A stretch of DNA of 64,000 nt from assembly GCA_000771265.1 (NCBI GenBank), contig JDUB01000008.1, positions 1 through 64,000 of the forward strand, read 5' to 3'. A program made the position numbers and the translations under genes. How positions within the stretch are numbered: the first letter of the stretch is position 1; every line of letters begins with the position of its first letter. The notes below the pieces were generated by a model. The model searched no databases. It had not been told where the DNA came from and was given only the letters and a program-made list of their open reading frames with translations. Below are positions 1-64,000 of this stretch, one piece after another. This stretch comes from Bifidobacterium thermophilum DSM 20210. Lineage in GTDB: Bacteria > Actinomycetota > Actinomycetes > Actinomycetales > Bifidobacteriaceae.

Positions 1-124
1 ACCACACACCACACACCAAAACACACAGACCAACCAACCAAACACCAAAACAACACCAAAAACACGGCGCGTCGCACCCAACAACCCACCACAAACGGAC
101 ATCACAGCGTGGTATTCCTGAGGT

Positions 125-892
125 ATGAGCAAAAAGATTGCAGTATTAACCGGAGCCGGCATCTCGACATCAGCCGGCATCCCAGATTTCCGCGGGCCCG
201 ACGGCGTGTGGACCAAACACCCCGAGCAGACCAAGGTCTACGACATCGACGCGTTCCTCACCAATCAGAAGGATCGCGAATATTCGTGGCGTTGGCAGAA
301 AGAATCCCCCGTGTGGAACGCCCAGCCTGGCGCCGCACACAAGGCGCTCGTCAAACTTGAGAAGGCGGGGCTCCTGACGCTCCTGGCCACGCAGAACTTT
401 GATGCGCTGCACGAGAAGGCTGGGAATTCGCCGGATATCATCGTGAACCTACACGGCACCATCGGCACGTCCCACTGCATGAAGTGCCACGCGAAATACG
501 ACACAGCGGACATCATGGCCCGCCTTGACGAGGAACCTGATCCGCACTGCCATCGCCGTCTTAAGTACCAGGGCAACATGCCTTGCAACGGCATCATCAA
601 GACGGATGTCGTGTATTTCGGCGAGATGCTGCCGGACGGGGCGATGGAGAAATCCATGCGGCTCGTCTCGCAGGCTGACGAGTTCTGGGTGATCGGTTCG
701 ACGCTTGAGGTGTTCCCGGCGGCATCACTCGCCCCGGTCGCCGCACAGGCCGGCGTGCCCGTCACCATCATGAATATGGGCAAAACGCAGTACGACAACA
801 TCGCCACACGGCTGATTCATGAGGATATCGCCGTCGCGTTGCCGAAACTCGTGGACGAAACCATCGCCGAAGCGCAGGCGGATGAGCGGTAA
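125..892 (+). CDS. Sir2-family NAD-dependent protein deacylase
   Basis: A 255-residue sirtuin, expected to remove acyl groups from lysines using NAD+ in the cytoplasm. The NAD-binding signature GAGISTSAGIPDFRG is near residues 10-24. The catalytic His is at about residue 96 within TQNFDALHEKAG; most sirtuins have TQNID-LH here, so the Phe and Ala are mild departures. A CMKC pair and two later Cys (PHCHRR, MPCNG) form the likely zinc site. The length is normal for bacterial sirtuins. The ATG follows a GAGG very closely. It converges with ilvA across a strong hairpin. Acyl specificity (acetyl or succinyl) cannot be read from the sequence. Confidence 0.93.
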   Translation: MSKKIAVLTGAGISTSAGIPDFRGPDGVWTKHPEQTKVYDIDAFLTNQKDREYSWRWQKESPVWNAQPGAAHKALVKLEKAGLLTLLATQNFDALHEKAGNSPDIIVNLHGTIGTSHCMKCHAKYDTADIMARLDEEPDPHCHRRLKYQGNMPCNGIIKTDVVYFGEMLPDGAMEKSMRLVSQADEFWVIGSTLEVFPAASLAPVAAQAGVPVTIMNMGKTQYDNIATRLIHEDIAVALPKLVDETIAEAQADER

Positions 893-944
893 GCGCTAAA
901 ACTTGCGTTTGCGCCGGACGGAAAGTAACCACGGCAACGAACGA

Positions 945-987
945 AACGGCCCCGGAACCTTGAAATTCCAAGGATTCCGGGGCCGTT
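945..987. terminator. Bidirectional terminator hairpin between sir2 and ilvA
   Basis: Long inverted repeat: the arm 945-962 (AACGGCCCCGGAA-CCTTG) pairs with 969-987. It lies between two convergent genes, with A/T tracts only weakly developed on either side. Confidence 0.7.
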
Positions 988-1013
988 GGCATACAGAGGC
1001 AGATGGCGGACCG

Positions 1014-2279
1014 TCAGTAGATGCGCTTGGGGTCGAAACCGGCCTGCTTCAGCGCTTCGAGTACGCGGTCGATGTGGTCGGGGCCGTTCGTTTCGACGGT
1101 GACCCCGAGGGCGACTGCATTCGTGTAGTGGCCGGACGCCTTGAACTGGTCGTGGTCGAGGGCGATCACATTGGCACGCTGCTCGGCCAGCACTTGGGCG
1201 ACCTTGAGCAGCTGCCCCGGCAGATCTGGCAGCTCGACCTCGAAGTTCATGATGCGGCCGCGGGCAATCATGCCCTTCTGAATGACCGCTCCGATGGTGA
1301 CCGTATCGATGTTGCCGCCCGACATGATCGGGACGACGACATGCGGACCGGGAGCGGACGCGAACTTGCGCGAACGCAGGTTCAGATGTTCCAATGCGGC
1401 GAGCGACACCGCGCCTGCGGCTTCGACGACGAGCTTGTGCTTCTCGAGCATCAGCAGGATCATCTCGTTGATATCACGTTCGGACACGGTGATTAGGTCG
1501 TCCAGGAATTCGTTGAGCAGTGCGAAAGTCAGGTCGCCCGGGCGCTTGACGGCCACGCCTTCCGCCGAGGTGACCACCTTGTCGGCGGGAACCACGCGGC
1601 CGGCGGCGAACGAATTCTTGAACGCCGGAGAACCCTCAGGAATCGCACCAATCACACGGACTTCGGGCTTGAATGTCTTGACGGCGAGCGCCACGCCAGC
1701 GCCCAGGCCGCCGCCGCCGAGCGGCACGACGATATCGGTGACATTCGGGACATCTTCGAGGATTTCCATGGCGATGGTGCCTTGACCGCAGATGACCTCG
1801 TAATCGTCGAACGGCGGCACGTAGATCATGCCTTGCTCATCGCTCAGTTTCTGGGCGTACGCGGCAGCTTCGTCGAACACATCACCATGCAGGACGACGT
1901 CAGCACCATAGGCTTTCGTGGCATCGACCTTGAGCGGAGGGGTGATGGTGGGCATGCAGATGGTTGCTTTCGCGCCACGTTCGCGAGCGGCGTAGGCGAC
2001 ACCCTGCGCATGATTGCCGGCGGACGCGGTGACGATACCGCGCGCCAGCTGGTCCTCAGACAGGGAAGCGATCTTGTTGTAGGCGCCGCGAATCTTGAAG
2101 GACCCGGTGACCTGCAGGTTCTCCGGCTTGAGGAGAATCTGATGGCCGGTCATGTCGGACAGCACCGGGGAGGGAATAATCTCCGTGTGCCTAGCCGTGC
2201 CTTTGAGCCGCTGGGCGGCCTGCTTCAATTCAGCGGCATGATCGCGCTGCAATGCTTTGAGAACCTCGTTTTGTTCCAT
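1014..2279 (-). CDS. ilvA: Threonine ammonia-lyase (threonine deaminase)
   Basis: A 421-residue PLP enzyme converting threonine to 2-oxobutanoate and ammonia, the first step of isoleucine synthesis. The PLP lysine is K62 in TGSFKIRGAYN, the Ser/Thr dehydratase signature. A glycine-rich phosphate-binding loop (GGGGLGAG) lies near residue 190. A single ACT-like regulatory domain follows residue 340, with the conserved DHDQF stretch. An in-frame extension upstream to 2345 is possible, but the ATG at 2279 sits exactly 7 nt after a TACAAT box, so a leaderless start is preferred. No isoleucine biosynthesis neighbours are present. Confidence 0.95.
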   Translation of the reverse strand: MEQNEVLKALQRDHAAELKQAAQRLKGTARHTEIIPSPVLSDMTGHQILLKPENLQVTGSFKIRGAYNKIASLSEDQLARGIVTASAGNHAQGVAYAARERGAKATICMPTITPPLKVDATKAYGADVVLHGDVFDEAAAYAQKLSDEQGMIYVPPFDDYEVICGQGTIAMEILEDVPNVTDIVVPLGGGGLGAGVALAVKTFKPEVRVIGAIPEGSPAFKNSFAAGRVVPADKVVTSAEGVAVKRPGDLTFALLNEFLDDLITVSERDINEMILLMLEKHKLVVEAAGAVSLAALEHLNLRSRKFASAPGPHVVVPIMSGGNIDTVTIGAVIQKGMIARGRIMNFEVELPDLPGQLLKVAQVLAEQRANVIALDHDQFKASGHYTNAVALGVTVETNGPDHIDRVLEALKQAGFDPKRIY

Positions 2280-2286
2280 GATCGTT

Positions 2287-2292
2287 ATTGTA
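2287..2292 (-). promoter_or_regulatory. -10 box of leaderless ilvA
   Basis: TACAAT on the minus strand, followed by 7 nt and then the ilvA ATG, so transcription should begin at or next to the start codon. No Shine-Dalgarno sequence is seen. No convincing -35 box at 17 bp. Confidence 0.5.
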
Positions 2293-2350
2293 AGACCGTC
2301 AAGGCACAAGCATGTCACAGTGTCTCGCACCTTGAGGCAACTCACCAGCT

Positions 2351-2386
2351 GTCGTGCGGGAGCTTATCCGGCATCACCCGCACGAC
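2351..2386 (-). terminator. Terminator hairpin downstream of the alpha-glucosidase gene
   Basis: Perfect 10-bp arms GTCGTGCGGG (2351-2360) and CCCGCACGAC (2377-2386), 28 bp after the alpha-glucosidase stop on the minus strand and upstream of ilvA. No T tract is evident. Confidence 0.5.
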
Positions 2387-2414
2387 GACGAACTATCATC
2401 AAGTCTGTGTTCAG

Positions 2415-4238
2415 CTAGAGCCGGACCGTCACCGCCTCCCACGGGGACAGCGTGCGTGCAGCCAACGAATCGGCGGAATGCTGCGGATCATACGAGGTCA
2501 GCATGATGTCGGGCGTTTCGCCGACGGCGGTGAGCGCAGCTTCGGTTTCCCCCGGAATGCGCGCTTCCTTTCCGGACAGGTTGACTGCGATGAGGAGCCG
2601 CTCATCGTCCAGCGTTCGCGTGAACGCGTACACCTGCGGGTCGGATTCGTCGAGCAGATGCCAGTCGCCGGCGGATACGACCGGGTCGTCGTGCCGCAGC
2701 GCAATCAGCTGCTTGAAGAAGGAGAACACCGAATCCGGGTCATCCTGCTGGGCTTGCGCGTTGACCGTCGTATGGTTCGGATTGACGCTGATCCACGGTT
2801 CCTTGGGGGCATCGGCGGCGGTGAAGCCAGCGTAGGTCGAATCGTCCCATTGCATCGGGGTGCGGGCGTTGTCACGGCTGCGCTTGGCGAGCGCGTCCAT
2901 CATCGATTCGGCGGACTGGATATGCGCCTGCTCGACACGCTGGTGGAACATGTTCAGGGATTCAAGGTCGCGATACTGGTCGAGCCGGGTGAAATGCGCG
3001 TTCGTCATGCCAAGCTCCTCACCCTCGTAAATGTAGGGCGTGCCACGATGCATGTGCAGCAGCATCGCCAGCGCCTTGGCGGAATGGACGCGGTTCTCCT
3101 CCGTAGAGTCATCGCCCCAGCGGGACACGACGCGCGGCTGGTCGTGGTTGTCGAAGAACAGGCTCACCCAGCCCTTCTTCGCGACCGCATCCTGCTGGGC
3201 GGCAAGCGTACGCTTCAGCTTCGGCAGATCAAGCGGGGTCGGATTCCACTTCGTGCCGTTCTCGCAATCAACATCAACATGCTCGAACATGAACAGCATG
3301 TCCAGTTCGCGTGCGGCGGGGTCCGTGATCTGCTCATTGCGCTGCGGGGCGACGCCTGGCGCCTCACCAACCGTGAGATAGCCTTCGCGGCCGTCGAACA
3401 CTTCGCGGTGCATCTCCTTGAGGAACTCGTCAAGCCGCGGGCCGTCGGAGCAGAACGGGAACGGGGACGAGTAGCCGTCAGGGCCGGCGGGATAATCCTC
3501 GATTTGGCTGCCAGGTTCGCCCGGAAGCTTGCCGTTGGGGTCGACGCGCTTGGAAATCTGCGTGATGACGTCCATGCGGAAACCGTCGATACCACGGTCG
3601 AGCCACCAGTTCATCATCTGGTAGACCGCCTGACGCACCTGCGGGTTCTCCCAGTTGAGGTCAGGCTGCTTCGGGGAATACTGGTGGAAGAAATACTCGC
3701 CGCGCTTGGGGTCATACTGCCATGCGGAACCGCCGAAATACGAGCCCCAACGGTTCGGTTCGGCACCCGGCGTGCCCGGCTCATGGCCGGGACGGGCGGG
3801 ACGCCACCAATACCAGTCGGCGTGCGGGTCGTTCTTGTCGCGGCTCGCTTGGAACCACGCGTGCTCGTCGGAAGTATGGTTGACGACCAGATCCATCACG
3901 ATTTTCAGACCGCGCTTATGCGCTTGGGCAAGCAGTTCATCCATATCGTCAAGCGTGCCGAACATCGGATCTATGCTCTGGTAATCCGCGATATCGTAGC
4001 CGTTGTCATCCTGCGGGGACTTGTAGACCGGGCTCAGCCACAGCACATCAACGCCCAGGTCGGCGAGATAATCCAAGCGGCGGGTGATGCCCTTGATATC
4101 GCCGAGGCCATCGCCATCGGTGTCTTGGAAGCTACGCGGGTAAATCTGGTACACCACGGCGTTCGCCCACCACGGGCTGGTGGACGCCCCATTCGTGCGG
4201 ACACCGGCGGGAAGGGCCGGACGATTGAAATTGGTCAT
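2415..4238 (-). CDS. GH13 alpha-glucosidase (oligo-1,6-glucosidase type)
   Basis: A 607-residue cytoplasmic GH13 enzyme hydrolysing alpha-linked gluco-oligosaccharides. The (beta/alpha)8 barrel signatures occur in order: DGDGLGDIKG and VLWLSPVYKSP near the N-terminus, DLVVNHTSDEH (region I), GFRMDVI with nucleophile D223 (region II), LTVGEAPG with acid/base E292 (region III) and FFDNHDQPR (region IV). The QPR after NHD and the overall length fit the oligo-1,6-glucosidase/alpha-glucosidase subfamilies. No signal peptide. The start at 4238 is chosen because AAGGAG precedes it; 18 extra codons are open upstream. It is probably its own transcript and could serve sugars brought in by the nearby importer. 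Exact linkage preference is uncertain. Confidence 0.93.
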   Translation of the reverse strand: MTNFNRPALPAGVRTNGASTSPWWANAVVYQIYPRSFQDTDGDGLGDIKGITRRLDYLADLGVDVLWLSPVYKSPQDDNGYDIADYQSIDPMFGTLDDMDELLAQAHKRGLKIVMDLVVNHTSDEHAWFQASRDKNDPHADWYWWRPARPGHEPGTPGAEPNRWGSYFGGSAWQYDPKRGEYFFHQYSPKQPDLNWENPQVRQAVYQMMNWWLDRGIDGFRMDVITQISKRVDPNGKLPGEPGSQIEDYPAGPDGYSSPFPFCSDGPRLDEFLKEMHREVFDGREGYLTVGEAPGVAPQRNEQITDPAARELDMLFMFEHVDVDCENGTKWNPTPLDLPKLKRTLAAQQDAVAKKGWVSLFFDNHDQPRVVSRWGDDSTEENRVHSAKALAMLLHMHRGTPYIYEGEELGMTNAHFTRLDQYRDLESLNMFHQRVEQAHIQSAESMMDALAKRSRDNARTPMQWDDSTYAGFTAADAPKEPWISVNPNHTTVNAQAQQDDPDSVFSFFKQLIALRHDDPVVSAGDWHLLDESDPQVYAFTRTLDDERLLIAVNLSGKEARIPGETEAALTAVGETPDIMLTSYDPQHSADSLAARTLSPWEAVTVRL

Positions 4239-4275
4239 GGCAAGCTCCTTTGCTGTCTGGTGTTTTATTGCTGGG

Positions 4276-4295
4276 ATTATCGTACGATGCATACG
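4276..4295 (-). promoter_or_regulatory. Possible promoter/operator of the alpha-glucosidase gene
   Basis: The minus strand reads GATAAT (4276-4281), a plausible -10 box about 40 nt before the start codon. It overlaps an imperfect palindrome CGTA-N7-TACG (4281-4295) of the kind used by LacI-type regulators. This is inference from shape only. Confidence 0.3.
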
Positions 4296-4489
4296 TTTTC
4301 ATTCCTATTGCTGGCGTGCCGGGTGCGCGGGGAAAGATATTCGGGCGGGGTCGCAGGCGGAATCACGCGGTTGTGCGACTGGTCGGTTACACGGCGGACA
4401 GATACCAGCAGGCTGATACCGGCGAACGAGGCGGCGGAGGTCAAACCGCCCTCGTCCGCCTACACATATCCGCCCGCGCTCAGAGCAGG

Positions 4490-6310
4490 CTACCGCCGAG
4501 GATGATTGCTGATGCCGCAACACGTGGGGTCCGGGGGCCGATCAACATCAACCAGCAGCGCCTGACCGTACGAGAGATCGAACCGGGCATGATCACCCTG
4601 TTGCAGATGAACCACCGAGTCGCTATCCGGCCCGGATACCTTCATGGGCACGTCCGCCGTCAAATCCACATGTTGCATCTGCCGCTGCCTCAGCCCGACG
4701 AACAGCATGCGTTCGCAACCGCCGAAACTTGCGCGGATGCCCAAGGGAACGTCAGACGACCGGGGGTCATTCAACAACGATTCCTCAACAAGTACGCCAG
4801 GAGCATCAGGATGGGGCACATGACCATCATCCCCAAGGACCTCGCGGAGGACAGACACGTCGGTATGTCCCAAGGCGTCCGAACAGTACACAGGACCACC
4901 GCTGAATACGCGCGACAACACGCTCGCCCTTGCATAAGGATGTTCGCTCCAGAACATATCCCAGTCCGGATAGACCAACTCACCAAGCAACAGTGAGCAA
5001 TAGGCGTTCTGAATCAGATGTTCGTCCAGGGATTTCGGCTCCCGCGGGAGGAAATCATCACTTGTGCGGGCGACTTGCGCACGATCGCTGTGCCAGAAAT
5101 TCTCCGGCGTCATGGCCATGCAGTTGATCAGCGCGGCATTCATCCGATCCGCCGCATCCTCAAGTCCAAGATGACGGCCGACCGTAGACTCACCGAAGCT
5201 TTCAGCCCCCATGGTCATCACGGATATCGAACCTTGGGAATCGACTTTCAGCACGTCGATGCCTTGCTCGCTCATCTTCGATTCCCAAGCGTTCCAGAAC
5301 TGCGCAGCTTGATCATGAGTCGGCCCCGGCACCAGCGCCCCGGACGGGCAACGTGTCAAGCAGTCGCCGAAAGCGTCGGCGACTGGTCCGTCAGGATCAA
5401 TACCGTTCCAATAGCCTTGGAACGCCTGCCATACGCCGACATGCTGGACGCCAAACCGTTGTTTCAGCACGTCGACTGTATGCCCCAGCCCTTGCGGGAA
5501 ACGCTCGGGATCGGCATCGAAGGAACGCAATTTCTGTTGAGACCTGTCGACATCCGACCAACCGTCATCGATCAGCACCCAGGAGATGTGCACTCCCAAA
5601 TCGTGGAATTCCTGCATCTTCTCGATGATCTGGCGCTCATTGACATCCTGCCCCAGCGAATCCCAAGTGCACCAGCCCAAGCCGGACAGGTTGTCCGGAA
5701 AAGATTTCCTCCTGCGAGTGCTGATGCCCGTACGCCCGGCTGCCGCAGATACACACGCCTGGACGGCACGGTACGGAGTTTCCGCCGATGCCATGAACCC
5801 CAACGTCGCTTCGATGCGGGTCATTCCCATACGGTTCGAAGAGACCACGAATGTGATGCCTTGCTCGTCTCCTCTGATGTCAGTACGGGCATTGGCATCA
5901 CACACCGCCAGCACCGCGCTCCATCGCACACTATCGTCACGGCCTTTCCACCGCCAGAGCAGCAACTGGGTGCCGAACGGAATTTGCGTGGGCGCAGAAC
6001 ACCATGCCGGTCGCATCCACCACTCCTTGTGCTGGTACAGCGCCAGAATCTGGCCGTCAGCAACGCCCACCCTGCAACTGACCCGCACCGCATCGCAGGG
6101 CGCGAATGAATCACAGGCGATGAATTGTTGCTCACGCTTCGCAGGTCCGGTCTCAGTGCAGATCGACAGACTCCAGACAGCATCGTCCCCACGGACAGGC
6201 TCGATATTCACCGCCGTTGCCGGAACGGCGCATTCCTTGCACTCATGCGTGTCTTCTTTCAGAATGCTGGATTGAACACGCACAACATCAATCGGGCATA
6301 CGTTGTTCAT
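4490..6310 (-). CDS. Raffinose-synthase/Sip1-like GH36 alpha-galactosidase
   Basis: A 606-residue protein of the raffinose-synthase-like branch of GH36. WCTWDSLGQDV and VLIDDGWSD mark the early barrel strands. The nucleophile is D357 in LKVDSQGS, matching the KVD-Q signature of the branch, and the second acid is expected within RTSDDFLP (D418/D419). LGELVYPDWDMFWSEHPYA near residue 450 is a hallmark of plant and bacterial Sip1-like proteins. No signal peptide; cytoplasmic. AAGGAG precedes the ATG at 6310. It is divergent from a LacI remnant that may once have controlled it. It may hydrolyse or transfer alpha-galactosyl groups; sequence cannot separate the two. Confidence 0.85.
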   Translation of the reverse strand: MNNVCPIDVVRVQSSILKEDTHECKECAVPATAVNIEPVRGDDAVWSLSICTETGPAKREQQFIACDSFAPCDAVRVSCRVGVADGQILALYQHKEWWMRPAWCSAPTQIPFGTQLLLWRWKGRDDSVRWSAVLAVCDANARTDIRGDEQGITFVVSSNRMGMTRIEATLGFMASAETPYRAVQACVSAAAGRTGISTRRRKSFPDNLSGLGWCTWDSLGQDVNERQIIEKMQEFHDLGVHISWVLIDDGWSDVDRSQQKLRSFDADPERFPQGLGHTVDVLKQRFGVQHVGVWQAFQGYWNGIDPDGPVADAFGDCLTRCPSGALVPGPTHDQAAQFWNAWESKMSEQGIDVLKVDSQGSISVMTMGAESFGESTVGRHLGLEDAADRMNAALINCMAMTPENFWHSDRAQVARTSDDFLPREPKSLDEHLIQNAYCSLLLGELVYPDWDMFWSEHPYARASVLSRVFSGGPVYCSDALGHTDVSVLREVLGDDGHVPHPDAPGVLVEESLLNDPRSSDVPLGIRASFGGCERMLFVGLRQRQMQHVDLTADVPMKVSGPDSDSVVHLQQGDHARFDLSYGQALLVDVDRPPDPTCCGISNHPRR

Positions 6311-6398
6311 CGGTTCTCCTTGCTACGAGATGCCAAGGTTCCACGGAAATACCAGACCGCGGTTTCAGGCGGAACCTGATTATTCGCACAATCCGTTA

Positions 6399-6851
6399 TT
6401 TCCGGGCGCGAATTCAGCCGACGAGCGTGTGGGTGCATATCTCGACACCACCAAGCAGATGGGCCTGCAAAACTGCGGCATGTACCACATCAGCCTAGAC
6501 GACCCACGATCCGTTCAGCAAGCCATAGCCACCATGCTTTCGCTCCCCGACAGGCCCACCGCGATATGCGCTTGGTTAGATTATTACGCACTGGCGGTCA
6601 TCCACGAACTCCAGCGAAGCGGCATTCGAGTTCCAGAAGACATGTCAGTTGCGGGGCACGATGGGTCCGATGTGGCGACTGGCTTCGGAATAACCACCAT
6701 GGCGCAACCCGCCCGCGAAATCGGGCGGATGACGGCCAAAACAACGCTTGCGCTCATCAATCAGGAACCCCTACCAGAAAAGCGCATCACCGTGCAGACC
6801 ACGTTGGAACCCGGCAGCACCACCGCCGCAATCACGCAGGACAACAACTAG
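6399..6851 (+). pseudogene. LacI-family regulator remnant (C-terminal effector domain only)
   Basis: About 150 codons match the C-terminal half of LacI-type sugar-binding domains: ADERVGAYLDTTKQMGL, then DRPTAICAWLDYYALAVI, IRVPEDMSVAGHDG and a typical LEPGSTT near the end. The helix-turn-helix and first half of the effector domain are absent; sequence upstream (6311-6398) shows no LacI-like coding. Usual members have about 340 residues, so more than half is gone. It faces away from the GH36 gene at 4.5-6.3 kb, the normal place for its local repressor. An open frame extends to 6303 but no convincing start or ribosome site is seen. Confidence 0.75.
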
Positions 6852-7059
6852 CTCGGCACAACGGGCGCAGGATGTGAGAGGCGAAAAGCGGAGACGGGAG
6901 GCGGGAGATACCCCAGTGTCGTGCGACTGGGTGGTTGCATCGGGCGAGGAAAAACAGACCGAGGGGCCTGTGAATGTGCATCACAGGTCCCTCGGCGGGA
7001 GAGAACAGATGGATGGAAGTGGATGGGGAGAGTAGGAAGGCGGTGGGCTTTCCTTACCC

Positions 7060-7310
7060 CACTGGGCTTTCCTTTACTTCACGGGATCCGGCAATTATTG
7101 ACGGCCTACGGCCGGCGGGATTTTTACCGGGGCGGGGACTATCCCCCGCCCCGGCGCCGTGAACGGAAAGCCCACTGGGCTTTCCTTTACTTCACGGGTC
7201 CTGCAATTTTGGACGGCCTACGGCCGACCACATTTTTTCCGGGCGGGGGGCGTACCCCGCCCGGCGCCGTGAACGGAAAGCCCACTGGGCTTTCCTTTAC
7301 TTCACGGCGC
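7060..7310. repeat. Triplicated hairpin unit containing the 3' end of the permease gene
   Basis: The stretch CACTGGGCTTTCCTTTACTT and its CACGG tail occurs at 7060, 7173 and 7283 (periods 113 and 110 bp). The last copy carries the genuine stop codon and final codons of the permease. Between copies lie further palindromes: GACGGCCTACGGCCG and, at 7127-7153, a GC-rich stem CCGGGGCGGGG/CCCCGCCCCGG. GGAAAGCCCA/TGGGCTTTCC pairs at each of the two complete units. The array probably arose by duplication of the transcription terminator. Confidence 0.8.
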
Positions 7311-8130
7311 CCCTCATCACACCGCTGACAACCCAGCGCTGGGCGAAGACGTAGACGATCAGAATCGGGGCCATCGCCATCAGGTAGCTGGAGAACGCCA
7401 TCGGGTAGTTGGTCGCGAACTGCGAGCTGAACACGTACTGGGCGAGCGGAATTGTCTGGTTGGACTGGTCCGTCAGCACAATCAGCGGCAGCAGGAAGTC
7501 ATTCCAAGCCCACAGCGCGGTCAGGATGCCAATCGTCGCGTTGATCGGGCTCATCAGCGGGAAGATAATCTTCCAGAAAATCTTCCACGTGCTCGCGCCG
7601 TCCACACGCGCCGCCTCTTCAAGCGACGGCGGAATCGAGCGGATGAAACCGGTAGCAATGAACAGGTTCGTGCCCAGGCCAAGCGTCATGTACAGCAGAA
7701 TCAGACCGAACTGGTTGTCCAGATGCCAGGCGCCCATCTGCTTGGCGATCGGCAGCATCACCACCGGGAACGGCACGAACATCGCGGCGATGAAGAAGTA
7801 GTACAGGAAGCGGAAGAAGCGCTTATCCATGTTGCGGGCGACGGCGTACGCCACGAAGGTGTTCGTCAGCAGCGTGAGCACCACCGCGGCCACCGTGATG
7901 ATCGCGGAATTCAGCGCTGCCCGCGGATAATCGACCTTCGCCGAAGCATCTGCGAAATTATGCCACTGCCAGGATGTCGGCAGGCTGAAGGTGCCCGCCT
8001 CGGCCGGTGTCTTCAACGCCGTGACGATGGTGAAATACAGCGGGACCAGCACGGTCAGCGACAGCACCACGGTCAGTGCGGTCAGCCACCAATTAATCCG
8101 ATGATCCTTGTGGAATGTCTTGTCTTTCAT
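7297..8130 (-). CDS. Sugar ABC transporter permease (MalG type)
   Basis: A 277-residue inner-membrane permease of a carbohydrate importer. Six membrane segments are visible, beginning with the stretch around residues 13-35. The EAA loop that docks the ATPase reads EEAARVDGASTWKIFWKIIFPL near residues 167-188. It lies 44 bp downstream of the MalF-type gene and ends inside the repeated hairpin unit. The substrate is unknown; neighbouring GH36 and GH13 genes suggest an alpha-galactoside or alpha-glucoside. No ATPase gene is in this operon. Confidence 0.93.
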   Translation of the reverse strand: MKDKTFHKDHRINWWLTALTVVLSLTVLVPLYFTIVTALKTPAEAGTFSLPTSWQWHNFADASAKVDYPRAALNSAIITVAAVVLTLLTNTFVAYAVARNMDKRFFRFLYYFFIAAMFVPFPVVMLPIAKQMGAWHLDNQFGLILLYMTLGLGTNLFIATGFIRSIPPSLEEAARVDGASTWKIFWKIIFPLMSPINATIGILTALWAWNDFLLPLIVLTDQSNQTIPLAQYVFSSQFATNYPMAFSSYLMAMAPILIVYVFAQRWVVSGVMRGAVK

Positions 8131-8174
8131 GATGTTCCTTTCCCCTCTGTCAGTCGGGCTTCAGCGCACGGCTG

Positions 8175-9113
8175 TCAGATCTGCTCCTTGCTTCTCGAGA
8201 ATCCGAGCTGGATGAACGCGACAATCGCGAGGACGATGAAGAAGATCACCGCATTGGCTGTCTGATAGGCGTATTCACCGCCGGTCAGGCCACCCTTCCA
8301 GATGAGGTAGGTCACGGTTTCGGTGGAGGAATTCGGGCCGCCTTCCGTCAACGCGACCACCTGGTCGAAGGTGCCCAGCGCGTTCTTGAGCGACAGCACG
8401 AGATTGATGGTCACGAACGGTCCAATCAGCGGGAAGGTAATCTTCCAGAACTTCTGCCACGCATTCACGCCATCAATCGACGCGGCCTCGTAGATTTCGT
8501 CGTCAATGGTCTGCAAACCGGCGATGTACAGCAGCGTGGAGTAGGCGACGCCCTGCCACACGGCGAGGAACACCACAGGGACCCATGCGTACTGTTCGCT
8601 GGTCAGCATCGATTCGGACAGCCAGCCGATACCCAGCGCCTTGCCAAGCGCGGGAAGCGGCGTCATGAAGATGTACTTGAACACGTAGCCGATGACCAGC
8701 GTGCCCAGAATGTACGGGATGAAGAAGATCGCGCGGAATCCGTTCTTGAACGCGATCTTGCTGTTCAGCAGCACCGCCAGGAACATCGAGATCAGGTTGA
8801 TCAGCACCGTGATGATGATGGCGATGAAGAAGGTGAACAGGTAGGCGTGGCCGACGCGGTCATCGCTGAACAACGCCTGGTAGTTGCGCAGGCCGACCCA
8901 TTTGAAGTTGCCGTAGCCTTGTGAGTTCGTGAACGAGTAGCCGATGCCGCGAATGAACGGGACATACAGGAACACCGCGAAGATAATCGCCGCGGGGACG
9001 GTCATCCAGTAGTAGGCGCGGTCGACCTTGCGCTTGGAGAACGCGGTCTTGCGCTTCTTTGCCGGCTTGTCCGACGCCGCCGGCTGCTTCGACGATACGA
9101 CTGTTGCAGACAT
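8175..9113 (-). CDS. Sugar ABC transporter permease (MalF type)
   Basis: A 312-residue partner permease. A positively charged N-terminus (KPAKKRKTAFSKRK) precedes the first membrane span at about residues 36-56; about six spans follow. The EAA motif EIYEAASIDGVNAWQKFWK is near residues 208-226. It is 33 bp downstream of the binding-protein gene and 44 bp upstream of the MalG-type gene, giving the usual binding protein-permease-permease operon order. A GGAGAAAGGAAAT stretch precedes the ATG. Confidence 0.93.
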   Translation of the reverse strand: MSATVVSSKQPAASDKPAKKRKTAFSKRKVDRAYYWMTVPAAIIFAVFLYVPFIRGIGYSFTNSQGYGNFKWVGLRNYQALFSDDRVGHAYLFTFFIAIIITVLINLISMFLAVLLNSKIAFKNGFRAIFFIPYILGTLVIGYVFKYIFMTPLPALGKALGIGWLSESMLTSEQYAWVPVVFLAVWQGVAYSTLLYIAGLQTIDDEIYEAASIDGVNAWQKFWKITFPLIGPFVTINLVLSLKNALGTFDQVVALTEGGPNSSTETVTYLIWKGGLTGGEYAYQTANAVIFFIVLAIVAFIQLGFSRSKEQI

Positions 9114-9146
9114 GCTATTTCCTTTCTCCGTGTCCGATTACTCGAC

Positions 9147-10436
9147 TTACTCGACCGTGCGAGCTTGGACCTTGTCCCATTCCTTCTGCATCGAGTTGAT
9201 GAAGCGGGGGACGTTGCCGCTGATCACCATGGTCTGCAGGTAGCCGCCGATGTTGATGGACGACGGGATGTAGTGGTCGCAGAAGTCAACCACGTCGTTG
9301 CTTTCGAAGAACGGGCGGACGCCTTCCAGCGCCTTGTTGCCGAAGTAGGTGTCCTTGAGCGGGGAAATAGCGGACTGGGCCTTCGCGTAGGCGTTCAGCT
9401 GCTTCTTGCTCATCAGGAACTTGATGAACTTCATGGCTTCCTTCGGGTGCTTGGTGTTGGCGCCCATTGTGAGCATCACGTCATCGCCTGCGGTGAGCTT
9501 CTGCTCCTTGACGTTGTTGCTGGCCGGCATCTGCGCGAACCCGAGGTCGATATCGGGGTTGATCATCGTAATCTGCGGGATCGCATACGTGCCGAGCGGG
9601 ATAATCGCCGCCGTGCCCTTCGCGAAGTTCTGGGTGGCCTCCTGATAGGTGACACCCTTGTCGGACGTCGAATAGGAGTACATTTCGACTTCCTTCTTCG
9701 CGGTTTCGGTCCAGATCGTCTTGAAGTCGGTCTTGCCTTCCTTCAGTTTCGTGTACTCGGATTCCGGGACGAGCGTACCGGCGAGCGAGGCGAGCGGCGC
9801 CTGGGTGGTCCACGCGTCCGCGACACTGGCTTGCACCGGGTTGATACCCGCAGCCTTGAATTTCTTCAGCATGGCAATAAATTCGTTCCAGGTCTTAGGC
9901 GGATTGTTCGGATCAACGCCAGCCTTACGCCACAGCGTCTTGTTATAGATGTAGCCGGATGCGTTGCCGGAGAACGGCAGGCCATAGAGGCGCTTCTTCG
10001 CCGGGTCGGTGGTCTGCACCAGGTTCTTGGCGATCTGGACCATGCCAGGGTTGAGTTCGTCAACAATCGGATCGTCTGTGAAATCATGGAACACACCGGA
10101 GGCTGCGAACATGCCGAAGCTGATATCGCCGTTGAACGTGATGACATCCGGAACGCGGTTCTTTACGAACCGGGTGCGCAAATCAGTCTGCGCGTTCGCG
10201 GAATTATTGATATTGACGCGGATGTTCGGATTCTCCTTCTCGAACTCCTGAGCCATCTTCTTGAACTGGTCAGCGGCCTCAGACTTGAACTGGAAGAAAT
10301 CCAACGTCACCGTCTGCGCGTTCGACGCTCCACACCCGGCGGCACCGAGCCCCATCACCGCAACGCATGCCACGGTGAGCGCCCTGCGAAGTACCGACCT
10401 GAGCGTTCCGCGTCCTGAATGGGAATCCGTCTTCAT
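9147..10436 (-). CDS. Sugar ABC transporter substrate-binding lipoprotein
   Basis: A 429-residue extracellular solute-binding protein of family 1. The N-terminus has arginines, a hydrophobic segment and a lipobox ending GLGAAGC with the lipidated Cys at residue 35, so it should be anchored on the outer face of the membrane. [14 protein letters not shown] and ENPNIRVNI are typical of the first lobe. AAAGGAG precedes the ATG at 10436; the longer open frame to 10562 lacks support. It is the first gene of the importer operon and divergent from a ROK regulator, a common pairing for substrate-controlled sugar import. Confidence 0.93.
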
Positions 10437-10671
10437 GAAGACTCCTTTGCCTCTTCCACACCGCAACACCTTCGCTGCGGCTTGTTTGTGATTGCAAGCA
10501 TACGTGACTGCGGATTTCATTCCCAGCCCCTGCGCGCCTCTTGCATGAGGAAAGAAAAACACGGTATTTTTATGTATTGAGAAAGAAAATGCAGGATATC
10601 AGATGCGAGGCCATGAGAACAAGGACGTATCCTCGCACGCCGGCGATGGACCCCACAGGCAAGGAGCAGTG

Positions 10672-11913
10672 ATGACGACACACGAGACAGATACGTGGAA
10701 AACCGCGGAATCAGGCGATGAGCATGAACTCACGACAGACGTCCAATGGTTCACCGGCTCCCCGCAAACCCACCGGGTGACCCGCGCCATCACACAATAC
10801 GGACCCATCGCGCGCACGACCCTGGCCCAACTTCTCGGACTGTCACAAGGGGCGTTGTCACGCATCACCAGCGACCTGATCTACGAAGGTGTCATCGAGG
10901 AACTTCCCGGTGACACCACAGAACAAGGCAGACTCCCGCAAGGCTTCATACCGAAAGAATCACGCGAAAAACGCGGCCGCCCGCAGACCAACCTGCGATT
11001 GCGCGCCGGCGAGCGCACTTTTCTCGGCATCAATATCCACGGCTCCGAGGTGAGTATTGTGGCTGTGGACGCGCTGTGTCGGCCGGTCGGGCCATGCCGC
11101 ACGGTGACGCTTGAATCCACCAAGCCGCAGGATGTCGCCGCAACTATCGGCACGGCAATCTGCAAATACCGTTCGGACGTCACGCCAAGCCCGGTGGCCG
11201 TAGGGCTGAGCTTCGGCGGGCATGCGGAAGACGACCGGTATGTGACGTACGCTCCCTTCCTGCATTGGGACGGGCGGGTCGATGCCGCCGGGGCGATTGA
11301 GCAGACGGGCGGGCTGCCCACAGCGGTGTTCAACGACCTCGATTCGCTGTTACTGTATGAAAGCTGGTTCGGCGCCGGCATCGGCGTGCGACGGTTCGCT
11401 GTGGTCACGATAGGCGCGGGCGTCGGGTACTCGCTCGCCGAGGACGGCATGCCTGTGGACTACCCTGATAAAAGCTATGGGCTGGCCGGGCATATCCTCG
11501 TGGACCCCGAAGGGCCGCGCTGTTACGCGGGTCACACCGGCTGCTCGCAATGCCTGACCAATGATTCGCTGGCCGAAGAGTATTCAGGCATGGTGGGGCA
11601 TATGGTCACCTTCGACCAGTTCGCCGCCGACGCGCAGGAAGGGACCGCGCAGGCACGGCAGCTACTCAACCGCCTGTGCTTCCGACTCGGCGTACTGGTA
11701 TCCACGGTCGCGAACTTCGCCATGCCGTCGAAAGTGCTGATCAGCGGGGAATCATCATTCCTCGCGAAAATGAACCAGGAATCGATCCGCAGCGGCATCA
11801 ACTGGTACCGCCCCAGCCAGGCGGCGACCGTCGACTTCGAAATCCTTGATTTCTCTTGGGAAAGCTGGGCGAAAGCCGCTGCCGCACGGGCGATCGCGCG
11901 GTATATCGGGTGA
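10672..11913 (+). CDS. ROK-family transcriptional regulator
   Basis: A 413-residue regulator with an N-terminal winged helix (about residues 25-75, ARTTLAQLLGLSQGALSRIT) and a C-terminal sugar-kinase-like ROK domain. GAGVGYSLAEDG and the Cys-rich RCYAGHTGCSQC, the usual ROK zinc-site region, are visible. AAGGAG stands 5 nt before the ATG at 10672, so the upstream in-frame codon at 10603 is not needed. It is divergent from the sugar-import operon and most likely represses or activates it. Unusually, its stop lies only 12 bp before the response-regulator gene, so it may share a transcript with the bacteriocin regulators. Confidence 0.92.
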   Translation: MTTHETDTWKTAESGDEHELTTDVQWFTGSPQTHRVTRAITQYGPIARTTLAQLLGLSQGALSRITSDLIYEGVIEELPGDTTEQGRLPQGFIPKESREKRGRPQTNLRLRAGERTFLGINIHGSEVSIVAVDALCRPVGPCRTVTLESTKPQDVAATIGTAICKYRSDVTPSPVAVGLSFGGHAEDDRYVTYAPFLHWDGRVDAAGAIEQTGGLPTAVFNDLDSLLLYESWFGAGIGVRRFAVVTIGAGVGYSLAEDGMPVDYPDKSYGLAGHILVDPEGPRCYAGHTGCSQCLTNDSLAEEYSGMVGHMVTFDQFAADAQEGTAQARQLLNRLCFRLGVLVSTVANFAMPSKVLISGESSFLAKMNQESIRSGINWYRPSQAATVDFEILDFSWESWAKAAAARAIARYIG

Positions 11914-11925
11914 GGCGAGGTGGCC

Positions 11926-12609
11926 ATGGGATTGCAATCTGCGGGCACACAGACGCCGCACTTCACCATCGGCGTCGTGGACAATGACGCATTCGCACTT
12001 GCCGCAATGGGCAACTACCTGTCACGCGCCCTTGCAGACAGCGCCGACCTGGATTGGCTGACGACATCAGCCGCGACCGCGATACACCGTTGCCTGACCG
12101 GACCATGCCCAAACATGCTGCTCGTGGACGTGTCCATGTCCGAAATGAGCGGAATCGAAGTCATCCGCACCATCCGGGAACGAGACAGCCGCATCATGCT
12201 GCTCGCGGTAACATCCTTCCCTCTTGATGAATACGCGCAATCCGCGGCGGATGCCGGCGCCCAGGCAATCGCGGCAAAAGGCAACGTGCGACAGCTCACG
12301 GCAACGATACTCGGCGTGCAGCGCAGGCAACCATATCGATACGCTTCCATCGATTTCCCCCTTGTACAAGACGCATTCACACGACTTGCACACCATCGGC
12401 AACGCGATGGCATCGATTCGTTGACGCCCCGCGAACGCACCATTGTCGAACTCAGCGCCGACGGCAACACTTCGGTCAATATCGCGCGGCAGCTGGGTCT
12501 CTCCCCCGCGACAGTCGGAACATATATCCAGCGCGCATGCCGCAAATGCGGAGTCAAGAACAGGGTCCAGCTCATTGCACTTCTGGCCAAGCGGAGGAAT
12601 ACCAGATGA
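11926..12609 (+). CDS. Response regulator of the bacteriocin locus (NarL/LuxR type)
   Basis: A 227-residue DNA-binding response regulator. The receiver domain has DND near residue 18, the phosphoacceptor D68 in LLVDVSMSEMSG and K at about 120 (AIAAKGN). The LuxR-type helix-turn-helix begins near residue 165 with LTPRERTIVELSADGNTSVNIARQL. GAGG lies 5 nt before the ATG at 11926; a GTG at 11920 is also in frame. The kinase gene overlaps by 4 bp (ATGA). Its position directly before the bacteriocin gene, and an 18-bp inverted repeat at 13881, suggest that it controls bacteriocin production. Confidence 0.92.
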   Translation: MGLQSAGTQTPHFTIGVVDNDAFALAAMGNYLSRALADSADLDWLTTSAATAIHRCLTGPCPNMLLVDVSMSEMSGIEVIRTIRERDSRIMLLAVTSFPLDEYAQSAADAGAQAIAAKGNVRQLTATILGVQRRQPYRYASIDFPLVQDAFTRLAHHRQRDGIDSLTPRERTIVELSADGNTSVNIARQLGLSPATVGTYIQRACRKCGVKNRVQLIALLAKRRNTR

Positions 12610-13847
12610 GTACGCGACAATTGTGCCAACGCTTTCGTCAGCAGCTCAAATCACAAGGCTATGGCGAAATCTTGCTTTTCGGGCAACCCGTGATGACGCC
12701 TGCAACAGGGCAACGTCTCTTCCTTGCAGCCGTCATGGCTGTCTGCCTGGTCGCAGACTGCTACCCAGCGGCAACCGGACTTGCCGACGACCAATCAGGG
12801 CCAATCGCCTGGATACTGCTTGTCATGTATACGTGCGCCTGCGCGTTGCTACCTCTAATGCCGCAATGGATGAGCATTGGCGTTATCGCGCTCACCGCAA
12901 TCTGCATACCGTTGCCGTGGACGCATCTCGAAGATCTGACATTCGGGTGCGCGCTGGCATTCGCTGCGCTGTACTACTGCCTGCCCACGTGGATTGGATT
13001 GGCAGTCCAAGTGGCGTTTACCGCCGAGTTCGCCATCTATCACGTATTCTGGGGCCGAGGGACGGCATTCGTCATTATCGGCATCATCTTGCAGGTCGCA
13101 TCTTCTGTTATCGGATACACCTACCGTCGGCAACGGCTGAACGAACAGAACAAGCGCAACGCGGAGCTCCTGCACCAAGCCGAGGCATCTATTGCACGCA
13201 CGGAACGCGACCTCTTGCTGGCACGCAACCTTCATGACACGCTGACCAACGATCTGGCGAGTATTTCCATGCTCTGCGGAGCGCTCCTCCTTGACTGCAA
13301 GGATCCGGAACAACGACGTACGTTGCAAGCGATTGACGACACGTCCCGCGAAGCCATGCAGTGCGCTCACCACGCCATTGACGTGCTGCGCAATACAGGA
13401 GAATCTCGCACAGCTTCAATGCCGGGCACATGGCAGAACTCGTTGCGCGAATTGCTTGACCGGCAGGCACGGCACCTCACGGCCTGTGGATACCATGGAG
13501 CGGCAACATTTGAGCACAATGCCGAACAGACGCCGATACGCCAGGACGTGTACGACGAACTGGCATCATTCACCATCGAACTGTTCGCAAATATCGAGCA
13601 CCATTGCCCAAACGGCGGCGATTTCTCCATCCGGTACCGGATCGAACATGGACGACTGGTCATCGTGCAGACGAACACGGCCGGCGGGGATGACAGACAT
13701 ACGCGATCCGGCAGGGGGCTGACATTGCACCGTCGCATCATCGAGTCAATGGGCGGGGAATTGACATACGCAACGGACGAAGATGTCTGGATGTTGCGCG
13801 CCGCTTTCGTGCTTTCTCCCGCTGATGTACCGCGTTCCCGGCACTGA
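12606..13847 (+). CDS. Sensor histidine kinase of the bacteriocin locus
   Basis: A 413-residue kinase of the HisKA_3/NarX-like class. Some five or six membrane spans fill residues 35-175 with almost no extracellular loop, so it probably senses a membrane-linked signal. A short coiled coil leads to the phosphoacceptor H210 in ARNLHDTLTNDLASI. The C-terminal ATPase domain is recognisable by GRGLTLHRRIIESMGGEL, with a somewhat diverged N box. Its start overlaps the regulator stop (ATGA), so the two are translationally coupled. The ligand is unknown; the bacteriocin itself or cell-wall stress are both possible. Confidence 0.9.
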   Translation: MSTRQLCQRFRQQLKSQGYGEILLFGQPVMTPATGQRLFLAAVMAVCLVADCYPAATGLADDQSGPIAWILLVMYTCACALLPLMPQWMSIGVIALTAICIPLPWTHLEDLTFGCALAFAALYYCLPTWIGLAVQVAFTAEFAIYHVFWGRGTAFVIIGIILQVASSVIGYTYRRQRLNEQNKRNAELLHQAEASIARTERDLLLARNLHDTLTNDLASISMLCGALLLDCKDPEQRRTLQAIDDTSREAMQCAHHAIDVLRNTGESRTASMPGTWQNSLRELLDRQARHLTACGYHGAATFEHNAEQTPIRQDVYDELASFTIELFANIEHHCPNGGDFSIRYRIEHGRLVIVQTNTAGGDDRHTRSGRGLTLHRRIIESMGGELTYATDEDVWMLRAAFVLSPADVPRSRH

Positions 13848-13880
13848 GCAGCACCTCTCGCATCGGATCAATCGCGCGCC

Positions 13881-13898
13881 TGTCATTGAACAATGACA
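13881..13898. promoter_or_regulatory. Putative response-regulator operator upstream of the bacteriocin gene
   Basis: Perfect inverted repeat TGTCATTG-AA-CAATGACA, 8-bp arms and 2-nt centre, about 100 bp before the bacteriocin start and 10 bp before a possible -35 box. Size and spacing suit a NarL/LuxR-type dimer. Binding by the adjacent regulator is inferred from position. Confidence 0.55.
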
Positions 13899-13908
13899 GA
13901 ACATGGAT

Positions 13909-13937
13909 TTGCCTGTTCTCACTTCCTACCGTATGTC
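13909..13937 (+). promoter_or_regulatory. Possible promoter of the bacteriocin operon
   Basis: TTGCCT (13909-13914) and TATGTC (13932-13937) are 17 bp apart, immediately downstream of the inverted repeat. The -10 match is weak, as expected for an activator-dependent promoter. Confidence 0.35.
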
Positions 13938-13986
13938 CCAAGGTGAGGGAATGAGCCCGAACCCGGATTCCGAAAGGAGCGAGAAG

Positions 13987-14280
13987 TTGAAAAATATCAA
14001 AAAACAAGCAACAGCAACGGTGCTCGCAATTACCATGTTGTTTGCCAGCGCAGGGGCAGCATGTGCTAGCACAGTATATTACCGCGGAACACGTGTGAGC
14101 TGGGACCATGGGCGCTCATATGGTGTGTACAGCTATTCGAACGTTCAATCGCATTATTATGATCATTCTTCCACCGCGAACACCACATGGTCCGGTTGGA
14201 AGAAAGCTGGAACATCAGCGAACGCACGACAATTTGTAGGCACCCATCCGGCAACTGCATATTGGGATTGCCGGGGCTAA
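13987..14280 (+). CDS. Lactococcin 972 family bacteriocin precursor
   Basis: A 97-residue secreted peptide. It starts with a Lys-rich, hydrophobic signal peptide ending GAACA near residue 27, leaving about 70 residues rich in Ser, Tyr, Trp, Gly and His. VSWDHG, GVYSYSNVQSHYYDHSS, SGWKKAGTSA and the C-terminal ATAYWDCRG agree with the lactococcin 972 family, whose founding member blocks septum formation by binding lipid II. It uses a Sec signal, not a double-glycine leader. The start is TTG at 13987, with AAAGGAG 7 nt upstream; the longer frame to 13903 lacks a ribosome site. The next two genes are the family's usual membrane protein and ABC ATPase. Target range is unknown. Confidence 0.88.
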   Translation: MKNIKKQATATVLAITMLFASAGAACASTVYYRGTRVSWDHGRSYGVYSYSNVQSHYYDHSSTANTTWSGWKKAGTSANARQFVGTHPATAYWDCRG

Positions 14281-14313
14281 TCCGAAATATCTGCTTCAGC
14301 ATAACCACTCATA

Positions 14314-14335
14314 GGGGCATCAATATTGGTGCCCC
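14314..14335 (+). terminator. Hairpin between bacteriocin and transporter genes
   Basis: GGGGCATCAA and TTGGTGCCCC pair (one G-T wobble), followed after six bases by TTTT. It lies 34 bp after the bacteriocin stop and 25 bp before the next start. A partial terminator here would give more bacteriocin mRNA than transporter mRNA. Confidence 0.55.
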
Positions 14336-14360
14336 ACTACACTTTTGTCAGGAGAAACCG

Positions 14361-16565
14361 ATGCAACGGTGGATGAACATCGTCATAGTGCTATTGTTGA
14401 CGCTGATGAGCGTGGCGACCGCGATGCTTTCATTATCAACGCTAAGCGACCGGTATTCCCGGATAATCAGCGATTACCCGCAGCAGAGCCGATCCGTATT
14501 CCTCACAGACATTGCGCAAGAGAGCAGCAACTCCGCTCTCGACCTGCTCAAAACCAAGGTCACGGGTGCCCATGGGATCATTATTCGCACGGACAGCAAG
14601 CTCGCCGACAATGATGAGGGAGCGGCTTGCGGGTATCTCATCGGTGTCTTCGGGGATGTCCAACGGCACCCCGATGATGCGCGGCTCACCGCCTTCGGCA
14701 GCACCGTGTTCGACGCAACAACACTGTCGAAGCTCCTTCGTGCTGAACAGCATGCAACGTTGGGGCTGGACCAGAATCGCGCCGATATGATCGCCGACCT
14801 GCCCAATGTGCGATACGGAACCAGCGTGACCGTCATGCAACTGGACAGACTTGCGGAACGCTCCGGCACAGTGAACGGAGAATACCGGATCATAGGACTA
14901 TCGCAATCACAATATGATGCGCTCGTCTCCAGTCTGAGTGCGGCGACAGGAATCAGCACCGAACGTCTGCAACAGCCCCTTCATGGCTCCGATACCACCG
15001 ATAATCTCCAACGTACCATCGCCGAATGCCTCCTCGCCGCCGCCGCGATACTGCTCACCGTCATCCTGGTTCTCGGCGCCTACCAACAATTCAGCACACT
15101 GGGAATCCACATCATGCTGGGCTGGTCTCGCATCGGATACGCCTGGATGGAATACCGGCCAATGCTGCTATGGTCACTGGTCACGCTGCCGATTATCGCC
15201 GCGGGCGTGTTCTGGGGTGTCACATCGTTCCCCATTTCAGGGCAGCTGACCGCATACTGCCTGACACGCGGCATTGTCGTATGCGCACTTGCCCTTCTCG
15301 CAGCCTGCCTCGGATCATGCGTATTCCTGACCGTTCATCCAGTCGATGCCATTCGCAACCGGATATCGAAGCGAGGGCTGCTCGTCGTGCTTGTCATCCT
15401 GTATTGCTGCTCATCGGGCGCGTTAGTAGCCGGCGGCACCGCCATGGACAGTCCGATGCGTGAAGTCCAGCATCTCAGCGCGATACGCGCCTCATGGTCG
15501 CCCTATCGGTCGATGCGGCTGCTGTACCATGAGACGCCTGGAACGAACCAAAGCAGTTTCACCGGGCAATCAAGCGAGCACTTCAAAGAAACCTACGAAT
15601 GGTATTCCTCCATCGCCGGCCAACAAGGCGCGTATATCGCGAATATGACGCATTACAACGAAGACAATCTCCAATCGTGGAAAACCATCTACCATGCCGC
15701 TCCGGAACAACCGTTCTGGCAGCTCGACGCATCCCCAAACTATCTGACGGATCAAGGGTTTGCTATCCCCCAGGGGGTTACGGACCGGGCAAAACGCGGC
15801 GAGCGCATCTTCCTCATACCTGACACGTGGACCGCCCGGCAGCGCACAGCCATGGAAACATACCAGAAGCTGGATAGCGAGCACAACGCCGAGTGGAAAG
15901 GATCGATTGTCACGTCGTACATGAAGCATCGCGATATCAGTTTCGTGACCTATCATCCGTCCGTCAAACTGTTCACGTGGAATACCGACGGTACATTGTC
16001 CAATTGGACAACCGACCCGGTCATACTCGTATGCACCCCCGAAAACATGACACCATTCGAGGGAGAGAATCTCAGCGCCGTTGGTCTGGACAACAGCATG
16101 ATCAAGCTCAGCGAGCCGGCCGCGCAACAATATACGACCCGACGGTATTTTGCGCAATATCATCTGGAAGACAACAATCCGCAGTATATTCCGGTCGATG
16201 ATTTCATCGCCGGCCTGACGAAGACCGCAACCCAGACCATTCAGTTCTTCGGTTTGGCCATGGCGTTCCTCGCAGCGCTCGAACTGGTGCTGTCCATAGC
16301 GATGTGCCGGATTTTCGCGGCCACGTACCGTACCCGTATCGCGGTCAAACGGCTGCTCGGATACCCGCTGGTCAGCATCTTTGCGCCCACGTTCCTCACC
16401 GTCGTGCTGGTATCGACGATGTCCATCGCCATCGCGGCTTTCATTCATTCCACGGCGGCATTCGCATTCACCGCGCTTCTAGCAGTACTCCAGACCGTCA
16501 TCCTCCTGTCGGACGCGCGACGAATCGCAACCAAGGAACTGGCCACCATGATCGCGCAGGAATAA
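14361..16565 (+). CDS. Bacteriocin-associated integral membrane protein (lactococcin 972 locus)
   Basis: A 734-residue membrane protein with FtsX/MacB-like layout: one span at the N-terminus, an outside domain to about residue 215, four spans between 215 and 370, a second large outside domain (about 370-625), and three spans at the C-terminus. The best context match is the multi-spanning protein that always accompanies lactococcin 972 type genes and is thought to give immunity and/or export. AGGAG lies 6 nt before the ATG at 14361. The ATPase gene follows at 68 bp. The sequence does not show whether the complex exports the peptide or protects the producer. Confidence 0.85.
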   Translation: MQRWMNIVIVLLLTLMSVATAMLSLSTLSDRYSRIISDYPQQSRSVFLTDIAQESSNSALDLLKTKVTGAHGIIIRTDSKLADNDEGAACGYLIGVFGDVQRHPDDARLTAFGSTVFDATTLSKLLRAEQHATLGLDQNRADMIADLPNVRYGTSVTVMQLDRLAERSGTVNGEYRIIGLSQSQYDALVSSLSAATGISTERLQQPLHGSDTTDNLQRTIAECLLAAAAILLTVILVLGAYQQFSTLGIHIMLGWSRIGYAWMEYRPMLLWSLVTLPIIAAGVFWGVTSFPISGQLTAYCLTRGIVVCALALLAACLGSCVFLTVHPVDAIRNRISKRGLLVVLVILYCCSSGALVAGGTAMDSPMREVQHLSAIRASWSPYRSMRLLYHETPGTNQSSFTGQSSEHFKETYEWYSSIAGQQGAYIANMTHYNEDNLQSWKTIYHAAPEQPFWQLDASPNYLTDQGFAIPQGVTDRAKRGERIFLIPDTWTARQRTAMETYQKLDSEHNAEWKGSIVTSYMKHRDISFVTYHPSVKLFTWNTDGTLSNWTTDPVILVCTPENMTPFEGENLSAVGLDNSMIKLSEPAAQQYTTRRYFAQYHLEDNNPQYIPVDDFIAGLTKTATQTIQFFGLAMAFLAALELVLSIAMCRIFAATYRTRIAVKRLLGYPLVSIFAPTFLTVVLVSTMSIAIAAFIHSTAAFAFTALLAVLQTVILLSDARRIATKELATMIAQE

Positions 16566-16632
16566 TGCGCCTACGTACCTTGCCACCGAAAGCATGACCC
16601 ATCATCCGAATCATCATCCGAAAGGCATCATC

Positions 16633-17328
16633 ATGACGACACAAATCGGGCAGCCCATAGTGGACATCCAGGACGTCTCCAAAACCTTCGCGAACCGAAC
16701 CGTGCTGGAACATGTCACGGCATCCGTGGCATGTGGGGAGAGCCTAGCGATTACCGGCCCATCAGGCTCGGGAAAATCAACACTGCTCAACATGATTGGA
16801 CTACTGGACGAGCCGACAACAGGTCGCATCTGCTTTGAGGGCTACGCATATCCCGGCATGAATTCCGCCGCAGCGACCCGTATGCGTCGCAACCGCATCA
16901 ACTACCTGTTCCAGTCCTACGCCCTCATCACCGATATCACCGCATTGGACAATGTGCTACTCGGATTGAAATATGCGCCAGGCAGTACAGAAGATAAGCG
17001 CGACAACGCTGTAAATCTGCTTCAACGACTCGGCTTGGGACAAGTTATCAACGACCGTGTCATGACACTTTCCGGCGGCGAACAACAACGCGTTGCTCTC
17101 GCCCGATGCATGCTCAAGCCCGGAGACCTGATTCTCGCAGATGAACCAACAGGAGCCCTTGATCCACATCTTGCCCATGACATGTTCAGCCAGATGCTGC
17201 AACTCCAACGCGATTTCGGGAAGACCTTGGTTGTTGTCACGCACGACGAAACAATCGCCCAGCGCTGTGACAGGCGACTGTGCCTCACACGGGAGGCGTC
17301 AGGCAGAACCACGCTGGAGGCGGTCTGA
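16633..17328 (+). CDS. ABC transporter ATP-binding protein of the lactococcin 972 locus
   Basis: A 231-residue ABC ATPase of the MacB/LolD-like class. Walker A is GPSGSGKST with K48, the Q loop is FQSY, the signature is LSGGEQQR, Walker B is LILADEPTGALD and the switch His is in VVVTHD. All catalytic parts are present. AAAGG stands 7 nt before the ATG at 16633; an in-frame ATG at 16594 has poorer support. It should energise the preceding membrane protein for bacteriocin export or self-protection. Confidence 0.93.
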   Translation: MTTQIGQPIVDIQDVSKTFANRTVLEHVTASVACGESLAITGPSGSGKSTLLNMIGLLDEPTTGRICFEGYAYPGMNSAAATRMRRNRINYLFQSYALITDITALDNVLLGLKYAPGSTEDKRDNAVNLLQRLGLGQVINDRVMTLSGGEQQRVALARCMLKPGDLILADEPTGALDPHLAHDMFSQMLQLQRDFGKTLVVVTHDETIAQRCDRRLCLTREASGRTTLEAV

Positions 17329-17418
17329 GAGGTTGCTGGAACCGGTGCGGCGCAGACGTGTAACGCGGCCGCAAACCCAAAGTAAGGGGCGGCGTGAGCC
17401 AACCTTTGGCAGGTCGGC

Positions 17419-17733
17419 GTGTGAGGATTGGCTCGCACAACAGGCTGTCAGGCGGGCGGAATGACTGAGATCGCGTGTTCCGCCCGCCAGTTTGTGAGCG
17501 AATCCTCACACGGCTGCGACCGACAGCCTCCGAAACCGTAGCCCGGGACGCGCAGGCGCCCACTGTGTGAGCGAATCCTCACACAACCACGCTTGACGAC
17601 ACCAAATCAGACTGCCGCAGCCGCTTTGGGGGGGGGCCACATTGTGAGTCAATCCTCACATACCCGCCCTCTGAGGGTCAGATTCTTTCGCCCGGCAGCG
17701 TCAGCATGCCATTGTGTGAGTCAATCCTCACAC
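17419..17733. repeat. Array of five palindromes with core GTGTGAG-N6-CTCACAC
   Basis: Five near-identical palindromes occur at 17419-17438 (inverse orientation), 17492-17511, 17565-17584, 17642-17661 and 17714-17733. The arms are GTGTGAG and CTCACAC and the central bases are CGAATC or TCAATC. Starts are 73, 73, 77 and 72 bp apart. This fills the non-coding space between the bacteriocin ATPase and the DUF5067 gene. The spacers are unlike one another, so it is not a simple tandem repeat. Function is unknown. Confidence 0.85.
17451..17488 (+). terminator. Probable terminator of the bacteriocin operon
   Basis: Perfect 11-bp arms GGCGGGCGGAA (17451-17461) and TTCCGCCCGCC (17478-17488), 122 bp after the ATPase stop. 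There is no T tract. Confidence 0.45.
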
Positions 17734-17756
17734 ACAATCTCACACACAAACAAGCA

Positions 17757-17797
17757 CAGGGCTGCGCAGCCGGCAGATCGTCGACCGCACAGCCCTG
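17757..17797 (-). terminator. Probable terminator of the DUF5067 gene
   Basis: Arms CAGGGCTG (17757-17764) and CAGCCCTG (17790-17797), 30 bp beyond the stop of the minus-strand gene, with T-rich sequence (TTGTTTGTGTG on the minus strand) following. Confidence 0.5.
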
Positions 17798-17826
17798 AAC
17801 CGCATTCAGGAACCGCGCCGCATCCC

Positions 17827-18726
17827 CTACTGCAGCTGGTAGGTGTGCGAGACCTTGGCGCCCGAGAAGTCAAGGGTGCCACTCACTTCAACATCCACAG
17901 GCGAATCATCCTGAAGCACGTAGCCAACGCTCACCTGCTGGGTGGCACCGGGCTGAATCTCCTGAAGGCTGGCGTTGGAATCATAGCCGGCCGGCGCTTC
18001 CGTATAGATCGCCATGTCAAGCTCCTTGCCGTTTTGGAAGGCCTTCGCCGACGTGGCCACCGAGAACACTTGGTTCTTGTCGGTGTTATTCGTCCACTCG
18101 TAGGTCACCAGCACGGTCGGCTGGCCGTTATAGTCGGCCCCGGACTTGGCGGCAGACACAATCTTGACATGAAGCTTGCCAAGATCGCCCTCGGTATCCT
18201 GCGCCCCAGACGCCGCCGCGGAGGAAGATGAATCACCGCTGTCCTTCTTCGCGCCGGACGAGGCAGACTGGGAAGTGGTGGAAGACGTGCCGAGCGCATC
18301 ATCGAGCGCCTTGCCTGTCGCCTGCTGCATCACCAGTGTGATCACCATCGCGAGAACCGTCAGGATGACCGCGGCAATCGCAAGTCCCCTGCCGCGACGC
18401 TTGCCACCCCGCTTGGTCGCGACCAAACCGATAATGCCGAACACCAAACCGATGATGCCAAGAATGAACGCGACATTGTTGATAATCGGAATGAAACTGA
18501 AGATGATGCCAATAATGCCAAGGACCAGACCTGCGACTGCGCTGGCACTCAGCTTGCGCGGGACGTCATCATCCGGGTCGCCGCCTGGCACAGGCTGCGG
18601 GTACACGGTGTTCGGCGGGAGCGCCCCGGGAGTCGCCGGCATCGTGGGTGCAGCTTGCGGCTGCGGTGAATATACGGTCTGAGGGCTGCCGTACGGCTGA
18701 GTCCCATACTGTTGGTTGTCGTCCAT
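17827..18726 (-). CDS. DUF5067-type membrane-anchored protein
   Basis: A 299-residue protein. Residues 1-55 are Gln/Pro/Gly/Tyr-rich and lie inside the cell. Two close membrane spans with an Ile-rich GIIGIIF pattern follow at 60-105, then a third at about 118-136. A Ser/Ala-rich linker leads to an outside beta-rich domain (about 180-299) resembling DUF5067/DUF4352, with VLVTYEWTNNTDKNQVFS. The role is unknown. GAGG lies 6 nt before the ATG. It is divergent from a histidine kinase gene, and the two share a Gln/Pro-rich N-terminal style, suggesting a linked surface-signalling function. Confidence 0.75.
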   Translation of the reverse strand: MDDNQQYGTQPYGSPQTVYSPQPQAAPTMPATPGALPPNTVYPQPVPGGDPDDDVPRKLSASAVAGLVLGIIGIIFSFIPIINNVAFILGIIGLVFGIIGLVATKRGGKRRGRGLAIAAVILTVLAMVITLVMQQATGKALDDALGTSSTTSQSASSGAKKDSGDSSSSAAASGAQDTEGDLGKLHVKIVSAAKSGADYNGQPTVLVTYEWTNNTDKNQVFSVATSAKAFQNGKELDMAIYTEAPAGYDSNASLQEIQPGATQQVSVGYVLQDDSPVDVEVSGTLDFSGAKVSHTYQLQ

Positions 18727-18854
18727 GTCATCCTCGCTTTTCTCTTCCGATCAGGACAATCCCCACGCTACGGGCTGGGAAGAGAAGCGGAAAGTGTACG
18801 ACAGGCCGTGCCGATATGCCCGAAAGGACAATGGCGGCGCGACAATTCACTGAG

Positions 18855-18860
18855 TACAGT
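18855..18860 (+). promoter_or_regulatory. -10 box of the leaderless histidine kinase gene
   Basis: TACAGT, then exactly 7 nt, then the ATG at 18868. No ribosome-binding site is visible. Confidence 0.45.
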
Positions 18861-18867
18861 GGACAGC

Positions 18868-20601
18868 ATGAGCGAAGCAGGAGGGTATCCGGGCGGCGAA
18901 CCCGACAAGCAGATGGGTGCGGGGACCATCGGGTCATTGGGGACAGCAGGAACCCCTCAGACACCTCGTGCTATGCCATCCGCACCAGTCGGGCATCAAT
19001 CACCATATGGTTACGGTGGCAGCCCATCACAGGGCACGTTCCAAGGTGCATACCAGTACCGGCAGCCGTACACAATACAGCAACCCCGGCGGTTTCAGCA
19101 ACCAGCGCAACCGGCGCAGCCTCAGCAACCGCAACCACAACCAGCGCAATCGTATATGTTGCAACACCCGTACACGACGCCTCGCCAGCAAGCCGGAAGA
19201 ACCGATACCGGCGCATCGGGCAACGGGAAAACCCGCCGCATCACCATCACAACGGTGATGCTCGCATGCGCGATTGCCTGCGGAATCGTGCAACCGGCGT
19301 TCATCTACGAAGGCATGTCCGCATGGCACAACGATATCGGCATGTTCTGGTCGTTGATTGGCTTGGTCGCCGGCGCCGCACTACCCTTCCTGCTGCGCAA
19401 CCGCGACGAGAAACCGGAATTCGTTTGCCTGATCACCGCGATAATAACCATCTGCCTGCCAATCAGCCCGCTCACCACACTTATGGCACAAAGCGCGCTG
19501 ATTGCTCGTCGCGACCCGGATCGCCGCATCTACGGGCTCATCGCGCTCAGCAGCGCGGCAACCGTCATCTCCCGTCTGCGCGATGCCTTGATGCCAGCCG
19601 AATATTCCATCATCGGCACCATGTTGTCCAGCACCAACGATCAAGGACACGTCGTCCACGCGGCAAGCCAACCGAGCATGCTGTGGTCAGGCTTGCTTCT
19701 CGCCGTGATATCCATCGCCATCGCGGTAATTGTCGGCGTGGCGAACCGCAACACTTCACGTGCCCGACGCGCCCAACGGCAGGCGGCGCAACAGCAGGAT
19801 CGCGCGCAGATGCTGCAATCCGACCTCGCCAACCAGCAACTGGCGGATGCAATCGCCACGGAGGCGCATGACACGCTTGCGCACAGCCTGTCGCTCATAG
19901 CGGTCAACGCCTCTGCCCTGCAAGTGCAATGCGGGACGCTCGAAGCCGGCAATATCACCGACCAGCAACTACACGACATCGCACAGCGCGCCGAAGATAT
20001 CCGCAAGCAGGCAGCGGGAGCGTTGGACGAAGCGCACAGCATCATTGATCTGCTGCGCAATCCGAACAAAGCCCGGCAAACGCTCGGGCCGGACGATACC
20101 ACGTCGCTGTCACGTGAATCATTAAGCGGCCTGATTGCCGACGCGAAAGCCGCAGGCGCGCACATCGACACTTGGATTGACATCCAGGACATGGGCGCCA
20201 TCCACCCGGATATCGCAAAAATCGCCTATCGCACAGTCCAGGAGGGACTCACCAATGCGCGACGGCACGCCCCCGGACAGCCCATCGAGCTCGAGGTCAC
20301 CTGCTCTGCCGAACGCGGCATCGGCGTGCATATCAGCAATCCGACCGGCATGCAGGCGCAGGGAGATACCACCGACAACAGGAACGGGAACACGAACGGT
20401 ACTGGCATCGAAAGCACAGCCGGCAACGAGTTGGTCAGCACACCAGCAGGCGGCAACGGCTTGCGCGGCATCCGCCAACGCGTGGTGGCATCCGGCGGTA
20501 CGTGTACATGGGGAACCGACCAGCGCGGCGTCTTCCACCTTGATGTGGCGCTTCCCTCGGCAGATGCCCGGCAACAGGCATCCGAGGCAGACCCCCAGTA
20601 A
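18868..20601 (+). CDS. Sensor histidine kinase (HisKA_3 class)
   Basis: A 577-residue kinase. Residues 1-125 are a low-complexity Gln/Pro/Tyr tail without membrane segments. Five or so hydrophobic spans lie between 127 and 300. The phosphoacceptor is H334 in EAHDTLAHSLSLIAVNASALQ. The C-terminal ATPase domain contains VQEGLTNARRHA (N box) and GNGLRGIRQRV (G box), with a poorly conserved Asn/Thr/Gly-rich insert between them. The response-regulator gene begins 60 bp later. The start at 18868 is preferred because of the -10 box; 52 more in-frame codons lie upstream. The signal is unknown. Confidence 0.92.
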   Translation: MSEAGGYPGGEPDKQMGAGTIGSLGTAGTPQTPRAMPSAPVGHQSPYGYGGSPSQGTFQGAYQYRQPYTIQQPRRFQQPAQPAQPQQPQPQPAQSYMLQHPYTTPRQQAGRTDTGASGNGKTRRITITTVMLACAIACGIVQPAFIYEGMSAWHNDIGMFWSLIGLVAGAALPFLLRNRDEKPEFVCLITAIITICLPISPLTTLMAQSALIARRDPDRRIYGLIALSSAATVISRLRDALMPAEYSIIGTMLSSTNDQGHVVHAASQPSMLWSGLLLAVISIAIAVIVGVANRNTSRARRAQRQAAQQQDRAQMLQSDLANQQLADAIATEAHDTLAHSLSLIAVNASALQVQCGTLEAGNITDQQLHDIAQRAEDIRKQAAGALDEAHSIIDLLRNPNKARQTLGPDDTTSLSRESLSGLIADAKAAGAHIDTWIDIQDMGAIHPDIAKIAYRTVQEGLTNARRHAPGQPIELEVTCSAERGIGVHISNPTGMQAQGDTTDNRNGNTNGTGIESTAGNELVSTPAGGNGLRGIRQRVVASGGTCTWGTDQRGVFHLDVALPSADARQQASEADPQ

Positions 20602-20649
20602 CAGACATCGCACACTGAACGGCAAGATCGCCGGCATCAGCATCTCCGG

Positions 20650-20655
20650 TATCAT
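20650..20655 (+). promoter_or_regulatory. -10 box before the response regulator
   Basis: TATCAT, 6 nt before the GTG at 20662. Suggests a second, leaderless transcript starting at the regulator gene in addition to read-through from the kinase. Confidence 0.4.
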
Positions 20656-20661
20656 GGAGCC

Positions 20662-21369
20662 GTGCGGACGCAAGAGAAAATCGAACAACCTGATGATACG
20701 GTGGCAGGCGACGATGCCCCGATCACCGTGATCATCGCCGACGACGACCCCATGATTTGCCAGACCATGGCGTTGATCCTGCAGGACTATTCCCGCGGTC
20801 GAATCCGCGTCCTCGACACGTGCGCGGACGGCATGCAGGCCGTTGCCGCCACCGAACGCGACCATCCAGACGTCGTCCTTATGGACATCGACATGCCCGC
20901 CATGGACGGGATCGAAGCCACCGACCGCGTGCGACGCGTCAGCCCGGGCACGCACGTATTGATCCTCACCTCGCTCAGCCCGCAACGCACGGTGGAACGC
21001 GCCGTGGAAATGGGTGCGGAAGGCTTCATTTCCAAAACCGACGCACCGCAAACCATCATCGAACGCATCATCGCCGTATGCCTGGGCGAGCCGCAATTCA
21101 ATCAGGCCGCGCAACGCCAGCTACTGGACGATATGGCGAGCGCACGGTTCAACGCCCGCGAAGACGAAGCGAAACGCATGCTCGACAGCTTGCCCGAGCG
21201 GGAGCGGGAAACCGTAATCCTGGCAGCGCAAGGCATGAGCAATCAGGAAATCGCCGAACGGATGTTCATATCCGAACGCACAGTAAAAGCGCATTTGTCC
21301 AGCGCCAGCGAACGCTTGAGCATGAACCGGGTGCAGCTGGCGAGGCTGGTGGAGCGGGCCGGACGGTAA
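20662..21369 (+). CDS. Response regulator (NarL/LuxR type)
   Basis: A 235-residue regulator. The receiver domain begins ITVIIADDDPM, with phosphoacceptor D75 in VVLMDIDMPAMDG and the conserved Lys in FISKTD. A LuxR-type DNA-binding domain starts near residue 170 (LPERERETVILAAQGMSNQEIAERM). It is the cognate partner of the upstream kinase. The start is GTG at 20662. Its target genes are not known; the divergent DUF5067 gene is a candidate. It converges with the TauE-like gene across 34 bp. Confidence 0.93.
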   Translation: MRTQEKIEQPDDTVAGDDAPITVIIADDDPMICQTMALILQDYSRGRIRVLDTCADGMQAVAATERDHPDVVLMDIDMPAMDGIEATDRVRRVSPGTHVLILTSLSPQRTVERAVEMGAEGFISKTDAPQTIIERIIAVCLGEPQFNQAAQRQLLDDMASARFNAREDEAKRMLDSLPERERETVILAAQGMSNQEIAERMFISERTVKAHLSSASERLSMNRVQLARLVERAGR

Positions 21370-21403
21370 GCGTGGAGGGCAAACGTCGTCTGTGGCACCG
21401 CTA

Positions 21404-22249
21404 TCAACGCCAGGATTCGCGGTGCGGGAGGCGCTTTGCCAAGGCGGGGGTCACCTTCACGGCGGTCCAGACAGAACGCACGCAAATCACGCACAGATAG
21501 ATAGCGAACAGATTGGCTCCCATACGAGCGCTGATAGAGCCGGCGATCCACGTGCCGGCGGGGGTCAGACATGCCGCGACCACGCCGATGATCAGGCCGT
21601 CACGCAGGTTGACCAGAACGCGGCGGACATTCGCGACGCTGCCTGCGATGGCATTCGGAATCATCATGAGCAGTGACGTGCCGCGGGCCACCAGGTCGCT
21701 CGCGCCGAACGCCAGCGACAACGCCGGTACGACAATCGCCCCGCCGCCGATGCCAAGCAGGCCGGACAATGTGCCCACGAACACGCCGAGCAGGACCAGC
21801 AGAACACCGGTCAGGAATGTCATGTGAATCGTACCGTCACGCGACGGCGTCCCGACAATCTGCGAGACAATCACAAAGACCAGAAACACGGCGAACGCCC
21901 AGCGCAACACCATTTCCGACAATCGTGACAGCAGCCAGCTGCCAAGTTGCGCTCCGACGATTGTGCCGCAGGCGAGCAGCAGCGCGGCAATCCAGTCCAC
22001 ATGTCCGGATTGCGCGTACGAAATCACGCCGGCGATGGCGGTCGGAATGATTGCGGCGAGCGAGGTGGCGACCGCATGCCGCTGTGTCAGGCCAAGCCAG
22101 ACCAACGCCGGTACGATAATCGTGCCGCCGCCGATGCCGAATAGGCCGGACATCAGGCCCGACAGCACACCCACCATCGCCAGCACCACCACACGACGAA
22201 CAAGACTGCCCCCGAGTGCATCATGATCCTGTGTGCTGGAATACGCCAT
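21404..22249 (-). CDS. TauE/SafE-family sulfite-exporter-like permease
   Basis: A 281-residue membrane protein with about eight spans. The two homologous halves each carry a glycine-rich FGIGGGTIIVPALV or LLGIGGGAIVVPAL motif (near residues 38 and 175), the hallmark of the TauE/SafE family. Members move small organic or inorganic anions such as sulfite or sulfoacetate, and many have no known substrate. GGAAAGGG precedes the ATG at 22249; the open frame continues to 22315 without support. No sulfur genes are nearby. Confidence 0.9.
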   Translation of the reverse strand: MAYSSTQDHDALGGSLVRRVVVLAMVGVLSGLMSGLFGIGGGTIIVPALVWLGLTQRHAVATSLAAIIPTAIAGVISYAQSGHVDWIAALLLACGTIVGAQLGSWLLSRLSEMVLRWAFAVFLVFVIVSQIVGTPSRDGTIHMTFLTGVLLVLLGVFVGTLSGLLGIGGGAIVVPALSLAFGASDLVARGTSLLMMIPNAIAGSVANVRRVLVNLRDGLIIGVVAACLTPAGTWIAGSISARMGANLFAIYLCVICVRSVWTAVKVTPALAKRLPHRESWR

Positions 22250-22577
22250 GGGTGTCCCTTTCCTGCTTCCCGCTTTCCCGCTTTTCCGTGCGCATGAATG
22301 CGCCGCAGTCGGCACTAACTGTAGCGTGTCCGACAGCCGCGCAACGCCCTTGTTCCATGTCAGCCTCCCGACACCTGCATTTCTTCATCGCCAGCGTTTC
22401 TTCAGCGTTCGCGAAGATCCTGTTTTCTTGCGCAATGCACACGACACGCGTCCTGAGACAAGGAAAACGCGAGCACATACCATACAACCAACGATGCAGG
22501 AGCGGCGCGGCCAGCATACACGCGCCGGCTCCGGCACAGCGAAGGACAACGACAGACCCTACAACCAAAGGAGTGCA
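22250..22577. other. Intergenic region between TauE-like and alpha-galactosidase genes
   Basis: 328 bp between divergent genes, expected to hold both promoters. I see no convincing operator, RNA structure or small gene. AAAGGAG at its right edge is the ribosome site of the alpha-galactosidase. Confidence 0.6.
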
Positions 22578-24791
22578 ATGACGCGCATCACCATCATCCC
22601 CGGAACAGCGAACGACGGCACTGACCTGACTGCGGTGTACGCGGAGAACGCCGCTGCCAACGTAGCGTTCGCACTGATTTTCCCAGGCAAGGCCCTCCCC
22701 CGGTTCGTCCATTGGGGGCGCCCGCTGACGCACCCGGAAACCCTCGTGCACCTGTATGACGCGCTCAAACCGCAACGCGTGTCCGGCGCATTGGACAACA
22801 CCGCATGGCCGAGCATTCTGCCCACGCAGTCTGAATCGTGGATTGGCGCGCAACGCATCGATATCCGTCGTGACGGGCGCGAGCTGTTCTGCAACTTCGC
22901 CGTCACCGCTATCAGCCCTGCCGCAGGAGACAACGAGGGTGCCTCCATCATCAGCGTCGACGCACAGGACGCCGACCAGCAGATCGCTCTGCAGTGGACC
23001 TGCGAACTGACCGATTCCGGCCTGATCCGCCAATCTGCCACCATCACCAATCTCGGGGACGGCACCTTGGACGTCAACGGCGTTGAACTTGGGTATCCGA
23101 TGCCTCAACAGGCGGTGGAAATCCTCACCACCACCGGCCACCATCTGCGTGAGCGCTCACCGCAGCGCCAGCCGCTCACCGTCGGCCGCTTCGAAAAGCT
23201 TTCGATGGCCGGGCGCCCTGATTTCGACGCATCCCTGCTTCTGACCGCCGGCGCCCCCGGATTCGGCTTCGAGCACGGCGACGTGTATTCCGTGCATGTG
23301 GGTTGGAGCGGCAACAGCGTGCTGTCTGCAGAACGTCTGCCCTACACGCAGGGTGTGATCGGCGGCGGCGAGAAGCTGTTCGGCGGCGAAATCACACTGG
23401 AGCATGGAGGCCAGTACACCACGCCGTGGGTGTATGGCGCGTTCGGCACCGGGCTGAACGAGGTCGCCCACCGCTTCCACGAGTTCGTGCGTGCGCAGCA
23501 CCCGAATCTCGCCAATAAGCCGCGTCCGGTCATCCTCAACACGTGGGAGGCCGTCTATTTCCAGCATGATTATGACACGCTTGTCCGACTCGCGGACAAG
23601 GCCGTGGACAGCGGTGTGGAGCGGTTCGTCGTGGATGACGGCTGGTTCGGCGCCCGGCGCGATGACACCGCCGGCCTCGGCGACTGGCAGGTCTCACAGG
23701 ACGTGTGGCCCGACGGCGCAAAAAGCCTCAAGGCGTTGGCCGACTACGTGCACAGCAAGGGCATGGAGTTCGGCCTGTGGTTCGAGCCGGAGATGGTCAA
23801 TCCGAACTCAAACATGTTCCGCAACCACCCGGATTGGGTACTGCGCCCCGCCCCCGGCCGCCTGCCGATGCAGGGACGTTCCCAGCAGGTCGTCGATCTG
23901 ACCAATCCGGACGCGTACGATTACGTGTTCGGCGCGATGGACCATCTGGTCGGCGAACTGGGCATCGACTACATCAAGTGGGATCACAACAAGCTCGTCA
24001 CCGAAGCGGTGTCCCCGCGCTCCGGCAAGCCAGCCGTGCACGAACAGACGCTCGCCGTATACCGAATCTACCGTGATCTGAAACTCGCGCATCCCGGACT
24101 CGAAATCGAAAGCTGTTCCTCCGGCGGCGGCCGTATCGATCTGGGCATCCTGCGCTACGCCGACCGTGTCTGGGCATCCGACTGCGTGGATCCGGTGGAG
24201 CGTGCAGACATCCAGCGCTACACGTCATTGTTGGTGCCGCCCGAAATGATCGGTGAGCATGTAGGCGCCAGCCCCGCACATTCGACGCATCGCGCGACCA
24301 GCCAAGACCTGCGTATGGATATGGCGTTCTTCGGGCATATGGGCATCGAATGGAATCTGCTCAAGGAGCCGCAGGAGGACTTGGACAAACTGGCCGCGTG
24401 GGTGCGCGCATACAAGGAGCATCGCTCTATGTTCGAAACCGGGACGACAGTGCATGCGGATACCGCGGATCCGGCAGTGCGCCTGGACGGCATTGTCAGC
24501 GCCGACCGCTCGCACGCCGTGTACCGTTTCACGCAGCTGACCACGTCACAGACCTACCCGGCGGCACCGGTCGATCTTCCTGGACTCGACGCGGATGCCG
24601 TGTACCAAGTCAAGCCGCTGTCGGTCAGCCTTGATCTCGACGCCAGCGGCATCGGCAACGGGCAGTCCGCGCTCGGCTGGTGGACCGCCGACGGTGCGGC
24701 ATTACCTGCGGTTGCGCTTGAAACCTACGGTATCCGCCCGCCGAGCCTGCACCCGGCACAAGCCGTGCTGTTCGAGGCCGTGCGGGTGTGA
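22578..24791 (+). CDS. Alpha-galactosidase, GH36
   Basis: A 737-residue cytoplasmic enzyme that removes terminal alpha-galactose from raffinose, stachyose and melibiose. An N-terminal beta-sandwich (about 1-330) precedes the barrel. Barrel motifs are NTWEAVYF, FVVDDGWFGARRDD, KWDHNK with nucleophile D469, and CSSGGGRIDLGILRYADRVWASD with acid/base D535. The length and motifs match bacterial GH36 subgroup I. AAAGGAG lies 5 nt before the ATG at 22578. It is transcribed alone. It complements the raffinose-synthase-like GH36 protein at 4.5 kb; together with the sugar importer they suggest growth on raffinose-series sugars. Confidence 0.95.
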   Translation: MTRITIIPGTANDGTDLTAVYAENAAANVAFALIFPGKALPRFVHWGRPLTHPETLVHLYDALKPQRVSGALDNTAWPSILPTQSESWIGAQRIDIRRDGRELFCNFAVTAISPAAGDNEGASIISVDAQDADQQIALQWTCELTDSGLIRQSATITNLGDGTLDVNGVELGYPMPQQAVEILTTTGHHLRERSPQRQPLTVGRFEKLSMAGRPDFDASLLLTAGAPGFGFEHGDVYSVHVGWSGNSVLSAERLPYTQGVIGGGEKLFGGEITLEHGGQYTTPWVYGAFGTGLNEVAHRFHEFVRAQHPNLANKPRPVILNTWEAVYFQHDYDTLVRLADKAVDSGVERFVVDDGWFGARRDDTAGLGDWQVSQDVWPDGAKSLKALADYVHSKGMEFGLWFEPEMVNPNSNMFRNHPDWVLRPAPGRLPMQGRSQQVVDLTNPDAYDYVFGAMDHLVGELGIDYIKWDHNKLVTEAVSPRSGKPAVHEQTLAVYRIYRDLKLAHPGLEIESCSSGGGRIDLGILRYADRVWASDCVDPVERADIQRYTSLLVPPEMIGEHVGASPAHSTHRATSQDLRMDMAFFGHMGIEWNLLKEPQEDLDKLAAWVRAYKEHRSMFETGTTVHADTADPAVRLDGIVSADRSHAVYRFTQLTTSQTYPAAPVDLPGLDADAVYQVKPLSVSLDLDASGIGNGQSALGWWTADGAALPAVALETYGIRPPSLHPAQAVLFEAVRV

Positions 24792-24796
24792 CTTCG

Positions 24797-24847
24797 CATG
24801 TCACGTCACATGCGTGCGCTTGAGGTGCGCGCGTGTGACGTGACATG
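24797..24847. terminator. Bidirectional terminator between alpha-galactosidase and tadA
   Basis: A stem of about 20 bp: CATGTCACGTCACATGCG at 24797 pairs with the CGTGTGACGTGACATG end at 24847, around a TTGAG loop near 24820. It sits between convergent genes and lacks a T tract. Confidence 0.65.
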
Positions 24848-24872
24848 ACATCTCAGCCGGGGACGACCCGAT

Positions 24873-25355
24873 TCACCGCCTGGGGCTAAAGAAATCCGCG
24901 AGAAGACGTGCGCACTCGTCCTCGCATACTCCCCCATACACTTCAGGGAATGAGCCGACATGCGGATCGCGCGGGATATCCCACACCGAACCGCATGCGC
25001 CCAATTTGGCATCCCACGCACCGAACACGATACGCCCGATATGGGTTTGCAGGCACGCTCCGGCACACATCGGGCATGGTTCCAAGGTGACAACCAGCGT
25101 ACAATCGGCAAGATTCCAGTTTCCCAAGGTCTTAGCGGCTTGACGCATTGCCTCGACCTCGGCGTGGGCCAACGGGTCGCCGCCGCGCTCGCGCAGGTTG
25201 CGGCCACGACCAATGACAGCGCCGTCAGCGCCGATGACCACCGCCCCGACCGGCACCTCCCCCTCACGCGCAGCCTCACGCGCAAGACCCAGCGCCAGCC
25301 GCATCGGCCCGTCCAGCGTCTCGCTTACCGTTGCACGACTTCCCGTTTCCGCCAT
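24873..25355 (-). CDS. tadA: tRNA-specific adenosine deaminase
   Basis: A 160-residue zinc deaminase that converts A34 to inosine in tRNA-Arg(ACG). H64 and E66 in HAEVEA and the paired Cys in PCPMCAGAC form the zinc site and proton shuttle. NLAD and GAWD-K-GA are typical of TadA rather than cytidine deaminases. The ATG at 25355 is 7 nt after a TAGACT box, so it is probably leaderless. It stands alone between two unrelated genes. Confidence 0.93.
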   Translation of the reverse strand: MAETGSRATVSETLDGPMRLALGLAREAAREGEVPVGAVVIGADGAVIGRGRNLRERGGDPLAHAEVEAMRQAAKTLGNWNLADCTLVVTLEPCPMCAGACLQTHIGRIVFGAWDAKLGACGSVWDIPRDPHVGSFPEVYGGVCEDECARLLADFFSPRR

Positions 25356-25362
25356 ATCAGCC

Positions 25363-25368
25363 AGTCTA
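25363..25368 (-). promoter_or_regulatory. -10 box of leaderless tadA
   Basis: Minus-strand TAGACT, then 7 nt, then the tadA ATG. No Shine-Dalgarno sequence. Confidence 0.45.
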
Positions 25369-25610
25369 GCGGCAAGCTTCGCGCACTAGCCACCTGCCCA
25401 ATCTGCGTGCCGCCTATCTCCAGCTGATGCGCAATCAGCACACGGTCTGCCTACAGTCAGTCCACAACTACTCCTCAGCACGCAGCGAACAAAATTCATC
25501 TGCGCCCGGTACGCTGGAAGTATTCGTGCGTGCCATGCGGCAACCCCAATCGGCAACGCAACGCACCACAGCCCACGCCCACTGCTTACCAGTCCAAGGA
25601 AGGCGGCATC

Positions 25611-27689
25611 ATGACGGAACTGACCCTCGTCCTGTGCATCGTCGGCGCGGTCGTGGTGTCTTCGTTCCTCAGCCGCTTCATTCCGAAAATCTCCACTCCG
25701 CTCGTACAAATCGTGCTGGGGGCCGCCGCAGCCCAACTGCCGTTCTTCCCGGATGTCACCCTCGACCCGGAACTGTTCATGGTATTGTTCATCGCCCCGC
25801 TGCTGTATCTCGAGGCGCGCGGCATCGACAAGACAACGCTGTTGAAGAATCTCAAACTCTCGCTGTCGCTGGCCATCGAGCTGGCAATCGCCACCATGGT
25901 CGCGGTCGGCTACGTGACGCATGCCGCCTGGCCTGCCGTGCCGCTTGCCGCCGCTTTCGCGCTGGGTGCGGCGCTCGGCCCGACCGACGCGGTCGCCGTG
26001 ACATCGCTGAGCCATGAAGCCACGCTGAGCGAACGCCAGCACGGAATCCTTGAAGGCGAATCCCTGTTCAACGACGCCTCCGGCATCGTCGGGTTCCAGT
26101 TCTCAATCCTCGCGGCGACCACCGGTACATTCTCGGTCGGCGCTGCCGCCGGCGAGTTCATCATCTCCTTCCTCGGCGGCACCCTGCTCGGCTTGGCGTT
26201 CGGAGTCTTCGCCAACTGGCTGTTCGGGCTGATGCGCTCGTTCGGCTGGGAAACCACCACGTCACGCATCCTGATGGAATTGTTCCTGCCGTTCCTGCTG
26301 TATCTGGGCGCGGAGGCGATTGGCGTGTCCGGCATCCTCGCGGTCGTCGCGGCGGGCCTGATTGCCCGATACGACCGCAGCGGCGTGGGCCCGAATGTCG
26401 CCCGTACCAACATCGTGTCATCCAGCGTGTGGGCGGTGCTGTCGTTCGCGCTCAACGGCTCGGTGTTCATCATGCTGGGCATGATGCTGCCGGACGTGCT
26501 GGGCACCACATGGTCCGACCCCACGGAAAGCAACATCATGCTGCTGGGAATCATCGTGCTGGTGTCCACCGTAGTGGTCGTAATGCGGTTCGTGTGGGTG
26601 GCCGCCATGTTGCGCATCGCCCGCGACCAGCGCACAGGCCGACGCCGCCGGATGACCCCAGAACGTTGGCGTTCCGCCGCAATCATGACCTTCGGCGGGC
26701 CGAAAGGCACCATCACCCTGTCCCTGATGTTCACCATCCCGTACACCATCGCCGCGGGCGCTGATTTCCCGATGCGCGACGAGCTGATATTCGTGGCCGC
26801 CGGTGTCATCATCGTGACGCTGCTGCTCGCGAACTTCCTGCTGCCGCTGCTCGCACCCACCCACCTGCACAACACCAAGGAGATGGACGACATCACCGTG
26901 GAAGTGCTGCGCCAGACCGTGGAGGAGCTTGCCCGCCGCGTCACCCCAGAGAATCGACGGGCGGTGCTCGCAGTTATCGACTCGTATACGAAGCGCATCA
27001 CCCGGCTCAAACACCGCATCGGCAGCGCCGACCCGCAAGGCTTCGAAGCCCTGCAAATCGAGGCATTGCAATGGGAGAAAGACTTCCTCAAGCAGCGAAT
27101 CATCGACCTGAAAAACGAGGAGCCCGCAACCCCAGCGGCAACCCATCAGCGCGACCTGCATATCGAAGCCTGCGAGCGCATGCTCGACCAGCTGATGACC
27201 ACGTTGCGCCATGCGACAGCAGGGTCAAGAAATTCGCAGGCGGTCTCGCAGATTCGCGGACGGTTCCGCGCGTTGCAACGCCGAGCATCACTGTTTGCGC
27301 GGCGGGTATACGGCAAAATCCTGCGTACGACCCCGTTGATGAGCGAAGACGAAATCTACGCGGCCGTGCGCGGCACCCAGCTTGAAGCGATTCATGTAGT
27401 GATCGGCAAGCTGTATGAGCAGATGCATGCGGGCACCTACAATACCGAGGATTGTTCGGCGCTGATCCTTGATTATCAGCGTGCCGAGGCTTCCCTGCGC
27501 AATCGGCCGAATATGGAGCGCAGCGCGGAGACCATCAACGAGGTGGAGGATGTGAAGCGCGACAGCTATGCGATTGAGCTGGGCATCATCCAGGATCTGT
27601 TCGAGGACGGGCGGATCAACCGTGCCCAGATGCGGCAGTTACGTCGCAACGTGTATGTGATGCAGGTGGATGCGGACTCCGGTGTGTGA
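25611..27689 (+). CDS. CPA1-family Na+/H+ antiporter
   Basis: A 692-residue membrane antiporter exchanging Na+ (or K+) for protons. About 12 spans fill residues 1-425. GPTDAVAVTSLSHEA and EGESLFNDASGIV carry the acidic and polar ion-site residues of the CPA1 family. A large soluble, highly charged C-terminal region (about 430-692) probably regulates activity. AAGGAAGG precedes the ATG at 25611. The stop codon lies inside a copy of the GTGTGAG palindrome. Confidence 0.93.
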   Translation: MTELTLVLCIVGAVVVSSFLSRFIPKISTPLVQIVLGAAAAQLPFFPDVTLDPELFMVLFIAPLLYLEARGIDKTTLLKNLKLSLSLAIELAIATMVAVGYVTHAAWPAVPLAAAFALGAALGPTDAVAVTSLSHEATLSERQHGILEGESLFNDASGIVGFQFSILAATTGTFSVGAAAGEFIISFLGGTLLGLAFGVFANWLFGLMRSFGWETTTSRILMELFLPFLLYLGAEAIGVSGILAVVAAGLIARYDRSGVGPNVARTNIVSSSVWAVLSFALNGSVFIMLGMMLPDVLGTTWSDPTESNIMLLGIIVLVSTVVVVMRFVWVAAMLRIARDQRTGRRRRMTPERWRSAAIMTFGGPKGTITLSLMFTIPYTIAAGADFPMRDELIFVAAGVIIVTLLLANFLLPLLAPTHLHNTKEMDDITVEVLRQTVEELARRVTPENRRAVLAVIDSYTKRITRLKHRIGSADPQGFEALQIEALQWEKDFLKQRIIDLKNEEPATPAATHQRDLHIEACERMLDQLMTTLRHATAGSRNSQAVSQIRGRFRALQRRASLFARRVYGKILRTTPLMSEDEIYAAVRGTQLEAIHVVIGKLYEQMHAGTYNTEDCSALILDYQRAEASLRNRPNMERSAETINEVEDVKRDSYAIELGIIQDLFEDGRINRAQMRQLRRNVYVMQVDADSGV

Positions 27690-27703
27690 GCCAATCCTCA
27701 CAC
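27684..27703. repeat. Sixth copy of the GTGTGAG-N6-CTCACAC palindrome
   Basis: GTGTGAG-CCAATC-CTCACAC, identical in arms to the array at 17.4-17.7 kb, 10 kb away. It contains the antiporter stop codon and lies between convergent genes. Confidence 0.8.
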
Positions 27704-27773
27704 AACGACGCTCGTCGCATGGCACAGTGGCCCGTTCGCCGAGCGCCCACGATCCCGCGCCAGCACGCACCGT

Positions 27774-28514
27774 TCATAGCATGCCGGACGTGATGTTGTG
27801 CAGCATCAGCCACTGGCGCAGGTCGTTGAACTCCTGCAGGCTCACCGCGTGATCAAGCCCGCGGTAGCTTTTCTCCGTCAGCCAGGTGTGCTCCTCCAGC
27901 CAGGCGGACATCGCGTGGATCTCATACGCGGGAATCACGGTGTCGGCCTGACCGTAACCGAAGAAGGTCGGGATCTGCAGGTCGGCGAGTCGGTCATCCG
28001 CGGGAGCGGTGCCCGGAACCTGCGCTGGGGCGAGGAATCCGGACAGCGAAATCGAGGCACGGTACCGTTCCGGATGCACACGCAACAGGTGGATGGCCAG
28101 CAGACCGCCTTGGGAGAAGCCGATCGGCACCACGTCACGCTCTGCGGGGATATGCTCCGACACCCACGCGTCGATGGCGTTGGCGGCGGCGAAGGCGTCA
28201 CGGTCGAGATCTTCGCCGGTCGGCACGCAATCGTGGAACCACGTGTAGGCACCCGGAATCGACCCTCGCTCCTCCTGCAAGACGAGCGGCGCACGCAGTG
28301 ACACGAAATCGTTGTAGGGTGCCACGTAGCGCATCATATCCGCCAGATCCTGCTCGTTCGACCCCCAGCCGTGCAGGCACAGCAGCACCGGACGATTGGG
28401 CTGCGCATTGCCGCCTCCGCGCGACCATTGGGCTTCATGCACCTGCATCGGTTCGCCGAACCGCCCCGGCACTACGTTCGATTCACGACCCACCAGCTGC
28501 GAAGATTCACTCAT
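27774..28514 (-). CDS. Phospholipase/carboxylesterase-family alpha/beta hydrolase
   Basis: A 246-residue alpha/beta hydrolase. LLCLHGWGSNEQDL forms the oxyanion-loop region. The nucleophile Ser is in IGFSQGGLLAIHLL, the acid is in YGQADTVIP and the His in LDHAVSL. This order and size match the YpfH/carboxylesterase-type hydrolases acting on short esters or lysophospholipids; the natural substrate is unknown. The ATG at 28514 is 7 nt from a TATATT box. The open frame to 28715 includes unlikely sequence upstream. Confidence 0.9.
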   Translation of the reverse strand: MSESSQLVGRESNVVPGRFGEPMQVHEAQWSRGGGNAQPNRPVLLCLHGWGSNEQDLADMMRYVAPYNDFVSLRAPLVLQEERGSIPGAYTWFHDCVPTGEDLDRDAFAAANAIDAWVSEHIPAERDVVPIGFSQGGLLAIHLLRVHPERYRASISLSGFLAPAQVPGTAPADDRLADLQIPTFFGYGQADTVIPAYEIHAMSAWLEEHTWLTEKSYRGLDHAVSLQEFNDLRQWLMLHNITSGML

Positions 28515-28521
28515 ATCGCCC

Positions 28522-28527
28522 AATATA
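28522..28527 (-). promoter_or_regulatory. -10 box of the leaderless esterase gene
   Basis: Minus-strand TATATT, then 7 nt, then the ATG at 28514. No ribosome site. Confidence 0.5.
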
Positions 28528-28682
28528 CCCGCTTGCTGCTCGACCTCGCACCAAAACGAACCATACGCGCTCTCGCCACACGAACCGTACCAACACTCGA
28601 TGGAGAGACGTTCTTTTCCCGTGCGATAATAGCGTTCATCACCACACGGTTTTAAGCCGTTCTGGCATGATTGGGGCACCAC

Positions 28683-29126
28683 ATGACGAACATCAACAAC
28701 ACCGCTACAACACACAGCAAAGCGAGCATTGTTACCATCTCAATCATTGCCGTCGTTCTCATCGCGCTTGCGGCGGTTTGCGTTCCTTTCTACCAATTGT
28801 GGGGACCTGCCGGAGGGACGTCGCCCTGGACTTCATCGCAAGAAGCGACTGTCACTGTAACGGTGAGTGACAGCGACGGCAAGCCAATCAGCGGATGCAC
28901 GTGTGATTTCACTCCGCAAGATGGAAAAGTGCACACCCTTGAGTCATATATCTCCAACGAACAAGGGAAATTCGCATCGTACATCTCACCGCTTGGCGAT
29001 GTGGACGTGGACGTGTCCTGCACTCCCCAGCGAAGCCGGGTTACGCAGACACGCCAAGTGCACAGATCGATTCACCTTTCACGCAGTGGAGAGAGCAAAC
29101 ACATCACCGTTACCGTTCCGGATTGA
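28683..29126 (+). CDS. Hypothetical small membrane-anchored secreted protein
   Basis: A 147-residue protein I do not recognise. An N-terminal membrane segment (about residues 15-38, ISIIAVVLIALAAVCVPF) leads to an outside domain of about 105 residues. The pattern ATVTVTVSDSDGKPISGCTC, then LESYISNEQGKFASYISPLGDVDVDVSC, resembles an Ig-like/prealbumin-like beta fold with a likely disulfide. The C-terminus ends SKHITVTVPD. The start could also be TTG at 28671. No clear ribosome site; it is transcribed alone, converging with the 29.2-kb gene. Confidence 0.6.
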   Translation: MTNINNTATTHSKASIVTISIIAVVLIALAAVCVPFYQLWGPAGGTSPWTSSQEATVTVTVSDSDGKPISGCTCDFTPQDGKVHTLESYISNEQGKFASYISPLGDVDVDVSCTPQRSRVTQTRQVHRSIHLSRSGESKHITVTVPD

Positions 29127-29212
29127 GTGTCGAAGCCAGACATTACGCATCACGCCGGGTATCCACCGTATGACTCCCGTCGCGCAACTCATCGCACAAT
29201 CCGTATGGACGC

Positions 29213-30517
29213 TCACTGTACGGTGCTGATGGTGCCGCCCCACTGGTCGTGCAAGGCTTCGATATCGGATTTCTGCCCGAAGACGATCCAACGTTCGCCG
29301 CTGAGGAGACACCAGTCGCCTTGGGCACGCGCGTCGCTGGAATAGCTGTCCAACGTGGACGAGATTTTCGATGTGATCGCGTTGCGGTACATCGAAGCGG
29401 CTGATGCGCTGTCGAAGGTGACGAACGCCATCCGCGTGGTTTTGCACACCGCCACGGCGCTGATGCCGGGATATCCGCTTACATCCATGGACTGCCAGCC
29501 GTCAGAACACCGCTGGGTTGATGCCTCGATATCGGTTTCCATACGCGACACGCTATTGACCGGAGCATCATCGCGTCCTGAAGCCTTGATGATGCCGTCC
29601 GGGAAGAAGTTGCCGACCACCAGCGCGCTGGCGATCAACATGCCGGCCAAAGCGGTCAGCACGATGGCGACGGTACCTGCGTGGCCTCCTTTGCGGTGCT
29701 TTGAATCCGCAACGCGGGCGGCGACGACAAGAATGACGGCCAGGATCGCAAACACGCAACCGATCGCGGTGTAACCCGAGACTGGCAACACCGCCAGTTG
29801 AGACATCTTGCCGGGTGCGACCGCACGCACTGCCGCGCATGACGCCGCGATGAGCGACACCAACGCGCTCAGCGCGGCACCACCGGCAATCCACCGTTCC
29901 GCGGGGATGGGCTTGCGCTGCCGCTTGGGTTTGGGCGCCGCCAACGCGTGCGGGTCCCGCCCCTCGCCGGCGTGAAATTCATGCTCATGCACCGCTGGTT
30001 CATCCAGACGATCCGGTTTCTCGCCGGCGGTGTGGCCGCCATCGGCTGATGCCCGCCGAGGATTCGATGGGTTGCCGGCGCCGGAATCGGCAATGTCGGC
30101 TGCACCTGTCTGAGCCAGTTGCGGACGTGCGGGCTGTTGGGCGGAATCATTATCCTCCGTCTGTCCGCCGGCGGCAGATATCCCGGCGGCATAAGCCGCC
30201 GACGCTTGCGGCGATAACGACAATCCATCGTTCTCTTGTTGCAGTCTGGCCATCACATCGTCGTCCGGCTGAGGAGACGCCTGGGCACGGTCGTACAGGC
30301 CATTCCAAGGATGAAGCGGGTCTTGCCACGGATCGTCGTCGGCATAGTCGGCGGAGTCAGCATAGAGATGGTCGTCATCTTGGCTGAAAGCATCCTCACC
30401 CGGTATGGTCTGCCGCGACCGGGAAACCTCATCTTCTCCGGTTTCCGGCATTCCGTCCGTCTGCGGATCTGCAGAGCTCCCGGAACCGATGGGGAACGCC
30501 TTTCCGTCGTCTGTCAT
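29213..30517 (-). CDS. Hypothetical acidic, three-span membrane protein
   Basis: A 434-residue protein of unknown function. Residues 1-205 are acidic, low-complexity and full of Asp, Glu, Gln and Ser. Three membrane spans follow in about residues 210-325 (AALSALVSLIAASCAAV, AIGCVFAILAVILVVAARVA, AIVLTALAGMLIASALVVGNFF). A small outside domain of about 110 residues with four Cys or Trp-rich patches ends the protein. GAGGG precedes tandem ATGs at 30520 and 30517. It lies alone between a small secreted-protein gene and the calcium pump gene. Confidence 0.6.
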   Translation of the reverse strand: MTDDGKAFPIGSGSSADPQTDGMPETGEDEVSRSRQTIPGEDAFSQDDDHLYADSADYADDDPWQDPLHPWNGLYDRAQASPQPDDDVMARLQQENDGLSLSPQASAAYAAGISAAGGQTEDNDSAQQPARPQLAQTGAADIADSGAGNPSNPRRASADGGHTAGEKPDRLDEPAVHEHEFHAGEGRDPHALAAPKPKRQRKPIPAERWIAGGAALSALVSLIAASCAAVRAVAPGKMSQLAVLPVSGYTAIGCVFAILAVILVVAARVADSKHRKGGHAGTVAIVLTALAGMLIASALVVGNFFPDGIIKASGRDDAPVNSVSRMETDIEASTQRCSDGWQSMDVSGYPGISAVAVCKTTRMAFVTFDSASAASMYRNAITSKISSTLDSYSSDARAQGDWCLLSGERWIVFGQKSDIEALHDQWGGTISTVQ

Positions 30518-30532
30518 CATGCCCTCATTCAC

Positions 30533-30822
30533 GTTTCAATCATGCTTATGCAAGAGCAATTATCGTTCATGCCCGACAGCTTCCCGGCACCGTGCGGGTC
30601 GCTGTCACCATCGTTTCACCATATGTCGTCGCCGACGCGAACACGCCGTGATGGCATGGCATATATGCGAAAACGTTGTACGACGAATGCCGGTCTCCCG
30701 GTCGTCGTACAACGTCCCGCAATCAAGCCCTGCACGTCCCGCACACTGTCACGTGCGAATCAGGGCATTCCGCATGATGCCGCCACGTCATCCGCTGTTG
30801 CGCTGTTTGCGCTGTATCAGCG
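30533..30822. other. Intergenic region downstream of the P-type ATPase gene
   Basis: 290 bp containing the hairpin at 30673-30715. No other gene or element is evident; it should also hold the promoter of the preceding minus-strand hypothetical gene. Confidence 0.5.
30673..30715 (-). terminator. Terminator hairpin after the P-type ATPase gene
   Basis: Perfect 14-bp arms ACGTTGTACGACGA (30673-30686) and TCGTCGTACAACGT (30702-30715). On the minus strand it is followed by TTTTCGC, a short T run. Confidence 0.65.
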
Positions 30823-33819
30823 TCATTTCACGGATTCCTTGCCGCGTTCCACTGCGCGAAGCACCAGCTTGCGCAGTTCGGAAGCGACCAGCACGATGGC
30901 TGCCAGACCGACGCATTCCAGCCAAGCGCCGCCGCTGAGCGGTGTGGTGCCGAACGCGGTGTTGAGGAACGGCAGATAAATCACCGCGAGCTGCAACACA
31001 ACAGACAGCGCGATCGCACCCCACAGCCAGCCGTTGGAGAACAGGCCGACGAACGCGGACTGGCGCGCCGAACGCGAGGCGAGCGCGTTGAACAGCTGGG
31101 CGAACACGAGAATGGTGAAGCCCATGGTGCGCGCCTCAACCATCTGCGCGTCATGCCCGATGGCGTTGACGGAACGGTCGGTGAACAGGCCGCCGGACAG
31201 GTGCATATCCATGCCGATCAGCGTGACCGCAGCCATGATGACGCCGATGAATACGATGTCACCCCACATGGAGCGGTCAATCACCCGGTCGGTGAACTTG
31301 CGCGGCTTGCGGTTCATCACGTCTTCGGTCTGCGGGTCGACGCCCATGGCGAGTGCCGGCGCGGCATCCGTCAGCAGGTTGATCCACAGCAGTTGCGTCG
31401 CCAGCAGCGGAACGGTGACGCCCGCGGAACCCGGCTGGGTGATGCCGAGGAAGCCGGCGAGCACCACGCCGAAGAACACGGTGAACACTTCGCCGACATT
31501 CGAGCTGAGCAGGTAGCGCAGGAACTTGCGGATGTTGTCGAAAATGCCGCGGCCTTCGCGCACGGCGGCCACGATGGTGGAGAAGTTGTCGTCCGCCAGG
31601 ATCATCTTGGCGGATTCCTTGGTCACCTCAGTGCCGGTGATGCCCATCGCCACACCGATATCCGCGGTTTTAACCGCCGGGGCGTCGTTGACGCCGTCAC
31701 CGGTCATCGCCACGATATTGCCTTGCCGTTGCAGGGAATCGACGATTTTGAGCTTATGCTCCGGGGCGACGCGCGCGTACACGGACACTTCGGATGTCGC
31801 CTTGTCGAACGACTGCTGGTCCATGGCATCCAGCTGGTCGCCGGTCAAGGCTTTGCCGCCCTTGTCGATGATGCCGAGGTCGCTGGCGATACGCGCTGCG
31901 GTCAGCGGGTGGTCACCGGTGATCATGACCGTACGAATGCCCGCCCGGTGCGCTTCGGCGACACTGTCACGCACTTCGGTGCGCGGCGGGTCAATGATGC
32001 CGACCATGCCGGTCCAGATCATGTCACGTTCCAACGCGTCGCTCTGGTCAGCGATATCAAGCACTTCGCCTGCCGCATTGGAAATCATGCCCGGAACATC
32101 AGCGATTGAAGGGGTGTCAAGCGGACGGTATGCCTCGCCAAGCGTGCGGTAGGCCTCGTTCGACAGCCGTTCGACCTGGTGCAGGATTTCCTGCCGGTCG
32201 CCTTCGGTGATCGGCCGGACCGCGCCGCCCACGGCGATGCGGGTGCAATACGAGAGCAGCACGTCCGGAGCGCCTTTGGCGAATACTGTGAGCTTGCCGG
32301 AGTCCGCGTTGTCCTTGGCGACAATCGACATGCGCTTGCGTTCCGAGGTGAACGGCACTTCGCCGACACGTTGGAAGTTCTCGAACCGGCGGTCGGTTTT
32401 GGTTTTACGGGCCGCGACAATCAGCGACACCTCGGTCGGGTCGCCCACGATATCCCATGTGCCCGGCTTGTCGCCTTCACGCAACTCGCCGTCGTTCGCC
32501 ATGGCACCGGCGCCCAGGGTGGCATAGACCTCCGCACGAATATCGGCAGGCACTTCCAAATCGCCATCGGCGGCTCCAACGGCGATCATCCTGCCTTCGG
32601 GAGCGTACCCCGTGCCGGTCAACTGCACTTCGCCGCTCGGCGTGACCACCCGTTCGACGGTCATCTCGTTGCGGGTAAGTGTACCGGTCTTGTCAGAGCA
32701 AATTACCGAAGCAGAACCGAGCGTTTCGACGGATGACAGCTTCTTGACAATCGCGTGGTGCTTGGCCATACGCTGGACGCCGAGCGCCAACACCACGGTG
32801 AGGATTGCAGCAAGGCCTTCTGGTACTGCGGCGACCGCAAGCGACACGGCAAGCAGCAAGGATTCGATGACGTCATCGACGCTGTGGAAGCCTTCCATAA
32901 TCGCGAGCGCAGCCAGGACCACCGCGGCGATAATGCACACGGCGATACCCAGTACCTTGGAAACGTGCGCCATTTCCTTCTGCAGCGGGGTCTGCTCGTC
33001 TTCCGTCTGCGACAACATATCGGCGATTTTGCCGACCTGCGTGTCCATGCCGGTGCCGGTGACGATGGCACGCCCGGTACCTTGGGTGACGGATGTGCCG
33101 TTGAACACCATGTTCATGCGGTCGCCTAGCGCTTTGGCGCTGTCAAGGGTTTCGGGTTTCTTCGCAACCGGCACGGATTCGCCGGTCAGGCTGGCCTCCG
33201 CGATACGCAGGGATGCGGCGGCGAGCAGTCTGCCATCAGCGGAGACGGAATCGCCTTCGCCGAGGATGAGGATATCGCCCGGCACGACGTCCGACGTGTC
33301 GATGCGCATCACCTGACCGTCACGCAACACGGAGGTCTGCGGAGCGGTCATACTGGCGAGCGCCGCCACCGCCTGTTCAGCTTTCGCTTCCTGGATGTAG
33401 CCGAGCACCGCGTTGACGATGAGGATCAGCACGATGACGATGGCGTCGAACGGGAGCGCCTCGGTGGATGAGCCGGGCTGCGCGTTCGCCCGTTCGATGA
33501 ACCATGCGACTAGCGATATGGCCGTCGCGACAAGCAGCAGATAGACCAGCGGGTCGCGGAACTGGGCGAGGAACTTCTTCCATTTGGGCACCGGCGGTGC
33601 GCTGGCCAGTTGATTCGGGCCGAACTTTTCCTTGCGGCGTTTCGCCTCCTGCGAGCTCAGCCCGACAGCGGGATCGACATGCAGGGCTTTGGCGACATCC
33701 GATGCGTCGGTGAGCGACGGATCGGTGTCAAGAATCGCGGATGCATGCAGGTCACCGGCTTCGGCTGGTTGCGCCTGGGGGGCATGGGATGGGGATTGAT
33801 CGAGCTGGTGATCAACCAT
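30823..33819 (-). CDS. P-type cation-transporting ATPase (Ca2+-type, P2A)
   Basis: A 998-residue pump, probably exporting Ca2+. An N-terminal cation-ATPase domain is followed by spans 1-2 near residues 90-140. TGES in the actuator domain, PEGLAA in span 4, phosphoacceptor D376 in SDKTGTLT, and TGDGVNDAPA in the hinge are all present. Four to six more spans and a C-terminal cation-ATPase domain end the protein. The motifs match SERCA/PMCA-like bacterial pumps. AGGAG stands 6 nt before the ATG at 33819. The open frame continues to 35070, but only across sequence antisense to rlmB. Ion choice is inferred from family. Confidence 0.93.
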   Translation of the reverse strand: MVDHQLDQSPSHAPQAQPAEAGDLHASAILDTDPSLTDASDVAKALHVDPAVGLSSQEAKRRKEKFGPNQLASAPPVPKWKKFLAQFRDPLVYLLLVATAISLVAWFIERANAQPGSSTEALPFDAIVIVLILIVNAVLGYIQEAKAEQAVAALASMTAPQTSVLRDGQVMRIDTSDVVPGDILILGEGDSVSADGRLLAAASLRIAEASLTGESVPVAKKPETLDSAKALGDRMNMVFNGTSVTQGTGRAIVTGTGMDTQVGKIADMLSQTEDEQTPLQKEMAHVSKVLGIAVCIIAAVVLAALAIMEGFHSVDDVIESLLLAVSLAVAAVPEGLAAILTVVLALGVQRMAKHHAIVKKLSSVETLGSASVICSDKTGTLTRNEMTVERVVTPSGEVQLTGTGYAPEGRMIAVGAADGDLEVPADIRAEVYATLGAGAMANDGELREGDKPGTWDIVGDPTEVSLIVAARKTKTDRRFENFQRVGEVPFTSERKRMSIVAKDNADSGKLTVFAKGAPDVLLSYCTRIAVGGAVRPITEGDRQEILHQVERLSNEAYRTLGEAYRPLDTPSIADVPGMISNAAGEVLDIADQSDALERDMIWTGMVGIIDPPRTEVRDSVAEAHRAGIRTVMITGDHPLTAARIASDLGIIDKGGKALTGDQLDAMDQQSFDKATSEVSVYARVAPEHKLKIVDSLQRQGNIVAMTGDGVNDAPAVKTADIGVAMGITGTEVTKESAKMILADDNFSTIVAAVREGRGIFDNIRKFLRYLLSSNVGEVFTVFFGVVLAGFLGITQPGSAGVTVPLLATQLLWINLLTDAAPALAMGVDPQTEDVMNRKPRKFTDRVIDRSMWGDIVFIGVIMAAVTLIGMDMHLSGGLFTDRSVNAIGHDAQMVEARTMGFTILVFAQLFNALASRSARQSAFVGLFSNGWLWGAIALSVVLQLAVIYLPFLNTAFGTTPLSGGAWLECVGLAAIVLVASELRKLVLRAVERGKESVK

Positions 33820-34061
33820 GATGGTCTCCTCAGTCAGCCGCGGAGTAGTCAACCCTCGTGTCTGCTGCGTCTGCTGACGATGCCGGCACGGCAAGGCTGC
33901 GCGGTTATGGGCGCCGGGCGATTGCCTACGGCGCAATACTTGTATTCTACAAAGACGCCCCCTACCGAGGCGTTCACGAAACGCTGAAATCCACGATTTT
34001 CCGACGACACTCCGGCATCGGCTCCGGCCGCCCTGACCGGCGATTGCTCCATCGGCCATGA

Positions 34062-34067
34062 GATAAT
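34062..34067 (+). promoter_or_regulatory. -10 box of leaderless rlmB
   Basis: GATAAT, then 7 nt, then the ATG at 34075. This decides the start over the in-frame ATG at 34066, which would overlap the box. Confidence 0.5.
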
Positions 34068-34074
34068 GAAAGGT

Positions 34075-35085
34075 ATGGCTAACAAGAAAGGCCCGACCAA
34101 GGGTTCGGGCGGAAAACATCGTAACGCGCTTCGGGGCAAGGGTCCGACCCCGAAGGCAGAGAATCGCGTATATCACAAGGCATACAAGGCGAAGCAGGCT
34201 GCGGACCGCCGCAAAGCCGCCGATCCGCGTCTCGCCGCACGGCGTCGGGCCGCCAAGTACACGTCCGACGGCGCCGATTTGGTCATCGGCCGCAACTCCG
34301 TCCTCGAGGCGTTGCGCGTAGGCGTGCCGAGCACTCAGCTGTATATCGCCTCGCATATCGAGCATGATGACCGCACGCGCGAGATCATCAAAATCGCCAC
34401 CGCACAAGGGCTCCACCTGCTGGAGGCCGATCGCTTGGAGATGGATCACATCGCGCATTCCGGCAACCATCAGGGCATCATCCTCAAAGTGCAGCCCTAC
34501 GAATACGCGTCGTTGCGCGACCTCGCCGACAAGGCCGAGAAGCGCGCGAAGGCCATGGAACAGGTCGATTCCCCGCAGATGCGTATTGCGGCCCGCCCGC
34601 TGTTTATCGCTTTGGATGGCGTGACCGACCCGCAGAATCTTGGCGCGGTGATCCGTTCCGCGGCGGCGTTCGGCGCAAACGGCGTGATTCTGCCGGAACG
34701 CCGTTCCGCTTCCGTCACGGCCGCGGCCTGGAAGGTGTCGGCCGGCGCTGCGGCCCATCTGCCGGTTGCGCGCGTGGTGAACCTGACCAAGGCGATTGAG
34801 GCACTGAAAGAGCGCGGATACTACGTTGTCGGGCTTGACGGCGGCGGGGATGCGCTCGTCGGCGAGACCGGGTTCGAGACCGATCCGCTTGTGGTCGTGC
34901 TCGGCTCCGAAGGCAAGGGCATCAGCAGGCTCGTGCGGGAATCGTGCGATGCCATCGCCGGTATTCCAATCGACAGCCAGGTCGAATCGCTGAACGCTTC
35001 GGTCGCCGCCGGTATCAGTCTGTACGCCGTGGCGCGCGCCCGTCGCGAAGCCGCGCAACAGCAAGCACAAGCGGCAGCCAAGTAA
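34075..35085 (+). CDS. rlmB: 23S rRNA (guanosine-2'-O-)-methyltransferase (SpoU family)
   Basis: A 336-residue rRNA or tRNA ribose methyltransferase. A very basic N-terminal tail (about 1-65) precedes the SpoU substrate-binding domain that begins VIGRNSVLEAL. SPOUT catalytic motifs follow: DGVTDPQNLGAVIRSAAAFG, VLGSEGKGISRLV and IPIDSQVESLNASVAAGI. It is expected to methylate G2251 of 23S rRNA; the exact target is inferred. The start is supported by the -10 box. A perfect 20-bp hairpin lies 25 bp beyond the stop. Confidence 0.92.
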   Translation: MANKKGPTKGSGGKHRNALRGKGPTPKAENRVYHKAYKAKQAADRRKAADPRLAARRRAAKYTSDGADLVIGRNSVLEALRVGVPSTQLYIASHIEHDDRTREIIKIATAQGLHLLEADRLEMDHIAHSGNHQGIILKVQPYEYASLRDLADKAEKRAKAMEQVDSPQMRIAARPLFIALDGVTDPQNLGAVIRSAAAFGANGVILPERRSASVTAAAWKVSAGAAAHLPVARVVNLTKAIEALKERGYYVVGLDGGGDALVGETGFETDPLVVVLGSEGKGISRLVRESCDAIAGIPIDSQVESLNASVAAGISLYAVARARREAAQQQAQAAAK

Positions 35086-35110
35086 TCAGCCGTCAACCGC
35101 ACAATCCCCA

Positions 35111-35160
35111 TACACAAACTGGTTACGCTGGGAAGAGTCTCAGCGTAACCAGTTTGTGTA
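35111..35160. repeat. Palindromic element, 20-bp perfect arms (family A, copy 1)
   Basis: TACACAAACTGGTTACGCTG (35111-35130) and its exact reverse complement (35141-35160) flank a 10-nt loop. It is between convergent rlmB and DUF4032 genes. Near-identical elements lie at 47.28 kb and in a degenerate array at 57.3-57.7 kb. Confidence 0.9.
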
Positions 35161-35232
35161 TTGAGCGCGATGGTATCGAGGTCGGGGATGGCTCAGGCCG
35201 GTCTCTGCCAGTACGCCAGCCAGTTCCGCCTG

Positions 35233-36699
35233 TCAGTGGCTCCAGACAGCGGCGTCGGGGTCGTCCTCGGGATTGTACCCGTCGCCTTCGCCTTCCGCGC
35301 CTTCGCCTTCCGCGCCCTGTCCGCGAGCCGAATCATCAGCGTACGTGAACTCATCGTCGATGACACCGGAATCGGCGTCGGCGTTGATATCTTTCATCGC
35401 CTTCTTATCGAGCTTGTACTGCGGGAGCACGTTCTTGACATAGCTTTGCACGGCTTCCGCCATGGGGATGTCATGCCCGGCATGCTCGGCGAGGAACCAC
35501 CGGTGGTCCAGCACCTCGTGGAAGAACTGCGCCGGTTCGATCTGCGAACGGTATTCCGGCGGAATCATGCGCACGGTCGGCTCGTAGACCTCGCGCATCC
35601 AGTCGGTCGCCACCACTTCGAGATCCTCGTTCTGCCGCCACGTGGACGCGCGATACGTGTCAAGGTCGTTGAGCAGTCGCCGAGCCTGGTTCTCCTGCAC
35701 ATCGAGGCCGGTCAGACGCATGAGCTTGCGGGACGCATACCCGGCATCGACCACGCGCGGCCGCACCAGCACGTGGGTGCCGTCCGCGGCGGTCTTCACC
35801 TCGAGCTCATCCACGTCGAAGCCGAGTTCGTTGAGCTTGTTGACGCGCTTCTCGATCTTCTTCCACATCTCGTCCGGATTGAAGGTCTCGACATCGGTGA
35901 GCGCGCTCCACAGCGAATGGTAGCGGTCCACCAGCCGGTTGCCGACTTCGACTTCGTCCACATCGCCCGGGAGCAGCTTGCCGGAGCTCAAATCCATCAG
36001 CTCGCCGATGATATTCGTGCGCGCCAGGTCGATATCATATTCGCGCTGACCTTCGGTGAGATTCGCATGCAGATCGCCGGTTTCGGCGTCCACAAGGAAC
36101 GCCGAGTACGCGTCGGCATCACGCAGGAACAGCACGTTGGACAGCGAGACATCGCCCCAGTAGAAGCCGGCCAGATGCAGCCGGACCATAAGCACGGCGA
36201 GGGCGTCAATCAGCCGTTCCGCGGTGTCGGTGCGCAGGTTCCTCGCGAACAGCGCGCGGTACGGCAGCGAGTATTTCAGATGCTCGGTCACCAACATGGC
36301 TTCGAGCGGGTTGCCGTCCTTGTCGTGGCGCCCGGTGACGACGGCAATCGGCGTGACCGTAGGCAGATCGAGCTTGCGCAGTCGCCTGAGCAGCTCATAC
36401 TCCCGTTCCGCCACGCTGCGCGTAATCTCCTTCATCGCGTAGACGTCATCGCCGACGCGCACGAAGCGGACGACGTGCCGGGAGATGCCTCGCGGCAGGT
36501 TGACCAGCAGATCGTCCGGCCACATGGCCAACGGCTGGTTCCAAGGCAGGGTGAACATCTTCGGGTTCGAGCTCGCCGCCGTAATATTCAGCGTCTCGGG
36601 TTCCTTCGACTCCTCGTTGCCGTCTTCCGCCTTGACGGATGTCGCGTTCACCGCGCGCGGGTCAAGCTGTGACTGGTCGTTCGTTTCCATGTTCCTCAT
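35233..36699 (-). CDS. DUF4032 domain protein (kinase-fold-like)
   Basis: A 488-residue cytoplasmic protein. Its middle (about residues 65-290) looks like a DUF4032/lipopolysaccharide-kinase-like fold: FVRVGDDVYAMKEI could be the Lys strand, and LHLAGFYWGDVSLSNVLFLRDAD resembles a catalytic loop with GDVSLSN in place of HRD-N. The C-terminal part carries the DUF4032 domain, including TGLDVQENQARRLLNDLDTYRA. Function unknown; such proteins are widespread in actinobacteria. The end is acidic and rich in GEGEGD. The start could be 36699 or the ATG at 36690. Confidence 0.85.
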   Translation of the reverse strand: MRNMETNDQSQLDPRAVNATSVKAEDGNEESKEPETLNITAASSNPKMFTLPWNQPLAMWPDDLLVNLPRGISRHVVRFVRVGDDVYAMKEITRSVAEREYELLRRLRKLDLPTVTPIAVVTGRHDKDGNPLEAMLVTEHLKYSLPYRALFARNLRTDTAERLIDALAVLMVRLHLAGFYWGDVSLSNVLFLRDADAYSAFLVDAETGDLHANLTEGQREYDIDLARTNIIGELMDLSSGKLLPGDVDEVEVGNRLVDRYHSLWSALTDVETFNPDEMWKKIEKRVNKLNELGFDVDELEVKTAADGTHVLVRPRVVDAGYASRKLMRLTGLDVQENQARRLLNDLDTYRASTWRQNEDLEVVATDWMREVYEPTVRMIPPEYRSQIEPAQFFHEVLDHRWFLAEHAGHDIPMAEAVQSYVKNVLPQYKLDKKAMKDINADADSGVIDDEFTYADDSARGQGAEGEGAEGEGDGYNPEDDPDAAVWSH

Positions 36700-36715
36700 G
36701 CTACCCTTTCCAACA

Positions 36716-36745
36716 GAAAAGCCCCGCAGCTATGCAGGGCTTTTC
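36716..36745 (-). terminator. Terminator of the sugar-import ATPase gene
   Basis: GAAAAGCCC...GGGCTTTTC stem with a TTTTC tail on the minus strand, 70 bp beyond the ATPase stop. Confidence 0.75.
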
Positions 36746-36813
36746 CAACGAGGCCGAAAGAGAGGAAGAGAAGCCTCGCGTTACTGGTTGACGGGATTGC
36801 TCCCGCCAAGTTC

Positions 36814-37941
<1,128 letters not shown>

Positions 37942-38193
37942 AATGTCATCCTTTCAGAGGCAGGTACGTGCCTCACGATCCGTAGTGAGAGGGTTTGGTG
38001 CGTTCACTCGTAGCATCCGACTTCGGAAACTGCAAGCTTCGGCGTTTACTTGTTCCGGTCCATTGAAGGTTCTCTTCGTTGAGCCATGGCCCAGTATACA
38101 CGATGATTTGACATCGGCAAGGGTGTGTCGTTTGACGTGTTGTGCCGGGCCGAAAACAGGGGACGTTCCATACAAACAATCTGCATCGGGATG

Positions 38194-38325
38194 GTCCGCC
38201 GACATTCCGAGAACTCGCTGCTCCTCGGTGCAGGCTCGCGAAAACTACGTCTCAACCTCAACGACGTGATGTGTGTCGAATCCATACGGCATACGATCAT
38301 CATTCATGCATTGGACGGCAAGCTT
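38194..38325 (+). pseudogene. LytTR-type DNA-binding domain fragment
   Basis: About 40 codons, best read as LLGAGSRKLRLNLNDVMCVES followed by IRHTIIIHALDGKL, agree with the start of a LytTR DNA-binding domain (conserved I-ES and HT-DG). The downstream half of the domain is replaced abruptly by sequence that reads as another gene on the opposite strand. No start codon with a ribosome site. It is interpreted as a decayed regulator. Confidence 0.5.
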
Positions 38326-38414
38326 TCCAGCAGCAGCAACACGCCTGCGGTGACCAGATACGGCACCAGCGAGTTGATGACGACGACAACATCTGCCATG
38401 TTGATCTGTAACAT
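38304..38414 (-). pseudogene. Truncated membrane-anchor ORF (possible GH3 N-terminus)
   Basis: An ORF of 36 codons beginning MLQINMADVVVVI with an unusually strong ribosome site, AAGGAGGAG, 6 nt before the ATG at 38414. It holds one hydrophobic segment and then ends in sequence antisense to the LytTR fragment. I recall N-terminal anchors of this type (ML-INM-DV) on bifidobacterial GH3 beta-glucosidases, often next to LytTR regulators, so this may be the stump of such a gene. It could also be a real tiny membrane peptide. Confidence 0.4.
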
Positions 38415-38660
38415 GGTCGTCTCCTCCTTGTTTGTGGTGCATGTCTCGACCGTGTCGATGCTGCTTCCACGCCTCACACCGATGTGTCGCCCGTCTTCGG
38501 GAGCGGTCCAACATGCCTTGATGCCATTGCACCAGAAAATATGTCCTGTCGTGCCTCTACGCCCCATCCTGTCATTTCGGGGTGCATAATCTGCACGCTT
38601 CCCGTGCATGACCTGCTGACGCGTCATGGCGAGTCCGGCACGCTTGCACCTTGGTATCAC

Positions 38661-38666
38661 TAGGAT
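38661..38666 (+). promoter_or_regulatory. -10 box of the leaderless kinase gene
   Basis: TAGGAT, then 7 nt, then the ATG at 38674. A GGGGG in the gap could also act as a weak ribosome site. Confidence 0.4.
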
Positions 38667-38673
38667 TGGGGGT

Positions 38674-40926
38674 ATGAGCGATTTGAACGCGTTGAATCTC
38701 GAAGCGGGCGAAGAAATCGGCGGTTATACGCTGATTTCACGTCTCGGCAGCGGTGCGATGGGATCGGTTTGGCGCGTCAAAGATGACGGCGGGCAGGAAT
38801 ACGCGATGAAAATCCTGCGCGATTCCTTGGTCGACGAGAGCGATGCGACCGCGCAGTCCGCCCGCGACCATGCGACCGCCCGCGAGCGCCTGCGCCGCGA
38901 GGCGATGGCGTTGCGGCGCATCAAACATCCCGGCGTGTGCTCGATTGTGGATATGGAATTGGATGATGCGGTCGCGTTCATTGTCACGGAGCTGATTGAG
39001 GGCAGGAACTTGCGCGAGGATGTCGCCGCCAACGGCCGGTATGTGGGCGACGATCTGGAGCGTCTGTCACGCAAGCTGATTGACGCGGTCGAGGCGGTGC
39101 ACGCGGCGGGGATCGTGCATCGCGACATCAAGCCGACGAATGTGATGGTCGCGGCGAGCGGGCCGATTCTGGTGGATTTCGGCATCGCGATGGGCGAAGG
39201 GGAAAGCCATGTCACGCGGACCGGGCTGGTGATGGGCACACCCGGGTTCATTGCCCCGGAAATCATTGACGGCGCCGAATCAAGCGAGGCGACGGACTGG
39301 TGGTCGACCGCCTCGGTGCTGGCGTTCGCTGCGACCGGCCAGCCGGTGTTCGGCACGAAGCCGATGATGGCGGTGCTGGAGCGCGAGGCGCACGGCAACG
39401 CAAATCTTTCCGGGCTGCCGGCACGCACAGCAGCCGCATTCCGGTCTGCGCTCGACCCCGATCCCGATCACAGGTGCACGCCGAAGCAGCTGCTGCACAC
39501 CATCGCCGCGGATGCGTTGAATCCGGCCGCTTGGGATGATGCACAAGACCAGATGGTGGACAGGCAGACGGTTGTATTCCCCCCTGCAGACGGCAGCGAG
39601 CGCTCTGAAGACGGGGGCGCGATGCTCCCTTTTGACGGGGGCGATGCGGTGAATGCCGGGCACACCACCAGGGACGCCACCATGCAAGCCGACAATCCGA
39701 GGTCGTTGTGGGTGGCTGATACCGGCGACGGCTGGGACGACGACAGCCATGAGGAAAACGGCCCAGAATCCGCTGATATCGGCGGTGACCGCGGAACCGA
39801 TGCCGACGATGATGCCACTGATGTCGTTAACACGGTTGATCCCGACGACGCTGCTGATGCCCGCGCCGATATGAATTCCGCGAAATTTGCAGATACCGCC
39901 AGTTCTTCCAACGCCTCGGATCGCGCCATGGTAATCGACGACCAGCCTACTGTTGCCGCACCGGTTCCGATTACCGCGACCGCAGTGATGCCGCATGACG
40001 ATCCCACGCGTCTGCTCCCCGATGCCGCCGGCGCCCCCTACGCCGCGAATACCGCTAACACCGCGAATACCGCGAACGAGACGATGCCGCCGTCCATTCT
40101 CCCGGAAGATGGAGCCGAAACCGGGCAGGCGGCCGGGCAACCGGTCCTGCCGGCAACGCAAGCGGCGGTGCCAGGAACCCAGCATCAGCCCAATCCCGCC
40201 GATATCAAGCGTGCACAGTATCTCAAGCGCGGAACGCTCCCGCTCGCTGCGCTGACCGTTCCGGTCGCCATCACCGCGGCGGCGATGCCGCTCATCGCAT
40301 GGATTCTCGCCGGCGTGCTGATCTGGCTGCTCATCGCTATCGGTCTGAATACCGGTTCACAGCTTGACCGCGAAAGCAAACGCGGCGGGACGCGCAAACG
40401 CGGCGATGGCGCGTTGCGCGTGGCAACCATGCCGTGGCATATCGTCAAAGGACTGGCGCTGACCATCCCCCGCGCCCTACTGGCCGGCATCATCGCCACA
40501 CTGGTGGTCATCATCGCCACACTTGCCTTACATTTGCCGACATTCCCGGCGCCATGGCATGCCAACGGCTGGGTCGTTCCGTTCGTGTTGCTCGCCGGCC
40601 ATCCGCTGTCGGTCAGCGGCTGCGTCCTGGCAGGCGCCGCCGCCATCGGATGGCTTGTCAGCGTGTTCGCGCCTGGGGCCGCCGCAATCCGATTGGGCTC
40701 AGGCGCATTGCGCGGTCTTCCCCGCGACACGGGAAGCACTCTCCCGGCTGAAGGCAATAGTGAGACCGGCCAAAACGACGCGCCGGAACGCAAGGGCGCG
40801 GGCGGCCGACGGACAACGCTGCTCGTGATATGGCTGATGCTGGTGGTCGCCGCCGTGGTGGCGATGCTGATGACTGGTGCAATCAATTGGGTACCGTTGA
40901 TGGTCACTGGCTACATGCACATGTGA
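38674..40926 (+). CDS. Membrane serine/threonine protein kinase (PknB-like)
   Basis: A 750-residue eukaryotic-type kinase. The ATP loop is GSGAMGSVW, the ATP-binding Lys K46, the catalytic loop HRDIKPTN with D151, DFG with D168, and GTPGFIAPE in the activation segment; all key residues are present. Residues 310-515 are a long acidic Asp/Ala-rich linker with several repeats such as ANTANTAN. The C-terminus has four to six membrane spans (about 535-745) and only a short outside end. PASTA repeats, the usual sensor of cell-wall fragments, are absent. It lies alone; substrates are unknown. Confidence 0.93.
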   Translation: MSDLNALNLEAGEEIGGYTLISRLGSGAMGSVWRVKDDGGQEYAMKILRDSLVDESDATAQSARDHATARERLRREAMALRRIKHPGVCSIVDMELDDAVAFIVTELIEGRNLREDVAANGRYVGDDLERLSRKLIDAVEAVHAAGIVHRDIKPTNVMVAASGPILVDFGIAMGEGESHVTRTGLVMGTPGFIAPEIIDGAESSEATDWWSTASVLAFAATGQPVFGTKPMMAVLEREAHGNANLSGLPARTAAAFRSALDPDPDHRCTPKQLLHTIAADALNPAAWDDAQDQMVDRQTVVFPPADGSERSEDGGAMLPFDGGDAVNAGHTTRDATMQADNPRSLWVADTGDGWDDDSHEENGPESADIGGDRGTDADDDATDVVNTVDPDDAADARADMNSAKFADTASSSNASDRAMVIDDQPTVAAPVPITATAVMPHDDPTRLLPDAAGAPYAANTANTANTANETMPPSILPEDGAETGQAAGQPVLPATQAAVPGTQHQPNPADIKRAQYLKRGTLPLAALTVPVAITAAAMPLIAWILAGVLIWLLIAIGLNTGSQLDRESKRGGTRKRGDGALRVATMPWHIVKGLALTIPRALLAGIIATLVVIIATLALHLPTFPAPWHANGWVVPFVLLAGHPLSVSGCVLAGAAAIGWLVSVFAPGAAAIRLGSGALRGLPRDTGSTLPAEGNSETGQNDAPERKGAGGRRTTLLVIWLMLVVAAVVAMLMTGAINWVPLMVTGYMHM

Positions 40927-41063
40927 TAGGCCGGTGCCGATTGCCGGAACCGCAAGAATCCGGGACTTTGCCGGCGGTTCTCGCCGTCCTCGATTAGACT
41001 ATCCGACAGTGAGCGGTCATGGATGCCGCGGTCGCGGAATCGTGCATACCAGAAAGGACAATC

Positions 41064-42056
41064 ATGCCCCAGAACGACAAGAGGAACGCCAAACGCCGTA
41101 CCCGTGCGGAACGCCGGGCTGAGGAAGAAGCGCGTCTGAAGGAGCAGGCCGCCCAGGCGGAACACGAGCGCAAACAGCAGACGCTGATTGGCGCAATCGT
41201 GGTTCTCGTGGTCGTGGCGTTGGTGGCAGTCATCGGCGTCACGGTCTATCGCAACACGCATCCGTCCTCGACATCCACATCATCCGGCTCTGCTTCGCCC
41301 ACATCCGTCGCCGCCGCGAAAAAGGCGATGAACGCGGTAAAGACCAAGCCGTCAAAGGCGAATTCCACCGGTGGATTCCTGTTCTCGAAGAACGGATACA
41401 ACAAGACAATTAGCGACGCCCCCACCATCGCGCTGTATATGGATCCGATCTGCCCGGGCTGTGGGTCGATGCACCGGCAGATTGATTCGACTCTTGCGTC
41501 GATGTTCGACGCGGGACAGGTCAATCTTGAATTCCATCTGATGACCTCGCGTGACGCAAGCTCCTCGGACAACTACTCTTCGCGCGCCGCCAACGCCGCA
41601 GTGTACATCGTGGAGCACGACGACAACCCGGAGCATCTGCTCAAGTACATCGAAAATATCTACGACGAGGATTTCCAGCCTGACGAAGCCGACTCCTATG
41701 TCCCGGTGAGCGACAAGAAGCTGCAGGAGCAGGCGGAGAAAGCCGGGGTCTCAACCGCTGTGGCCTCCAAAGCGTTCTCGAATACCTACACCGCCTGGCT
41801 CAAGGCCGCGGACACCTATACGAGCATGCGGCCGGAGCTTGAGAACGTCTCAGGCAATTACGCCGGCTACATGACCATGCCTACCGTGACCATCAACGGC
41901 ACGTATCTGGATTTGGTGAAGGTCGGCCAGTACAACATGTCGATTAAGGACGCGATTCTCACCTCCATCGGCCTGAAGGAAAGCCAGGTCGGCAAGATCG
42001 GCGTCATGCCGTCGATCGGCTCCGGCAAGCCGAAGGCCATCGACACCGGCAAGTAA
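41064..42056 (+). CDS. Membrane-anchored DsbA-like thiol oxidoreductase
   Basis: A 330-residue protein. The first 40 residues are extremely charged (KRRTRAERRAEEEARLKEQ), then one membrane span at about 38-60 and a Ser/Thr linker. The DsbA-like thioredoxin domain has the redox pair C130/C133 in PICPGCGSM and a cis-Pro region TMPTVTING near residue 275. It should introduce or shuffle disulfides in secreted proteins. AAAGGAC precedes the ATG; a TAGACT box about 60 bp upstream (40996) may be its promoter. Confidence 0.93.
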   Translation: MPQNDKRNAKRRTRAERRAEEEARLKEQAAQAEHERKQQTLIGAIVVLVVVALVAVIGVTVYRNTHPSSTSTSSGSASPTSVAAAKKAMNAVKTKPSKANSTGGFLFSKNGYNKTISDAPTIALYMDPICPGCGSMHRQIDSTLASMFDAGQVNLEFHLMTSRDASSSDNYSSRAANAAVYIVEHDDNPEHLLKYIENIYDEDFQPDEADSYVPVSDKKLQEQAEKAGVSTAVASKAFSNTYTAWLKAADTYTSMRPELENVSGNYAGYMTMPTVTINGTYLDLVKVGQYNMSIKDAILTSIGLKESQVGKIGVMPSIGSGKPKAIDTGK

Positions 42057-42094
42057 CGGAATCGGCGTCGCGGCTGTATGCGCAGCAGATTCAC

Positions 42095-42122
42095 GCCCCG
42101 GTCGTTATGGCCGGGGCTTTTG
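42095..42122 (+). terminator. Intrinsic terminator of the DsbA-like gene
   Basis: GCCCCGG (42095-42101) and CCGGGGC (42111-42117) followed by TTTTGT; 39 bp after the stop. Confidence 0.85.
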
Positions 42123-42440
42123 TCATGCCTGGCGACGCGGGGGTTGCAGGTACGGCGGCGCAACGGCTGCAACACAACACGGTTCGCGACGCTCGTGCTG
42201 AATTCGCGGAGATGACCCCTGTGATGTTCATTCTGGGATCCACCCCATGTTCGTCCTGAGCGAACATATCAACAACTTCACACATCATTCACATTTGCAA
42301 ACGTTGCTTTCCTTGATGCCGACATCGCCCCCACGACACGGTTCCGACCCTATGGTGAGTCGATGTTCGTCAGCACTGGTATGCTAGTTCCTTGTGCGCT
42401 CAGGACGCGACAACACTACGGTTGCCGCCGGCGCGCGAAC
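42123..42440. other. Intergenic region upstream of tRNA-Thr
   Basis: No gene seen. It holds a small palindrome ATGTTCG-N7-CGAACAT (42247-42267) and, nearer the tRNA, TATGCT at 42380-42385, which could be the tRNA -10 box. Both are weak calls. Confidence 0.35.
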
Positions 42441-42514
42441 GCCTCCTTAGCTCAGATGGCCAGAGCGGCCGCCTTGTAAGCGGCAGGTCGTCGGTTCGAT
42501 CCCGACAGGAGGCT
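42441..42514 (+). tRNA. tRNA-Thr (anticodon TGT)
   Basis: A complete cloverleaf of 74 nt: acceptor GCCTCCT (42441-42447) pairs with AGGAGGC (42507-42513), the anticodon arm is GCCGC-CTTGTAA-GCGGC and the T arm GTCGG-TTCGATC-CCGAC. The anticodon TGT reads the threonine codon ACA. CCA is not encoded. Discriminator base T. Confidence 0.95.
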
Positions 42515-42579
42515 CGAAACGTGGTACAGTATTGTTGTGCCATAATGGTGGCGCCACGTTGAGTCTTACTGCGAGTAAG

Positions 42580-42735
42580 TAAGCCAAGGGCCTTCCCCCC
42601 AACTATGACCCTTGGCAACACAAAGGTGGAGCGTCCCCCCAACCAGCTTCACCTTGAGGGGGGCCGGAACATCCCCTTCTCTTCGGCCCCCCTTTCTCTT
42701 CCAAGTCCGCCCGCTGTGGGGCGGACTTGTTTTTT
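42580..42735 (+). ncRNA. 6C RNA (actinobacterial small RNA) with its terminator
   Basis: Two successive hairpins each show six cytosines in the loop. Hairpin 1 spans 42583-42616 (GCCAAGGG/CCCTTGGC, C6 at 42595-42600). Hairpin 2 spans 42623-42655 (AAGGTG/CACCTT, C6 at 42635-42640), joined by CAACACA. This is the defining pattern of the 6C RNA family in actinobacteria. A third stem AGGGGGGCCG/CGGCCCCCCT (42657-42693) and a strong terminator end the transcript. The 5' end is not fixed; CATAAT at 42541-42546 is a possible -10 box. C-rich loops could pair with G-rich ribosome sites of target mRNAs. Confidence 0.8.
42703..42735 (+). terminator. Strong intrinsic terminator after 6C RNA
   Basis: AAGTCCGCCC (42703-42712) and GGGCGGACTT (42719-42728) followed by GTTTTTT. 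The best terminator in the window. Confidence 0.92.
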
Positions 42736-43080
42736 CCAGCGCATACGAATTCCGCGAAACCGGCCACGGGAGCCTTCGGGCGAGGCCAGGCTGTGGAATC
42801 ATCGGCCAACATCCGCATCAGGACAGCCAGATACGCATCGGGCGGTGTGGCAATGCACATCAGCAAGTTCCGCCCTCTCCCCTTCCTCCACAAACTCGTT
42901 ACGCCAGGACCGCCACGAGCCCCCAAGCAACCGAGCAACCGCAGGCAGCGAACCCTGCGAATGTGGGAGAATGTTGCGAGCTGCGCCGAATACCCCACCG
43001 CGCCCGGGCAAGTCGCTACAATGCAAGCCAGAGGCTCTGCCAGACAGGCAACCCGTTCTACGATTTCGGAAGGTGATGGC
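42736..43080 (+). other. Leader region of the rpf gene
   Basis: 345 bp without a credible gene. TACAAT at 43017-43022 could be the rpf -10 box, giving a leader of about 50 nt. GGAAGG at 43068-43073 is the ribosome site. I looked for a c-di-AMP riboswitch, known upstream of some actinobacterial rpf genes, and do not see its conserved segments. Confidence 0.45.
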
Positions 43081-44643
43081 ATGGCGCGTCGTTGGACTCC
43101 ACAACGCACGGTGATACAGCGTCGCATCAGAGTGGCATGCTGCTCGATCGCGGTCGTACTCGCCTCAGTGTGCACATTCACTGTCGGCGCGAGAAAAACC
43201 GTCGCCCTCTCCATCAACGGACAGACCACGACAATCACCACGTATGCCTCCTCGGTGGATCGCTTGCTCAGCGAACGCGGCGTCACCATCAAATCCCATG
43301 ACATCATCGAGTCCACCTCGAAAGGCGCGCTCAAAGACCATGATGTGGTCACCATCCGCTCGGCATACGAGACGACTATCAACATCGACGGCACCGAGGT
43401 CCCGTTCTGGACAGTCGCCACAAGCATGGACCAGCTGCTCGGCTTCTTCGAGCAGAACGAACAGGCCGCTTCGAAAGTGACCGTCGACATCAAGAACGTC
43501 TACAACCAGCTCACTGGCGGCCTAGTCATCAACGAGGCCGGCCCGGTCACCGTCATAGCGGACGGCACCACGTCCATCGCGCCGAACGGCAAACTGACGG
43601 CTGCGTCAATCCTTGATTCCAAGGGCATCACGCTCGGCAAGGAAGACCGCGTGAGCGTCGAGCGGGACAACGGGACAACCATCCTGCGCGTGCAACGCGT
43701 CAAGCATCAGACCGAAACCCGCACGGAAACCATTCCCTTCGACACGCAGACCGTAGTCGACAACAGCCTGCAGGCTGGGCAGACCGTCATTCAACAGGCT
43801 GGACAGAACGGCACCAAAGTCGACACGTATGACGTCACGTATGTGGATGGCGTCAAGGAAAGTGAGACATTGACCTCGTCGCAGACCACGGCGGTTCCGG
43901 TCATGCAGATCATCGCCGTAGGACCGGAGCAGTCCAGCGATTCTGCGGATTCCGGCAGTTCGGACAGCGGATCGGCGGCGGCAGGCGGTTCAGATTCCGG
44001 TAACTCTGGCGACTCCGGTTCCAGTGGCTCAGGTTCCTCGTCATCATCATCATCATCAGGCTCATCGTCACCATCCGCCTCGGCGTCGTCCTCGCCGTCC
44101 TCCACGGGCAGCGCTTCATCCAGTACTTCGCCGTCACCATCGCCGTCGAAGACAGCCACAGCGTCACCAAGCCCGTCCAAGACCACGCCAAAACCGACCC
44201 CAACACCAACCCAGACTGCGGCGCCGAAACCAAGCCCCAGCCCAAGCAAAACCACGCCGTCGAACAGCGGATCTTCAAACAGTGGGTCATCCAGCAGCAG
44301 CGGATCGTCCGCGGCCGGCTCCAGACTGTGGCACCCAACCGTCCAGCAAGCTCAGACCTATGCCGCCGGCGCCGCTGCACAACGCGGTTGGACCGGCGAC
44401 GAGTGGACAAGCCTGGTGAACCTGTGGACCAAGGAATCCGGTTGGCGCTGGTCCGCCGGCAACCCCACATCGGGCGCCTACGGTATCCCCCAATCCCTGC
44501 CGGGCAGCAAAATGGCTCAATTCGGGGCAAACTGGAAGGATGACGGCGCGGTCCAGATCGACTGGGGCCTGTATTACATCACCATCCGTTACGGCAAACC
44601 CTCCGTCGCCTGGCAGCATTGGAAAGATTTCAACTGGTACTGA
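43081..44643 (+). CDS. Resuscitation-promoting-factor-like G5 domain cell-wall hydrolase
   Basis: A 520-residue secreted protein. A signal or anchor segment lies at about 17-37 (IRVACCSIAVVLASVCTF). Two or three DUF348 ubiquitin-like domains (about 38-195, with TTITTYASSVDRLLSERGV and its repeats) lead to a G5 domain (about 200-275, containing ETRTETIPF). A Ser/Thr/Pro/Lys-rich linker of about 135 residues precedes a lysozyme-like domain from about 425 on: WTSLVNLWTKESGW with the likely catalytic Glu, and GAYGIPQSLPG. It should cleave peptidoglycan at the surface. The start is set by GGAAGG 7 nt before the ATG at 43081. rsmA and ispE follow, a conserved actinobacterial order. Confidence 0.92.
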   Translation: MARRWTPQRTVIQRRIRVACCSIAVVLASVCTFTVGARKTVALSINGQTTTITTYASSVDRLLSERGVTIKSHDIIESTSKGALKDHDVVTIRSAYETTINIDGTEVPFWTVATSMDQLLGFFEQNEQAASKVTVDIKNVYNQLTGGLVINEAGPVTVIADGTTSIAPNGKLTAASILDSKGITLGKEDRVSVERDNGTTILRVQRVKHQTETRTETIPFDTQTVVDNSLQAGQTVIQQAGQNGTKVDTYDVTYVDGVKESETLTSSQTTAVPVMQIIAVGPEQSSDSADSGSSDSGSAAAGGSDSGNSGDSGSSGSGSSSSSSSSGSSSPSASASSSPSSTGSASSSTSPSPSPSKTATASPSPSKTTPKPTPTPTQTAAPKPSPSPSKTTPSNSGSSNSGSSSSSGSSAAGSRLWHPTVQQAQTYAAGAAAQRGWTGDEWTSLVNLWTKESGWRWSAGNPTSGAYGIPQSLPGSKMAQFGANWKDDGAVQIDWGLYYITIRYGKPSVAWQHWKDFNWY

Positions 44644-44693
44644 TCGATTCCCTCCACCGACCACCACGCAACCGAACTCGACAAGAAGCACGA

Positions 44694-45650
44694 ATGAATA
44701 CCACAACACCCCTGCAGACGGCGAACAATCGGAAGAACAACGCCCCGGAACATGCCGGGCACCTGCTCGGAGCCGCGGATATCCGCCGTATCGCCGCCGA
44801 GGCGGGCATCCACCCGACCAAGAAATTCGGGCAGAATTTCGTCATCGACCCGGGCACCGTCCGAAAAATCGTCCACGAATCCGGCGTTTCGGCCGGCGAC
44901 ACCGTGTTGGAGATCGGTCCGGGGCTCGGATCACTCACGTTGGCGCTGCTGGAAGCCGGAACCGATGTTACTGCGATTGAAATCGACCCACCCCTCGCAC
45001 AACGCCTTCCCAACACCGTCATGGAGTTCATGCCGCAAGCCGCGGACCGATTGCATGTAATCAACCACGACGCGCTGACCATCACCCCCGAAGACACGCC
45101 TGAGCTGTCAACAGCCCCGCACATCACGCTGGTCGCGAACCTCCCATACAACGTGGCCACGCCGATCATCCTGACTCTGCTTGAACGCTTCCCGCAACTG
45201 GACCGCTTCACGGTCATGGTGCAAAAAGAGGTCGCCGACCGGCTCGCCGCAAAGCCGGGAAGCAAGATTTACGGCACCCCCAGCGTCAAACTCGCATGGT
45301 ACGGCATCGCACAGCGTTCGGCGATGATTGGCCGCAACGTGTTCTGGCCGGCTCCGAACGTCGATTCCGCGCTGGTGACCTTCACCCGATATCCCGGCGG
45401 GCAGCTGCCGGAGGCCTCCAGCCTAGGGGTCGCACGCGACGATGTCTTCGCACTGGTCGATGCCGCCTTCGGGCAGCGGCGCAAGACCTTGCACGCCGCC
45501 CTCAAACACATGGTTTCCCCGGAGGCCTTCACGGCATCCGGCATCGATCCGACCCGGCGCGGCGAGACCTTGACCATTGAAGAATTCACACGCCTTACGG
45601 TCGCACGGACCGCGCACACCAGCACCGTCGGAGAGCGGGCATCAGCATGA
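44694..45650 (+). CDS. rsmA: 16S rRNA (adenine1518/1519-N6)-dimethyltransferase
   Basis: A 318-residue KsgA-type enzyme that dimethylates two adenines in the 3' hairpin of 16S rRNA. KKFGQNFVIDP at the start of the core, SAM motif LEIGPGLGSLTLALLEAG, and the catalytic motif NLPYNVATP are all clear. ATGA overlap with ispE indicates translational coupling. AAGAAGCACGA before the ATG is a weak ribosome site; an upstream in-frame start at 44619 would overlap rpf. Confidence 0.95.
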   Translation: MNTTTPLQTANNRKNNAPEHAGHLLGAADIRRIAAEAGIHPTKKFGQNFVIDPGTVRKIVHESGVSAGDTVLEIGPGLGSLTLALLEAGTDVTAIEIDPPLAQRLPNTVMEFMPQAADRLHVINHDALTITPEDTPELSTAPHITLVANLPYNVATPIILTLLERFPQLDRFTVMVQKEVADRLAAKPGSKIYGTPSVKLAWYGIAQRSAMIGRNVFWPAPNVDSALVTFTRYPGGQLPEASSLGVARDDVFALVDAAFGQRRKTLHAALKHMVSPEAFTASGIDPTRRGETLTIEEFTRLTVARTAHTSTVGERASA

Positions 45651-46573
45651 AGGTGAGCGTGGATTGCCCCGCGAAGACCAATATCACCCTGCGTGTGGGC
45701 GCGAAACATGCGGATTGGGGCGGACGGCACGAGCTTGACACCATCTACTGCGCGCTCGGCGTCTACGACACGGTCACCGTGTCCCCCACGCAACCCGGCG
45801 GCGGTGTACGGCTGTCGATGGACGGGGAGCATCTTGCAGACCTTGCCGACCTCGCAGGCAACGGCGACAACAGCCACAACCATGCCGTGCGCGCGGTCAA
45901 CGCGTTGGCGCAGGCGAGCGGGCATAACCCCGATGTCGACGTGCATATCGTCAAGCGCATCCCTGTCGCAGCAGGTTTGGCCGGAGGTTCGGCGGACGCC
46001 GCGGCGACCCTGCTGGCGCTCGACACGCTGTGGGATCTGCATTGGCCGATTGACCGCTTGCAGCAGGTCGCAGCAACACTGGGCGCCGACATGCCGTTCT
46101 GCCTGACCGGCGGATATGCGCACGGTACCGGATTCGGTGAGCGCATCACCCCGATACCGCCGGACAGCGAATCCGCAATACAGCTGCGCAATCAAGGATT
46201 CGCGGGTTTGGTGCTCGTCGGTGCGTACGATTCGCAGCTCAGCACACCCCGTGTGTATGCCGAGTTCGACCGGATTGGCGACGGGTGGCACAATACCGGC
46301 GACGTCAAGCCGGCCAACGATTTGCAGTATGCTGCGGTGCAGCTTCATCCACGCAGCGGCACGGCAATTGACTTGGCGATCGCAGCCGGAGCGACCCATG
46401 CATTCGTATCTGGTTCAGGACCTTCCGTCGTCGCTTTCGTGCCGAATTCCCGCGTGCTGTCGGCGGTCGCCGAGTCGTGGCGCGCAGGCAATGCCGTCGA
46501 TCGAATCATCGAAGCACAGGCACCGGCCGTGCCGCGGATCCATGTCGCCCGTGGAGTCAGCGATTGCCGGTAG
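45647..46573 (+). CDS. ispE: 4-diphosphocytidyl-2-C-methyl-D-erythritol kinase
   Basis: A 308-residue GHMP kinase of the non-mevalonate isoprenoid pathway, phosphorylating CDP-methylerythritol. AKTNITLRVG at the N-terminus, the ATP loop PVAAGLAGGSADAAAT near residue 107, and SGSGPSVVAF near residue 262 identify it. Its start overlaps the rsmA stop by 4 bp. Typical actinobacterial rpf-rsmA-ispE order. Confidence 0.93.
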   Translation: MKVSVDCPAKTNITLRVGAKHADWGGRHELDTIYCALGVYDTVTVSPTQPGGGVRLSMDGEHLADLADLAGNGDNSHNHAVRAVNALAQASGHNPDVDVHIVKRIPVAAGLAGGSADAAATLLALDTLWDLHWPIDRLQQVAATLGADMPFCLTGGYAHGTGFGERITPIPPDSESAIQLRNQGFAGLVLVGAYDSQLSTPRVYAEFDRIGDGWHNTGDVKPANDLQYAAVQLHPRSGTAIDLAIAAGATHAFVSGSGPSVVAFVPNSRVLSAVAESWRAGNAVDRIIEAQAPAVPRIHVARGVSDCR

Positions 46574-46605
46574 AGTGAGATGGATACAGGAACGAAGAGG
46601 ATGCT

Positions 46606-47229
46606 ATGACCGGAATCTATGATGAACGCGCGGCACGCAAAGCCTATGTGCGCCACCGTCAGACCGCGGTGTTTACTTTCACCATCATGGGCATGGTGAT
46701 TGCGTTGATCATCGCCCTGCTGTTCTCGTTCCATGTATTCGGTCTGGGCTCGGTGTCAACCGCCGAGACGCTGCCGAATTATGGCGTCTCCGCCGCCTGC
46801 GCCGTGCCGGATTCATCAGGAACAGCGAAATACGTTGACAACTCGACCGTCCACGTCCGCGTGCTCAACGGCACCCAGCATTCAGGGTTTGCGCGCGCTG
46901 TCGGCGAAGCACTCACCAATCGCGGGTTCACCGTGGAGAACGTGTCGAACTACCAGAAGACCGACGTCAAGCGGACCATCATCTATTACGGCAAGAACAC
47001 CATCAACGAAGCGTACACGCTCAACGACAACTTCACCGATGCAGTTATGAAGATGGACGACCGTCAGGACAAGCTCATCGACGTGGTGCTCGGCGCCACC
47101 TTCGACAATCTCAAAACCAAGTCGAAGGTGCTGGGCAAGGGCGCGAAAATCACCGATGTCAGCGGCTGCCTCGACAGCAGCAAGATGACGAATCTGCCCA
47201 AGGCCCTAGCCCATGACGCGGTGAACTGA
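46606..47229 (+). CDS. LytR C-terminal domain membrane protein
   Basis: A 207-residue protein with one membrane span (about 22-46) and an outside LytR_C domain (about 82-180), starting VHVRVLNGTQHSGFARAVGEALTNRGFTV, cut here to stay short: the diagnostic part is VRVLNGT and GFARAVG. It lacks the LytR-CpsA-Psr catalytic domain, so it is not itself a wall-polymer ligase. GAGG precedes the ATG. It is 32 bp after ispE and probably co-transcribed. Confidence 0.88.
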   Translation: MTGIYDERAARKAYVRHRQTAVFTFTIMGMVIALIIALLFSFHVFGLGSVSTAETLPNYGVSAACAVPDSSGTAKYVDNSTVHVRVLNGTQHSGFARAVGEALTNRGFTVENVSNYQKTDVKRTIIYYGKNTINEAYTLNDNFTDAVMKMDDRQDKLIDVVLGATFDNLKTKSKVLGKGAKITDVSGCLDSSKMTNLPKALAHDAVN

Positions 47230-47283
47230 CGCATACGCTGACCACACACCAGTCGGCACTTGCTTTCCCCACTCCCCCACTTT

Positions 47284-47330
47284 CACAAACTGGTTACGCT
47301 GGGGACGCGCTCAGCGTAACCAGTTTGTAG
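47284..47330. repeat. Palindromic element (family A, copy 2)
   Basis: ACAAACTGGTTACGCTG (47285-47301) and its exact reverse complement (47312-47328) around a 10-nt loop, as in the copy at 35.1 kb. It lies between the LytR_C and CCA genes, which converge. Confidence 0.9.
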
Positions 47331-47380
47331 AAATAGATCTGGGCACGGAGAAAGTTCAGGTACGGGAAAAGGGCTGGTCG

Positions 47381-47442
47381 TGTTATGCCATGGCATAACA
47401 CGGCGTGTCACGGCACGGGCGCCGCGTGCCACAGCATGACAC
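47381..47442. repeat. Perfect 20-bp palindrome and adjoining nested hairpin
   Basis: TGTTATGCCATGGCATAACA (47381-47400) is a perfect palindrome with no loop. Immediately after it, GTGTCA...GGCACG and CGTGCC...TGACAC form a nested stem to about 47442. It could be a DNA-binding site or a terminator of the CCA gene. Confidence 0.7.
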
Positions 47443-47502
47443 GGCATCACACATGATGGCACGCATTCTTTCCAGCGTTGCCACGCCCGTTCTCACATCA
47501 CC

Positions 47503-48963
47503 TCAAGCGTTCTGCGCGGCGGCCCAACGTTTGAGTTCTTCGACCGCCGCTTCATGGCCGACCGGACCGTTATCCAACCGGTATTCCAGCATGTGCTGGT
47601 AGGCGACACCCACTTGGGGCCCGGGCTCGAGACCCAGCAGTTGCATGATTTCGTTGCCGTCAAGCTCAGGGCGGATCGCCTCGATGTCCTCACGCTGTTT
47701 GAGGTCGCGGACCCTCTGTTCCATTTCGTCCATCGCGTCGGAAAACATCTGAGCCTTGCGCTTGTTCTGCGTGGTCGCGTCAGCGCGGGTCAAACGGTTG
47801 AGACGCTCATAAAGCGGCCCTGCGTCACGCACGTAGCGGCGGACCGCGGAATCGGTCCACGGTTCGTCGACATACCCGTGGAAACGCAGATGCATGTTCA
47901 CCAGTTCGCTCACATCTTGGACGATGTGATGATCGAAATGCAGGGCGCGCAGGCGTTTGCGCGTCAATTTTGCACCGACGGCGTCATGATGATGGAAGCT
48001 GACCTTGCCGTGGTCTTCGAACTTACGGGTCGCCGGCTTGCCGATGTCATGCAGCAGCGCTGCGAGTCGCAACTCGAGGTCGGGAGCCGGGACCGGGCCG
48101 TCCTGGCCAGTTTCCAGCGCAACCGCACGGTCGAGTACGATCATCGTGTGTTCAAAGACATCCTTATGCCGGTGATGTTCGTCGATTTCCAGCTTCAACG
48201 CGGGAATCTCCGGCAGCACGATATCTGCAAGCCCAGATTCCACCAGCGCCTCCACTCCGGCGCGCGGCCGGGTCGACAGCAACATTTTGACCAGCTCGTC
48301 GCGTACGCGCTCGGCGGAGACGATGCGGATACGCTCGGTCATTTCGGTGATCGCCTGCGCGGTCTCCGGCTCGATGCTGAATCCCAGCTGAGCGACGAAA
48401 CGAATCGCGCGCATCATACGCAACGGATCGTCGTCAAAGGATTGACGTGGATCGACGGGCGTGCGCAACACGCCCTTGGCCAGGTCGTTCGCGCCGCCGA
48501 ACGGATCGACGAACTCCAGATCCGGTACGCGCAACGCCATGGCGTTCACCGTGAAATCGCGCCGCGACAGATCCCCTTCCAGCGAATCGCCGTAATTGAC
48601 TTCCGGTTTGCGCGAATCCGGATCATACGTGTCGCTGCGGTACGTGGTCACCTCGACCTGTACCGGCGTGCCGTCAGGCCGGCGGCGCATGGCGCCGAGC
48701 GTGCCGAATTTGCGGCCCATATCCCAGAAACCGTCGTGTCCCCATGCCCGCAGGATATGTTCAAACTGCTCAGGCCTGGCCGACGAGCAGAAATCAAGGT
48801 CGTGGGATTTGCGATGCAACAGCAGGTCACGTACCGGACCTCCCACGAGAGCCAGCTCATAGCCTTCATCCGCGAACATACGACCCAGCTCTATCGCTTC
48901 TGGCCAGACTTCGAAATTCAACGCGCGCCCTTTCGATTCAGCACTTTCTACGCCTCCAAGCAT
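47503..48963 (-). CDS. cca: CCA tRNA nucleotidyltransferase / poly(A)-polymerase-type protein
   Basis: A 486-residue class II nucleotidyltransferase. LVGGPVRDLLL and DLDFCSSA (metal site) are near residues 37-55; RRDFTVNAMA and the RFDDDPLRMMR-like DPLRMMRAIRF follow. An HD domain (about 265-375, VFEHTMIVLD, LLHDIGKPA, HHHDAVGA) is attached. It should add CCA to tRNA ends. Mycobacterial homologues are called PcnA. GGAG stands 7 nt before the ATG at 48963; the longer frame runs antisense into the Nudix gene. Divergent from the Nudix gene across only 43 bp. Confidence 0.92.
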   Translation of the reverse strand: MLGGVESAESKGRALNFEVWPEAIELGRMFADEGYELALVGGPVRDLLLHRKSHDLDFCSSARPEQFEHILRAWGHDGFWDMGRKFGTLGAMRRRPDGTPVQVEVTTYRSDTYDPDSRKPEVNYGDSLEGDLSRRDFTVNAMALRVPDLEFVDPFGGANDLAKGVLRTPVDPRQSFDDDPLRMMRAIRFVAQLGFSIEPETAQAITEMTERIRIVSAERVRDELVKMLLSTRPRAGVEALVESGLADIVLPEIPALKLEIDEHHRHKDVFEHTMIVLDRAVALETGQDGPVPAPDLELRLAALLHDIGKPATRKFEDHGKVSFHHHDAVGAKLTRKRLRALHFDHHIVQDVSELVNMHLRFHGYVDEPWTDSAVRRYVRDAGPLYERLNRLTRADATTQNKRKAQMFSDAMDEMEQRVRDLKQREDIEAIRPELDGNEIMQLLGLEPGPQVGVAYQHMLEYRLDNGPVGHEAAVEELKRWAAAQNA

Positions 48964-48993
48964 ACCGTTACTCCACCTGCACATTGGTTTGAG

Positions 48994-48999
48994 TAATGT
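48994..48999 (+). promoter_or_regulatory. -10 box of the leaderless Nudix gene
   Basis: TAATGT, then 7 nt, then the ATG at 49007. Favours this start over the TTG at 48989. Confidence 0.5.
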
Positions 49000-49006
49000 G
49001 GAAGAC

Positions 49007-49657
49007 ATGATTACTCCCGCAGACTTTGCGCGCATGCTCGCCAATGCTGCGGATAAGCATACCCAAATGGGCCCGTCGCCCGACACGCTGATGTACACGT
49101 CGCAATCGGAAAAACCCGTGCAATACCAGGATATCGAGCCGGGAACCCCTACTCCCGCATTGATGCCTCATCGCAGGACCGGTGACACGCCCGCAACGTT
49201 CGCCTCCTTGGACGCGCAGGAACTTCCGGTCGTCAGAGAGTACTCCGCTGGCGGACTCGTGTTCGACGAACTCGGCCGTGTCGCTATCATCGCCCGGCAT
49301 TCACGCAGCGGGCATCTGGAATGGTGCCTGCCGAAGGGGCATATCGAGAAGGGCGAAACGCCGCAGGAGACCGCGGTCCGTGAAGTGCATGAGGAAACGG
49401 GGATCCTCGGCGAGGTGGTGGATTCCATCGCCACAATCGACTACTGGTTCACCGGAACCAACCAACGCGTGCACAAGCTGGTGCACCATTATGCGCTTCG
49501 TCGAATCAGCGGTGAGCTGACGGTAACCGGCGACCCCGACCATGAGGCGGAGGACGCGATCTGGGTGAAGTTCGAGGATCTGGACAATGTGCTCAGCTAT
49601 CCTAATGAACGCAAGATCGCATGGCTCTACGCCAGGAAACTGAACAGGCAGGCATAA
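49007..49657 (+). CDS. Nudix hydrolase
   Basis: A 216-residue protein. The Nudix box GHIEKGETPQETAVREVHEE, completed by TGI, is near residues 111-133 and matches GX5EX7REUXEEXGU. It begins after an N-terminal extension of about 75 residues without recognisable domain. It hydrolyses some nucleoside-diphosphate-linked substrate; which one is unknown. It is divergent from the CCA gene and followed by DUF6049 and murJ, a conserved actinobacterial order. Confidence 0.92.
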   Translation: MITPADFARMLANAADKHTQMGPSPDTLMYTSQSEKPVQYQDIEPGTPTPALMPHRRTGDTPATFASLDAQELPVVREYSAGGLVFDELGRVAIIARHSRSGHLEWCLPKGHIEKGETPQETAVREVHEETGILGEVVDSIATIDYWFTGTNQRVHKLVHHYALRRISGELTVTGDPDHEAEDAIWVKFEDLDNVLSYPNERKIAWLYARKLNRQA

Positions 49658-49698
49658 CGTTGAACTACCCCGCACATCATGGCATCCAGTCGGCGCGG

Positions 49699-51939
49699 AT
49701 GCAGCGTCTGCTGCGCCTGCTGGTCGCCTGTATCCTCGCCGTCGTCGTGCCTTCGATGTTCGGGTATGCTGCCGCAGATGCGAGCGTGGCAAATGCCGCC
49801 AGCGCATCAACCAAGCCCACCTCTACAACCACTTCAAAAACCGCCTCGCGCACCACGCAACGGCAGAGTGACTCCTCAATCTCGATGAGCATTGACAGTG
49901 CGACCCCGGTGGTCACTGCTTCATCCGGCTATCATCTGCAACTCACCTTGCAGAATACGTCGAGTGTAGCCACCGGTGACGGCACGTTGACGGTCGCCGC
50001 GAACGCGCTGTACACCTTCGTTTCGCGCACCGATATCCAGGATTGGGCGCAAGGCCAGTCGCGTATCCCCATGACCAGCCAGCTGTCCCAGATCGATGTT
50101 GGCAACATCGCCGCCCACGGCACCGCGACGGTGAACGTCGATGTGGACGCATCCGCCGAACAATTGGCCTCGATCACCAGTTGGGGGCCCAAGCCGGTGC
50201 GCATCTCCTATGCGTCGGCATCCGACTCGGCCAACGTCTCCCTGCACACCTTCCTGACCCGTTCGACCGACGGACTGAAAACGGCCGACACGCCGGCGAT
50301 GAACATCACGGTTGTCCAACCACTGAGCTCAACCTCCTGGCAGAGCAATACGACCATCGTGTCCAATATCGTCAACGCGGAGCGTTCATGGCTGAACTCG
50401 TCTTCGGTGGCAGACGCGATTTTCACGGGAACCGACGCGGCGAAACGCGAACGCGCCGAATCCCAGCTCGTCGCCAAGCACGCCAAGCTGCAGGTCGTCG
50501 CCGACCCCATATATTTGCAATCCATGTCCATCCCCGCACGGACATCAGCAATCGCCCAGCCTGGCATGTTCGACATCACCGGGTACGCGGCGCTGGACAC
50601 GCCTGACGCCTATCAGTCCGCCGGCGTCAAATCCTCTGATTGGGATGCCTCCGCAAGCATGGCCGCCTACCGTTCGGCGGTCGGCAACACGAATGCGACG
50701 CATACCATCATCGCGTGGCAAGGCAGCGGCCGTTGGACCCGTCAGGCGTTGAATATCGCGCGTCAACAGGGCTATTCGACGGTTATCGCCACCTCCGGCT
50801 ATGACGCCGACACTTCCGGGACGGTCCACACGGGCAAATACGTCGTTCCCACGGATTCCGGCGATGTGACGGTCCTCACTGCCCAGCAGGAGCTGAGCGG
50901 CCTCGCCCAAGGCAAGGCAACCAACAGCGAGGCGGACAGTGAGACAAGCGATGCGGGACGCCTGTCGCGGTTTGTCGCGCAAAGCGCGTTCTACCAGATG
51001 GAACAGCCTTATACATCCCGCAACCTGCTGGTGTGTCTCAAACCCGGGGCATCGACCACGCTGATCGACACCCTGATGAGCGCCGTCGAACAATCCACAT
51101 GGCTCAATCTCACAGACCTGAACACCCTCATCACTTCGGACGCTTATCTCAGCGGCGACGAGACGTCCGACATCGTGCCTCAGAGCTCCGGCATCACCGC
51201 AGCGTCACGCAAACGTCTTGAGGCCGCGTTGTCGACGTTCACGGCCAGCGTGAGGAGTCTGAACCAGTTCAAGGAACATGTCCTGTATTCCAATCCGTCG
51301 TCGTCGCCTTCCGCAAGCGCAACCGCAAGTACGTCCAACAGCGGTGACGAGCAATCACTGGCACGACATGACGCCTCGAAAGTCGCCGAAAACAACGCAA
51401 AAGGCCCTTCCTCATGGATGACATGCCTGAATTCCCTGCAATCACGTATGGGATTGCTTGCGCTATCCGGCAATGCGGCGGTCATCCAGCGTCTGGGCGA
51501 TGCCGCGACCGGTTTGTCGACCACATTGCTGAACAACGTGTCCATAACCCCGACCGATACGGTCACCGTGGTCAGCGAGACTGCAAGCATGCCGGTCACA
51601 GTGACGAACGCGAACCCGTATCCGGTGCGTGTTCGTGTGTCTTCGCTGACCGACTCCATGGAGATTGTGACCAGCCGGTACGCGGATGTCACGGTTCCCG
51701 CCCACGGCGAGGCGCAGGTCACTTTCGCCATCCGTGTGGCGACTTCGGGTTCCACCACGGTGCATCTGACGCTTCTGGACCGTCAGGGCTCCACGTTCTC
51801 GTCGGCACAGACGACGACCATCACCAGTTCCCTGCAAATCAGTGACAAGACCGGCATCGCGTTCATCGGGGTGGCTTTTCTGCTCGGCGTGGTAGGCCTG
51901 TGGCGTCAATTCCATCGGAAGAAAGATCCTGACGAATGA
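49699..51939 (+). CDS. DUF6049-family secreted, membrane-anchored protein
   Basis: A 746-residue protein. A signal peptide (LLRLLVACILAVVVPSMFGYAAADA) lies at residues 3-27. A long outside region follows, ending in a beta-rich domain, and a C-terminal span (about 717-737, TGIAFIGVAFLLGVVGLW) with a positive tail RQFHRKKDPDE anchors it. Actinobacterial homologues always precede murJ and are probably part of wall assembly; no activity is known. The first ATG clear of the Nudix gene is at 49699; TTG at 49660 is an alternative. Its stop overlaps the murJ start (ATGA). Confidence 0.82.
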   Translation: MQRLLRLLVACILAVVVPSMFGYAAADASVANAASASTKPTSTTTSKTASRTTQRQSDSSISMSIDSATPVVTASSGYHLQLTLQNTSSVATGDGTLTVAANALYTFVSRTDIQDWAQGQSRIPMTSQLSQIDVGNIAAHGTATVNVDVDASAEQLASITSWGPKPVRISYASASDSANVSLHTFLTRSTDGLKTADTPAMNITVVQPLSSTSWQSNTTIVSNIVNAERSWLNSSSVADAIFTGTDAAKRERAESQLVAKHAKLQVVADPIYLQSMSIPARTSAIAQPGMFDITGYAALDTPDAYQSAGVKSSDWDASASMAAYRSAVGNTNATHTIIAWQGSGRWTRQALNIARQQGYSTVIATSGYDADTSGTVHTGKYVVPTDSGDVTVLTAQQELSGLAQGKATNSEADSETSDAGRLSRFVAQSAFYQMEQPYTSRNLLVCLKPGASTTLIDTLMSAVEQSTWLNLTDLNTLITSDAYLSGDETSDIVPQSSGITAASRKRLEAALSTFTASVRSLNQFKEHVLYSNPSSSPSASATASTSNSGDEQSLARHDASKVAENNAKGPSSWMTCLNSLQSRMGLLALSGNAAVIQRLGDAATGLSTTLLNNVSITPTDTVTVVSETASMPVTVTNANPYPVRVRVSSLTDSMEIVTSRYADVTVPAHGEAQVTFAIRVATSGSTTVHLTLLDRQGSTFSSAQTTTITSSLQISDKTGIAFIGVAFLLGVVGLWRQFHRKKDPDE

Positions 51940-54900
51940 GTTCCTCGGTTGGACATAATTCCTTCGTGATGGCCGTCGGCACGGCGGCTTCCCGACTGAC
52001 CGGCCAAATCCGTACGATTCTGCTCGCGGCAGCTGTCGGCACCACCGGCATGGCTGCGAACGCGTATCAGGCCGGCTCGATGATCCCGCAGGTGATTTTC
52101 ACGCTGATTTCGGGAGGCATTTTCAACGCGGTGCTCGTCCCCCAGATTGTGCGCACGCTCAAAGAGGATGACGCCGAGGACCGGCTCAACAAGCTCATCA
52201 CCTTCGCCATCGCGCTACTGGCAGGCATCACAATCGCAATGATGCTGCTGACCGCCACCACCCCCGCGTTCACGCATCTGTACGCGAACGGCGGCAAGGA
52301 CATGCTCGCGCTGACGAATGCGTTCGCGCTGTGGTGTATGCCACAGATCTTCTTCTACGGCTTGTATACCGTACTCGGCCAGATTCTGGCGGCGAAAAAC
52401 CATTTCGGCATGTACGCGTGGAGTTCGGTCGCGGCGAATATCGTCAGCTGCGCCGGATTCACGCTGTTCATTGTGATGTTCGGCAAGGCCGATAAGCAGC
52501 CGCTGAGCTTCTGGACCACGGACAAAATCATGCTAACCGCCGGCACGTGGACGCTGGGCGTGGCCGTCCAGGCACTGGTATTGTTCCTGCCCTTGTTCAA
52601 ACTGGGGTTGCGGTACCGCTGGCGTTGGGGTGTCCACGGTATCGGCTTGCGCTCGATGGGTTCGGTGGCCGCGTGGAGTCTGGGGATTGTCGGCATCGAC
52701 CAGCTGCTGACCATCATTTCGACCCGTATCACCACAAACGCCCCACTGCGTGCGCATCAGCTGTTCGGCATTGATGAGACGCTGGTCGCCGGTAATGCCA
52801 CCTACCAAAATGCGTTCACGATTTACATTCTTCCGTATTCGTTGATTGCGGTGTCAGTGGCGACCGCAGTGTTTCCGAGGGTTTCCCGAGCAGTCGCTGA
52901 TAATGATTTAAACACCGCCCGCGATGATTTGAGCGATGCGCTGCGCAATGTCACCCTGCTCATGAGCTTCTTCTCCGCGATATTCGTCGTGTTGTCCGTC
53001 CCGATTTCGCTCGCCTTGCTGCCTTCGATTAGCGTGGGCGAGGCACAGCTGATGTCAGGGCCGATGATTGCGCTGTCACTGTCACTGCCGTTGTCAAGCT
53101 CCTATCTGATCATCCAGCGTACCTTCTACGCCTTCGAGGATGGGCGATCCCCGTTCATATTCATGGCTGTCCAGCTCAGCATTCAGATGCTCACCCTGCT
53201 GATTACCACCAAGGTGCTTTCTCCTCTGGATTGGACGCTGATGCGCGGTGTCGCCGTTACGCTAGCCTATGCACTGTCCTTCCCTCTGCTGGTGTGGATG
53301 CTGCGCAAACGCTTCGAAAACCGCTTGGACGGCCGTCGTATCGCCTTGTCTTATATCAAGGCCACTGCCGCAGCGGTAGCCGCGGCGATTGTCGGTCTAT
53401 GGCTGCGCGGACCCGTGGAACATCTGCTGGGCGCGGAACTCACCCCTTCCGGCGGGCATATGAACTGGTTGCAATCCGTCGGCGTGTGCGTCGTCATCGG
53501 CATTGTGGTGATTGCGGTCTATGTGGGCGCCTTGTGGGGTATGCACACCGAGGAACTGGTCACGATGTTGTCGTCGCTCAAGGCACGGGTCGCCTCCCGA
53601 CGGTCTGGCAATGCGGCGAATGTCGATGGCGATCAGCCTGCCGGCGACACTGCCGACGAATCCGCGGATTCCACCGACACTACCGACACTACCGACACTA
53701 CCGAAACCGCCGACAATCGGGCCACCTCCGGAGAGCCAGACGAACCAAATGATTCAGATGAACCGGACGAACCAGACAATCCCGATAATCCGGACGAACC
53801 AAGCAATCCGGGCAATCGCGCCCCTGACCGGCCAAGAACCGGCCCACAAGCCGATTCTGCGGAAGACACGGCAGTACCCACCGCCGTTTCGACCACTCCA
53901 GTCGTTAGAATGACTACTACTACATCACCCGCGAGCACGCGATTTTCTCGTTATGGAGCCGAAGGAACTATGAAGCCTCAACTGGGAGATACCGTTATCA
54001 ACCGGTATACGTTGGTGTCACTGTTGCGTGACGAACCCGGCCTGCAAGCGTGGAAGGCAAATGACCGTGTCCTCGCGCGTGATTGCCAGCTGTACATCGT
54101 CACCGACGCCGATGCGATCGCCAAAATCGACGCAATCGCATCATCCCTAGCCCTGTCGCGCAACCGTCGTTTCACACAGGTCCTTCAACTCCAGCATCGC
54201 GGTGACGTGTCGATTATCATCACCGCTGTGGATAACGGTTTGTCGCTGACCGATTACTTCCATGGACCGGCGTCAGGAACCCTCAGTCATGCGGCCATGC
54301 GGTCGATTCTCGGCGAAACCGCATCTGCGATGCGTCAGCTCCTGGTGGACGGGCTGTCGCACTACGCGCTGAACACCGATACCATCCGTCTGACCGCGAA
54401 CGGGGTCCAGCTCGCCGATGCGACGCTGAGCCCGATGCTCGCCGACACGTCACATGCCCCGGAAGGGCTCGGGGCCGAGCGTCTGGCGACCCGCCAACTC
54501 GCCGCCGTGTTGTATGCCCTGATCACCCGCACCCCTTCATCGGTGGATACCCAATTCGATTTGTCCAAGCTCGGCCCGGACGTGCCCGGCGAATTCCGTC
54601 TCATCTGCCATCGTGGCCTGGAATCCGACGGGAACGGCAGTGTCATCCCTATGGAGTCGCTTGCCGAGCTCACCGCGCTACTCGGCGACTGGGAACCGTT
54701 GTCGCACTTGCAGAACAGTGATATCGCCCTGCCAAGTATCGATGCAGAATGCTCCATTGCCAACGCAGCGTTGAAAACACCTGTCCCCGGGCATATTCTT
54801 GATTTCCCGCAGGATCTGTCCTCGTCCTTCGAGCAGCATTCGTATGCGCAAGCCGCCCAGGCGAGTGTCTTGCCGGGTGCATCCGCCGCGATTCCTGACG

Positions 54901-56087
54901 CCGGCAGCAACAACACCGACCATGCCGAAGCCCTTGCCGCCCGCCAGCAGGCCATTCAGCAGGCGATGCAGCAGGAATCGGCCGAATGGATGAAGAACAG
55001 CCAGGCGGTTCCCCGCAACCCCAATAGGCAGACCATTCCCCATCCTGAAGTCACCGACAGCAGCGACTACGACTTCCATGACATCGCCGCTGCGGAAGTG
55101 GCCAATATCATGGCTCCGTCCGTTCCCGACCCGGATAACGCGATTTTCCCGAACTTCAACGCGGCGTCCGGCCCGTATACCGACACCCAGGCGACAATGC
55201 GATTCGATTTCGCCCGCAAGGCGGCCAAGAACGCCCATCGTTTGCAGCCGCCGTCGGTGAATGAATCCACGAGCAGGATTCCTGTGTACGATGCGAACGG
55301 TGTGCCGGTTCCCCCCGGTGACGAATCACGACGCGCCTTGGAGAACGAACAGACGCAGATTCTCGCGGCCAACACCCCGGTGAGCCGTCCGCCGAGCTTC
55401 ACGCCGACTGTGGAACCGGAGAAGGAAACGCACGAAGACTACAATCCGGTCACCCAGGACGATGTGGCGGATGAGAAACTGTTCGGCCGATTCAGCACGA
55501 AGGTTGTGGCGATTGTCGTCGTCATTGTGGTGGTTGCGGCGGCCGCCGGACTCGCCCTGCATAGCCTTTCCGGCGGAAGCACACTCGGTGCCGCGAAGCA
55601 GTCGAGTGCATGGCCGTCCCAGAATCTTGACAAGGTGCCATTCGGTAGCAGCACGCCTACCAGTGATGCCTCATCCTCGGGCTCGTCCGGCAAGTCGCAC
55701 ATCATCACCGAGGACAAGGACGCTTCCGCCGTGCCGACGCCCAAGGTTCCGGAGAATAACACCCCGTATTCGATTGATAAACAGGAGTTCCTCACCAAGC
55801 CCGGCGGTCAGGATGGCTACGGCTATTACATGCATCTGAGCGAGCCGGAAAGCGTGTACCGCTTCGTAGTGTCGATTAGGTCTTCCGGCGGCACCGGCTA
55901 CCTGTATGCCAATACAACCGCGGATCCGACGCAGGGCGAGCAGGTCGCTCAGTTCTCCTTTGACGCGAGCGGAACGACCGACGTCAAGCTCACGAAGACG
56001 GTGAAGAGCCAGGACTTCCTCATGTGGGTGCCGAGGGATAGCCTGCCCGGCAACCAGTTGTACATCAAATCGGTCCAGCTGTATTAA
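51936..56087 (+). CDS. murJ: MurJ lipid II flippase fused to a pseudokinase and C-terminal outside domain
   Basis: A 1383-residue protein. Residues 1-545 form a 14-span MurJ/MviN-type flippase (FVMAVGTAASRLTGQIRT at the start, RTFYAFEDG later), moving lipid II across the membrane for wall synthesis. An acidic repeat linker (DTTDTTDT, NPDNPDEPSNP) runs to about 660. From 679 on, GDTVINRYTLV starts a kinase-like fold that lacks HRD, DFG and the ATP Lys, as in mycobacterial MviN. A further span at about 1186-1210 leads to a C-terminal outside beta domain of about 125 residues. GAAGGA stands 3 nt before an in-frame ATG at 53970, a possible internal start. Confidence 0.93.
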   Translation: MSSSVGHNSFVMAVGTAASRLTGQIRTILLAAAVGTTGMAANAYQAGSMIPQVIFTLISGGIFNAVLVPQIVRTLKEDDAEDRLNKLITFAIALLAGITIAMMLLTATTPAFTHLYANGGKDMLALTNAFALWCMPQIFFYGLYTVLGQILAAKNHFGMYAWSSVAANIVSCAGFTLFIVMFGKADKQPLSFWTTDKIMLTAGTWTLGVAVQALVLFLPLFKLGLRYRWRWGVHGIGLRSMGSVAAWSLGIVGIDQLLTIISTRITTNAPLRAHQLFGIDETLVAGNATYQNAFTIYILPYSLIAVSVATAVFPRVSRAVADNDLNTARDDLSDALRNVTLLMSFFSAIFVVLSVPISLALLPSISVGEAQLMSGPMIALSLSLPLSSSYLIIQRTFYAFEDGRSPFIFMAVQLSIQMLTLLITTKVLSPLDWTLMRGVAVTLAYALSFPLLVWMLRKRFENRLDGRRIALSYIKATAAAVAAAIVGLWLRGPVEHLLGAELTPSGGHMNWLQSVGVCVVIGIVVIAVYVGALWGMHTEELVTMLSSLKARVASRRSGNAANVDGDQPAGDTADESADSTDTTDTTDTTETADNRATSGEPDEPNDSDEPDEPDNPDNPDEPSNPGNRAPDRPRTGPQADSAEDTAVPTAVSTTPVVRMTTTTSPASTRFSRYGAEGTMKPQLGDTVINRYTLVSLLRDEPGLQAWKANDRVLARDCQLYIVTDADAIAKIDAIASSLALSRNRRFTQVLQLQHRGDVSIIITAVDNGLSLTDYFHGPASGTLSHAAMRSILGETASAMRQLLVDGLSHYALNTDTIRLTANGVQLADATLSPMLADTSHAPEGLGAERLATRQLAAVLYALITRTPSSVDTQFDLSKLGPDVPGEFRLICHRGLESDGNGSVIPMESLAELTALLGDWEPLSHLQNSDIALPSIDAECSIANAALKTPVPGHILDFPQDLSSSFEQHSYAQAAQASVLPGASAAIPDAGSNNTDHAEALAARQQAIQQAMQQESAEWMKNSQAVPRNPNRQTIPHPEVTDSSDYDFHDIAAAEVANIMAPSVPDPDNAIFPNFNAASGPYTDTQATMRFDFARKAAKNAHRLQPPSVNESTSRIPVYDANGVPVPPGDESRRALENEQTQILAANTPVSRPPSFTPTVEPEKETHEDYNPVTQDDVADEKLFGRFSTKVVAIVVVIVVVAAAAGLALHSLSGGSTLGAAKQSSAWPSQNLDKVPFGSSTPTSDASSSGSSGKSHIITEDKDASAVPTPKVPENNTPYSIDKQEFLTKPGGQDGYGYYMHLSEPESVYRFVVSIRSSGGTGYLYANTTADPTQGEQVAQFSFDASGTTDVKLTKTVKSQDFLMWVPRDSLPGNQLYIKSVQLY

Positions 56088-56314
56088 CGGCTGCCTTCAC
56101 GGCAGTTCTTGCGGCTGTTTTCACGACTGCTCTTATAGCTGCCGGGTGTGTCCTCTCCGGGGCGGTTGTCTGCGCATTGTTGCGGGCGGCCGACCCGGTT
56201 TGTTTTCGGACGGTTGTCGATGCCGTTCCCGCGACCATGGTCCTGCCTTGCTCCGTTATCTGCTGGATGTCTCGCCACTGCGCTGACAGCACAATGATGC
56301 CCGTCTGGACGTGC

Positions 56315-56320
56315 TAGGTT
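56315..56320 (+). promoter_or_regulatory. -10 box of leaderless trxB
   Basis: TAGGTT, then 7 nt, then the ATG at 56328. AGGA in the gap could also act as a weak ribosome site. Confidence 0.4.
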
Positions 56321-56327
56321 AGGACGC

Positions 56328-57269
56328 ATGAGCGAACAGACAACAGACGTGATCATCATCGGCTCCGGGCCTGCCGGCTACACTGCGGCCATTTATCTGG
56401 GCCGCGCCGGGTATCATCCAGTAGTCATTGCCGGGGCGCTCACGCCCGGCGGACAGCTGGTCAATACCACTGAAGTGGAGAACTTCCCCGGGTTCCCAGA
56501 CGGCATCATGGGCCCTGATCTCATGGATGCCATGCGCAAGCAAGCTGAGCGTTTCGGCGCCGAAATCGTCTATGACGACGTGGTCAGCGCGGATGTGCAG
56601 GGCGATTCCAAGCGTGTTGTGCTGGACGGTGGGGATACATATACCGCCCGTGCTGTAATCGTGGCCACCGGCTCGCAGGTACGCAAACTCGGGGTGCCGG
56701 GCGAAGTCGAATACTCCGGCCGCGGTGTTTCGTACTGTGCCACCTGCGACGGATTCTTCTTCCGCGGCAAGCCCATTGTCGTGGTCGGCGGCGGTGACAG
56801 TGCGCTGACCGAGGCTGACTTCCTGAGCCGTTTCGGTTCTTCGGTGACGGTGATCCATCGGCGTGACACATTCCGAGCCTCGCGCATTCTGGTTGACCGG
56901 GCGGAAAAGAACCCGAAGATTGATTTCCGGATGAACGCCGTGGTGGAGCGTGTTAACGGCGATGATGAGTCGGGTGCCCACTCCGTGACGATTCGCGATA
57001 CGGTGACCGGCGATACGACTGAAATCCCGGCCAACGGTGTTTTCGTCGCAATCGGGCACACACCTGCCACTGAATTCCTTCACGGTGCCCTTCAACTTGA
57101 TGAGCATGGGTATATCACTGTTGATGGTGCTTCGACTCGTACCAGTGTGCCTGGCGTGTTTGCAGCGGGTGATGTGGTGGATGGCGTCTACCGGCAAGCC
57201 ATTTCGGCAGCTGGCATGGGTTGCCGCGCAGCCCTCGACGCGCAAGCCTACCTCGCCGAACAAGCCTGA
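56328..57269 (+). CDS. trxB: Thioredoxin-disulfide reductase
   Basis: A 313-residue flavoenzyme passing electrons from NADPH to thioredoxin. The FAD loop is GSGPAGYTAAIYLGRAG, the redox pair C137/C140 is in YCATCDG, the NADPH site is VVGGGDSALTEA, and the second FAD contact is FAAGDVVDG. The pattern is that of the classic low-molecular-weight enzyme. It is followed by the hairpin array, not by a thioredoxin gene. murJ-trxB-parB order is common near actinobacterial origins. Confidence 0.95.
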   Translation: MSEQTTDVIIIGSGPAGYTAAIYLGRAGYHPVVIAGALTPGGQLVNTTEVENFPGFPDGIMGPDLMDAMRKQAERFGAEIVYDDVVSADVQGDSKRVVLDGGDTYTARAVIVATGSQVRKLGVPGEVEYSGRGVSYCATCDGFFFRGKPIVVVGGGDSALTEADFLSRFGSSVTVIHRRDTFRASRILVDRAEKNPKIDFRMNAVVERVNGDDESGAHSVTIRDTVTGDTTEIPANGVFVAIGHTPATEFLHGALQLDEHGYITVDGASTRTSVPGVFAAGDVVDGVYRQAISAAGMGCRAALDAQAYLAEQA

Positions 57270-57340
57270 GACATTCGGCGCCTGAGTCATTCGGCAGGTA
57301 TTCGCCCCAGCATACCGCTATTCCCCACCACCCATCTCTC

Positions 57341-57693
57341 CACAAACTGTCTACGCAAACCGGCTTGCCAGCGTAACCAGATTGTGTGATCTCTCAAACT
57401 GGTTACGCTCAGCACGACCCTAGCGTAGATAGTTTGTATATCAACTCAACTGGCTACACTCAGCACCGCCTAGGCGTAGCCAGTTTGTACACTTACTCAA
57501 TCTGGTTACGCAAACCGCCTTGCCAGCGTAACCAGATTGTGTGATTCCTCAAACCGGTTACGCTCAACACCACCGCGACGTCACTGATTCGTACCATCGC
57601 CCAAACTGGTTACGCTCAGCACGACCCTGACGTAGATAGTTTGATTGCCACCCAATCTGCTTACGCCTTGGCCCCGGCGTGACCAGATTGTCG
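57341..57693. repeat. Array of seven degenerate family A palindromes
   Basis: Seven imperfect inverted repeats of 44-50 bp follow each other at about 57341, 57391, 57442, 57496, 57548, 57600 and 57650. Each has the form CTCAAACTGGTTACGCT, a 10-15 nt middle such as CAGCACGACCCT, then AGCGTAGATAGTTTG or AGCGTAACCAGATTG. Several pairs show matching changes on both arms (for example CAAACTG/AGTTTG versus CAATCTG/CAGATTG), so pairing has been kept while sequence drifted. Single perfect copies occur at 35.1 and 47.3 kb. The rest of the gap up to 58024 shows no feature. Confidence 0.85.
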
Positions 57694-58024
57694 GTCTTTG
57701 CGATACGGACGAATTCCGCTATCATCGGCAGAGACATTCCCTCACCTCCACTGATTGCCGGCAGCGGCGCCACAATCCGACTTTCGTCAGCTATCGCCAG
57801 CTGAGATTGTCACATCCCCATACCAGCCCGTATCCCGTGTTGTACCACAGCGCAGCGCCGATTGAATGGCATTCGATGCTGAAAATTACCATAAAGCAAT
57901 CTGATTGTTCCGAATACCTGAAATCCGTTATACGACCTGGCACGCCGTATCACAGCAGATTCCCGACCGAATTCAAGCACGGCCGCACACAGTGCAGTCA
58001 CCATCACCTAGTGAACAACAGAAT

Positions 58025-58058
58025 CCCCGGATTTCTGCTGCAAATCAGAAATCCGGGG
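58025..58058 (-). terminator. Terminator hairpin downstream of parB
   Basis: Perfect 13-bp arms CCCCGGATTTCTG (58025-58037) and CAGAAATCCGGGG (58046-58058), 60 bp beyond the parB stop on the minus strand, with ATTCTGTTG after it. Confidence 0.7.
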
Positions 58059-58118
58059 AGACCTGGATTGCGGCCCCACCGCATTTTCAGCTCAAGAGTC
58101 CAGGAAATCCGCCTTGTA

Positions 58119-59669
58119 TCACACCCAGTCAGATTCCCCATCAGCGCCTGCAGAAACATTCCCCTCCTGCTGCTGCGGCATCAGAATGTCCAGAATCCGC
58201 TGCATATCATCTGGCGACGAGAATGTAATCTCGATCCGCCCTTTCTTCTGATTACCCTTGATCGTCACCTTGGTGTCCAAGCGCTGTTCAAGGTGCTGCC
58301 GAATCGGAGAATCAGCCCACGGGTTCGCGACCTTCTTGTTCTCCTTCTTGGGCTTCTCCCCCGCCATGGTCTTCAACGCGACGATTTCCTCCGTGCTGCG
58401 TACGGAAAGACCCTCAGCGATGATTCTGTTGGCAAGCTTGTCCATATCTTCCTCATTCGACAACCCAAGCAAGGCACGCGCATGGCCAGCAGACAATACA
58501 CCCGCGGCGACTTTCTTCTGGACTGAGGCCGGAAGATTCAGCAACCGTAAGGTATTCGCAATCTGTGGCCTGGACTTAGACACGGACTTCGACAACTGTG
58601 CCTGGGTCAGTCCAAACTCATCAATCATCTGCTGATATGCAGCCGCCTCTTCAAGAGGATTCAAGGCGACTCGGTGCAAATTCTCAAGCAACGCGTCACG
58701 AAGCATCTCGTTGTCGGATGTCGTCTTGACGATTGCCGGAATGGTCTCCAGTCCAGCAAGCTGCGAGGCTCTCCACCTGCGCTCTCCCATAATCAGTTCG
58801 TATGGTCGGCGCATCACATCGTTGGTATCGTCGGTATCTGCCTGATGTTCTGCCGATGCCACAATCTGTGATTGAGGCCGCTTACGCACCACAATCGGCT
58901 GCAATACACCGACCTCGCGGATCGATTCGGCAAGCTCCCGCAACTCGTCCTCATCAAAGATGGTTCGCGGCTGTTCTTTGTTTGGGCCGATGTCATCCAG
59001 CTTTAACTCGGCCAGATAACCGCCCTGCACTGGTTTCAGTTCTTCGTTCCGCCCATCAGTGTCTGCCGCTGTTTCACGTGAAACATTGTCATCCGTAGAA
59101 CCATTTCTATTGTCGGCATCGGCGATTGCTTCGTCCGAACGAGCGCGGGACGCTTCCTCATTGGCTACAAACGTCGCGTCAGTCGCACGATTCTGCTGCA
59201 CCTTGTTCTCGTCTGCAGCGCGCTTCTCTACGACCGCTTCCGTTGATTGCATTGCCCCGAAGAACACGTCGCTCGGATGAGTCATTTCTTCAAGCGACGG
59301 AATGCTCATCCGATGCTGCAAACGTGACTGCCCATGCGCATGCTGCTTGGTATTGGCAGATGCAGCATGAGTCGATGTTTCAGATGTTGCAGATGTTTCA
59401 CGTGAAACATCGTCATGCTTCCGCTGATGTTGCGGTCGTGCCTCTACCGAAGCCGTATCACGGGCAGGCGTCCGATTCTGCGCATGCTTGTTCTCACGCT
59501 GCGATGTGCCGGAAGATGCCTTGTCCTGCTTTACCAATGTACTGGCATCAGCCTCAACTGCGGCAGTATGATTCGGCTCAGTGGCCTGTTGTTTGGACTC
59601 ATTTGGATCTCCAGGCAATGCAGGGAACAATGCTCCAAGCCCCTTGCCCAGACGTGACTTCGTTGCCAT
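58119..59669 (-). CDS. parB: Chromosome-partitioning protein ParB
   Basis: A 516-residue centromere-binding protein and CTPase. It has an unusually long N-terminal region (about 1-225) of low-complexity sequence; typical ParBs have about 300 residues. The ParB/Srx domain follows with LDDIGPNKEQPRTIFDED, ELIMGERRWRASQLAGL (CTP-binding GERRWRA) and LLENLHRVALNPLEEA. The helix-turn-helix is FGLTQAQLSKSVSKSRPQIANTLRLL. Two perfect parS sites are embedded in its own coding sequence, each translated as VSRET (first at residues 88-92). The ATG directly follows the parA stop, so the two are coupled. Confidence 0.95.
   Translation of the reverse strand: MATKSRLGKGLGALFPALPGDPNESKQQATEPNHTAAVEADASTLVKQDKASSGTSQRENKHAQNRTPARDTASVEARPQHQRKHDDVSRETSATSETSTHAASANTKQHAHGQSRLQHRMSIPSLEEMTHPSDVFFGAMQSTEAVVEKRAADENKVQQNRATDATFVANEEASRARSDEAIADADNRNGSTDDNVSRETAADTDGRNEELKPVQGGYLAELKLDDIGPNKEQPRTIFDEDELRELAESIREVGVLQPIVVRKRPQSQIVASAEHQADTDDTNDVMRRPYELIMGERRWRASQLAGLETIPAIVKTTSDNEMLRDALLENLHRVALNPLEEAAAYQQMIDEFGLTQAQLSKSVSKSRPQIANTLRLLNLPASVQKKVAAGVLSAGHARALLGLSNEEDMDKLANRIIAEGLSVRSTEEIVALKTMAGEKPKKENKKVANPWADSPIRQHLEQRLDTKVTIKGNQKKGRIEITFSSPDDMQRILDILMPQQQEGNVSAGADGESDWV
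59071..59086. promoter_or_regulatory. parS site 1 (inside parB)
   Basis: Perfect TGTTTCACGTGAAACA, the ParB-binding consensus. Confidence 0.92.
59394..59409. promoter_or_regulatory. parS site 2 (inside parB)
   Basis: Perfect TGTTTCACGTGAAACA, encoding VSRET at ParB residues 88-92. Confidence 0.92.
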
Positions 59670-60614
59670 TCAGTGCTCACCTCGTTTTGCTTCCAAAGTT
59701 GCCAAGACCGCCGGAGATCTCCTCGCAATTTCAAGAGCCGCTTCCCCATAGGCAATCGCTCCCATGCCATGCGGGTCATATGCAATCACCGTCTGCTGAA
59801 AACTCGGTGCTTCTGAAATCTTAACCGAACGTGGAATCGTCGTGTCAAGTACGATATTGGGATAATGGCTCTTCACTTCATCATAAACTTGACGGCTCAG
59901 AATCGTACGCTTGTCAAACATCGTCACCAACATAGTGGATACCAACAGCACAGGATTGTAATGCTCCTGTACCAAACCGATGGTGTTGATGAGCTGTCCC
60001 AATCCTTCGAGCGCATAATACTCAGCTTGGATAGGAATCAGTACTTCCGTCACCGCGCACATCGCATTGATTACCAGCAGGCCCAAGCTTGGCGGACAAT
60101 CGACAAATACATAGTCGTAAGGCTCTTCGCATGATTCTAGATACTCATCCAAGGCATGCTTGAGCAAATCTGTCCTGTCGCCAAGATCGGCAATTTCAAG
60201 CTCCGCGCCGCTCAAATCAATAGACGCTGGGACGACATCCATATGATCAAATGACGGGCATTGCTGAATCGCTTCACGAATCGTCGTACGCCCCTCGATG
60301 ACATCATATATCGAGGGTTCACCGGAGATGTGGTGCGCACCCAATGCCGTGGACGCATTGCCCTGAGGATCCATATCGAGAACAAGTACCCTTGCTCCAC
60401 TATCCGCAAGAGCAGCCGCAAGGTTCACCGTGGTTGTAGTCTTGCCCACGCCACCTTTCTGATTGGCGACCGCAATACGACGCGTTGATGCCGGCTTCGG
60501 GAATGTCACCATATGAAGAGCTTGATACCTGGTGGTTTCCTCGGCGATTTCACTGCCAAGCGAATCCGCTTGGTCGCCAAATATCCGACGGATGATATCC
60601 GAGGCGGAATCCAT
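59670..60614 (-). CDS. parA: Chromosome-partitioning ATPase ParA
   Basis: A 314-residue Walker-type ATPase that segregates ParB-bound origins. The deviant Walker A KGGVGKTTT has K53 and K58; VLVLDMDPQGNAS and YVFVDCPPSLG are the A' and B motifs. An N-terminal helix (about 1-45, DIIRRIFGDQADSLGSEI) precedes the core. AGGGGG lies 7 nt before the ATG at 60614; the frame continues to 60767 through the DnaA-box region but without support. It forms an operon with parB. Confidence 0.95.
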   Translation of the reverse strand: MDSASDIIRRIFGDQADSLGSEIAEETTRYQALHMVTFPKPASTRRIAVANQKGGVGKTTTTVNLAAALADSGARVLVLDMDPQGNASTALGAHHISGEPSIYDVIEGRTTIREAIQQCPSFDHMDVVPASIDLSGAELEIADLGDRTDLLKHALDEYLESCEEPYDYVFVDCPPSLGLLVINAMCAVTEVLIPIQAEYYALEGLGQLINTIGLVQEHYNPVLLVSTMLVTMFDKRTILSRQVYDEVKSHYPNIVLDTTIPRSVKISEAPSFQQTVIAYDPHGMGAIAYGEAALEIARRSPAVLATLEAKRGEH

Positions 60615-60738
60615 GGACCGACCCCCTTGCTCTGAACCTGTTGAACGCTGTGCAGCCGTCGACAAAGCTCCTCCTTGATATGCAGTTGTTCCAGTTTCCC
60701 CACTGCACTGGACATGCCCAGCAAGATATCCACCGTAT

Positions 60739-60887
60739 TGTGGATAAATGTGGACAACATTGCACAACTTTGTGGATAACCTAGTTTCATCTCGTCATAA
60801 ACCCGCAGGAAATCGCGGAAACAACATTTCCCAAAGGTAAACACGATTATTGTGGATAACTTTTTTGCGACGTGAAAATGTGGATAA
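60739..60887. promoter_or_regulatory. Cluster of DnaA boxes upstream of parA
   Basis: Four perfect TTATCCACA boxes (read as TGTGGATAA on the plus strand) at 60739-60747, 60771-60779, 60851-60859 and 60879-60887, plus a one-mismatch TGTGGACAA at 60749-60757. TGTGGATAACCTAGTTTC is repeated exactly at 60771 and 60879. All face the same way. They lie in the likely parA promoter. Confidence 0.8.
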
Positions 60888-60974
60888 CCTAGTTTCTTGA
60901 AGTGGGAATAAGTGGTGCTAGACCTTGATTTGCCCTATCCGTATTTACATCCGATATCAATCAACAGATGTCAA

Positions 60975-60990
60975 TGTTTCACGTGAAACA
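60975..60990. promoter_or_regulatory. parS site 3
   Basis: Perfect TGTTTCACGTGAAACA, extended to a 20-bp palindrome by CAA/TTG flanks. Confidence 0.93.
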
Positions 60991-61475
60991 TTGACTAGAA
61001 TGTGCGACGATGCTTGTGAGTGGCTATTATCATCCACACAATTCATCGCTGATTGTGTTGTCCAAAACGAATCAATCTTGCCATGTCACTTCAGACATGT
61101 AGCAACAACATAGTGTACGTAACTACGTTGCTGGGTATCTAACATGTCTTTACAGATGCCAAATTGTGGCTTGATGGCTTCCCCACTCCGGAAGTATTCC
61201 TGCTGTCCACCGTGATGCGGCAGTTTCCTTCATACGCCCACCAAGCACGGGCGCGCCGGTTCTGGATTCTTGATTTTCGCAATCCCTGTGAGATACGACG
61301 TCAACAGACCAGTAACACCACCGATCTACCGGGATTCATGTGTAAGCGGTTCATCACACCCACAGCACACAACTCCTGTTGGAGCGCAACAGCATGATGA
61401 GCAACAGGATGGATTCCACACATCCCGTCTCACACTATTCGTCGAACCAGCTCATCCACACAATTGATGGAACGA

Positions 61476-61491
61476 TGTTTCACGTGAAACA
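61476..61491. promoter_or_regulatory. parS site 4
   Basis: Perfect TGTTTCACGTGAAACA. Confidence 0.93.
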
Positions 61492-61653
61492 TTCCAATCC
61501 TGCAATCCAGCAACCACTGAGCTTTGGGAGATTGCCACCTCACTCCGTTTAACACATCAAGACGTATTTATCCAAACAAAATCACACCAGCGCTGCATCC
61601 ATCGGTATAAAGGGAACAGAATGCAATTAAGAACACTCTCACTCAACCCGCGA

Positions 61654-61669
61654 TGTTTCACGTGAAACA
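61654..61669. promoter_or_regulatory. parS site 5
   Basis: Perfect TGTTTCACGTGAAACA, with GA/TC flanks extending the palindrome. Confidence 0.93.
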
Positions 61670-62181
61670 TCATCCTTGATTTGGAATTCGCCTGTCAGAT
61701 GGCGCACATCGCTACGTATTACTAAACAGTGGCAACCTAGACTCTCTGTATCACTCTCCCTCACACCTTGTTGGATGAGGGGCCAGGTCCCGACGGCGCT
61801 ATCATTATTAGCACATTTCCCGCCAATTATAGTGTGACTACGTCATCCTATCGGCAAGCAACGAATTCACGGCGGATACTGTTCTCAATACGCCTGCAAT
61901 ATGAGACCTGGAAATATGACACCGACACAACAACCCACAAACGCTGATGAATTTGGAAACCGGCAACAGGTGGCAACTGCCCGACCCTACAGAAGATCCC
62001 ATCAGCATTATCAGTATCAGGCATGTGATTACAGACCGACACAAGCTGTGTTCAATGCCACCGGTGATGTCATTCCCAACTGTCCCAGCGCAAGTCATTC
62101 GGTATCAAGACTTTCTTCATCTGAATGAGTGTGGATCTAATCGGCGAAACATCTATAGTCACCGTTCTGCAAGCCTGTTGA

Positions 62182-62197
62182 TGTTTCACGTGAAACA
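62182..62197. promoter_or_regulatory. parS site 6
   Basis: Perfect TGTTTCACGTGAAACA, with symmetric TGA/TCA flanks. Confidence 0.93.
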
Positions 62198-62356
62198 TCA
62201 GCCTCGTAGACTAATACGAACAATTCTTGATGTGAGCCCTCACCTTACGGAAATGTAAACACTAGCGAGAGAACTGAGAGAACGATATTGGAAGTAGAAC
62301 AGTGCAGCAGGATGCTGGTGTACTGGTATTGATTACAACACCCGAACTATCGATGA

Positions 62357-62372
62357 TGTTTCACGTGAAACA
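62357..62372. promoter_or_regulatory. parS site 7
   Basis: Perfect TGTTTCACGTGAAACA; flanks CGATGA/TCATCG extend the palindrome to 28 bp. Confidence 0.93.
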
Positions 62373-63043
62373 TCATCGCTTCAACAGACAACTCGTAGTC
62401 GAGTTTGTCACAGTATCCACAACTAGCAATATCAGGAAAGCAAGTCAGTGCATCAGTAGTTGAACATTCAAATTATACACAGAAAGCGAAATCATGGCAG
62501 AGGCAACAAATGGAGGAATTCACCTATAAGTACATCATCCGACTCTCCTACTCCCAACATTGAGTCGCCAGCGTACAGGGAAATCGTGGTGCCGATGATG
62601 CGACTAATCCATTGCAGGAGTGGACATGTCGTGATGCGAGTAATCATTCGCTGATTCATATCTGAAGGTCTGAAATTCGTGTTCGAACATAGTTTCATGC
62701 CGGGAACTCGTGTGTCCACAATCGTTTCATGTATCCAATACTTGACGTACAGACGTAACCGAAAGAAGCACACCACATCGACACCCCGACTGCGCCGCGT
62801 AATAGAGGCAACGGTGTCACCGCAATCGGCATACAAGCAAACAGGACGAATGCCTCTGCCGTTGAGACGGGACTGTGTTTCCACGAAGGACACGTTGGAT
62901 GAGAAAACACGAAGTCAAAGGCGCTACGCCGTTCTAGTAATCGTCAACCCACAAAATTCGCAGGCATACCACCCGCACTATCATCGGTACTCAGCCACGG
63001 CTGATTCCAACATCGAGCCTTGCCCAACACGACATTGGTGGAA

Positions 63044-63059
63044 TGTTTCACGTGAAACA
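63044..63059. promoter_or_regulatory. parS site 8
   Basis: Perfect TGTTTCACGTGAAACA, flanked by TGGTGGAA/TTCCACCA, making a 32-bp palindrome. Confidence 0.93.
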
Positions 63060-63246
63060 TTCCACCAACATCATCCCGTTCCCGGTATCATCACACACTA
63101 TCGGTGAGATGTGAAATCAGCGGCATCCACAGTAATGGCCCAAGCATCCATCCACCGAGCGCACAACACCAAAACCGCAGGAATTCCGGGGTTCAACAGC
63201 TTCTGGCTATGCTGCGAAAAACCTCGAACCGAACACAGCGCGCTGT

Positions 63247-63945
63247 CTACATCTTGTCCACCAACACCACATGTGTCGGTTCAAGCCCCTCCCCCACGGG
63301 CGCGAGACACACACGGGCATGACCGCCGTGGAATTTTCGAATCATCTTCTCCGCCTTATCAAGTTCAACCTGTGCGGAACGACCTTTCAAAGCGATGAGT
63401 TGGCCGTGCGGCTTCAGCAACGGCAGGGTCCAACCGGAAAGCTTGGTCATCGGTGCAACTGCCCGGCAAGTAACCGCGGCGAACGGTTCGATATCATGCT
63501 TTCGAATCTGGTTGATGATCTCCTCTGACCGCGCACGCACAATCTTGACATTCTCAAGTCCGAGCTGCTTCACGCACTCCTCGAGCCACTCGACACGACG
63601 CTCCATAGGCTCAATAAGAGTGAACTCACAGTCAGGCAGGCATGCGGCTGCGACAATGCCAGGAAAACCGCCACCACTGCCGACATCGGCGACCCGCTTC
63701 TTGGCATCATGCGAAGTGACCTTACGAATGAAGGGCACCACAGCGGCCGAGTTCAGAATATGGCGTTCCCAGACAATATGAACATCCCGAGGCCCAATCA
63801 AACCACGGGGTTCACCTTCAGCCATGAGCTTGTCATGGAAGCGTTGCAACACCGGGTAGGCGTCGCCGAGAATCTGCTGCGGCAGCGAGGAACCATCAAG
63901 CTCGTCAACAACCGCATCTTGAGGTGTCTGTTCTTGTTCAATCAT
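63247..63945 (-). CDS. rsmG: 16S rRNA (guanine527-N7)-methyltransferase
   Basis: A 232-residue SAM methyltransferase of the GidB family acting on G527 in helix 18 of 16S r[24 protein letters not shown] and the SAM motif [16 protein letters not shown] identify it; RSEEI and TCRAVAPM come later. GAAGGA lies 9 nt before the ATG at 63945. Its place before parA is standard near actinobacterial origins; yidC, rnpA and rpmH would be expected upstream, outside the window. Confidence 0.95.
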
Positions 63946-64000
63946 GAATGCACGTCCTTCTGTAATGATTTCAATGTACTCGAATCACCGGATGATACAT

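Follow-up and report, generated by a model that had tools for sequence, protein, structure and literature searches.

Repeats and genes of the window

The window, which is the whole stretch of 64,000 nucleotides analysed, holds an array of seven palindromic repeats between trxB (+ strand, ending at 57269) and parB (- strand, ending at 58119). A Pfam family search identifies the neighbours as a thioredoxin-reductase-like protein and ParB; the TrxB protein is 81-93% identical to those of the close relatives B. apri, B. boum, and B. thermophilum. The array is built from degenerate copies of an element, here called F1, with the form CAAACTGGTTACGCT-N12-AGCGTAACCAGTTTG: 42 bp in length, two 15-nt arms, and a variable 12-nt centre. 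The only flanking signal is Y-A ahead of this core and T-R behind it, which makes the palindrome longer. Two perfect copies of F1 lie elsewhere in the window, each between convergent genes, one flanked by genes for a SpoU methylase and a DUF4032 protein (assigned by Pfam family search, also for the convergent count below) and the other as listed in Table 1. The distances to the convergent stops are 29-76 nt at 35.1 kb and 56-175 nt at 47.3 kb. The seven degenerate copies and the two perfect ones had been described correctly in an earlier note made from the letters of this DNA, although the loops of the perfect copies, given there as 10 nt, are both 12 nt. The 15-nt arm pattern, at up to 3 mismatches, has 16 matches in the window against 0.84 expected, a number never reached in 100 shuffles.

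Table 1. Coordinates of the F1 elements and of other features in the window
Feature	Position	Strand	Remarks
F1, perfect (15-12-15)	35115-35156	.	Full stem 24 bp, 4-nt loop
F1, perfect	47286-47327	.	Flanked by LytR_C gene (+) and PolyA_pol gene (-)
Whole array	57343-57690	.	Seven units, 51-52 bp start to start
Array unit 1	57343-57384	.	11/15 arm pairs
Array unit 2	57395-57436	.	12/15 arm pairs; loop CAGCACGACCCT, identical in unit 6
Array unit 3	57446-57487	.	11/15 arm pairs
Array unit 4	57498-57539	.	14/15 arm pairs; paired AATCTG/CAGATTG change
Array unit 5	57550-57591	.	9/15 arm pairs, decayed
Array unit 6	57602-57643	.	10/15 arm pairs
Array unit 7	57653-57690	.	Shortened; 8-nt loop, the only array unit without a 12-nt loop
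parB 3' hairpin	58024-58059	-	Strong, T-rich tail, kept in B. apri
parS sites	59070-63059		Eight perfect sites (TGTTTCACGTGAAACA), two within parB
Direct repeat	7058-7307		110 bp, about 2.2 copies, 88% matches
Palindrome set	17418-17734		Five TGTGTGAG-N6-CTCACACA-like palindromes, 72-77 bp spacing
Sixth palindrome of this set	27683-27704		
msiK RNA (RF01747)	37942-38000	-	60 bits; cis-regulatory RNA candidate
MurJ-type protein gene	51936-56087	+	1383 aa; long C-terminal extension with 9-bp and 27-bp repeats (53673-53817)

The two single copies fold strongly on both strands (z about -6 to -8); the one at 35115-35156 reaches an MFE of about -41 kcal/mol and z of about -8 on either strand. In the array, units 1 and 5 of the seven fold no more stably than shuffled sequences, and a terminator scan of the array called no terminator. 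Across F1 arrays, an alternative register, in which each right arm pairs with the next left arm across a 10-nt loop, is no better than the normal one (10.86 vs 10.97 pairs). Because parB has its own terminator-like hairpin, likely the parB terminator, any role of the array would most likely concern trxB.

The window holds other repeats as well. The set of palindromes between 17 and 28 kb, similar copies of which occur in stretches of B. apri and B. thermophilum, may be an array of regulator operators or a further palindromic repeat. An Rfam covariance-model search of the window found only tRNA and the msiK RNA, with no match to F1; a processed structured RNA, which the earlier note had raised as a possibility, would therefore be of a kind outside Rfam.

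Copy number, placement, and related families

F1 is abundant. The 2.22-Mb genome contains 101 copies of the degenerate pattern at up to 3 mismatches (0 for a reversed-pattern control), and a genome search gives 10 exact copies and 48 with up to 3 arm mismatches. When the gap was left free at 3-20 nt, the searches returned 12-nt loops alone. In 230 kb of sequence, 92 elements have up to 8 arm mismatches, compared with none below 11 in one Markov-simulated control. At three loci (L049, L071, and L080), several F1 elements are about 150 bp or less from a contig end, and copy number may be underestimated if the assembly breaks at F1 repeats.

In 649 kb of contiguous sequence only 1 of 82 F1 and F2 elements (F2 is described below) lies inside a gene, and F1 occupies 11/56 convergent gaps and 5/171 tandem gaps (p=1.4e-4), along with 4/49 divergent ones. 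Each of the ten exact copies is found between convergent genes. A spacing of exactly 52 bp separates 30 of 33 close F1 pairs in the 230 kb from the genome of the window. The genome-wide count suggested by the earlier note gives about 101 copies that are almost all intergenic; F1 extends well beyond the window and is conserved in close relatives (see below).

The sampled sequence of two genomes contains 21 F1 arrays, mostly at 52-bp spacing and with F1 and F2 mixed. The same note had placed the trxB array beside the centromere. The array is indeed near parS, but arrays occur at many loci, and a specific link to the centromere is ruled out.

The exact arm sequence is hardly ever found alone: just 3 of 51 exact arms fall outside catalogued elements (C1:126806; C6:90, at a contig end; and C9:47809). 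This observation bears on the proposal that F1 is a DNA-uptake sequence in inverted pairs that also works as a terminator, an arrangement found in Neisseria and Haemophilus. Repeated arm sequences, inverted pairs, and location at gene ends would all fit, but uptake sequences also occur singly, and we consider this explanation highly improbable.

Two further families share the design of F1. F2, (C/G)CTTCTGCCGACGCT-N12-AGCGTCGGCAGAAG(G/C), shares the geometry and period of F1 and occupies the same intergenic regions. F2 elements of 42-bp geometry are mixed with F1 at L067, L070, L084, and other loci of genome G000, where some F1/F2 neighbours are 40 or 63 bp apart. F3, with arms CAAACTGCCGACGCT or CAAACTACCGACGCT and a period of 51-52 bp, occurs in two other species (G024 and G142). 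All three families have the core CTG---ACGCT ... AGCGT---CAG in common. A combined model, with at most 150 candidates scored per genome, matches in 16 of 112 congeners and strongly in about seven. Judged from sequence, F1, F2, and F3 are best read as a clade-specific, REP-like palindrome superfamily limited to part of the genus Bifidobacterium. No paper describing these palindromes was found in the literature searched.

Pairing between the arms

Whether the two arms of an element change together depends on its context. Across all 92 elements there are 12.09 Watson-Crick pairs per 15 arm positions vs 12.20 after right arms have been exchanged at random between elements, and elements in arrays fall below the shuffle (11.22 vs 11.68). 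Each arm draws independently on a common set of variants (GGTT, GGCT, GTCT, and AGCT). Singles between convergent genes, on the other hand, pair above shuffles (p=0.0016), and among singles overall the flanking pairs -1 to -3 / +1 to +3 covary (p=0.013, 0.0025, and 0.017). The elements in these comparisons were picked by closeness to the consensus, so that compensated copies are under-counted; the B. apri copy at 47 kb, for example, was missed.

Compensating changes in the trxB array, as the earlier note had proposed, are therefore rejected, since its pairing is no better than that of arms shuffled among elements. The paired AATCTG/CAGATTG change is real in unit 4, with 14/15 pairs, but units 1, 2, 3, 5, and 6 have only 9-12. 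The accompanying idea that selection maintains the pairing is supported for single convergent copies only and not for the array.

Selection on RNA was also sought in G.U versus A.C mismatches. Where neighbouring genes run in tandem, 46 G.T and 5 A.C arm mismatches are counted on the transcript strand. This excess is not used as proof, because unpaired loop positions are also G/T-rich and shuffled arms pair equally well; it is accounted for by biased strand composition or by a subfamily with a fixed orientation.

The main rival explanation is that the elements are sites for a DNA-binding protein, which may be a regulator, a nucleoid-associated protein, or, as in BIME-2, gyrase. The 15-bp arm would be a half-site, the 12-bp and 10-bp spacings would set the helical phase, and the 52-bp period, close to five turns, would make the arrays phased platforms. 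A bound protein would explain why arm sequence is kept although loops and spacers, constant in length, are free to vary in sequence, why both arms draw on one variant set, and why 52-bp spacing, found in 30/33 close F1 pairs, recurs in the F2 and F3 arrays. However, a protein site needs neither complementarity that runs into the flanks of convergent singles nor the covariation that keeps it. The bias toward gene 3' junctions and the unrelated hairpins that take the place of the element at orthologous junctions (see below) also argue against protein sites, and we regard this explanation as unlikely.

A more specific version extends to all three families: their arrays would be phased platforms for a putative bifidobacterial chromosome-organising or termination protein, and convergent singles would be protein-assisted transcription stops. 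This version draws on the finding that three families with different arms have the same 15-12-15 geometry and five-turn, 52-bp period. It is quite unlikely.

Orthologous junctions in related species

At the spoU/DUF4032 junction (35.1 kb), species of the thermophilum group retain F1 with stems of 18-30 bp; orthologues of the window copy are found in the B. apri, B. boum, and B. thermophilum relatives, and G111 has compensated arm changes, CAAACTGGGTACGCC...GGCGTACCCAGTTTT. Among the other congeners the comparison covers junctions that could be resolved and have a short gap, and most of these carry a strong unrelated hairpin, e.g. AAAAAAGCTCAAGCC-TTAT-GGCTTGAGCTTTTTT. Some of the replacement hairpins have A/T tracts. 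One resolved junction, L185, has a weak hairpin only.

The counterpart of the 47.3-kb copy in B. apri is ACAACCGGTCATGCT-N12-AGCATGACCGGTTGT, in which each arm carries five substitutions, all compensated, leaving the element fully paired. In B. boum and B. thermophilum this junction is occupied by another hairpin. Alignment with relatives rules out a clean insertion of F1, as a different hairpin is in place rather than an empty site.

At the trxB/parB junction it is the number of units that differs: seven in the window, four in B. apri, and one ordinary hairpin in B. boum and B. thermophilum. From its sequence, the window array appears to equal a B. apri-like 4-unit array plus an internal duplication of about 156 bp (3 units). 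Loops of units within the same array are identical at 7.1 of 12 positions vs 4.3 of 12 for random pairs. The likeness of units within arrays and the different unit counts between species suggest that arrays arise by local tandem duplication of the 52-bp unit. The trxB array would then be a tandemly amplified and partly decayed F1 unit with relaxed pairing. Another locus has 3 elements in the genome of the window vs 13 in B. apri.

Such variation could also reflect a palindrome that resembles a MITE or REPIN, is non-autonomous, is moved by a transposase, and has no host role, with arrays as neutral tandem duplications. Changes in copy number or array length between close species at one locus (3 vs 13, 1 vs 7) and asymmetric subfamily copies that recur at many loci are consistent with this proposal. 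However, there is no Y1 transposase in four element-rich genomes, neither a clean empty site nor a target duplication was found, and at orthologous loci the arms are perfect while the loops have diverged, which indicates constraint. We consider a purely mobile palindrome to be rather improbable.

Proposed function

The favored explanation, to which we assign a probability of roughly 60%, is that F1 and its kin form a REP-like superfamily in which singles are bidirectional, terminator-type 3'-end hairpins, arrays are tandem 52-bp duplications, and spread is RAYT-independent. A single F1 between convergent genes would be transcribed from both sides, and its transcript would fold into a long hairpin at which the 3' ends of both genes are defined or terminated. 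The proposal would account for the perfect pairing of single convergent copies, because the hairpin is needed for both 3' ends. The trxB array would represent tandem amplification of the F1 unit, in which a single working unit, or a few, would be enough. New copies would arise by a route independent of RAYT. Taken together, the enrichment in convergent gaps, the compensated changes, and the replacement by other hairpins at orthologous junctions argue for 3'-end hairpins.

Several observations do not fit a simple terminator. The tail of singles is mixed, of the GTTTGTGTAT type, and itself pairs; a clean U-tract is not seen after the elements, and the 3' flank of F2 arms is not U-rich either. 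A pure hairpin constraint does not explain why arms are conserved while loops diverge, or why variants are shuffled between arms. The exact 52-bp period in many arrays, the presence of F1 in 4/49 divergent gaps, and the weak hairpin at L185 also count against terminators.

Comparison with known systems

The REP and BIME elements of Enterobacteria and Pseudomonas (PMC2817692, PMC3733652) are alike in being short intergenic palindromes, present in tens to hundreds of copies at gene 3' ends, in forming regularly spaced clusters, and in having several sequence types in one genome. In contrast, F1 has no GTAG tag or RAYT/Y1 gene, has fixed 15-nt arms around a 12-nt variable centre, and resides in Bifidobacterium. 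Its arrays are head-to-tail at 52 bp and do not show the alternating orientation of an asymmetric unit seen in BIME clusters.

The earlier suggestion of a REP-like mobile palindrome agrees with the copy number, clusters, convergent-end enrichment, and gain or expansion from species to species, but not with the search for the REP-associated tyrosine transposase that was to accompany it: Y1_Tnp (PF01797) is missing from the four element-rich genomes. The whole search found none in G000, G035, G106, G111, G024, and G142, and detected the family in 5 of 14 control genomes, E. coli included. Neither a GTAG nor a CGTC tag was found at the stem end in F1 or F2 flanks. Membership in REP/RAYT as defined in PMC2817692 and PMC3733652 is rejected on both counts, transposase and tag.

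CGTC REPs are likewise palindromic repeats with no dedicated transposase (PMC3733652). Their stems measure 8-9 bp and their loops 4-5 nt, a CGTC tag stands at the terminus, and clusters are rare (PMC3733652); F1 has none of these traits.

Bidirectional intrinsic terminators resemble F1 in having a long stem-loop between convergent stops, an AT-rich outer stem, and other hairpins at the site in related species. F1 differs in showing no clean U-tract, in the use of one arm sequence at about 100 loci, and in its tandem arrays. Inverted DNA uptake sequences that act as terminators (PMC2267715) share the repeated sequence, inverted pairs, and terminator-like hairpins, but F1 arms hardly ever occur singly, which disfavours uptake.

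The F1 superfamily would be REP-like with neither RAYT nor terminal tags, and its strict length and period are absent from described REP families. Sister species that have either the repeat or an unrelated hairpin at the same junctions provide a natural comparison for the uptake of repeats as terminators. The superfamily also offers a case for a short palindrome that spreads with no known transposase.
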